NCBI GenBank assembly: GCA_027619995.1
Contig: JAQCGR010000008.1
Coordinates: 1-33,286, forward strand
Direction: 5' to 3'
DNA: 33,286 nt
Origin: Pseudomonadota bacterium
GTDB lineage: Bacteria; Pseudomonadota; Alphaproteobacteria; CADEGL01
Part shown: positions 1 through 33,286 of the stretch, piece by piece
Layout of the letters: every line of letters begins with the position of its first letter
How positions within the stretch are numbered: position 1 is the first letter of the stretch
Notes under the pieces: generated by a model
Databases searched by the model: none
The model's input: only the letters and a program-made list of their open reading frames with translations
What the model was told of the DNA's origin: nothing
Made by a program: the position numbers and the translations under genes

Positions 1-1
1 C

Positions 2-568
2 CGGGCCTACCGCGCCGGCCTGCCGCCCGCCGGGGCGGGTGCGGCCTGGGCGGTCGACAAGACCCCGCTCAATCTGCTCCATCTGCCCTGGGCGGCGCGG
101 ATGCTGCCGGAGGCGCGCTTCCTGTGGATGCGGCGCGACGCGCGCGACACCGGCCTGTCCTGCTTTTTCCAAGGCGCCGGAGACGGCCACGGCTTCGCCT
201 TCGACCTTGCCCATTGCGGCCATTTCCAGGGCCTTGTCGCGCGCCTGCACCGGGCCTGGGGCGCGGATCTGGGCGACCGGCTGCTGACCGTCGAATACGA
301 GGATCTGGTGACGGGATTCACGGGCACGGCCCGGCGCGCCCTGGATCATCTCGGCCTGGGATCGGATGAAGCGGTCTCGCGTTTTCACGATAGCGGCCCG
401 GCGGCATCGGCGGCGACGCCGTCACCCTCCGCCCGTCGCCCCGGCCGCCGGCTGCTCTCCACCGCCTCAATCGGCCGCTGGCGTCGCTATGCGCGCCATC
501 TCGGCCCGCTCACCGCCGCTCTGGCAGAATCCGGCCTGCGCTTGCCCGCCCCCCGCCCGGCGGCGTAG
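2..568 (+). CDS. Sulfotransferase family protein, C-terminal part (5' truncated)
   Basis: This is an open frame entering from the left edge and ending at TAG 566-568, giving about 188 residues. Sulfotransferases move a sulfuryl group from PAPS to a hydroxyl or amino acceptor. The stretch VDKTPLNLLHLPWAARMLPEARFLWMRRDARDT, seen here in pieces (VDKTPLNLLHL, then PEARFLWMRRDARDTGLSCF), matches the mid-to-C-terminal part of the family, with the PAPS 3'-phosphate-binding Arg-Asp region. LTVEYEDLV follows, as is usual there. The N-terminal PAPS P-loop lies outside the window. The acceptor cannot be told. The family is fairly sure from these motifs; a TPR-sulfotransferase fusion is possible because the N-terminus is missing. 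The stop codon lies inside the first few bases of the downstream tandem duplication. Confidence 0.8.
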   Translation, partial: RAYRAGLPPAGAGAAWAVDKTPLNLLHLPWAARMLPEARFLWMRRDARDTGLSCFFQGAGDGHGFAFDLAHCGHFQGLVARLHRAWGADLGDRLLTVEYEDLVTGFTGTARRALDHLGLGSDEAVSRFHDSGPAASAATPSPSARRPGRRLLSTASIGRWRRYARHLGPLTAALAESGLRLPAPRPAA

Positions 569-581
569 CTTCCCCGGGCCT

Positions 582-668
582 GCCCGCTTGGCGGAACTGG
601 TAGACGCAAGGGACTTAAAATCCCTTGGCCCTCGGGCCGTCCGGGTTCGAGTCCCGGAGCGGGCACCA
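582..668 (+). tRNA. tRNA-Leu (anticodon TAA)
   Basis: This is a class II tRNA of 87 nt with encoded CCA. The acceptor stem is GCCCGCT (582-588) with AGCGGGC (658-664), discriminator A665, then CCA 666-668. The anticodon stem is AGGGA/TCCCT (609-613, 621-625) around the loop CTTAAAA, with T615 as U33 and anticodon TAA at 616-618. The long variable arm has GGCCC pairing with GGGCC, and the T arm is CCGGG-TTCGAGT-CCCGG. All stems pair perfectly. It reads UUA and probably UUG. A decayed copy lies 764 bp downstream. Confidence 0.96.
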
Positions 669-709
669 CCTCTCTTCGGTCGAGACTCAGGTCGGCTTTC
701 CGGCCGTGC

Positions 710-730
710 GGCGGGCCGCCCCGGCCCGCC
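710..730. terminator. GC-rich hairpin between tRNA-Leu and the convergent gene
   Basis: GGCGGGCC (710-717) and GGCCCGCC (723-730) form a perfect 8-bp stem with a 5-nt loop. It lies between the tRNA-Leu and the convergent stop codon at 733, where a bidirectional terminator would be expected. No T-run follows, so an intrinsic terminator is only possible, not shown. Confidence 0.35.
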
Positions 731-732
731 CG

Positions 733-1251
733 CTAGAACTGCTCTTTCGGCAACGCCTCGCCCGCGTTGTCCTCGACCGCGGGGACCTTGCGCGAGGTGT
801 AATGCACGCCGGGATGGCCGTTCTCGGCGCGGAGTTCGATATCGGTGGTCTCGGTGCGCCAGAAATCGGTGCTCCGGTCCTCCCGCGCCTTGGGATATTT
901 CTCCTCCAGGGTGGCTCTCAGCCGGGTGTCGAACTCGTAGATCTGATCGAAGGGTACGTCGGTGAAATTGTAGTAGCTGGCGAAAAGCCGGCCCCGGTTG
1001 TTGAACTCGTAATAGAGCCGGCAGGGCCGGCCGTCGATCGAGCATTCATAGACCAGGCTCATCTGGCTTTCGGGATTCTTGGAGTGCCGTTCGATGAACT
1101 GGTTGGGTTCGGCCGCCCGGACCTCGTCATCGGTCATGCCCCAGCGCACGGACCGAAAATCGGCCTCCTGGGCCCGGCTCACCGATGCGTCCGCCCAGGC
1201 GAACAGGACACAAGCGAACAGCATGCAGGCTTGGAGCAGGGTGCGGGGCAT
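733..1251 (-). CDS. Exported protein of unknown function, paralogue A
   Basis: This 172-residue protein has a signal-peptide-like N-terminus (MPRTLLQACMLFACVLFAW, cleavage probably near residue 27), so it is probably periplasmic. I do not recognise a named family. The mature part opens with FRSVRWGMTDDEVRAAEP, a pattern seen at the start of several small periplasmic domains. It has two cysteines in YECSIDGRPC that could form a disulfide. The ATG at 1251 was chosen over an upstream ATG at 1323 because GGAGG lies about 8 nt before it, the signal peptide starts there, and paralogue B has exactly the same length. Its convergent neighbour is the intact tRNA-Leu. Roughly 70% of mature residues match paralogue B by eye. 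No function is proposed. Confidence 0.82.
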   Translation of the reverse strand: MPRTLLQACMLFACVLFAWADASVSRAQEADFRSVRWGMTDDEVRAAEPNQFIERHSKNPESQMSLVYECSIDGRPCRLYYEFNNRGRLFASYYNFTDVPFDQIYEFDTRLRATLEEKYPKAREDRSTDFWRTETTDIELRAENGHPGVHYTSRKVPAVEDNAGEALPKEQF

Positions 1252-1345
1252 CTCGAAACCTCCATCGGGCCGGGTGCGAAACCTATCCCACGGCTGTCCC
1301 GGCCGGGCCAACCATCGGCACAATGATCGTAGCTTCCCGGGGCCT

Positions 1346-1432
1346 GCCCGCTTGGCGGAACTGATAGACGCAAGGGGCCTAAAATTCCTCGGCTCTCGGG
1401 CCGTCCGGGTTCGAGTCCCTGAGCGGGCCCCA
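1346..1432 (+). pseudogene. Decayed tRNA-Leu(TAA) copy
   Basis: This is an 87-nt copy of the tRNA-Leu at 582 with the same acceptor stem (1346-1352 with 1422-1428), but several key positions have changed. The D-loop GG is now GA. The invariant U33 is C, so the anticodon loop reads CCTAAAA. The anticodon stem has two G-T pairs, the T stem has a C-T mismatch, and the discriminator A73, the main leucine identity base, is C1429. The anticodon triplet TAA is kept. A tRNA finder may still score it. I infer a pseudogene; it could be transcribed but is unlikely to be charged normally. Confidence 0.72.
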
Positions 1433-1493
1433 ACCTGCCTCGGTCGCTCGCCGGGACTTCGTACCAGGCCTGTGCGAGTTGTCCTGCTGCCCG

Positions 1494-2012
1494 CTAGAAC
1501 TGGTCTTTGGGCAAGGGCTCGCCTGCGCCGTCTTCGACCGCGGGCACGGTGCGCGAGGCGTAGTACACGCCGGGATGGCCCTTGCTGGAGCGGAGTTCGA
1601 TATCGGTGGTCTTGGTGCGCCAGAAATCCGATCTCCGATTCTCCCGCGCCTTGGGATATTTCTCGTCCAGGGTCGCTCTCAACCGCCTGTCAAAGTCGTA
1701 GATCTGTTCGAAGGGAACTTCGATGAAACTATAGTAGCTGGCGTAGACACGGCCCCGATTGTTGAACTCGCAGAACAGTCGGCAGGGCTGCTCGCCGATC
1801 ATGCATTCATAGACCAGGCTCATCTGGTCGCTGGAAGGTTTGAGAATCGATTCGAAGAAGTGGCTCGGCTCCGCCGCCCGCACTTCTTCAATCGTCATGC
1901 CCCAGCGAACGGACCGGAAATCGAAATCCTGAGCGAAGGCCGCCAGCGTGCCCGTCTGGCCGAGCAGAACGGCAACGATCACGACGCAGGCGCGGGACAA
2001 CTTGCGGGGCAT
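1494..2012 (-). CDS. Exported protein of unknown function, paralogue B
   Basis: This is a second 172-residue member of the pair, with signal peptide MPRKLSRACVVIVAVLLGQT and cleavage likely near AFAQ. It keeps FRSVRWGM, YEC...PCRL, EFNNRGR, ASYY, LRATL.EKYPKARE, DFWRT.TTDIEL, GHPGV.Y and VPAVED of paralogue A. Divergence is concentrated in the signal peptide and around residues 45-60. The ATG at 2012 gives the same length as paralogue A; the longer frame from 2171 would prepend unrelated sequence. The reading frame is intact while the linked tRNA copy has decayed, so selection seems to have kept the protein and not the tRNA. Function unknown. Confidence 0.82.
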   Translation of the reverse strand: MPRKLSRACVVIVAVLLGQTGTLAAFAQDFDFRSVRWGMTIEEVRAAEPSHFFESILKPSSDQMSLVYECMIGEQPCRLFCEFNNRGRVYASYYSFIEVPFEQIYDFDRRLRATLDEKYPKARENRRSDFWRTKTTDIELRSSKGHPGVYYASRTVPAVEDGAGEPLPKDQF

Positions 2013-2097
2013 CTCGAACTTCCGATCAGGCTTGGTACGAAAGCTAACCCAAAATGGCCTTGAAAGAACCGAATATCGGCATGAACTTCTGCACGCC

Positions 2098-2484
2098 CTA
2101 GAGAACCTTCTGGCAGACGACCATGACGACAAGGGCGACGATCCAGTATCCGGCATCGACGTTCCTGGCATAAGCCGTCTTCTTCGTGAACATGCCGCCC
2201 GAATAGGCGAGCGCGGTAAAGGCGATGGTCGCGAGAATCGCGGTCGGCAGCGCGTTGGCTGCCGCGGCCACGCCGACGAACCAACTCATCAGGAGCAGCC
2301 CGACAAGCAGGGCAACCATGGCGCCCACGGGCATACCGCTCGCCGAACCCAAGCTGACACCCACGCCTTCCGCCCATTTCGTGCCGAACAGTTTCGGCGA
2401 ATACCAAAGCCATCCCACCAGAAACGACAGGACGGCCCCGGTGATGACGCCGAGCCAGCCTACGCCTGCGACGAGTTCATTCAT
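2098..2484 (-). CDS. DUF1761 family small membrane protein
   Basis: This 128-residue protein has about four hydrophobic segments: residues 6-26, 49-66, 71-90 and 108-126. The N-terminal NELVAGVGWLGVITGAVLSF, then GWLWYSPKLFG and W, fits DUF1761, an inner-membrane family with no established role. The start at 2484 is preceded by AGGAAGG about 10 nt upstream; the longer frame to 2580 would run back into the preceding acyl-CoA ligase region. It is transcribed in the same direction as the ligase upstream, with about 56 bp between them, so it could be the last gene of that operon. Family assignment is from motif memory. Confidence 0.75.
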   Translation of the reverse strand: MNELVAGVGWLGVITGAVLSFLVGWLWYSPKLFGTKWAEGVGVSLGSASGMPVGAMVALLVGLLLMSWFVGVAAAANALPTAILATIAFTALAYSGGMFTKKTAYARNVDAGYWIVALVVMVVCQKVL

Positions 2485-2540
2485 GGTCCATATCCTTCCT
2501 TCGAGAGGATCCGGAGCGTCGGAAGCTCCGGCCGTCCAGC

Positions 2541-4160
2541 CTAGACCTTCCGCCCGGTTTCCGCAGCCGCTTTGGCCCATTCGCGATCGCGGAGCGCGCG
2601 GCGCATGATCTTGCCGACCGGGCTCAGGGGCAGGGACTCGGCGAACTCGTAGCGGCGGGGCTTCTTGTAGCCGGCCAGGTGTTCACGGCAGAGGGCGGTC
2701 AGTTCGGCCTCCAGTGCCGGGCCGGGGGTGGCGCCGGGCTTCGGCACGATGAAGGCCTTCACCGCCTCGCCCCATTCCTCGTCCGGCACGCCGACCACGG
2801 CGGCCTGGGCCACGGCGGGATGGCTGTAGAGCGCGTCCTCGACCTCCTTGGGCCAGACGTTGAAGCCGCCGGTGATGATGATGTCCTTCTTGCGGTCGAC
2901 GATATAGAGGAAGCCCTCGTCGTCGCGCCGCGCCATGTCGCCGGTGAAGTACCAGCCGTCGCGCAGCGCCGCCGCGGTCTCCTCCTCCAGGCGCCAATAG
3001 CCTTCCATGTTGTTCTCCGAGCGCACGACAATCTCGCCCACCTCGCCCTCGGCCACCGGCTCGCCGTCGTCGTCGAGCAGGCGGATCTCCATCGTCGCCA
3101 CCGCCCGCCCGCAGGAGGCCAGCCGGTTGCCCGCCGGGCCGTCGCGGTCGATATGCTCGTGGGCGCGCAGGATGGTCGTGATCACCGGCGCCTCGCTCGA
3201 GGTATAGACCTGGGTGAAGATCGGGCCGTAGCGCGCCATTGCCGCGCGCAGCACGGGCACCGGCATGGGCGCCGAGGCATACATGAACATGCGCAGGCTG
3301 GAGACGTCGGCGGTGCCGTCGTCCTCGCGCAACAGGCGCTGCACCATGGTCGGCACCATGTAGGTATAGGTCACCTTGTGGCGCTCGATCGCGTCGAGCA
3401 CGGCGCGCGCGTCGAACCGCTCATGCGGAATCTGGGTCGCCCCCGTGGCCCAAGCCGCGCCCCACATGAAGTTGAGGCCGTGGGACAGATGGCCGAGATG
3501 CAGGATCGTGTCGCCCGCCGCGAAGGCGAATTCGCGGATCACGTCCAGATTGGCGGCGCGGAAGGCCCGGTGGGTATGGACGATGCCCTTGGGCCGGCCC
3601 GTCGTGCCGCCCGTATAGCGGATCAGGACCGGAGCCTCGTCGCCATAGCGATGGGGCGCTTCGCCGTCGCCGGTCCCGCGCACGGCTTCGTCATAGCTGG
3701 CGCAGCCCGGCCGCTCGCCGCCCACCACGAAGATCGCCTCCAGGTCCGGCAGTTCGTCGCGTCGGGCCAGCACGGCATCGGCATAGCGCGATTCGCAGAC
3801 CAGGATGCGCGGCGCGCAGTCGATCAGGGCGTAGAGCACCTCCGCCTCGGCGAAGCGGATGTTGAGCGGCACCTTGACCAACCCGCATTGCAGGGCGGCC
3901 AGTTCGGTCACGATGAAGGGAATGCCGTTGGGCAGGATATGGGCCAGCCGGTCGCCCGGCCGCGCGCCCGCCGCACGGTAGGCCGCGGCCAGTCCCCGCG
4001 CCATCGCGGCCGTCTCGGCGAAAGTGACCGAGCGGTCCTCGGCGTCGATCAGGGCCGTCTTGCCGGGGTGGTTGGCGACCGCCTGATCCAGCAGGTGGTT
4101 GATATCCACGCCGGCGCGGCCAGGTGCGGGCGCAGGCGCGGCTTTCGCTTCTCTCGTCAC
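2541..4160 (-). CDS. AMP-binding acyl-CoA synthetase / ligase
   Basis: This 539-residue member of the ANL superfamily should activate a carboxylic acid to its CoA thioester through an acyl-adenylate in the cytoplasm. The A3 loop is IRYTGGTTGRPKG at about 180-192. The motif YFTGDMARRDDEGFLYIVDR with KDIIITGGFNVWPKEVE follows at about 407-445, and the catalytic lysine of the C-terminal lid is in SPVGKIMRR (K517). Length is normal for the family. Its ATG overlaps the TGA of the upstream enoyl-CoA hydratase (ATGA), so the two are translationally coupled. Substrate cannot be read from sequence; the setting suggests a medium-chain, aromatic or branched acid. Confidence 0.92.
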   Translation of the reverse strand: MTREAKAAPAPAPGRAGVDINHLLDQAVANHPGKTALIDAEDRSVTFAETAAMARGLAAAYRAAGARPGDRLAHILPNGIPFIVTELAALQCGLVKVPLNIRFAEAEVLYALIDCAPRILVCESRYADAVLARRDELPDLEAIFVVGGERPGCASYDEAVRGTGDGEAPHRYGDEAPVLIRYTGGTTGRPKGIVHTHRAFRAANLDVIREFAFAAGDTILHLGHLSHGLNFMWGAAWATGATQIPHERFDARAVLDAIERHKVTYTYMVPTMVQRLLREDDGTADVSSLRMFMYASAPMPVPVLRAAMARYGPIFTQVYTSSEAPVITTILRAHEHIDRDGPAGNRLASCGRAVATMEIRLLDDDGEPVAEGEVGEIVVRSENNMEGYWRLEEETAAALRDGWYFTGDMARRDDEGFLYIVDRKKDIIITGGFNVWPKEVEDALYSHPAVAQAAVVGVPDEEWGEAVKAFIVPKPGATPGPALEAELTALCREHLAGYKKPRRYEFAESLPLSPVGKIMRRALRDREWAKAAAETGRKV

Positions 4161-4945
4161 GACCGGCCCGTCTCCGCCTTCCGCTTCTTCGCCAGGAAGG
4201 CGCGGAAACCGGCTTGGGCCTCGTCCGATTCCTGGACGATGGAGGCCAGGGCGCGTTCCAGCCGCATGCCGGATTCGAGCGGCATCTCCAGCCCCTCACG
4301 CACCGCTTCGATGGTATAGGCGAGGGCGTTGGGCGAGCGTTCGGCGATCCGCGCGGCCAGCGCCATGGCCCGCTCCATCAGCTCGTCCACCGGCCAGACA
4401 TGGTTGACCAGGCCGATGCGGTGGGCCTCGGCCGCCGGGATCGGATCGCCCGTGAAGAGGTATTCGTAGGCCAGGTTGAGGGGGATCAGCCGGGGCAGGC
4501 GCTGGGTGCCGCCGCCGCCGGGGATATGGTCATGGACGATCTCGGTCTGGCCGAACCTGGCATCCTCCGCCGCAACCCGGATATGGCAGGCGATGGCCAG
4601 TTCGGTCCCCCCGCCATAGGCATAGCCGCGCACCGCGCAGATCGTCGGCTTGAGGGAGTGTTCGAGCAGCCTCGTCGCTTCCTGCCAGGTGGTCATGACC
4701 TGGTCGGTGGTGAAGGCGGTCGGCTGCTCGGCCATCTCGCTCATATCGCCGCCCGCCGAAAAGGCGCGCTCCCCCGCCCCGGTCAGCACGATCGCCCGCA
4801 CCGTTTTGTCCGCTGCGATCTCGCGCAGATGGCGGATCAGCAGTTCGACGCACGGAATGTCGAGCGCGTTCAGCTTCTTCGGCCGGTTCAGGGTCAGCAC
4901 CGCGACGGCCCCTTCGTTCCGGCGCAGGATGGATGGTTCGGTCAT
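4157..4945 (-). CDS. Enoyl-CoA hydratase / isomerase family protein
   Basis: This 262-residue crotonase-fold protein would add water to, or isomerise, an enoyl-CoA. The oxyanion-hole segments are AFSAGGDMSEM (about 61-71) and GYAYGGGTEL (107-116). Both acids of classical hydratases are present, as E115 in GGGTEL and E135 in FGQTEI. PGGGGTQRLPR follows, as in true hydratases. It overlaps its neighbours by 4 bp at both ends (ATGA), which places it firmly in the operon with the two acyl-CoA ligases. Hydratase activity is the best guess, because the family also contains isomerases and hydrolases. Confidence 0.92.
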   Translation of the reverse strand: MTEPSILRRNEGAVAVLTLNRPKKLNALDIPCVELLIRHLREIAADKTVRAIVLTGAGERAFSAGGDMSEMAEQPTAFTTDQVMTTWQEATRLLEHSLKPTICAVRGYAYGGGTELAIACHIRVAAEDARFGQTEIVHDHIPGGGGTQRLPRLIPLNLAYEYLFTGDPIPAAEAHRIGLVNHVWPVDELMERAMALAARIAERSPNALAYTIEAVREGLEMPLESGMRLERALASIVQESDEAQAGFRAFLAKKRKAETGRS

Positions 4946-5496
4946 TGTCCTGGTTCCTCCCCATCGGGTGTGCCCGGCCGATAGCCGTGGTCGTGGAAGC
5001 GGCGCGCGCGGTCGCGCGCGCCTTGCGGATCATGCTCGATGCCGAAGCCGTCGACCACCCGGTTCAGCATGGCGAAGAGGGCGGCGACGAGGATCGCGTC
5101 GCGGGCGCCGTCTTCGCCCCAGCCCGCCGCGATCACGGCTTCCGTATCGCCCGCGACGACCCGCGACGGCGTCTCCGTCAGTTTGCGGGCGAGGCGGAAT
5201 ACGGGTTTCAGCCGGTCGGCCACCGGGGCCGAATCGAGATCCGCGACCAGGGCTTCCAGCGTCGAGGCGTCGATGCCGAAGGCTTCGGCCGTCGCCCGGT
5301 GTCCGCCGACGCAATAGGCGCAGCCGTTCAGGGCCGAGACATAGGCCGCGATCAGCTCGCGTTCTCCGGGCGAGAAGGGCGACGGCCCCCGCATCGCCTG
5401 CTCGGAGACCTCGCCGAGCGCCGCGAAAAGCGCCGGATTGAGCGCCGCTGCCTGGCCCAGATTGGCCCCTTCCGGCAGGGAGGGCAGATGGGGCAT
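4942..5496 (-). CDS. AhpD / carboxymuconolactone decarboxylase-like protein
   Basis: This 184-residue all-helical protein has the AhpD-type motif NGCAYCVGGHRATAEAFGID, with C59, C62 and H66. In AhpD-like proteins these form the redox-active disulfide and proton relay of an alkylhydroperoxidase. The ATG at 5496 (MPHLPSLPEG) is taken over 5535 because a GAGGA box precedes it and family members start there. The stop overlaps the hydratase start (ATGA). In this operon it may protect against peroxides made during acyl oxidation; that role is inference. The gap to the upstream ligase is about 100 bp. Confidence 0.85.
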   Translation of the reverse strand: MPHLPSLPEGANLGQAAALNPALFAALGEVSEQAMRGPSPFSPGERELIAAYVSALNGCAYCVGGHRATAEAFGIDASTLEALVADLDSAPVADRLKPVFRLARKLTETPSRVVAGDTEAVIAAGWGEDGARDAILVAALFAMLNRVVDGFGIEHDPQGARDRARRFHDHGYRPGTPDGEEPGQ

Positions 5497-5596
5497 TGCG
5501 GCGTATCCTCGTTCACTCGTTCGGCCGATGGCCACCGGTGGCTTTCGGGCGATCCGGGGTTTTCCCTTAGCGGTATCCGGCGGCTTTCCCCGCTTG

Positions 5597-7171
5597 CTAC
5601 CGGTCGCTGGTCAGGGTGCCGAAACGCTCGGTCAGGGTCTTGGTGATGCCCGCCCGGTCGATCTTGCCGGCGCCGGTCAGCGGCACCGCGTCGACCACGA
5701 CGACCCGGCGCGGATGGGAATAGGCCGGGCCGTGTTCCAGGCAGAAGGTGCGCAGGGCGGCCTCGTCGGCCTTCGCGCCCTCGCTTACCGCGACCATGGC
5801 GACCGGGGCATGGCCCTTGGTCGGATGGGGCACGGCGACGACGCAGGCCTCGACCGCGTCCGGATGGGTCAGCAGCAGGTTCTCGACTTCCTTGGGATAG
5901 ACGTTCTCGCCGCCGCAATTGAACATGTCGTCCGTGCGGCCCTTGAAGTAGTAGAAGCCCTCCGCGTCGCAGGCGAAGAGGTCGCCGGTGCGCAGCCAGC
6001 CGTCGACGATGCGCTGCTTGTTGACCTCGGGCAGGTTGTAATAGCCCGAGATCACGCCGGGATTGCGCACCCAGAGTTCGCCGTAGCTGTCATGGTCCTT
6101 GCCGTCCGCGCCGACCAGTTTGACCTCGCCCTCGGGCCAGGCCGCACCCGCGCTGTCATAGGGCACGGGCCGCCCGTCGGTCGGCGGGCCGAGCATCACG
6201 GGGCCGCCCTCGGTCAGGCCATAGCTCTGGATCACCGTCACGCCGAAGGTCTCGGCCAGGCGGTTCATCAGTTCCTCATGCACGGGGGCGGAGCCGACGA
6301 CCATGATCTGCATGGCCGAGAAATCCAGGCGCGCGATCAGGTCCTTCTCTTCCAGCAGCAGGGCGAAGACTGTGGGCACGCCGCCCGCGCCGGTGCAGCG
6401 GTATTTCGCCAGGGCCTCGAGGAAGGGGCGCGGCTTGAAATCCGGCAGCAGGACGACCGAGCCGCCCGACCACAGGCGCGGCTTGATCGCGCCCGCCATG
6501 GCGTTCTTGTGATAGAGCGGCATGGCCGCGATGGTCCGCAGCTCCGGTCCGGCGGGCCAATGGGTGCAAATGCAGCGCGTCCACCAGATCTGCCCGTCAT
6601 GGGTCAGCGGCACGCCCTTGGGCCGCCCAGTCGAGCCGGAGGTATAGCCGAGGAAGCAGAGATGGGTCTTGGGATCGATCTCCGGCGGGGAGAAGGCCGG
6701 CCCGGCGCCGGACAGGGCATCCTCGTAGGCGTCCCAACCGTCCCTGGGATCGCCCAGTGCGATACGGGTCGAGAGGCCACGCCGCTCGACGATCTCGGCC
6801 ACCGCCGGATTCGCCGCGATTTCGACGATGGCGCCCTTGGCGTCCGAATTCTCGGCGATGTAGTCCAGCACCCCCGCGCCCTGGCGGGTGTTGAAGGGCA
6901 CGGGCACGATGCCGGCGCGCATGGCGCCGAACATGGCCTCGACGAATTCCGTCCGGTTGCCGACCGACAGGATCATGCGGTCGCCGGGTTTCATGCCCCG
7001 GGCGGTCAGCGCGGCCGCGACCCGGTTCATGCGCTCGTCGAGTTGACCGTAGGTCGCGCGCCTTTCGGCCCCGCCCCAGAGGTCGATCATGGCCAGGCGG
7101 CCGGGATCCTCGGCCGCGATATCGGCCAGGAAATAGCCGAAGTTGGTCTGCTTCAGGTGCGCGATATCCAT
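5597..7171 (-). CDS. AMP-binding acyl-CoA synthetase / ligase, second of the operon
   Basis: This 524-residue ANL-superfamily ligase has the A3 loop GYTSGSTGRPKGVPLTH at about 170-187. A QSYGLTEGGPV segment contributes to the adenylate pocket. LRTGDLFACDAEGFYYFKGR then NCGGENVYPKEVE precede the C-terminal lid lysine in TGAGKIDR (K503). It is clearly a different subfamily from the ligase at 2541, so the operon encodes two distinct acid-activating enzymes. It starts 12 bp after the stop of the upstream oxidoreductase. The N-terminal FGYFLADIAAEDPG resembles long-chain or aromatic acid ligases, but the substrate is unassigned. Confidence 0.92.
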   Translation of the reverse strand: MDIAHLKQTNFGYFLADIAAEDPGRLAMIDLWGGAERRATYGQLDERMNRVAAALTARGMKPGDRMILSVGNRTEFVEAMFGAMRAGIVPVPFNTRQGAGVLDYIAENSDAKGAIVEIAANPAVAEIVERRGLSTRIALGDPRDGWDAYEDALSGAGPAFSPPEIDPKTHLCFLGYTSGSTGRPKGVPLTHDGQIWWTRCICTHWPAGPELRTIAAMPLYHKNAMAGAIKPRLWSGGSVVLLPDFKPRPFLEALAKYRCTGAGGVPTVFALLLEEKDLIARLDFSAMQIMVVGSAPVHEELMNRLAETFGVTVIQSYGLTEGGPVMLGPPTDGRPVPYDSAGAAWPEGEVKLVGADGKDHDSYGELWVRNPGVISGYYNLPEVNKQRIVDGWLRTGDLFACDAEGFYYFKGRTDDMFNCGGENVYPKEVENLLLTHPDAVEACVVAVPHPTKGHAPVAMVAVSEGAKADEAALRTFCLEHGPAYSHPRRVVVVDAVPLTGAGKIDRAGITKTLTERFGTLTSDR

Positions 7172-7183
7172 GGTGGCGGCGGC

Positions 7184-8173
7184 CTACGGGTTGATGATGA
7201 CTTTGCCGAAGACCTCGCGGTCGCGCAGCACGCGGAAGCCCTCATGGGCCTCGGCCAGCGGCAGAACCTTGTCGATCACCGGCACGATTGCGCCCGAGCG
7301 GGTCTTGTCGATCAGGGCTTCCAGATCCTCGCGGGCCCAGCCGTTGGAGCCGATGATCTCGACCTCGCGCCGCCAGATGTAGCGGATATCGGTCGCGGGA
7401 TCGAAGCCGGCGGTCGCGCCGCAGGTCACCATGCGGCCGAAATTGCCCAGGGCGCGCAGGCTGGGCACCCAGGTGTCGCCGCCCGTGTAGTTCACGATCA
7501 GGTCGCAGCCCTTCTTGCCGCTGATGCCCCAGGCCGCGCGGGAGAAATCGTCCTTGGTGTAGTCGATCAGGTGATCGGCGCCCAGCGCCTTCAGCCGGTC
7601 CAGCTTGTCCTGGCTGCTGGCGCAGGCGATCACGGTCGCGCCTGCCGCCTTGGCGATCTGGACGCAGGCCGTGCCGACGCCCCCGCTGGCGCCCAGGATC
7701 ATGACCAGATCGCCCTTCGCGACCCGCCCACGGGTCAGCATCATGCGATGCGCCGTGCCGTAGGCGATGGGCAGGGCCGCCGCCTGTTCGAAAGTCACGT
7801 CGTCGGGCAGGGGGATCAGGTTCGTCTCGGCGATGGTGATCTTCTCGCACAAGCCGCCGTTCATATCCTCGCCCAGGGCGCCCAGGGTGCGGCCCTTGCG
7901 GACGGCGGGGTCGAGCAGCACGCGCTTGCCGATCCAGTCCTCCGACACGCCCGCACCGACCGCCCCGACGGTGCCCGAGATATCGCCGCCCGGGATGCGC
8001 GGCATCTCGACCGGAAGGCCGGGCATCCCGACCAGGACGAAGACGTCGAGATAGTTCAGGCCGCAGGCGGCGATATCGATCAGGACCTCGCCCTCGCCGG
8101 GTACCGGGTCGTCCCAGGTCTCGATCTTGATCTCGTCGAGATCGCCATGCTTGTGGATCGCGGCGACTTTCAT
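7184..8173 (-). CDS. MDR-superfamily oxidoreductase (quinone-reductase-like)
   Basis: This 329-residue medium-chain dehydrogenase/reductase has the N-terminal GroES-like fold (CGLNYLDVFVLVGMPG, then PGGDISGTV) and the Rossmann motif GASGGVGTACVQIAKAAGA at about 148-166. The loop that carries the four structural zinc cysteines in zinc alcohol dehydrogenases is replaced here by DPAVRKGRTLGALGED, so it is probably a zinc-independent NADPH quinone or enoyl reductase type. The start at 8173 has GAGGAG about 8 nt upstream; the frame open to 8344 crosses the divergent VOC gene and is rejected. It is first in the acyl-CoA operon, so its promoter lies in 8174-8302. Confidence 0.88.
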   Translation of the reverse strand: MKVAAIHKHGDLDEIKIETWDDPVPGEGEVLIDIAACGLNYLDVFVLVGMPGLPVEMPRIPGGDISGTVGAVGAGVSEDWIGKRVLLDPAVRKGRTLGALGEDMNGGLCEKITIAETNLIPLPDDVTFEQAAALPIAYGTAHRMMLTRGRVAKGDLVMILGASGGVGTACVQIAKAAGATVIACASSQDKLDRLKALGADHLIDYTKDDFSRAAWGISGKKGCDLIVNYTGGDTWVPSLRALGNFGRMVTCGATAGFDPATDIRYIWRREVEIIGSNGWAREDLEALIDKTRSGAIVPVIDKVLPLAEAHEGFRVLRDREVFGKVIINP

Positions 8174-8253
8174 GCCTGAATCTCCTCTACGCGGTGGTGT
8201 CTGCAAAAACGGTCGCAGGGAAAGTGCCAAGCCCGCATGGCTGTTGCAAGCGA

Positions 8254-8277
8254 TCCGGACGCGCGCCATGGTCCGGA
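8254..8277. promoter_or_regulatory. Inverted repeat in the MDR/VOC divergent region
   Basis: TCCGGAC (8254-8260) and GTCCGGA (8271-8277) are perfect inverted arms separated by 10 bp. The site lies in the 129-bp region between two divergent genes, just upstream of the VOC gene's ribosome binding site. A dimeric regulator site or a 5'-UTR hairpin are both possible. Confidence 0.35.
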
Positions 8278-8302
8278 CCGAAGAAGAGAGGGAGACATAT
8301 CC

Positions 8303-9169
8303 ATGACCAAGCATAGTTCGGGGCATATTTCCGGCATCGACCACGCGGTCATTCTGGTGCGCGATCTGGACGCGGCCCGCGACCGTTACGAATCATTCGG
8401 CTTCACCATGTCGACGCGCGGCTTCCACAGCGAGCATATGGGCACGGCCAACCACACGATCATGCTGCAGGACGATTATTTCGAGATCCTCTCGCCGATC
8501 AAGCCGACCGAGCAGAACACGCGCTGGCGGCATCTGCTCGAGAGCGGCGATCAGCTGGCCGTCGTTCCCGTCCGCGTCGAGGATGCGAAAGCGGCGGTCG
8601 AGGCGCTGCGCGCGGCCGGGGTCACGATCTCGGATCCGGTCTATTTCGAGCGGCCCGTCACCCTGCCCGGCGGGGGCAAGGCGATGGCGGCCTTCGAGGC
8701 GGCGCATATCGCGGCGGAAGACACGCCCGGCATGGCCATCTTCGGCTGCAAGCATCACACGCCCGAGGTCGTCTGGCTGCCCGAGCTCCAGCGCCACGCC
8801 AATGGCGCGAAACGTATTCTGGGGGTCACGGTGGTGGTCGAAAAGCCGACTGCCCTGGCGGGGGCCTATGAAAAGATATTCGGCGCGGGCAGCGCCCGGA
8901 TCGAGGCAGATACCCTAATCGTCGAGACCGGCAACGCGCCGATCCGCTTCGTCACGGCCGATGCCATGATGGCCTCCTATCCCGAAATCGATCTGGGCGA
9001 CATCACCGCGCCGCGGGTTCTGGGCCTGATCCTGGAAACCGACGATATCGAATCGGCGAACCGATGCCTGTCATCGGCCGGCGCCGGCTCGGTCGAACTG
9101 CACGGCGCGCTCTTCGTGCCGCCGGCCGAGGCCCACGGCGTGCTGCTGGAATTCCGCGCGGCGAAGTAG
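8303..9169 (+). CDS. VOC (glyoxalase-like) family protein
   Basis: This 288-residue protein starts with SGIDHAVILVRDLDAARDRYESFGF, the hallmark of the vicinal oxygen chelate fold. EFRAAK at the C-terminus ends the last strand. It resembles the glyoxalase_3-like group with two repeated modules (about 10-140 and 165-285). Candidate metal ligands are H in GIDHAV, H in ANHTIML, and acidic residues near the C-terminus (E in LLEF). The ATG at 8303 has AGGGAG about 9 nt upstream. It is divergent from the acyl-CoA operon and may act on the same substrate, for example as a dioxygenase, isomerase or epimerase. The reaction is unknown. Confidence 0.85.
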   Translation: MTKHSSGHISGIDHAVILVRDLDAARDRYESFGFTMSTRGFHSEHMGTANHTIMLQDDYFEILSPIKPTEQNTRWRHLLESGDQLAVVPVRVEDAKAAVEALRAAGVTISDPVYFERPVTLPGGGKAMAAFEAAHIAAEDTPGMAIFGCKHHTPEVVWLPELQRHANGAKRILGVTVVVEKPTALAGAYEKIFGAGSARIEADTLIVETGNAPIRFVTADAMMASYPEIDLGDITAPRVLGLILETDDIESANRCLSSAGAGSVELHGALFVPPAEAHGVLLEFRAAK

Positions 9170-9214
9170 ACCGCTCAAACCCGGCCCTCGCCTCGGGGCG
9201 GGGGCCGTGGTCCG

Positions 9215-10033
9215 TCAGGTCACGAGGGCGCGGTCGAGGAAATCGAGCACGGCGGTATCGAAACCCGCCGGGGCCTCCAGGGGCACGAAATGGCCCACGC
9301 CCTCGAATTCGACAAGGGTCGCACCGGGGATGCCGGCGGCGACGAAACGGGTCGATTTTCGGCAGGGCCAATCGAGCTGACCGAGCAGGGCCAGTGCCGG
9401 AATGCGCATCCGTCCCAGCGCATGGGCGCGCCGGTAGACCGGTTTCCGCCGGGCCAGCAGATGCATGAGAATGGCATCGAGACCTTCGGGCGAATGCTGG
9501 CGGATCAGGCGATGGATATGCTTGCGGCCGTGGGGGTGCTGGCGCGCGTAATGGCGGAACAGGGCGCTGCGCATCAGTTTGCGCGCGAAATCGGCGAGGC
9601 CGTCCCGGCGCAGAACCTGGACCCATTCGTCCGCCGTCCGCGCCAGGGACCAGGGATTCTCCGACCCCGAGCCGACGCCGGCCAGGACGAGCGCGGAAAC
9701 CCGTTCCGGATGGCGCGTCGCTAGGTTGAGGGAAATGCCCGCGCCCATCGAGAAGCCGACGAAGGCTGCCTTCTCAATCCCCAACCGGTCGAGCAGGGCG
9801 ATCAGATCGTCGGCGAAGACATCCTCGGCATAGGCTCGGGGGTCGCCTGGCGTTTCGGACAGACCGTGACCGGGCAGATCCGGGATGATGACCCGATAGC
9901 GCCCGGCGAAACTCTTGCGCTGGCGCCACCACATGCGCCGTCCGCAGGCCAGCCCATGCACCAGAATGACGGGCGGCCCCTCGCCATACTCGTCGTAATG
10001 CAGACGGGCTCCGTTCGCCTCGATCTCCGGCAT
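9215..10033 (-). CDS. Alpha/beta hydrolase
   Basis: This 272-residue protein has the alpha/beta-hydrolase fold. The oxyanion-hole strand is VILVHGLACG, the nucleophile elbow GFSMG carries S95, a likely acid D221 sits in LGQLDWP, and the catalytic H248 is in GVGHFVPLE. It would hydrolyse an ester, amide or C-C bond. It starts 8 bp after the stop of the M29-like gene and is the last gene of the TRAP operon. In nicotinate degradation an M29-like ring-cleaving dioxygenase (NicX) is paired with an alpha/beta hydrolase (NicD); the resemblance here is of gene families only. Confidence 0.9.
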   Translation of the reverse strand: MPEIEANGARLHYDEYGEGPPVILVHGLACGRRMWWRQRKSFAGRYRVIIPDLPGHGLSETPGDPRAYAEDVFADDLIALLDRLGIEKAAFVGFSMGAGISLNLATRHPERVSALVLAGVGSGSENPWSLARTADEWVQVLRRDGLADFARKLMRSALFRHYARQHPHGRKHIHRLIRQHSPEGLDAILMHLLARRKPVYRRAHALGRMRIPALALLGQLDWPCRKSTRFVAAGIPGATLVEFEGVGHFVPLEAPAGFDTAVLDFLDRALVT

Positions 10034-10041
10034 CGGTGGCC

Positions 10042-11235
10042 TCAGGCGCCCGTGCCGGCCGGGGTGAGGCGGCCGTCCGCAACCAGTTCTTCGCCATCGA
10101 CCGAGATCGTCGCATGGCGGAACATCATCCAGCGGTGGAGGTTCGACTTGTTGGTGCCGCCCGATTCGATGTTCTCGCCGATGGTCAGACGAAGGACGCC
10201 GTCGCCGAAGCCGCAATAGGGCAGGAAGCTGCTGCCCTCGACCTCGGTCAGCAACGGATTGCAGCCCAGCACGAATTCCCCGAGCCGGTCCCGGTCGCCG
10301 GTCTGTTCGGCCCAGAGACGATCGAGTTCGCCCTGATTGCCATCGGTTTCGAGCCGGGTGATGCGCCCGCCCTTGAAATGGATGCGCAGGCCGGAGCGCA
10401 TGAAGGGGCGGAAATCGAGACCATAGCCGAGAACCGGATAGCCGGGATCGGTATCGAAAGCCATCACACCGCTCGCGCTGTCCTGATCGGGGATCGTGCG
10501 CAGGGCGCCGCAGGGAATCTCCTCCTCGCGGTCGCGCGCGTTGCTGGCATCGGCCATAGCCAGCCGCGAGGCGTCGCCGTCGTTAAGGCAGAAGCGGTCC
10601 GTCATGCGGAAGCTGAGATCGGTGCCCGCGGGGTCGGTCACGCGCACGGTTTTGCCGCGCGTCTTGGCGACCAGGGTGTCCATCGTGCGGCGGAGGGCGG
10701 GCTGGTCCAGGTCCAGCGTGGCGCGCTGATAGACGAGGTTGAGCGCCTGATTCGCCGCGCTGTCCGGATCGGGATCGTTGGGGTCATGGAACCAGTGGAA
10801 ATGAACCGAACGGCCGGGCCAGTCCTCCAGCACCTTTTCCGATTGTCCGACGGCATGGGTCGCATGGCGCGGCCGCCAGTCGTTCTGCAGCCAGATGAAG
10901 ACATCGGCCACGGCGAACATGGCGCGCATGGCATCATCCTCGCGCTGCTCCGACTCGGAATCGGTCTTGCAGCCGCCGGGTCCACGCAGCGGCGCGATAT
11001 CGGGGGTCCAATGCAGGATGGTCGCCAGTTCGATGGCATCGGCGCGCTGGATCTCGACCCGTATGGCGTCGAGCATCGCGCCGCCGCAATAGGGGTTGGC
11101 GGAGAGGATCACCCGCTCATGCCGCTCAAGCTTGAGCGCGTCATGGACGACGCGCTTCGCCATGCCTTCCCAGTCCAGCTCGTGACTCGGCTCCAGGCCC
11201 TGGTAGGCGATGGGAAAGGGATCCGATTGGCGCAT
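10042..11235 (-). CDS. M29 aminopeptidase / NicX-superfamily-like protein
   Basis: This 397-residue protein matches the M29 metallopeptidase superfamily, which also holds 2,5-dihydroxypyridine dioxygenase NicX, by its C-terminal half. The matches are VRVTDPAGTDLSFR (198-210), EEIPCGALRTIPDQDSASG (238-256), GEFVLGCNP (319-327) and a final LHRWMMFRHATISVDG. E239 and E320 are where M29 metal ligands sit. The usual His of the H-x-A-L-G motif seems to be R349, and the Asp of the final H-x-D motif is W369; only H367 remains. It could be an inactive or differently metallated relative. It follows the TRAP permease by 51 bp, so the imported substrate may be what it acts on. Confidence 0.72.
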   Translation of the reverse strand: MRQSDPFPIAYQGLEPSHELDWEGMAKRVVHDALKLERHERVILSANPYCGGAMLDAIRVEIQRADAIELATILHWTPDIAPLRGPGGCKTDSESEQREDDAMRAMFAVADVFIWLQNDWRPRHATHAVGQSEKVLEDWPGRSVHFHWFHDPNDPDPDSAANQALNLVYQRATLDLDQPALRRTMDTLVAKTRGKTVRVTDPAGTDLSFRMTDRFCLNDGDASRLAMADASNARDREEEIPCGALRTIPDQDSASGVMAFDTDPGYPVLGYGLDFRPFMRSGLRIHFKGGRITRLETDGNQGELDRLWAEQTGDRDRLGEFVLGCNPLLTEVEGSSFLPYCGFGDGVLRLTIGENIESGGTNKSNLHRWMMFRHATISVDGEELVADGRLTPAGTGA

Positions 11236-11286
11236 GGCAATCTCTCTTGAAGTTGGACGGTCGGGGCGGCCGGGCGGGCAGCCGGG

Positions 11287-12606
11287 CTACATCGAGACGA
11301 GGGCCCTCGGCAGATAGGTCGCCAGCCAGGGCAGCGCGAGCACGAGAAGCAGGACGACGACCTGACAGGCAACGAAGGGGGCGACCCCCAGATACATGTC
11401 CTTGTAGGTGATCTGCGGCGGCGCGATCGAGCGCAGATAGAAAATCGACGGCGCCATCGGCGGAGTCAGATAGGAAGTCTGGATCACGATCATCATCAGC
11501 ACGGCGAACCAGACGGGTTCGACGCCGTGGCCGGCCAGGGCGGGCAGGAAGATCGGCAGGCAGATCAGGACGATCGAAACCCAGTCCAGGATGAAGCCGA
11601 GCAGGAAGACGATGAACAGGCAGATTGCGATCGTGCCGCTCGGGCCCAGTTCGAGATAGTTGAGCGTGTCGTCGACCAGCCGATGGCCGCCATGGACCCG
11701 GAAGATGTTGGAGAACATCGTGCCCGCGGTGACGATCATCATGATCATGCTGTTGACGACCAGGGTCGAGCGCAGCGTCTGGGTCATCATCTTGAAATTG
11801 AGCTTGCCGTAGAGGCCCGCGAGGATGAAGACGCCGACGGCGCCGACGGAGGCCGCCTCGGTCGGCGAGGCCACGCCCAGCATGATCGAGCCAAGGACCG
11901 CCACGATCAGTGCGGTGGCGGGCACGAGCGCGGTAAAAGTGACGACCACCTTCTCCCAGAACGGTACGTCGGCGACCTCGGCCGCCGCGGGCCCGTCATC
12001 GGGCCGCAACAGGCAGCGCAGGACGATATAGCCAAGGAACAGGGCAACCATGATACCGGCGGGAATCAGCATGGCCGCGAAAAGCTGTCCCACGCTCATC
12101 TGCGCGACGGATGCGTAGATCACGACCACGAGGGAGGGCGGGATCATCGTGCCGAGCGAGCCGCCGGCGCAGATCGTTCCGGCGATCAGGTCGCGATCGT
12201 AGTTGTAGGTCATCATGGCGGGGATCGCCATCAGGCCGATAACAACTTCGACCGCGCCTACGATGCCGGTCGAGGCGGCGAAGATCGCGCCCATGATCAT
12301 GGTCGCCAGGGCGAGGCCGCCGTTCAGCTTGCCGAGCCAGAGTTGCAGCGCCTGGAACAGCCGTTCGGCGATGCCCGAGCGTTCGAGCATCGCGCCCATG
12401 AAGATGAAGGGCGGCACGGCCGACAGCAGATACTGCGTCGCGACCTGAAGGACGGTGTTGTAGAGCTGGATGCCGACGATCTCGCCGAACACCGGCAGCC
12501 CGAAGAAGAAGGCGATGCCGAACAGGGCAAAGGAAATCGGTATCCCGAGGAAAACCAGCAGAAACAGCGCCGGGAACATCAGGGAGGCGAGCAGTTCACC
12601 CGACAT
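11287..12606 (-). CDS. dctM: TRAP transporter large permease, DctM family
   Basis: This 439-residue inner-membrane protein has about 12 hydrophobic segments and is the sodium-coupled transport subunit of a TRAP system. Typical features are the N-terminal FPALFLLVFLGIPISFAL, GIAERLFQALQLWLG, FAASTGIVGAVEVVIGLMAIPAM and GTICAGGSLGTMIPPSLVVVIYA. The C-terminal TSYLTPPMAPSIFYL is also typical. The start MSGELLASLMF at 12606 is preferred to 12663 because the longer frame adds polar sequence and overlaps the small permease more. It overlaps the dctQ stop by about 11 bp. It exports nothing itself and needs the DctP protein for substrate delivery. Confidence 0.93.
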   Translation of the reverse strand: MSGELLASLMFPALFLLVFLGIPISFALFGIAFFFGLPVFGEIVGIQLYNTVLQVATQYLLSAVPPFIFMGAMLERSGIAERLFQALQLWLGKLNGGLALATMIMGAIFAASTGIVGAVEVVIGLMAIPAMMTYNYDRDLIAGTICAGGSLGTMIPPSLVVVIYASVAQMSVGQLFAAMLIPAGIMVALFLGYIVLRCLLRPDDGPAAAEVADVPFWEKVVVTFTALVPATALIVAVLGSIMLGVASPTEAASVGAVGVFILAGLYGKLNFKMMTQTLRSTLVVNSMIMMIVTAGTMFSNIFRVHGGHRLVDDTLNYLELGPSGTIAICLFIVFLLGFILDWVSIVLICLPIFLPALAGHGVEPVWFAVLMMIVIQTSYLTPPMAPSIFYLRSIAPPQITYKDMYLGVAPFVACQVVVLLLVLALPWLATYLPRALVSM

Positions 12607-13162
12607 CGAGGGAGTGCTCCTTGTCCTTGACGCTCGGTCCCGGGACCGCGTCGGGATCGACAATGCCGATGACGTGTCTCACGGCCTCGGCCGCGGATTG
12701 GACCAACAGGCCGAACAGCCCGATGGTGATGCCGGTATAGAAGGGCCAGATCAGCGGTTCCCAGGCACTCATCGTTTCGATGCGGCCCAGGTCGTAGGCC
12801 GAGATGGCGCGCGTCACGCCAAGCCAGGTGATGAGGCCGAAGCCGGGCAGCAGGACGCCGAGATAGAAGATCAGATTGATGAAATGCTGCAGGCGAAGCG
12901 GCAGCATCTGAGATAGAAAATCGATTCGCACATGGCCGTTCATGCGCAGCGTGAAGCCCGCGCCGATCACGAACAACGAACCGTTCAGCATATAGGTGAT
13001 GTCATTGGCCCAGACCGTCGGGTCGTTGAAACCCTTGCGGCGGATGACCTCCTGCATGGTGACCACGATCATCACCACGATCATCGCCATCGCGCCATAG
13101 GCAAGCCAGCGGCTGAACGAATCAATCGCCGGCAGGATGCGGTTGAGCAGGGTATTTTTCAC
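12596..13162 (-). CDS. dctQ: TRAP transporter small permease, DctQ family
   Basis: This 188-residue membrane protein has four hydrophobic segments and is the small subunit that binds the DctM permease. The segment MIVVMIVVTMQEVIRRKGF with WANDITYMLNGSLFVIGAGF and NGHVRIDFLS is characteristic of DctQ. It overlaps the start of dctM and lies 86 bp after dctP, as in many TRAP operons where the binding protein comes first. The C-terminal tail after residue 165 is hydrophilic and probably cytoplasmic. No unusual feature. Confidence 0.92.
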   Translation of the reverse strand: MKNTLLNRILPAIDSFSRWLAYGAMAMIVVMIVVTMQEVIRRKGFNDPTVWANDITYMLNGSLFVIGAGFTLRMNGHVRIDFLSQMLPLRLQHFINLIFYLGVLLPGFGLITWLGVTRAISAYDLGRIETMSAWEPLIWPFYTGITIGLFGLLVQSAAEAVRHVIGIVDPDAVPGPSVKDKEHSLDVG

Positions 13163-13183
13163 AAGTACACCATCCGCCGGATG

Positions 13184-13232
13184 GCGGACCTCATCGCTTG
13201 ATGCGGTCCGCTCCGACGACTCAAATGAGTCG
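13184..13232 (-). promoter_or_regulatory. Two stem-loops between dctP and dctQ
   Basis: The 86-bp gap holds two hairpins. One is GCGGACC (13184-13190) with GGTCCGC (13205-13211), enclosing a further CATC/GATG stem and a GCTT loop. The other is CGACTC-AAAT-GAGTCG (13217-13232). No T-run follows. Such structures between the binding protein and permease genes of transport operons usually lower downstream expression or protect the upstream mRNA end; here that is inference. Confidence 0.5.
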
Positions 13233-13248
13233 AGTAACGCCGTTCGCG

Positions 13249-14322
13249 CTACCGGATGTTGTCGGTGTGGTCGACCACCATGTAGCCCGAATGGGCACGC
13301 CAGAAATCCTGGAACTCGGTGATGGACTTGAACGCCCGCTCGGCAAAGTCGTTGCCCTCGGCCTTGGAGGCCGCGGCGGCTTTCACGCCCCAGGCCCGGG
13401 CCGCTACGCGCGACTTTTCCTTGAACTCCTCGTCCAGGGCGACGAACTCGTTGTCGCCCTTGAACTCGGCGAGCGTCTTCATGTCCTTGAGCTGGATGCG
13501 GGCCATGGTTTCCCAGGTCGTCAGCTTGGCCGCGATCTCGATCTTCTGGCGGATATCCTCCGGCAGGGCGTCCCAGCGATCCTTCTGCATGATCAGCTCG
13601 AAGCCCCAGGCCGGCGCGTGGATGCCGGGATAGATGATGTAGGGCGCAACCTCGGGTAAGCCGAGCGCGAAGTTCTGGCTGGGCATGGAGTATTCGGCCA
13701 GATCGAGCTGCTTCTTCTCGAGCGCGCCGTAGACCTCGCCGCCGGGGAAGACGGTCGGCGACGCGCCGAAGGCTTCCTCGACGACCGCGGCCCAGTTGCC
13801 CAGGGTACGGTATTTGAGGTTCTTGAGGTCCTCGACCTTCGTGATCTTCACGTGGGAATGGGCGAAGATTTCGGACGGGCCGACGCCCAGTGGGATCGAA
13901 TGCAGGTTCATCGTCTCGCGGCGATGCTCGGTCAGCAGCTCTCCGCCGCCGCCGAAATAGACCCAGGGGATGAGCGAATCGGTGCCCAGGCCCGTCGGGA
14001 AGGCCAGGGCCATCGCGTTGTACGGATCCTTGGTGCCGAGGAAGAGCGGTGTCGAAATGCCGGCATCCGCGACGCCGTCCTGAACGGCCTCGAAGATCTT
14101 GAAGATCGGCGACAGGACGCCGCCGTCGAAGATCTCGAACTTGACCTTGCCGTCGGTCAGAACCTCGACATATTTCGCGAACGGAAGCGCGAGATCTTCG
14201 TTATAGACCTCGGTCAACGGTGCGATCGTGGCCGTCTTGAAAACATATTCCTGCGCATCGGCTGCCGAAGCGGCAAATGCGAACACCGAGGCGGCAGCGG
14301 CCGCCTTAATAACCTTTTTCAA
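13249..14322 (-). CDS. dctP: TRAP transporter substrate-binding protein, DctP family (TTG start)
   Basis: This 357-residue periplasmic receptor has signal peptide MKKVIKAAAAASVFAFAAS, cleaved probably before QEYVF. The mature part has the DctP pattern, including KNLKYRTLGNWAAVVEEAFG, whose arginine usually binds the substrate carboxylate. GEVYGALEKKQLDLAEYSMP follows. Translation begins at TTG 14320-14322: no ATG is available, and GGAGGAG lies 6 nt upstream, which decides the start. It is the first gene of an operon with dctQ, dctM, the M29-like gene and the alpha/beta hydrolase, so the ligand is likely an organic acid degraded by those enzymes. The control region upstream contains direct repeats. 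Confidence 0.92.
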   Translation of the reverse strand: MKKVIKAAAAASVFAFAASAADAQEYVFKTATIAPLTEVYNEDLALPFAKYVEVLTDGKVKFEIFDGGVLSPIFKIFEAVQDGVADAGISTPLFLGTKDPYNAMALAFPTGLGTDSLIPWVYFGGGGELLTEHRRETMNLHSIPLGVGPSEIFAHSHVKITKVEDLKNLKYRTLGNWAAVVEEAFGASPTVFPGGEVYGALEKKQLDLAEYSMPSQNFALGLPEVAPYIIYPGIHAPAWGFELIMQKDRWDALPEDIRQKIEIAAKLTTWETMARIQLKDMKTLAEFKGDNEFVALDEEFKEKSRVAARAWGVKAAAASKAEGNDFAERAFKSITEFQDFWRAHSGYMVVDHTDNIR

Positions 14323-14410
14323 TGAATACTCCTCCGAGTTGCCTCCCGGCGCCCTGCGAAACTGCCGTTTCCAGCCTTCGCGATTGCCGCTATCGGTCGC
14401 CGGAATTTGT

Positions 14411-14435
14411 TCCCTCCGTGCGACCCGAGGAGGGA
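14411..14435. promoter_or_regulatory. Inverted repeat near the predicted dctP transcription start
   Basis: TCCCTCC (14411-14417) and GGAGGGA (14429-14435) are perfect 7-bp arms with an 11-bp spacer. They lie just downstream of the proposed minus-strand -10 box, where a repressor site or a leader hairpin would act. Function not known. Confidence 0.35.
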
Positions 14436-14464
14436 CTATATCAAAAGGCGGTTCGGCTATCCAA
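14435..14464 (-). promoter_or_regulatory. Candidate sigma-70 promoter for the TRAP operon
   Basis: Read on the minus strand, TTGGAT (14464-14459) and TATAGT (14440-14435) are separated by 18 bp, giving a plausible -35/-10 pair about 100 nt upstream of the dctP TTG start. The -35 box overlaps the first of two 16-bp direct repeats. This is a visual match only. Confidence 0.4.
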
Positions 14465-14492
14465 AGGTTTATCGGGCCAAAGGTTTATTGGG
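14461..14492. repeat. Tandem 16-bp direct repeat in the dctP/amidohydrolase control region
   Basis: CCAAAGGTTTATCGGG (14461-14476) is followed directly by CCAAAGGTTTATTGGG (14477-14492); 15 of 16 bases match. The 16-bp period puts two identical sites about 1.5 helical turns apart, as expected for cooperative binding of a regulator. It sits in the divergent 253-bp region between dctP and the amidohydrolase gene, so it may control both operons. No regulator gene is next to it. Confidence 0.6.
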
Positions 14493-14575
14493 TGATCTCT
14501 CGGGGACGTGGCCGCGGCGGACTTGCCCAGCCGGGGAGCCTCAACGAAGATGCGGACCGTCGCAGGGGAGTGGGC

Positions 14576-15802
14576 ATGGACCAAAACAGGATTATCGCGA
14601 ATGTGACCGTGGTCGACGGTCTGGGCGGCCGCTTGGCGGACCGCTTCGTCGCCGTCGAGAACGGGGTGATCGCTGAAATCGGCGCCGCCGGCGATCTGCC
14701 GGCCACGCCGCGGCTGCCGGTCGAAGACGGCACGGGTCGAACCCTGATGCCGGGCCTGATCGATTGCCATGTCCATCTCAGCCTCGACGGCGCGCCCGAC
14801 GCGATTCAGCAGATCGCGGGCGACCCGCCCGCCGTCGCGGCGTTGCGCTTGGCCACCAATGCCGAACGCAGCCTGGCCGCCGGTATCACTACGGTGCGCG
14901 ACCTGGGCGCGAAGCTTCATGTCGATATCGATTTCCGGAAGGCCGTGATCGCGGGCATCTGGCACAAGACACCGCGTCTGGTTCTGTCCGGCCGGCCCCT
15001 GACCATGACCGGCGGTCATTGCTGGCAGTTCGGGCGTGAGGCCGATGGCCCGGACGAGTTGCGCAAGGCGGCGCGCGAACAGATCAAGGCCGGGGCGGAC
15101 TGGATCAAGCTGATCGCTTCGGGCGGGATTCTTTCGCCCGGCACCGAGCCGGAATCGCCGCAGCTCGAAGAGGCAGAGATGCGCGCCGCCATCGAGGAGG
15201 CCCACAAGGCGGGCCGCCGTGCGGCCGTCCATGCCCATGGCGCGGCGGGGATCAAGAACGCCCTGCGCGCGGGCATCGATTCCGTTGAACACGCCTATTT
15301 CCTCGACGACGAGGCGATCGAAATGATGCTCGAACGCGATGCCTGGCTGGTGCCCACGACCTGGGCCTGCAAGGTCATCGTCCAGGAAGGCCACGAGGGG
15401 GGCATCCCGTGCCATGCCGTGATGAAGGCGGAAGCGGCGCTGGAACGCCAGCGCGAGAGCTTCCGCAAAGCCCATGCCGCGGGCGTCCGGATCGCCATGG
15501 GCACGGATGCGGGCACGCCCTATAACCGCCACGGCGAGAACGCGCGCGAGCTGGAAACCATGGTTGAGCTGGGCATGACGCCGATGGAGGCGATCTGTGC
15601 CTCGACCGGCCTGGCGGCCGAACTGCTGGGCCTGGCCGACAGGATCGGCGCTATCGAGACCGGGCGGGAAGCCGATCTTCTGCTCGTCGACGGCGATCCG
15701 CTGGGCGATATTTCGGTGCTCTGCGACCGGGCCAATATCGCCCAGGTGTACAAGGCCGGCGTTCCGGTCCACGCCGAGCCGGGCGCCATGGCGGCCCCTT
15801 AG
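14576..15802 (+). CDS. Amidohydrolase, imidazolonepropionase / Xaa-Pro dipeptidase-like
   Basis: This 408-residue metal-dependent hydrolase of the amidohydrolase superfamily has all the binuclear-centre ligands: H65 and H67 in DCHVHLS, a carboxylated-lysine candidate K178 in DWIKLIASGG, H219/H221 in AVHAHG, H239 in SVEHAYF and D311 in MGTDAGTP. The C-terminal strand GREADLLLVDGDPL is typical. It would cleave an amide, peptide or ring C-N bond. ATG 14576 has GGGGAG about 7 nt upstream; the frame open back to 14228 overlaps dctP and is rejected. It heads a plus-strand operon with two thioesterases, divergent from the TRAP operon, which suggests a shared substrate. Confidence 0.9.
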   Translation: MDQNRIIANVTVVDGLGGRLADRFVAVENGVIAEIGAAGDLPATPRLPVEDGTGRTLMPGLIDCHVHLSLDGAPDAIQQIAGDPPAVAALRLATNAERSLAAGITTVRDLGAKLHVDIDFRKAVIAGIWHKTPRLVLSGRPLTMTGGHCWQFGREADGPDELRKAAREQIKAGADWIKLIASGGILSPGTEPESPQLEEAEMRAAIEEAHKAGRRAAVHAHGAAGIKNALRAGIDSVEHAYFLDDEAIEMMLERDAWLVPTTWACKVIVQEGHEGGIPCHAVMKAEAALERQRESFRKAHAAGVRIAMGTDAGTPYNRHGENARELETMVELGMTPMEAICASTGLAAELLGLADRIGAIETGREADLLLVDGDPLGDISVLCDRANIAQVYKAGVPVHAEPGAMAAP

Positions 15803-15847
15803 GAATCACACGAAGCCAATTCGAAATACACGAAGGAGGACGAAGCA

Positions 15848-16264
15848 TTGACCAATGAGCCCGACATCCTGGCCACCATTCGCGAATGGCTGGCGACCGG
15901 GAAATACCACGAATTTCTGGGCGTGGAGCTGGTCGAGGCGGATCTGGCCAAGCAGGAACTGGTGCTCAAGCTGCCCTATAAGGCGGATTTCGAGCGCATG
16001 CCCGAATCCGGCCAGTGGCATGGCGGAGTGATCGCCACCTTCATCGATATCGCGGGGGACTTTGTCCTGATGCTGGCAACCGGCAAGGGCATTCCCACCA
16101 TCGACCTGCGTATCGATTTCGTGCGCCCGGCGATCGACACGGACCTGACGGCCAGGGCGCGGATTGTGCGCGCCGGCCGCTCCGTCGGCTTCGCCGATAT
16201 CGAGCTGTTCAACGACGACGGCCGGCTGATCGCCAGCGGGCGCGGCTGCTACAGCACGCTTTAG
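15848..16264 (+). CDS. PaaI-type hotdog thioesterase (TTG start)
   Basis: This 138-residue single hotdog domain of the PaaI family hydrolyses acyl-CoA thioesters, often of aromatic or dead-end acids. The motif WHGGVIATFIDIAGDF (57-72) carries the H58-G-G and the catalytic acid D67. Translation starts at TTG 15848: the only nearby ATG (15855) is out of frame, and a perfect AAGGAGG lies 8 nt upstream. The gene follows the amidohydrolase by 45 bp and precedes a second hotdog gene by 28 bp, probably in one transcript. Substrate unknown. Confidence 0.88.
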   Translation: MTNEPDILATIREWLATGKYHEFLGVELVEADLAKQELVLKLPYKADFERMPESGQWHGGVIATFIDIAGDFVLMLATGKGIPTIDLRIDFVRPAIDTDLTARARIVRAGRSVGFADIELFNDDGRLIASGRGCYSTL

Positions 16265-16292
16265 GGACGGATCGGCCAGGGAAGGACGGGCC

Positions 16293-16724
16293 ATGACGAT
16301 GGCGGAAAACATCTTCCGGACGGAGCGCACCGTCTGGTGGGGGCAGGCCGATATGGCGGTCATGATCAACATGCCCCGCGCCTTCGATTTCGCGGGCGAG
16401 GTGATCGAGGAGTTCCTGCGCGATCGGCTGGGCTTCACCTTCCGCCAGATGATCCAGGAAAAGGGCTTCGACCTGCCCTTCGTCCATGCCAGCTGCGACT
16501 ATTCCGCGCCCCTGATCGAGGGCGAGAGCTTCGACATGACCCTTCAGGTCGGCAAGCTGGGCACGAAATCGATCACCTGGATCGTCACCGCCTATAAGAA
16601 GGACGGCGAGAAGGCTTTCCAGACGAGACTGGTCAATGTGGTGCTGAACCACGCGACCGGCCTCTCGATGCCAATTCCCGATGCGGTGCGGAGCGGGCTG
16701 ACGCCCTATCTGATCGAGGCTTAG
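16293..16724 (+). CDS. 4-hydroxybenzoyl-CoA-thioesterase-like hotdog protein
   Basis: This 143-residue hotdog protein has WWGQADMAVMINMPRAFDFAGE near the N-terminus (shown here as WGQADMAVMIN plus FDFAGE), matching the G-x-x-D position of the 4HBT family catalytic aspartate. HASCDYSAPLIEGESFDMTL corresponds to the next conserved strands. It probably hydrolyses an acyl-CoA, or serves as a dehydratase as some relatives do. GGAAGGA precedes the ATG. It is third in the operon with the amidohydrolase and PaaI protein. Having two different thioesterases in one operon suggests CoA recycling during degradation of an unusual acid. Confidence 0.82.
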   Translation: MTMAENIFRTERTVWWGQADMAVMINMPRAFDFAGEVIEEFLRDRLGFTFRQMIQEKGFDLPFVHASCDYSAPLIEGESFDMTLQVGKLGTKSITWIVTAYKKDGEKAFQTRLVNVVLNHATGLSMPIPDAVRSGLTPYLIEA

Positions 16725-16734
16725 GCCGGGCGGC

Positions 16735-18081
16735 TCAGGCGGCCGTCTCGCCGTCGGTCGCCAGATCCTTCAGGGTGCGGCCGTGCAGCGCACTTTCCGT
16801 GCTGTCGTCGACCGCTTTCACGATTTCCGCGACGGCCGCTTCCTCGGGCAGGCGCTCGATCACCAGGGTCAGGCGCTGGACCCCGCGGATGGCGTCCAGG
16901 GCAGCCTTGACCGGCGTCATTTCCCAGGGTGCGGCCGGTAGAAAGGCGTTCTGGTTCTCGCCGACCCGGGCGATCAACCCGGCCTCTTCCAAGGCGGTCA
17001 GCATGGGTTCGATGATGTCCGGCGGCACCCGCAATGCCTGGGCCAGGCCGTCGGTCGAGGGCGGCGCCTCGCCCTGGTAATAGGCGCGGCCGATGCGCTG
17101 CGCCACCAGCAGGGCGACCCGCTCTCCTGCCCGGTTGCCGAGCACCATCGCCTGCGGATCGGCGCCCATATAGTCCGGGTTCTGCACGAAGAAGGAGACG
17201 GATGCGCCGGTCAGCAGGATGATCCAGCTCATATAGAGCCAGAGCAGGAAGACGAAGAGGGTCGCGAAGCCGGAATAGATCGCCGCGTAGTTCGGCGATT
17301 GGGCGACGAAGGAGGCGAAGCCCCAGCCCGCAACGCTCCACAGCACGGCGGCGAACAAGGCGCCGACGAAGGCGGCGCGCGGATGCACCCTGGTGTTCGG
17401 CATGTAGAGATAGATGAAGGTGAAGGCCAGGGTCGTCATGAGATAGGGAATCACCCGGCCGAGAATCGCGACCACTGTGCCGAGCGGTTCGATCGATGAG
17501 AGGGACTGGACGATCTCGTTGTTGGTCAGCGAGGCGGTGATGCCGAGAGCGCCGAAGACCAGGGCCGGGCCGAGCACGAGCACGCTGATATAGTCGCGCA
17601 CTCGTTGGGTAAGATTGCGCTCGCGGTGGATGCGCCAGACATGGTTGAAGGCCCGCTCGATCTTCGACATCAGGGAAATCACGGTGAAGAAGAGCAGCAC
17701 GAAGCCGACCGAGCCGAGCACGCCGACCTTCATGTTGTCGACGAAGTCGATCACGTTCGCCGTGATCTCGACCGCCTTGTCGCCCAGCGGCGCAAGGAGG
17801 CGGAGCAGCATCGGCTCGATCTGGTTGTGGACGCCGAAGCCCTTGAGGATGGAAAAGCTGATCGCCAGCAGCGGCACGAGGGACAGCAGGGTGGTGTAGA
17901 CGAGGCCCGTGGCCCGCATGCTGATCTGGGAGCGGTTCCAATCGCGCAGCACCGCATAGCCCAGGCGCAGGGCGCGCAATGGCCAGCGCTGCCACCAAGT
18001 CATGGCCGAGGTATTGGCGCGCCAGATCGCGCGGTCGGCGGCGCGCGCCGTCTCGGGAATATCGCGCAATTTTTCGAGCAC
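16735..18081 (-). CDS. YihY/UPF0761 family inner-membrane protein (GTG start)
   Basis: This 448-residue protein has the YihY core of six hydrophobic segments at about 55-80, 110-135, 160-180, 200-225, 235-255 and 265-290, with TGLVYTTLLSLVPLLAISFS and FATLFVFLLWLYMSWIILLTGA as family signatures. It was once annotated as ribonuclease BN, which is now known to be wrong. The cytoplasmic C-terminal part (about 310-448) contains a winged-helix-like segment (QALRVPPDIIEPMLTALEEA) that many relatives share. GTG 18081 is the first available start and has CGGAG upstream; an ATG at residue 27 is the alternative. It converges on the thioesterase operon with a 10-bp gap. Role unknown. Confidence 0.88.
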   Translation of the reverse strand: MLEKLRDIPETARAADRAIWRANTSAMTWWQRWPLRALRLGYAVLRDWNRSQISMRATGLVYTTLLSLVPLLAISFSILKGFGVHNQIEPMLLRLLAPLGDKAVEITANVIDFVDNMKVGVLGSVGFVLLFFTVISLMSKIERAFNHVWRIHRERNLTQRVRDYISVLVLGPALVFGALGITASLTNNEIVQSLSSIEPLGTVVAILGRVIPYLMTTLAFTFIYLYMPNTRVHPRAAFVGALFAAVLWSVAGWGFASFVAQSPNYAAIYSGFATLFVFLLWLYMSWIILLTGASVSFFVQNPDYMGADPQAMVLGNRAGERVALLVAQRIGRAYYQGEAPPSTDGLAQALRVPPDIIEPMLTALEEAGLIARVGENQNAFLPAAPWEMTPVKAALDAIRGVQRLTLVIERLPEEAAVAEIVKAVDDSTESALHGRTLKDLATDGETAA

Positions 18082-18139
18082 TAGGCGCTCCGTTTCCTGA
18101 CCCGCGGCCAGTATAGCGAATTCAGCCCTGGCCGCGGGG

Positions 18140-18412
18140 TCAGAGTCGGTCGGTGGTCAGGGGGCGGGGCGCATTGCGGCTGCCCCAGAAACCCCAGCGG
18201 TCGGCGCCGCCGCGGTCGCCAGGGCCGGCGATGGCATTGCCGCGCTGGCCGCGCGCCTCGCCCGGCAGGTCCCCGAGATCGATGGCGTAGCCGCGTGCCC
18301 GGGCAAAGGCCACCAGACCTTCGGCGGTCTCGCCCGCTATGCCGGCATTCCGCTCCAGGGCCGCGTCGCCCTTCGCGTCGGCGATGAAACGCGCCAGTTC
18401 CTTCCGACTCAT
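18140..18412 (-). CDS. Nif11-like small protein, possible leader-type peptide
   Basis: This 90-residue protein splits into two parts. Residues 1-50 (MSRKELARFIADAKGD, then ALERNAG, GLVAFARARGYAIDLGDL) fit the Nif11 domain, known both as a short domain of unknown role and as the leader of some RiPP precursors. Residues 51-90 are glycine- and arginine-rich with RWGFWGSR and no cysteine. GAGGAGG lies 6 nt before ATG 18412, overlapping the stop region of the RidA gene only 10 bp upstream, so the two genes are co-transcribed. No RiPP-modifying enzyme is in the window. A plain Nif11-domain protein of unknown role is the safer call. Confidence 0.68.
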   Translation of the reverse strand: MSRKELARFIADAKGDAALERNAGIAGETAEGLVAFARARGYAIDLGDLPGEARGQRGNAIAGPGDRGGADRWGFWGSRNAPRPLTTDRL

Positions 18413-18422
18413 CCGGACCTCC

Positions 18423-18914
18423 TCATTCAGTGTCGTCGCGCAATCCGAACTCGACCCAGGTCTCGAAGCAGAGATTGCGGACCAGGGACTGCACGCCGAT
18501 CGTGGCCCGGCAACCATAGCCCGCTTCCGGGCCGAAAACATCGGCCAAAAGGTCGGTCATGCCGTCGGCGACTTGCTGGACGTCATAGAAATCCTCGGCG
18601 GCGACGACGAAGTTGAGGCTGCGGATCAGGCACTCGACCCGGTCCAGGTTGCCGAGTGCCGCGCGCACTCCGGCCAGAACATTGAGGCCGGCGATGCGCG
18701 CCGCCTCGCGCCCCTGCTCGAGGGTCACATCGCGGCCAAGGCGGCCCGGATGGACGACTTCGCCGCGTCGGACCGGCGCATGGCCTTCGAGATAGAGTAC
18801 GCCGCGGTGGATCCGCCAGGGCCGGATCCAGGTATCTCGCGTCCCGACATAGCTGCCCTGCGAGAAATCTGGAATCTCAAGGCCCAGGTCCCGCGCCCGT
18901 CTTTCCGCGCTCAT
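18423..18914 (-). CDS. RidA (YjgF/YER057c/UK114) family protein
   Basis: This 163-residue protein has the RidA fold pattern: YLEGHAPVRRGEVVHPGRLG, then GREAARIAGLNVLAGVRAALG, and the C-terminal GYGCRATIGVQSL, whose arginine sits where RidA proteins bind the carboxylate of reactive enamine/imine intermediates. It could deaminate 2-aminoacrylate-like compounds. It is somewhat longer than classic RidA (about 130), as in the YjgF_endoribonc subgroup. AGGAGGGG precedes the ATG. It is coupled to the Nif11-like gene and divergent from the TPR gene (123-bp gap). Confidence 0.88.
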   Translation of the reverse strand: MSAERRARDLGLEIPDFSQGSYVGTRDTWIRPWRIHRGVLYLEGHAPVRRGEVVHPGRLGRDVTLEQGREAARIAGLNVLAGVRAALGNLDRVECLIRSLNFVVAAEDFYDVQQVADGMTDLLADVFGPEAGYGCRATIGVQSLVRNLCFETWVEFGLRDDTE

Positions 18915-19037
18915 GGTCTGCCCCTCCTGGCCCGGTTTGCGCCGGGATCAGCATAGCCCGAGGACCAGCGCCGCCGGCTGGCAAATTGCGGGGTGGCCGG
19001 ATAGCCTTCGGCGCATGGGATCGCGCGTGGGAGCGTC

Positions 19038-20789
19038 ATGAACGAAGGGCAGAAGACCACGAACGCGACGGCGGAAGACGGTGCCGCCGCTCTGGCCGGC
19101 GCCGCCTTCGCGCAGGCGCTCGCCGATCATAAGGCGGGCGATCTGGAAAGCGCGATCCGGGGCTACCGCGATGTCCTGGGCGCGGCGCCGGATCATGTCG
19201 ATGCGCTGGCCAATCTGGGGGTCGCCCTGCGCCGGGCGGGGCGCAACGAGGACGCGATTCAGGTGATGACGGCGGGCCTGGCCCGCTGCGGCGACGCGCC
19301 GGACCTGCGCTTCAATCTGGGCAACGCTCTGCGCGATGCGGGGCGCGATGCCGGGCGCGACCCCGGGCACCTGGCGGCGGCGGTGGAGCAGTACCGCGCG
19401 GTCCTGCGCCTGGCCTCAGGCCATCTCGGCGCGGCGATCAATCTGGGCCTGACGCTCAAGACTTTGGGACGCACCGACGAGGCCCTGGCGCATTACAAGG
19501 CCGCGATCGCGCACCATCCCGACGACCACGAGCTGTTCAACAATCTGGGCTCGGTGCTGTGGGAGCGGCGGCGTTTCGATGCCGCGATCGCCTGCTTCCG
19601 TCGCGCTCTCGCCATCCGGCCCGGTTTTGCGCCCGGCCGGTCCAACCTGGCGCTGGGGCGCAACGTGCTGGGCCAATACGACGAGGCGGAGGTCCTCTAC
19701 CGCGCCCTGACCGAGGATGCGCCCGAGGATGCCTCCGGGAATTCCGAGGGTGACTCCGGCGCCTGGGCCGGGCTGGGTCAGACCCTGATCAATCTGGGCC
19801 GGCTCGACGAGGCGATGGCGGCCTTCGACAAGGCTCTTGCGCTGAACGCGGAGGAGGTCGATGCCCTGCTCGGCCGGGCCCGCGCCCTGTTGCTGGCCGG
19901 ACGGTTGGCCGAGGGTTGGCCGGCCTATAAGGCGCGGCGGCGCAAGCCGGGCGACTGGCTACCGGTCACCGACAAGCGGGCCTGGGACGGCGCGCCGCTG
20001 GGGGGCAAGCGCATCCTGGTCTATGGCGAGCAAGGGTTCGGCGACGTGCTGCAATTCGCGCGCTATTTGCCCCTGGTGGCCGAGCGCGGCGGGCAGGTCG
20101 TCCTGCTCTGCCAGCGTCCCATCGCCGAACTCTGCGCGACGGTCGCGGGGGTCGCCGAAGTGGCGACCGACCGGGCCAAGCCGCCGGCCCATGACGTGCA
20201 GTGTTCGATCATGGACCTGCCGATGCATTTCGGCACGGTCCTGGAGACGATCCCGGCCCAAACACCCTATCTGCGCCTGCCGGAAAAGGCGCGACGCCAT
20301 GTCGTGGCGCGGCGCCGGCCGGGCTTTCATCTGGGCCTCGCCTGGCGCGGCAATGCCGCGCATTGGAACGACCGCAACCGCTCCTGTCCCTTGCGTCATT
20401 TCGCGCCGCTGCTGGCCGTGAAGGGGGTGGTCGGCCATAGCCTTCAGAAGGGGCCGGGGGCCGAGGAGATTGCGGCCGAGGGGCTGGCGCCCCTGATCGG
20501 CGATCTGGGTTCCCGCCTCGGCGATTTTACCGATACGGCGGGGGCGCTGCACAATCTCGATCTGGTGGTCACGGTCGACACCGCCCTGGCCCATCTCGCC
20601 GGCGCCCTGGGCCGGCCGGCCTGGGTCGTCCTGCCCTATGCCCCCGATTGGCGCTGGATGTTGGGGCGGGAGGACAGCCCCTGGTATCCGAGCATGCGCC
20701 TGTTCCGCCAGCCCGCGCCGGGCGACTGGGCGGGGGCGTTCGCGGCGGTCGAGGCGGCCTTGGCCGAGGGGGTCGCAGCGCATACTTGA
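19038..20789 (+). CDS. TPR protein with C-terminal glycosyltransferase-9-like domain
   Basis: This 583-residue protein has about seven tetratricopeptide repeats in residues 15-280 (for example AALNNLGS-like NLGVALRRAGRNEDAIQ and NNLGSVLWERRRFDAAI). A Rossmann-like C-terminal half follows (about 315-575). This half has LVYGEQGFGDVLQFARYLPL, FHLGLAWRGN, TVDTALAHLAGALG and LLPYAPDWRWMLGREDSP-type endings, seen here as VLPYAPDWRWMLGRED. That matches heptosyltransferase/GT9-like domains found fused to TPRs, but a nucleotide-sugar donor is not shown. No signal peptide or membrane span, so it is cytoplasmic. The start ATG 19038 has GGGAG close upstream. It stands alone, ending just before the Rrf2 gene's control region. 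Confidence 0.85.
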   Translation: MNEGQKTTNATAEDGAAALAGAAFAQALADHKAGDLESAIRGYRDVLGAAPDHVDALANLGVALRRAGRNEDAIQVMTAGLARCGDAPDLRFNLGNALRDAGRDAGRDPGHLAAAVEQYRAVLRLASGHLGAAINLGLTLKTLGRTDEALAHYKAAIAHHPDDHELFNNLGSVLWERRRFDAAIACFRRALAIRPGFAPGRSNLALGRNVLGQYDEAEVLYRALTEDAPEDASGNSEGDSGAWAGLGQTLINLGRLDEAMAAFDKALALNAEEVDALLGRARALLLAGRLAEGWPAYKARRRKPGDWLPVTDKRAWDGAPLGGKRILVYGEQGFGDVLQFARYLPLVAERGGQVVLLCQRPIAELCATVAGVAEVATDRAKPPAHDVQCSIMDLPMHFGTVLETIPAQTPYLRLPEKARRHVVARRRPGFHLGLAWRGNAAHWNDRNRSCPLRHFAPLLAVKGVVGHSLQKGPGAEEIAAEGLAPLIGDLGSRLGDFTDTAGALHNLDLVVTVDTALAHLAGALGRPAWVVLPYAPDWRWMLGREDSPWYPSMRLFRQPAPGDWAGAFAAVEAALAEGVAAHT

Positions 20790-20807
20790 CAGCCGCGTGT
20801 CGAAACC

Positions 20808-20822
20808 ACATGCAAGGTATGT
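20808..20822. promoter_or_regulatory. ACAT-N7-ATGT inverted repeat upstream of the Rrf2 gene
   Basis: The site ACATGCAAGGTATGT lies 25 bp before the Rrf2 start. One further flanking base on each side (C and G) extends the arms to CACAT/ATGTG. The same ACAT-N7-ATGT layout occurs upstream of the siroheme synthase gene, so this is a candidate site for the Rrf2 protein on its own gene and on the cys operon. Confidence 0.5.
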
Positions 20823-20847
20823 GAAACTACCGAATTAACGGATTGCC

Positions 20848-21303
20848 ATGCCGCTGGGCCTGACCGACAAGCAGATCGCCGCCATCGACGCCGTGGTGGA
20901 TATTGCGCTGCATGGCGGTGGAGGGCCGGTGCAGAGCAGCGAGATCACCACGCGCCAAGGCATTCCCCGACGCTATCTCGAACCGGTTCTCCAGCGTCTC
21001 AGCCGGGGCGGAATTCTGGTCGGCATCCGGGGACCCGCCGGTGGCTATCGCCTGGCCCGGGAACGCCGGCGCATCACCTTGGGAGACCTGTTGCGCGCGA
21101 TGGACGGGGACGGGAGCGGAAACACGGCCGGGGCGGCGCCGAGAAATTCGGCCGTCCAATCGGTCGTCGGTCAGGCCCTGGAAGAGGTCGAGGCCGAGTT
21201 CCTTGCGCGGCTGGATGCGGTCACCGTCGAGGTCCTGTGCTGGCGGGCCCAGGGCGGCGAACGGCCCAAGGCGCCGCCCGCCACCATGGATTTCTCCATC
21301 TAG
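20848..21303 (+). CDS. Rrf2-family transcriptional regulator, cysteine-poor (CymR-like)
   Basis: This 151-residue winged-helix regulator matches the Rrf2 family: [36 protein letters not shown] and the wing [24 protein letters not shown]. IscR, NsrR and RirA ligate an iron-sulfur cluster with three cysteines at about 92-104; here that region ([14 protein letters not shown]) has none, and the only cysteine is C131. This resembles CymR-type members that sense cysteine through CysK and O-acetylserine. The gene stops 2 bp before the cysK start, which supports a cysteine-control role. Upstream is a TTGACA at 20786 without a clear -10 partner. Confidence 0.88.
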
Positions 21304-21305
21304 GT

Positions 21306-22316
21306 ATGGCCGGGCCGCCCGATCGTCACCGGGATTCTCGTAATGCTGCGCCGCGCCCGGCCCGGTTGGACCCGCCCGGCCGCGGGCGCGTCTATGACAG
21401 CATCATCGACACCGTGGGCAACACCCCCTTGGTGCGCCTGTCGCGGCTGGCCGAGGAGGCCGGCTGCGTGGCTGAAATCTGCGGGAAATGCGAGTTTTTC
21501 AACCCTCTGGGTTCGGTCAAGGACCGGATCGGCGTGGCCATGATCGAGGCGGGCGAGCGCGACGGACGGATCGGGCCGGACACGGCGATCGTCGAGCCGA
21601 CCTCGGGGAACACGGGTATCGCCCTGGCCTTCGTCTGCGCGGCCAAGGGCTATCGCCTGATCCTGACCATGCCGGAGAGCATGTCGATCGAACGGCGCAA
21701 GATGCTCAAGTTGCTGGGCGCGGAACTGGAATTGACTCCGGCTGCCGAAGGCATGCCCGGGGCGATCCGGCGCGCCGAGGCGTTGCTGGCCGAACTGCCT
21801 TCGGCCTTCATGCCCCAGCAGTTCGAGAATCCGGCCAATCCCGATATCCACGCCCGCACCACGGCGGAAGAACTGTGGCGCGACACGGAGGGACGGATCG
21901 ACATGCTGGTCAGCCCCCTGGGCACCGGCGGCACTCTGACCGGCATCGCCCGGGCGCTGAAGGCACGCAAGCCGGGGTTCAAGGCTGTGGCGGTCGAGCC
22001 GGAGGACAGCGCTGTGCTGTCCGGCGGGCCGCCGGGGCCGCATCTGATCCAGGGTATCGGCGCAGGATTCGTGCCGGCGATTCTCGAGACCGGCTTGATC
22101 GACGAGGTCCTGCGCATCGCCAACGAAACCGCCTTTCAGACCGCGCGCCGTTCGGCCTCGCGCGAGGGGGTGCCGGTCGGCATCTCGGGCGGTGCGGGGA
22201 TCGCCGCGGCACTGGAAATCGGCTGCCGGCCGGAGATGGCAGGCAAGCTGATCGTTGCGATCCTGCCGTCCTTCGCCGAACGCTACATCACCTCGGCACT
22301 CTTCGACGGCATCTGA
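21306..22316 (+). CDS. cysK: Cysteine synthase (O-acetylserine sulfhydrylase)
   Basis: This 336-residue PLP enzyme makes cysteine from O-acetylserine and sulfide in the cytoplasm. The PLP lysine is K72 in [24 protein letters not shown] binds the substrate carboxylate, and [13 protein letters not shown] binds the cofactor phosphate. [13 protein letters not shown] is the C-terminal cofactor loop. ATG 21306 is 2 bp after the Rrf2 stop, so translation is coupled; the first about 27 residues before [15 protein letters not shown] are an extension not found in most family members, and no internal ATG or GTG in frame removes it. It would use the sulfide made by the genes downstream. Confidence 0.94.
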
Positions 22317-22322
22317 TCTCAG

Positions 22323-22343
22323 TATGTACATAAAGTTTATGTA
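22323..22343. promoter_or_regulatory. Operator-like palindrome TACATAAAGTTTATGTA with promoter-like AT island
   Basis: TACATAAAGTTTATGTA (22327-22343) is a perfect inverted repeat with 8-bp arms around a central G, and overlaps a second palindrome TATGTACATA (22323-22332). It begins 7 bp after the cysK stop, in a 126-bp AT-rich island unlike the GC-rich surroundings, which also holds TATATT at 22371. It shares ACAT-N7-ATGT with the site before the Rrf2 gene. It probably controls a promoter for the siroheme-sulfite reductase operon, separate from that of Rrf2-cysK. Confidence 0.6.
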
Positions 22344-22442
22344 ATATATTTCTTATACATGACACATCCATATATTTGATCCGAAATAACACACAAAAAA
22401 AGTTATTCTTCCCAAAGAACATGATTTTGGAGGATTCGTCGC

Positions 22443-23456
22443 TTGCGCTATTTCCCCGTTTTCTTCGATCTGCGCGATCGTCCATGCCTGCTTGTCGGTG
22501 GAGGAGAGGTGGCGGCCCGCAAGCTGCGTCTCCTGCGCGGGGCGGGTGCCACCGTGACCATCGTTGCTCCCTCGGTCACGGCGGAGATCGCGGGCTTGGC
22601 GGCCGCCGGTCATATCCGCTGGCGGGACCGCGCCTTTCACGCGGAAGACTTGGCCGACGCGATCCTGGCCTTCGCGGCGACCGGCGATGAGGAGGTCGAC
22701 CGGGCCGTGGCGCGCGCGGGGCGGATGGCCGGGGTGCCGGTCAATGTGGTCGATGCGCCGGTGCTTTCCGATTTCACCGTGCCGGCCATCGTCGATCGCG
22801 ATCCGATCGTGATCGGCATTTCGACCGGCGGCGCATCGCCGGTCCTGGCGCGGCGCATCCGACGGTCGATCGAGGCCATTTTGCCGGCGCGGATCGGCGC
22901 GCTCGCGCGCCTTGCCGGTGAGTTTCGGAGCGCGGTCGCCGCCCTGGTGCCGGACCCGGATGCCCGTCGCCGGTTGTGGGAACGCGTCTTCGACGGCGTC
23001 GTGGCCGAGCGCGCTTTGGCCGGCGATATGCCCGGCGCGCGCGAGGCCCTGCTCTCTCTTGCCAATCGCCGCGGGGCGGTCGAGCCCCTTCCGGGTCGGA
23101 TATCGATCCTCGGCGCGACCGAAAAGGACGCGGATCTGTTGAGCCTGCGCGGGTTGCATCGGCTGCAGGGCGCCGATTGCCTGATCCGCATGACCGGCGC
23201 GGCTCCGGCGCTGACGTCCATGGCACGCCGGGATGCGGAGCGCCGCGATTTCGGCCCCGACGATCCGGTCGCGCTGGGGCGATTCGCGGAGGCCGAACTG
23301 CGTTCGGGCCGCCATGTCGTGGTGATCCTCGCCGAGGACCCCGCCGCTTCGCCCGACCTGTCTGGGCTGCTCTGCGCCCTTGCCGAGCGCGGCATCGCGG
23401 CGGAGACGGTGGGGTCCGCGCCGACCCAGGCGATTCCGGAAAGGAAACGGGCATGA
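22443..23456 (+). CDS. Siroheme synthase: precorrin-2 dehydrogenase/ferrochelatase with a half-length SUMT-like domain (TTG start)
   Basis: This 337-residue protein has the complete N-terminal CysG/Met8 module: the NAD motif LLVGGGEVAARK (17-27), the catalytic D104 in VVDAP, and S-x-GG-x-SPVLAR (127-136). It converts precorrin-2 to sirohydrochlorin and then to siroheme, the cofactor of the sulfite reductase encoded downstream. Residues 218-337 resemble only the first half of a uroporphyrinogen methyltransferase (LLSLRGLHRLQGADC), without the GGDPxxFGRG motif. So methylation must come from another gene. TTG 22443 is the start, as GGAGG lies 9 nt upstream. It is translationally coupled (ATGA) to the DUF2849 gene. 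Confidence 0.9.
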   Translation: MRYFPVFFDLRDRPCLLVGGGEVAARKLRLLRGAGATVTIVAPSVTAEIAGLAAAGHIRWRDRAFHAEDLADAILAFAATGDEEVDRAVARAGRMAGVPVNVVDAPVLSDFTVPAIVDRDPIVIGISTGGASPVLARRIRRSIEAILPARIGALARLAGEFRSAVAALVPDPDARRRLWERVFDGVVAERALAGDMPGAREALLSLANRRGAVEPLPGRISILGATEKDADLLSLRGLHRLQGADCLIRMTGAAPALTSMARRDAERRDFGPDDPVALGRFAEAELRSGRHVVVILAEDPAASPDLSGLLCALAERGIAAETVGSAPTQAIPERKRA

Positions 23457-23749
23457 CCGCGCGCATCGTCACCGCGAACGGGCTGCGGGACGGCGAGGTT
23501 CTCTATCTCGCCCGGGGCGGCCGGTGGACCCGCGACCTCGCCGAGGCCGAACCGGCCGAGAGCCCGGAGGCGGAGGCCGCGCTCATGGCCATCGCCGAAG
23601 GCGCCATGCGCTGCCGGGCCGTGGTCGAAGCCTATGCCATGGCCGTGGCCGTGGAGGAGGGCACCCCGCACCCGTTGAGCCAGCGCGAACGGATCCGCGC
23701 GGCCGGGCCCACCGTGGGCACGGATATCGCAATCGAAAGGGGCCGGTGA
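23453..23749 (+). CDS. DUF2849 family small protein
   Basis: This 98-residue cytoplasmic protein starts at ATG 23453, overlapping the siroheme synthase stop (ATGA). It begins MTARIVTANGLRDGEVLYLA and has RWTRDLAEAEPAESPEAEAAL, which fits DUF2849, a family usually found between siroheme synthase and sulfite reductase genes in Alphaproteobacteria (from family knowledge). Its stop overlaps the expected sulfite reductase start (TGATG). GGAAAGGAAAC upstream contains the ribosome binding site. The function is not known; its fixed position suggests help with assembly of, or electron transfer to, sulfite reductase. Confidence 0.88.
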   Translation: MTARIVTANGLRDGEVLYLARGGRWTRDLAEAEPAESPEAEAALMAIAEGAMRCRAVVEAYAMAVAVEEGTPHPLSQRERIRAAGPTVGTDIAIERGR

Positions 23750-23814
23750 TGTAACGCTACGACGAATTCGACAGCGCCCTGGTCAACGAACGGGTCGCGC
23801 AGTTCCGGGGGCAG
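23749..23814 (+). other. Ancestral 5' end of cysI interrupted by TAA at codon 2
   Basis: Sulfite reductases of this type begin MYRYDEFD. Here the TGATG junction with the DUF2849 gene gives ATG 23749-23751, the next codon is TAA 23752-23754, and the following 20 codons read RYDEFDSALVNERVAQFRGQ, clearly conserved coding sequence in the same frame as cysI. The expected tyrosine codon (TAC or TAT) is one base from TAA. So either the gene carries a nonsense change, the base is an assembly error, or translation now starts at CTG 23779 or GTG 23815. Confidence 0.85.
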
Positions 23815-25404
23815 GTGGCCCGCCGCCTATCCGGCGATCTGGACGAGGACCGGTTCAAGCCGCTGCGCCTGATGAACGGGGTCTACCTCCAGCTTCACGC
23901 CTATATGCTGCGGGTGGCGATTCCCTACGGCACCCTCGATTCGCGCGAGATGTGCCGGCTGGCGCGAATCGCGCGGGTCTACGACCGGGGCTATGGCCAT
24001 TTCACCACGCGCCAGAATATCCAGTTCAACTGGCCCAAGCTGGCCGAGGTGCCGGACATCCTGGCCGATCTGGCCGAGGTCGAGATGCACGCCATCCAGA
24101 CCAGCGGCAACTGCATCCGCAATGTGACGGCCGACCATTTCGCCGGGGCCGCGGCCGATGAGGTCGAGGACCCGCGCATCCATGCCGAGGTGATCCGGCA
24201 ATGGTCGACCCTGCATCCCGAATTCTCGTTCCTGCCGCGCAAGTTCAAGATCGCCGTGACCGGCGCCGCGCGCGACCGGGCCGCCATCAACGTCCACGAT
24301 ATCGGCCTGCAGATGCTGCGCAACGAGGCGGGCGAGCCGGGCTTTCGCGTGGTCGTTGGCGGCGGACTGGGGCGGACGCCGATCGTCGGGCCGACCATCC
24401 GCGAGTTCCTGCCCAAGGCCGAACTGCTGTCCTATCTCGAGGCGATCCTGCGCGTCTACAACCGGCTGGGGCGGCGCGACAACCCGTTCAAGGCACGCAT
24501 CAAGATCCTGGTGGCGAGTGTGGGCGGCGATGTCTTCGCGGCCATGGTCGAGGAGGAGTGGCAGGCCCTGCGCGGCGGTTCTCTCGACCTGCCGGAGGAG
24601 GAGGTCGCGCGCATCGCGGCCTATTTCGCGTCGCCGCCCTTCGAGGCGCTGCCGGCGCAGGATACCGGCTTCGAGGCGATGCGCTTCGAGGACCGGGATT
24701 TCGCACGCTGGTGCCGCACCAACCTGCACGCCCATAAGCAGCAGGGCTACGCGATTCTTAGCATCTCCCTCAAGCCCGTGGGCGGGGTGCCGGGCGATGC
24801 GACGGCCGAGCAGATGGAGGCGGTGGCCGATCTCGCCGAGCGCTACGGTCAGGACGAAATCCGCGTCAGCCACGAGCAGAACCTGGTCCTGCCGCATATC
24901 CGCCTGCGCGACGTCCATGCGGTCTGGCAGGGCCTGGTCGCGGCCGGGCTGGGCGCGGCCAATATCGGCCTGGTCTCGGACATCATTTCCTGCCCGGGGC
25001 TGGACTACTGCAACCTGGCAAATGCCCGCTCGATCCCCGTGGCGCAGCGCATCGCGACGCGTTTCGCCGATCTCGACCGCCAGCACGATATCGGCGAGCT
25101 GAAGCTCAAGATCTCGGGCTGCATCAATGCCTGCGGCCATCACCATGTCGGCCATATCGGCATTCTCGGGGTCGATAAGAAAGGCAGCGAATTCTACCAG
25201 ATCACCCTGGGCGGCAGTGCCGGGGAGGATGCCAGCCTGGGCGATATCGTCGGCCCGGCCTTTTCCTACGACGATGTGGTCGATGCGGTGGAAACCCTGG
25301 TCGAAACCTATGTCGGCCTCCGCGAGAAGGGCGAACGCTTTCTCGACGCCTATCGCCGCCTGGGTCCGGCCCCATTCAAGGAGGCGCTCTATGCCGGTCA
25401 TTAA
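23815..25404 (+). CDS. cysI: Sulfite reductase hemoprotein (siroheme, [4Fe-4S])
   Basis: This protein of 529 residues, counted from GTG 23815, reduces sulfite to sulfide with six electrons at a coupled siroheme-[4Fe-4S] centre. The cluster cysteines are visible: C393 and C399 (SCPGLDYC) and C436 and C440 (SGCINACGHHH). GYGHFTTRQNIQFNW and HEQNLVLPHIR are repeats of the siroheme-binding fold. The frame continues upstream with conserved family residues to 23755, where an in-frame TAA blocks the expected ATG 23749 (see the separate entry). No flavoprotein (CysJ) gene is in the operon, so ferredoxin or an unknown donor is likely. Its stop overlaps the DUF934 start by 14 bp. Confidence 0.92.
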   Translation: MARRLSGDLDEDRFKPLRLMNGVYLQLHAYMLRVAIPYGTLDSREMCRLARIARVYDRGYGHFTTRQNIQFNWPKLAEVPDILADLAEVEMHAIQTSGNCIRNVTADHFAGAAADEVEDPRIHAEVIRQWSTLHPEFSFLPRKFKIAVTGAARDRAAINVHDIGLQMLRNEAGEPGFRVVVGGGLGRTPIVGPTIREFLPKAELLSYLEAILRVYNRLGRRDNPFKARIKILVASVGGDVFAAMVEEEWQALRGGSLDLPEEEVARIAAYFASPPFEALPAQDTGFEAMRFEDRDFARWCRTNLHAHKQQGYAILSISLKPVGGVPGDATAEQMEAVADLAERYGQDEIRVSHEQNLVLPHIRLRDVHAVWQGLVAAGLGAANIGLVSDIISCPGLDYCNLANARSIPVAQRIATRFADLDRQHDIGELKLKISGCINACGHHHVGHIGILGVDKKGSEFYQITLGGSAGEDASLGDIVGPAFSYDDVVDAVETLVETYVGLREKGERFLDAYRRLGPAPFKEALYAGH

Positions 25405-25918
25405 GGACGGACAGCTGGTCGAGGACGACTGGACCTTCATGCCCGATTCCGTGCCGCTCGATGAGGTTTCCCGGCCGGTCATCTCGCTCGCGCGCTGGCA
25501 GGGCGAAAGCCGCGCACTGCGCGTGCGGAACCTGCGGCTCGGCCTGCGTCTGCCGAACGATGCCGATCCGGCGGCGGTCGGCGCCGAACTCCACCGATTC
25601 GCTCTGATCGAGCTGGAATTCCCGACTTTCCGGGACGGCCGCGCCTATAGCCAGGCCCGGTTGCTGCGCGAACGCCACGGCTATCTCGGCGAATTGCGCG
25701 CGGTGGGGGCGATCGGACGCGACCAGTATTTCTTTCTCGACCGTTGCGGTTTCGATTCCGTCACGGTCGCGGGCGACGAGGCCGAACTCGCGCGCGCGCT
25801 CGAGGGCTGGTTCGAGGCGATGGCCGAGATTTCGGTGCCGATGCAGCCCGCTTCTGACCGGCGGCCACCGGCATCGTCCCTGCGCGAGCGCCGGCGCGCC
25901 GCGGCGGGTGCGTCATGA
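25391..25918 (+). CDS. DUF934 family protein of the sulfite reductase operon
   Basis: This 175-residue protein overlaps the end of cysI (ATG 25391) and the start of cysH (ATGA). The core motifs LPNDADP, LIELEFPTFRDGRAYSQARLLRERHGYLGELRAVG and RDQYFFLDRCGFDSV (quoted here in pieces ELEFPTFRDGRAYSQARLL and GELRAVGAIGRDQYFFLDRC) are those of DUF934, nearly always next to sulfite reductase. The last about 25 residues are an Arg/Ala-rich tail. The family has been called a probable oxidoreductase, but the reaction has not been established to my knowledge. Its place suggests a role in electron delivery to, or assembly of, CysI. Confidence 0.9.
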   Translation: MPVIKDGQLVEDDWTFMPDSVPLDEVSRPVISLARWQGESRALRVRNLRLGLRLPNDADPAAVGAELHRFALIELEFPTFRDGRAYSQARLLRERHGYLGELRAVGAIGRDQYFFLDRCGFDSVTVAGDEAELARALEGWFEAMAEISVPMQPASDRRPPASSLRERRRAAAGAS

Positions 25919-26700
25919 ATGCCGCCGAACAGGCGGCCTTTCTGGCCGAGAGCCATGCGGGGCTGGACGGCGTCGCTCTGCTGCGGCCGCTCGTGACGGA
26001 GGTCTTCGCTGGGCGTGTCGCGCTGGTCTCGTCCTTCGGGACCGAGGCCGCCGTGCTGCTCTCCCTGGTCGCCGAGGTCGATCCGGCGACGCCGGTCGTC
26101 TTCCTCGATACGCTCAAGCATTTCGATGCGACGGAAGCCTATCGCGACACCTTGGCCGAGCGGCTGGGGTTGATCGACCTGCGCATCGTCCGGCCGGATC
26201 CCGCGACCCTGGCGCAGACCGATCCGGACGGCACCATGTGGCGCGAGGCGCCGGATGCCTGTTGCCATATCCGCAAGGTCCTGCCGTTGCGCGCCGCGCT
26301 CCGGGGCTTCGATGCCTGGATCACGGGACGCAAACGCTATCAGGGCGTGTTGCGCGCGAACCTGCCGGCGATCGAGGCGGAAGAGGGGCGGATCAAGATC
26401 AACCCGCTCGCCAATTGGAGTCCTGAACGGATCGAGGAGGAGTTCGTCGCCCGCGCCCTGCCGCGCCATCCCCTGGAGGCGAAAGGCTACTATTCGATCG
26501 GCTGCCTGCCCTGCACGGCGCAGGCGGATCCAGTGGAGGGCCCGCGATCGGGGCGTTGGGCCGACCAGGACAAGACGGAATGCGGCATCCATCTGCCCTA
26601 TCGGCCGGCGACAGGGTCGCGCGCGGCCAAACCGCGCGAGGACAGGCTGCTGGGCCGGGATGTCGGGAAATGGCCCGAACGGACCGGGGCCGGCTGTTAG
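25915..26700 (+). CDS. cysH: Phosphoadenylyl/adenylyl-sulfate reductase, [4Fe-4S] APS-reductase type
   Basis: This 261-residue thiol-dependent reductase turns activated sulfate into sulfite, the step before CysI. It has the nucleotide-binding VSSFGTEAAVLL and the catalytic cysteine C223 in KTECGIH. It also has the paired cysteines C116-C117 (DACCHIRK) and C197/C200 (GCLPC) that bind a [4Fe-4S] cluster. These four cysteines separate APS reductases from cluster-free PAPS reductases such as E. coli CysH, so APS is the likely substrate. ATG 25915 overlaps the DUF934 stop. The sulfate-activating genes are not in the window. A 13-bp hairpin spans its stop codon. Confidence 0.93.
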   Translation: MNAAEQAAFLAESHAGLDGVALLRPLVTEVFAGRVALVSSFGTEAAVLLSLVAEVDPATPVVFLDTLKHFDATEAYRDTLAERLGLIDLRIVRPDPATLAQTDPDGTMWREAPDACCHIRKVLPLRAALRGFDAWITGRKRYQGVLRANLPAIEAEEGRIKINPLANWSPERIEEEFVARALPRHPLEAKGYYSIGCLPCTAQADPVEGPRSGRWADQDKTECGIHLPYRPATGSRAAKPREDRLLGRDVGKWPERTGAGC

Positions 26701-26714
26701 GCAGCCGGCTCCGG
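26684..26714. terminator. Long hairpin at the end of the cys operon
   Basis: CCGGGGCCGGCTG (26684-26696) pairs with CAGCCGGCTCCGG (26702-26714), 13 bp with one G-T pair and a 5-nt loop that holds the cysH stop codon. It lies between convergent cysH and the PLDc_N gene. There is no T-run on either strand, so it may be a transcript-stabilising hairpin or a weak terminator. Confidence 0.5.
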
Positions 26715-26743
26715 GAAGAAATCGGATCTGCAAGGCCGGATCG

Positions 26744-26926
26744 TCAGCGACCGCTGCGCGGACCCATGAAAAGCCAGAGGACAAAACCCAGGAAGGGAAA
26801 GATCACGACGATCAGAATCCACAGGATCTTGCCTCCGCCGGAGGCATTGCTCTGAAGAATGCTCACGACCGCCCAGATCCACAGGACGAAGAGCAGAAGG
26901 CCGATAATGCCGAATTCAAGACCCAT
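26744..26926 (-). CDS. PLDc_N domain small membrane protein
   Basis: This 60-residue protein consists almost only of two transmembrane helices: GIIGLLLFVLWIWAVVSIL (about 6-24) and ILWILIVVIFPFLGFVLWLF (about 34-53), ending MGPRSGR. This is the stand-alone phospholipase D-nuclease N-terminal (PLDc_N) family, an inner-membrane domain with no catalytic residues of its own. AGAGAGGAAC lies upstream of ATG 26926. It is followed at 33 bp upstream by the chalcone-isomerase-like gene on the same strand, so the two may be co-transcribed. The role is unknown. Confidence 0.88.
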   Translation of the reverse strand: MGLEFGIIGLLLFVLWIWAVVSILQSNASGGGKILWILIVVIFPFLGFVLWLFMGPRSGR

Positions 26927-26959
26927 GATGGCTGTTCCTCTCTTACTTTCGCCGGCCGG

Positions 26960-27562
26960 CTAGCGCCGCCGGTCGTTGCTTTCCACCGGCCGGGCCGAAA
27001 CGGCATCCTGCGGGTGTCCCATAAGTTTGGCGCGGAGATCACGGGAGACGGGGTCCGGCCCAACCCATTGGGCAAGAAGGTCGGCCATCAGGCCCGGGCC
27101 GTCAACGCGTTCGCTCGAACCCGTGTTCATCTCGATCACGGTGCCGATACCGGGCCGGTAGTGAAAGAGGATGGCATCTCCCTTGCCGAGCCGGTCATAG
27201 GCGGCTTCGAGGCGCGCCAACTGGGCGGGCGTCATGTGGCGTTCGAATATGTCGCGCCATTTGCCCGGTATCGACGGGACCTCATTGATCAGCAGTTCGA
27301 TACGGAAGGCGGCCGCGGTCTCGCCGTCGAGCGCCATGGTATCGCCCCGCCGGAATTCGGCCAGACGATCGCCGGGCAGATACAGCGCGGCCTCGTAGAT
27401 GTCGATCCAGAGCATCTCGCGTATGCCGCTGCCGTTCTGCTCCAGCCGAAGATCGTCGAGAACGGCCATCGGCGGGGCGGCCGCCAGGGCCGCCGCGGGA
27501 CAAAACAACGCCAAGAACGCGACGACGGCCGCGCGTCTAATGTCGATCATCATGCATATCAT
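26960..27562 (-). CDS. Chalcone-isomerase-like exported protein
   Basis: This 200-residue protein has signal peptide-like RRAAVVAFLALFCPAAALAA. A single domain follows with LRLEQNGSGIREMLWIDIYEAALYLP, close to the chalcone isomerase-like (Chalcone_3) family, plus LAQWVGPDPVSRDLRAKLMG near the end, where this family has its GxDPxSxxLK-type pattern. Bacterial members are periplasmic, and chalcone isomerase activity is not expected; their function is mostly unknown. Three start codons (27562, 27550, 27547) are possible, none with a clear ribosome binding site. It lies upstream of the PLDc_N gene. A 10-bp inverted repeat lies just before it. Confidence 0.82.
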   Translation of the reverse strand: MICMMIDIRRAAVVAFLALFCPAAALAAAPPMAVLDDLRLEQNGSGIREMLWIDIYEAALYLPGDRLAEFRRGDTMALDGETAAAFRIELLINEVPSIPGKWRDIFERHMTPAQLARLEAAYDRLGKGDAILFHYRPGIGTVIEMNTGSSERVDGPGLMADLLAQWVGPDPVSRDLRAKLMGHPQDAVSARPVESNDRRR

Positions 27563-27581
27563 GCGATCAAACCTAGGGCGG

Positions 27582-27619
27582 CGGCGGGTTTCGACAATTA
27601 AACTACGTTAAACCCGCCG
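27582..27619. promoter_or_regulatory. Inverted repeat CGGCGGGTTT / AAACCCGCCG upstream of the chalcone-isomerase-like gene
   Basis: Arms 27582-27591 and 27610-27619 are perfect over 10 bp and enclose an 18-bp AT-rich segment. They lie 20 bp before the start of the minus-strand gene. This could be a 5'-UTR hairpin or a dimer operator flanking a promoter. Confidence 0.4.
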
Positions 27620-27699
27620 AATTATTTTCCGCCAGTTTGGATCGGACTGCTTCTGCTCAGCAGCGGGGTATCCGGCCATTCTCGATTCGTTTTTCTCAT

Positions 27700-27935
27700 T
27701 CTTTTCCGCCGCGCCCACGGATCTGGGCCCAGGGCAGTTTTCGTCCGCCTGCTGGCGGCCTCCCTGTTGTGCCTGCCGCTGGGTTTGGAGCGCGAGGCCC
27801 GGGACAAGTCGGCCGGCATGCAGACCCATATGCTGGTCTCGATCGCCGTGGCGGGCGCGGCCGGCCTGGCCTGGTCGTGTTGTTCGTCCTTGCCGTATCG
27901 AAGCCCATGCCAAGGGCAGGGACCCCGAATGACCG
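27700..27935 (+). pseudogene. MgtC/SapB-family gene remnant, in the 466-bp gap before the TauD gene
   Basis: Plus-strand translation across 27737-27850 reads VFVRLLAASLLCLPLGLEREA and then RDKSAGMQTHMLVSIAVAG, the recognisable N-terminal signature of MgtC/SapB membrane proteins (LGLEREARDKSAGxxTHMLV). About 60 bp later, in the next frame, LVVLFVLAVSKPMPR resembles the last transmembrane segment. So the middle of the gene is gone and the ends lie in different frames. No ORF of usual MgtC length (about 220 residues) exists. The rest of 27563-28028 holds the inverted repeat at 27582 and no other gene that I can support. Confidence 0.6.
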
Positions 27936-28028
27936 CGGCGTCTGGCTCCGGGCACACGGAATTGGCATAATTCGCCGGGTGTGGCTCCGGCCCCCAAGGC
28001 GGGCCGCGGCAAGGAGGGAGGCGCAGTC

Positions 28029-28895
28029 ATGACCATCGAGATTCGACCGACAGGCGGGGCATTGGGCGCGGAGGTGCTGGGTGTCGATCTGGCGCGGCCG
28101 CTGAACGACGCCGATTTCGCGACGGTTCGCCAAGCCTGGTTCGACCATCTTCTGCTGCTGTTCCGCAACCAGGACGTCCCGGCCGCGCAGCAGGCGGGTT
28201 TCGCCGCGCGCTTCGGCGAACTCGACGGCGTGCCCGGTTGGCGCGACAAGCACGCGGCGGGCGAGGAGAACATCCTCATCATCTCCAACGTCAAGCAGAA
28301 CGGCGAGGCGCTGGGCGTGCTCGGCGACGGCGAGCTCGAATGGCATACCGACATGTCCTATATGCCGGTGCCGCCGAGCGTCAGCATGCTCCATGCCCGC
28401 GAGGTTCCGGACTCAGGGGGCGATACGCATTTCATGAACATGTACGCGGTTTACGAGGCGCTGCCGGCCGCTCTGGCCGAGGCCGTGCGGGGGCGGGTGC
28501 TCAACCATGACTCGTCCTATGACAGTTCGAACAATCTGCGGCCCGGCGCGAAGGAAGTGACCCGGGCGAGCGACGCGCCGGGCGCGCACCATCCCCTGGT
28601 CCGCCGCCATGCCGAGACGGGCCGGGCCGGGCTCTATCTCGGCCGCCGCCGCAACGCCTGGGTGGTCGGAATGGAGGAGGCGGAAAGCGAGCAGTTGCTG
28701 GACCGGCTTTGGGCCTTCGCCCGCCGGCCGGAATTCGCCTGGGCCCATCAATGGAAGGCCGGCGATGTCCTGATGTGGGACAACCGCTGCACCATGCACC
28801 GGCGCGATTCCTTCGACCCGGCGGCGCGGCGCGTGATGCATCGCGCCCAGGTCAAGGGCGAGGCGCCGCTCGCTGTGGAATCCGTGGCGGCCTGA
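28029..28895 (+). CDS. TauD/TfdA-family 2-oxoglutarate-dependent dioxygenase
   Basis: This 288-residue non-haem iron(II) oxygenase couples decarboxylation of 2-oxoglutarate to hydroxylation of a substrate. The facial triad is visible: H106 and D108 in ELEWHTDMSY, and H271 in RRVMHRAQ, followed by the arginine that binds 2-oxoglutarate. The N-terminal IEIRPTGGALGAEVLGVDL is a family hallmark. AGGAGGGAGG lies 7 nt before ATG 28029. The family includes taurine dioxygenase, which releases sulfite, and it lies 1.3 kb from the sulfite-reduction genes, but substrate specificity cannot be told. An intrinsic terminator follows. Confidence 0.92.
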   Translation: MTIEIRPTGGALGAEVLGVDLARPLNDADFATVRQAWFDHLLLLFRNQDVPAAQQAGFAARFGELDGVPGWRDKHAAGEENILIISNVKQNGEALGVLGDGELEWHTDMSYMPVPPSVSMLHAREVPDSGGDTHFMNMYAVYEALPAALAEAVRGRVLNHDSSYDSSNNLRPGAKEVTRASDAPGAHHPLVRRHAETGRAGLYLGRRRNAWVVGMEEAESEQLLDRLWAFARRPEFAWAHQWKAGDVLMWDNRCTMHRRDSFDPAARRVMHRAQVKGEAPLAVESVAA

Positions 28896-28911
28896 GCGCG
28901 TCGCGCAACGG

Positions 28912-28940
28912 GAAAAGGGGCGAACGCCCCTTTTCGTTTT
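28912..28940. terminator. Bidirectional intrinsic terminator
   Basis: GAAAAGGGGC (28912-28921) and GCCCCTTTTC (28926-28935) form a perfect 10-bp stem with a GAAC loop. T-runs follow on both strands (TTTTCGTTTT on plus, TTTTCCC on minus). It separates the convergent dioxygenase and universal stress protein genes. Confidence 0.88.
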
Positions 28941-29796
28941 AATGCGCCGTGAAGATCGGGATGGTCGACTCGGCCAGGATATGACTGGTGGCGCCGCCGA
29001 AGATCATCTGGCGCAGGCGGCTGTTGGTATAGGCGCCCTTGAACATCAGGTCGCAGCCCAGGCGCGCCGCTTCTTCCAGCATCGCCTCGCCCGCACCTCG
29101 GCCGTTGGCGAGGGCATCGACCGAACTCGCGTTGACACCATTGCGGGTCAGATACTGGGCCATCTGGGCGCCGGTCGGGCCGGGCACCATGCTGTTGTCG
29201 ATCGACAGGACCTTGACCGACTTGGCGGCGCGCAGAAAGCGCATGCCGAAGCCGATGGTCCGTGCCGTTTCGGTCGAGCCGTTCCAGGCGATCACGATCT
29301 CGTCGCCGACCGAGGCGGGCGCCACGGGCGGGGCGATCAGGATGGGCCGGCCGCTTTCGAACAGCGCCGCCTCCAGCGTCGCCATGGCGGGGGTCAGGCT
29401 GCCGCGGATGGGGCGGCCGACCACGATCAGATCGAAGGACCGGCCATAGCTGCCGACCACATCGTCGCCGGGTGCGACCTCTTCCAGCCAGCCGGCGATC
29501 GGGGTCTCGACCGCGCCTTCCGGCCGGCCGCGCGGGATGCCCTGCTCTTCGAGAAAGGCATCGTAGAGCTTCTTGGCGGTTTCGGTTCGCGCCTCGTCCT
29601 GGCGCTCGAATCCTTCGACCAGATCGGGAGTGGCGGCGACCAGGCCGGCGGCGCCGGCCGCAACGACGCCGGGCAGGGCCGGGCGCACATGCAGGCCCTC
29701 GATATAGCTGTCGAAGCGCCGCGCGGTGTGGAGAGCTGTGACGAGCATGGAGCGCAGGACATCGCTCTCTTCGACGGGAACGAGAATGGTCTTCAT
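28939..29796 (-). CDS. Universal stress protein (tandem UspA domains)
   Basis: This 285-residue cytoplasmic protein has two UspA domains. The first begins MKTILVPVEESD and ends ALFESGRPILIAPP; the second begins GDEIVIAWNGSTETARTIGF and ends with GGATSHILAESTIPIFTAH, which carries the G-x2-G-type nucleotide-binding loop. Such proteins bind ATP or sense stress; their targets vary. ATG 29796 was chosen over 29841 because a GGGGAG box precedes it and the domain begins immediately. It is a single-gene unit converging on the dioxygenase at the terminator. Confidence 0.93.
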   Translation of the reverse strand: MKTILVPVEESDVLRSMLVTALHTARRFDSYIEGLHVRPALPGVVAAGAAGLVAATPDLVEGFERQDEARTETAKKLYDAFLEEQGIPRGRPEGAVETPIAGWLEEVAPGDDVVGSYGRSFDLIVVGRPIRGSLTPAMATLEAALFESGRPILIAPPVAPASVGDEIVIAWNGSTETARTIGFGMRFLRAAKSVKVLSIDNSMVPGPTGAQMAQYLTRNGVNASSVDALANGRGAGEAMLEEAARLGCDLMFKGAYTNSRLRQMIFGGATSHILAESTIPIFTAH

Positions 29797-29981
29797 GGCT
29801 GGGCTCTCCCCGGTTGATGCTTCAAGGTCCGAGCGTTCCATCCGCTCTGAACCGGTCGGCCCGCATTATACGCGACCATGCCCGGCGAAGCGATGCATCG
29901 CGGAGCCGGCCTGGCGATATGTTGACCGGACACGCCGGCCCGCCCAGTCTTCGCGGGTTCGAGGATCGGAGGAAAGACCTC

Positions 29982-30815
29982 ATGATAAAGCCATACGAGA
30001 CGCGTGATGGGGCGGCGATGCCGCGCCTGGGCATGGGCACCTGGTATATGGGCGAACGCGCGGCGACGCGGGCGCGCGAAATCGACGCCCTCCGCCTGGG
30101 CCTGGACCTGGGGTTGAGCCTGATCGACACGGCCGAAATGTACGGCGACGGCGATTCCGAAGCCCTGGTCGGCGAGGCCATCCAGGGCCGCCGGGACGAG
30201 GTCTTTCTGGTCACCAAGGTGCTGCCCCACAACGCTTCGGCCAAGGGCACGATCGAAGCCTGCGAGCGCAGCCTGCGCCTGCTCGGCACCGACCGGATCG
30301 ATCTGTTTTTGCTGCATTGGCAAGGCCCGCACCGGCTCGAAGACACCTTCGCCGCCTTCGAGCGGCTGAAGGCCGCGGGCAAGATCCGCCATCACGGGGT
30401 CAGCAATTTCGATGCGGAGGACATGGCCGAGGCCGAAGCGGTCGGTGGCGGCGCGGGCATCGCGGACCAGGTTCTCTACAGCCTCGCCAGCCGGGGCGCG
30501 GAGCGGCGGCTGATCCCCTGGTGCGCCGAACGCGGCGTCGCGGTCATGGCCTATTCGCCCTTCTATCACGGCCGGATGGACGTGGCGGCGGCCCTGGACG
30601 AGGTAGCAGGCCGCCACGACGTCACCCCCCATGCGGTGGCGATCGCCTGGACCCTGCGGCACGAGAATATCATCTGCATCCCCAAGGCGGCGAACCCGGA
30701 CCATATCCGCGCCAATGCCGCGGCCCTCGATCTGGCGCTGACGGACGAGGACCTAGCGGCCTTGGACGCCGCCTATCCCGCACCGGCACGCGACGTGCCG
30801 CTGGATATCCTCTGA
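29982..30815 (+). CDS. Aldo/keto reductase
   Basis: This 277-residue NAD(P)H-dependent oxidoreductase of the AKR superfamily is a TIM barrel that reduces aldehydes or ketones. The catalytic tetrad is complete: D49, Y54 (DTAEMYG), K79 (LVTKVLP) and H112 (LLHWQG). GVSNFDAEDM and the C-terminal IICIPKAANPDHIRANAAAL, with the cofactor phosphate site, are typical. GGAGG lies about 9 nt before ATG 29982; the frame open to 29814 overlaps the divergent stress-protein gene and is not used. It ends 31 bp before the convergent acylase stop. Confidence 0.94.
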   Translation: MIKPYETRDGAAMPRLGMGTWYMGERAATRAREIDALRLGLDLGLSLIDTAEMYGDGDSEALVGEAIQGRRDEVFLVTKVLPHNASAKGTIEACERSLRLLGTDRIDLFLLHWQGPHRLEDTFAAFERLKAAGKIRHHGVSNFDAEDMAEAEAVGGGAGIADQVLYSLASRGAERRLIPWCAERGVAVMAYSPFYHGRMDVAAALDEVAGRHDVTPHAVAIAWTLRHENIICIPKAANPDHIRANAAALDLALTDEDLAALDAAYPAPARDVPLDIL

Positions 30816-30846
30816 TATCCGGGGCGATTCTCGACGGGACTTGGCC

Positions 30847-33171
30847 CTAGGGCGCAACCGGGCGCAGCACGGTTTCATGGGGGAAGGCGGCGCGCACGGT
30901 TTCCGGGCGCAGGGGCAGTTGGACATAGTCGCCGCGCCGCCAGAGCTCGGCCTGGTCCATGAAAGCGGGGCTGCCGATCCGGCCGTCCTGGCCGCCCAGC
31001 AGGGCGAACCAATTGGCATCGGGATCGGCCATATCCGAGACATGGCGCGACTGGGAACCGAAGGCGGTGTCGTGCTTCTCCTTCGCCGCCCTGTGCGAGG
31101 TCTTCATCAGGGTCTGCTTGCCGCCGCCCACGGGCCATTCGGCGAAACGATATTTCCCGCCGATAACCGGCAGATTGGCGAGGGGATGGGTCAGGGCCAT
31201 GCGATGCATTTCGCCCCAGCTGCCGTGTTCGGCAACGGCCTCGCCGGCGGTCTCCAAAGCCTCGGCCAGCGGGCCGGCGATCTTGCCGGCATCGGCCTCC
31301 GCGATGCGGGTCGCGAGCAGGCTGTAGCCCTTGGCATCCACGGCGAAGAGGGCGGCGTCGGCCGGGCCATGCGCGGCTTCACCGAAGGCATCGACGAAAA
31401 CCTCGAAGGCCAGGGCGCCGGCGGAATCCGCCTCATGCGCACCGTCCCAGCCGGCCAGGGCGTCGAGGGCCTTGCGTTGGTGGGGCGTGGCGTCGCCATT
31501 GATGCCGATGGCATTTGCCTTGGCGGTAATGGCGTCGCGCAGGGGCGCGGCCGAGGGCATGGTGACGTCGCGCTGGAAGCTTTCCAGATGGGCGAGGTCG
31601 ATCCGGCCGTTGGCGCGCACCAGTTCCGCCATGCGCCCGACCCGGTCATCGGGCGAGAAGAAATAGCCGACGGGGAAAGCCGTCTCGACCGGCCGGTTGT
31701 TGGCCGAGGCGAGGAAGCCCGCGGCCGGGTTGTAGCTGGCCGGCAGCTGGGTCGCATCGGCGAAGCCGCGCCACAGGTTTCGCTCCTCGCGCGGGTCGAG
31801 CACCAACCCGTCGGGCGTCTTGTAGTCGCGGATCGGCAGGCGCACGGCCATGACCTGGCCGATATTCCCGTCGGTATCGGCGTAGAGCATGTTCTGGGCC
31901 GAGACGGCGAAACTCTCGAAGGCTGCCCGGAACTCGTCCCAGTTCCGGGCCCGGTTGACCCGCAACATGGCGGTGACCTCGTCCGTCGCCTCATGCCCGA
32001 CCCAGCGCAGAGCGAAGGGTGGGCCGTCCGCCACGCCCAGGGGCGGCGCATCGGAGATGATCGGGCCATAGGGCGTTTCGCGGATTGTGACCTCCTCGTC
32101 GAACCACCAGCGGACCTTGATCATCTCCCGGCGTTCGGTGATCTCGGCCGGGTCCAGGGCGGAGACGTCGTAAAGATCGCTCGACGCGGCGCGCATATTC
32201 GTGCCGCCCCAGGCGATGTTTTCGTTCCGCCCGAGGGCGATGAAGGGCACGCCCGGAATCATCATCCCGACCGCGTGATAACTGGGTGATTTGATCCCCG
32301 CGAGCAGCCAGAGATTGGGCAGGTAGATGCCGAGATGGGGGTCGTTCGCGATCATCGCCCCGCCCGATTCGCTGCGGGCGCCGGAGATGACGAGGGAATT
32401 GCTGCCCGCCTTGGTATGGCCCAGCAGCAGATCGGACAGCAGGGCCAGATTGGCGTTGTTCTCGAAACTGGGCAGGGAATCGGTGGCGCCCTCGATCAGC
32501 CCGGCCCAGATCTCGGGCCAGTCCTCGCGCTGGATCAGGGGCAGCAGGCGGAACCACATGATCCAGTTGACGTCGGTCGAGCCGAGACGGCCGATGGTCA
32601 GCACGTCCTCGATCGTCCAGGGCTCCCGCGCCAACCCCAGCACGCGGTATTCGTGGGGCGGTTCGGTCATGACCCGCTGGTAGTGTTTTATCCCGTCGAC
32701 GAAGCCCTGAAGCCAATCGCGCGTCTCGGCCGGCAGTGCCGCCGCGCTGCGCTCGGCCCCGCGCCGGTAATTGAGAATGCGCAGCCCGTGGTCGATCTCG
32801 GTGGCCAGGGGCCCGGCCATCTCGGAGAGCCGGCCATCGGCGATCCGGCGCATCATCTCCATCTGGCCCAGGCGCAAATGGGCATGGACGACCCCCAGGG
32901 CGACGGCCAGGTCACGGTCGCTTTCGGCTTCGATGAAGGGCACGAGATGGTCGTCCCAGCGAATCGTGACCGGCTGCGCGACCGGCATATCCGCGGTCGG
33001 CAGGGCGGCAAGCCGCTGCTCTATGCTGGTCTCTTCGGGCAGAGGGGCGAGCAGGGCGCAGCCGGCGGCGAACGGCGCGATCAGCACGGCGGCAAATCCG
33101 CGCCTCGCTTTCGAGCGGCGGCGCGCCGCGCGTCGCGTCCGGCTGGCCCAGGTCGCAATCTGGCGAATCAT
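30847..33171 (-). CDS. Penicillin acylase family protein (Ntn hydrolase), probable lipoprotein
   Basis: This 774-residue Ntn-hydrolase precursor of the penicillin G acylase / acyl-homoserine-lactone acylase family should be processed into alpha and beta chains. The beta chain would begin at S257 of AGSNSLVISG, the autocleavage nucleophile, followed by the family's GGAMIANDPHLG. The alpha region has WDDHLVPFIEAESDRDLAVALG. A lipobox FAAGC with C38 follows an Arg-rich N-terminus and a short hydrophobic stretch, so it is likely anchored in the envelope. AGGTGG lies upstream of ATG 33171. The natural amide substrate is unknown; beta-lactam or acyl-homoserine-lactone hydrolysis are both possible. 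Confidence 0.92.
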   Translation of the reverse strand: MIRQIATWASRTRRAARRRSKARRGFAAVLIAPFAAGCALLAPLPEETSIEQRLAALPTADMPVAQPVTIRWDDHLVPFIEAESDRDLAVALGVVHAHLRLGQMEMMRRIADGRLSEMAGPLATEIDHGLRILNYRRGAERSAAALPAETRDWLQGFVDGIKHYQRVMTEPPHEYRVLGLAREPWTIEDVLTIGRLGSTDVNWIMWFRLLPLIQREDWPEIWAGLIEGATDSLPSFENNANLALLSDLLLGHTKAGSNSLVISGARSESGGAMIANDPHLGIYLPNLWLLAGIKSPSYHAVGMMIPGVPFIALGRNENIAWGGTNMRAASSDLYDVSALDPAEITERREMIKVRWWFDEEVTIRETPYGPIISDAPPLGVADGPPFALRWVGHEATDEVTAMLRVNRARNWDEFRAAFESFAVSAQNMLYADTDGNIGQVMAVRLPIRDYKTPDGLVLDPREERNLWRGFADATQLPASYNPAAGFLASANNRPVETAFPVGYFFSPDDRVGRMAELVRANGRIDLAHLESFQRDVTMPSAAPLRDAITAKANAIGINGDATPHQRKALDALAGWDGAHEADSAGALAFEVFVDAFGEAAHGPADAALFAVDAKGYSLLATRIAEADAGKIAGPLAEALETAGEAVAEHGSWGEMHRMALTHPLANLPVIGGKYRFAEWPVGGGKQTLMKTSHRAAKEKHDTAFGSQSRHVSDMADPDANWFALLGGQDGRIGSPAFMDQAELWRRGDYVQLPLRPETVRAAFPHETVLRPVAP

Positions 33172-33186
33172 CGCATTCCACCTGCT

Positions 33187-33285
33187 CTAAGGTTCGGATA
33201 GAAAGACCGCATGGAGGCGGTCGCCGATCTCCCCAAGGAGATAGTCCAGGGTCGCCATTCCGCAAGGGACGCGATCCGAGGGCAG
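33187..33285 (-). CDS. C-terminal end of an unidentified gene (partial)
   Basis: An open minus-strand frame from the right edge ends at TAG 33189-33187, just before the acylase ribosome binding site. It reads CGMATLDYLLGEIGDRLHAVF and then LSEP at the end. About 33 residues are inside the window, with codon use like the neighbours. The family is not recognised. The position 15 bp before the acylase gene would fit an operon. Confidence 0.45.
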   Translation of the reverse strand: MPSDRVPCGMATLDYLLGEIGDRLHAVFLSEP

Positions 33286-33286
33286 G

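Follow-up and report, generated by a model that had tools for sequence, protein, structure and literature searches.

Tandem duplication of a tRNA-Leu(UAA) gene and an exported-protein gene at a putative tRNA-linked site of gene turnover

The duplicated units and their neighbours

The window (the whole 33,286-nt stretch of DNA that was analysed) opens with the end of a sulfotransferase gene, followed by two adjacent units of about 760 bp, a DUF1761 gene and an acyl-CoA ligase-type gene. The features of the locus are as follows.

2..568, plus strand: sulfotransferase gene, 3′ part (Pfam PF13469, E=2.7e-20; 3′ end conserved in the sister genome G001)
564..1327, no strand: duplication unit 1 (repeat families D1/D2 and unit alignment)
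582..668, plus strand: tRNA1, intact tRNA-Leu(UAA) (ARAGORN; Rfam tRNA, 58.4 bits)
669..732, no strand: spacer separating the convergent tRNA1 and P1, with a strong hairpin (−36 kcal/mol, z=-2.7 by RNA folding)
733..1251, minus strand: P1, 172 aa, with an N-terminal signal peptide (translation; signal-peptide-like N-terminus read from the sequence)
1328..2090, no strand: duplication unit 2, right end approximate (2082-2090) (repeat families D1/D2 and unit alignment)
1346..1432, plus strand: tRNA2, tRNA-Leu pseudogene (Rfam tRNA, 32.2 bits; 8 substitutions)
1494..2012, minus strand: P2, paralogue of P1, 172 aa (65 % identical to P1)
2098..2484, minus strand: DUF1761 membrane protein gene (PF08570, E=2.2e-11), upstream of P2 on the same strand and a member of the island described below
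2541..4160, minus strand: acyl-CoA ligase-type (AMP-binding) gene, right border of the island (91 % identity to G001:C206:1794-3401)

Both units pair a sequence derived from tRNA-Leu(UAA) with a 172-residue gene convergent to it. Two pairs of direct repeats, 564-682/1328-1446 (88 % identity) and 728-1027/1489-1788 (84 % identity), link the units, and global alignment revealed homology extending beyond the tRNAs: the units are identical at 17/18 positions in the 5′ flank of the tRNA, at 79/87 in the tRNA itself and at 396/516 nt in the ORF, the last with zero gaps. The region 5′ of the ORF is also conserved (48/75, far above shuffled controls), while the tRNA-to-ORF spacer (35/61) does not rise above shuffled sequence. 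Homology begins at 564, two bases ahead of the sulfotransferase stop codon (566-568), which therefore falls within the start of unit 1, and its right limit lies a few bases short of the 1327/1328 junction. Such head-to-tail, co-linear homology with shared ends is that of a tandem segmental duplication. Unit 2 also retains the host-specific stop of the sulfotransferase and tRNA leader as a fossil (CGTAGCTTCC), which is nearer to the sequence of unit 1 (17/18) than to that of the sister species. The first-pass annotation had described a head-to-tail pair of units starting within the stop of the preceding gene, and both points are borne out by the repeats and the alignment; its coordinates and anatomy stand, apart from the end of unit 2, which we place at about 2082-2090.

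Two other origins were rejected: an assembly artefact in view of the difference of 9-40 % between the copies, and separate duplications of the tRNA and of the ORF because homology 5′ of the ORF reaches the junction.

Elsewhere, the window encodes a full-length penicillin amidase family protein (30847-33171; PF01804, E=9.6e-162) and a small protein with a Nif11 domain (18140-18541, E=1.2e-6), a domain that is frequent in leader peptides of natural products.

Fates of the tRNA and protein copies

tRNA1 is 100 % identical over 87 bases to a gene in the sister genome (G001:C206) and, the degenerate tRNA2 aside, is the only full match to its sequence in its own genome. tRNA2 differs from it by eight substitutions: G19A, U33C, A73C, two changes that convert anticodon-stem pairs to G-U, two transitions (one before and one within the variable arm) and one that breaks a T-stem pair. 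Loss of U33 and of the discriminator A73 had been proposed from the first reading and is confirmed, as is damage to the D-loop GG, although only one of its two Gs is lost. A genome-wide tRNA search returned 32 matches over the cut-off (51.6-76.7 bits), and tRNA2 is absent from this list; its 32.2 bits come from separate scoring and lie above Rfam's cut-off. The low score predicted for a decaying copy was thus obtained (32.2 bits vs 58.4 for tRNA1 and at least 51.6 for the other tRNAs listed in the genome), and the loss of conserved positions together with this outlying covariance score marks tRNA2 as a tRNA pseudogene. Single-strand folding points the same way, with z-scores of −2.86 for tRNA1 and −0.97 for tRNA2, the latter no better than shuffles.

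The hairpin at 669..732 is terminator-like but lacks a T run, and folding of the sequence 3′ of tRNA2 revealed no counterpart. A sigma-70 promoter scan found no promoter, and the two terminator-like sites on the plus strand both lie within ORFs. ARAGORN labels tRNA2 (1346-1432) as ‘tRNA-Phe(aaa)’, which is an artefact of the degraded anticodon loop; automatic annotation would insert a false tRNA-Phe here. A weak tRNA-like match (21.6 bits) elsewhere in the same genome, about 100 bases downstream of an intact tRNA (contig C416, 14229-14284), is possibly another tRNA remnant.

The protein genes have met a different fate from tRNA2. P1 and P2 are 65 % identical without indels, both ORFs are intact and both N-termini are signal-peptide-like; on reading the sequence, GGAGG precedes the ATG of P1. 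Both proteins are kept under weak but real purifying selection, since dN/dS for the entire gene is 0.55 (bootstrap 0.35-0.86) and the observed changes are improbable under neutrality: of 5000 neutral simulations with the observed P1/P2 changes, 5 % remained stop-free, and the 60 amino-acid changes observed equal the minimum of the simulated values (mean 76). The mature part gave a dN/dS of 0.44 (0.28-0.93) and the signal peptides 1.3, showing no constraint. The proposal that selection had kept the protein copies is therefore upheld by the intact frames and the dN/dS, though the constraint is weak.

P1 and P2 belong to a nearly orphan family. They matched no family in Pfam and no solved chain in a sequence search of the PDB, and NCBIfam returned weak, irrelevant matches only. 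A scan of a genome-contig collection with P2 alone found nothing; a P1/P2 profile recovered four distant relatives from the same collection, alike mainly in the N-terminal DFRSVRWGM region. This motif, or a near form of it, occurs in distant relatives from Desulfoluna, a Chitinispirillaceae MAG and a Verrucomicrobia MAG, and the relatives thus come mostly from unrelated phyla. Samples of the class (385 genomes) and of the phylum (398) yielded no strong match, and viral contigs, plasmids and phages yielded no match. The predicted model, of low confidence (pLDDT 64), shows an alpha-beta3 pattern twice. A fold search with it gave no significant match; a BLIP-like protein ranked second (E=0.04, TM 0.21), a weak, non-significant resemblance that makes a BLIP/BamE-like fold a lead only.

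A tRNA-linked interval with different cargo in the sister genome

In G001, which is the only congeneric genome compared and is 87 % complete but has a contig that spans the interval, the same sulfotransferase end, tRNA and CoA-ligase gene flank an unrelated segment of about 1.8 kb that includes a gene for a trypsin-type protease. The encoded protein (L043:3575-5161, minus strand; 528 aa) combines a trypsin-like domain with a hydrophobic, membrane-like segment and a weak FHA-like match at its N-terminus. Between the two genomes, homology breaks off at one border with the 3′ end of the tRNA and at the other close to the ligase stop; G001 has a single copy of the tRNA, and the P gene is wholly absent. 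Neither P1/P2 and the DUF1761 gene nor, in its turn, the G001 protease occurs in any of the four other genomes of the order (five compared), and the duplication unit was found in no third genome. In the family members G002-G004, tRNA-Leu(UAA) has different neighbours.

The island's G+C content of 61.7 % lies below the mean of the contig's windows (66.8 %), a difference that is only supportive because the TRAP-transporter region near 12 kb is just as poor in G+C; in and near that other low-G+C stretch, at 11287-14322, are genes whose products have the TRAP-transporter domains DctM and DctP. Since the sister genome has other cargo, the island proteins were unseen in four genomes and G+C is low, the duplication is placed by these comparisons in a small lineage-specific island at what would be a gene-turnover spot. 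Different cargo between the same flanking genes was seen in one comparison only (G000, the genome of the window, vs G001). The products taken as genes in the island are P1, P2 and the DUF1761 protein, none of which matches an integrase, and the locus looks like a gene-turnover spot beside a tRNA without a recognised mobility gene.

Origin of the duplication

We consider it probable that the units arose by tandem duplication of about 760 bp in situ, after which the redundant tRNA2 decayed and both exported-protein copies were kept. At the start, a small island comprising a P gene and the DUF1761 gene would have lain between the tRNA-Leu(UAA) gene and the CoA-ligase gene. Illegitimate or short-homology recombination may then have duplicated the stretch from the upstream sulfotransferase stop codon through the tRNA and the P gene in the chromosome. 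The second tRNA would have had just 18 nt of upstream region at birth, so that it was probably promoterless; as copy 1 already supplied tRNA-Leu(UAA), copy 2 would have been redundant and free to decay. The frames of P1 and P2 would have remained open, with weak purifying selection acting as they diverged; presumably both proteins are made, and possibly they are subfunctionalised.

P1 and P2 differ at 15/55 fourfold sites (27 %), and the neighbouring ligase differs between the species at 54/295 (18 %), a contrast that is not significant (P=0.14). Judged by these divergences, the duplication would thus roughly match the species split in age or somewhat predate it, unless P genes evolve fast. 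The tRNA leaders oppose the older date, as those of the two units (1 difference in 18) are closer to each other than either is to that of the sister species.

The main rival to duplication in situ is import of a diverged allele: one unit would have come, already diverged, by homologous recombination from a relative with the same sulfotransferase-tRNA-P order. This would suit the fourfold-site divergence of P1 and P2, which is at least that of the neighbours between species (27 % vs 18 %, not significant at P=0.14), and the clear difference in cargo between lineages. The tRNA leaders of units 1 and 2, however, are nearly identical while that of the sister species differs, and a search of the order, viral contigs, plasmids and phages brought up no donor; we regard such an import as unlikely.

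One set of figures fits uneasily with free decay of tRNA2 from the start. tRNA2 (8/87) and its 5′ flank (1/18) are less diverged than the fourfold sites or the region upstream of P (27/75). Had tRNA2 drifted since its birth with tRNA1 unchanged, it should have gathered 13 to 18 changes; it shows eight (posterior-predictive P 0.13 by the fourfold sites, 0.014 by the 5′ region and 0.03 combined). This slower change relative to nearby neutral sites suggests late decay or earlier gene conversion by tRNA1, and tRNA2 may not have decayed freely from birth; delayed decay or conversion from tRNA1 to tRNA2 is accordingly an addition made to the duplication model for this purpose. The claim that only the protein copy survives hence holds in that tRNA2 is damaged and both ORFs are open, and is softened by the weak selection (about 0.55) and the slower-than-neutral change of tRNA2.

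The same slowness (P about 0.03) could mean that tRNA2 is still in use, as a modified tRNA, a tRNA-like RNA or a processing signal near P1, and it is true that three stem substitutions preserve pairing via G-U and that the score exceeds Rfam's cut-off. U33, A73, G19 and a T-stem pair are nevertheless lost, the fold is weak (z=-0.97 vs −2.86 for tRNA1) and the downstream hairpin is gone too, which makes continued use highly improbable. Retention in some new function, such as that of a tRNA-like RNA signal serving the island, would account for the slower-than-neutral change and is a shade more doubtful still. Least probable of all is site-specific integration, in which the second tRNA is an attachment-site repeat left by an element integrated into tRNA-Leu: tRNA genes are common attachment sites from which partial tRNA copies arise pervasively (PMC9897764), and homology between G000 and G001 does end at the tRNA 3′ end, but the repeat takes in the whole tRNA, 18 nt upstream and the complete downstream gene rather than a 3′ part only, and the island has no recognised integrase product.

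Comparison with known systems

The earlier interpretation was largely right but incomplete, and is partly supported. Tandem duplication in situ, our preferred reading, makes the locus a clear small case of one event with contrasting fates, in which the redundant tRNA decayed and both protein copies stayed; the tRNA-Leu(UAA) locus also holds unrelated cargo between the same flanking genes in two congeneric genomes, without a recognised integrase. The wider lesson is a modest one. The suggestion that such a duplication is unusual at a tRNA locus does not hold, given that tRNA-carrying duplications are documented (PMC7661048) and that the interval beside the tRNA has been swapped between species, so that gene turnover here is expected; the event is of an ordinary, known kind at a spot where genes come and go.

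Three known systems are comparable. Prokaryotes commonly carry extra tRNA copies with low scores (PMC9897764), and the attR-type partial copies among them likewise lie near an intact tRNA with foreign-looking genes beside; the copy here differs in being full length with its 5′ flank included. Integrase-free hotspots of gene turnover (Oliveira et al. 2017, PMC5635113) share the conserved flanks, unrelated cargo in related genomes and lack of a recognised mobility gene, although with two genomes compared, hotspot status is only suggested here. Finally, the tandem duplications known from experiment at Pseudomonas fluorescens serTGA add tRNA gene copies (PMC7661048) and are likewise chromosomal tandem events giving a second tRNA gene copy plus neighbours; they span 45-290 kb, are young and were selected for the tRNA, whereas the present one is 0.76 kb and old, and its tRNA copy has been lost.
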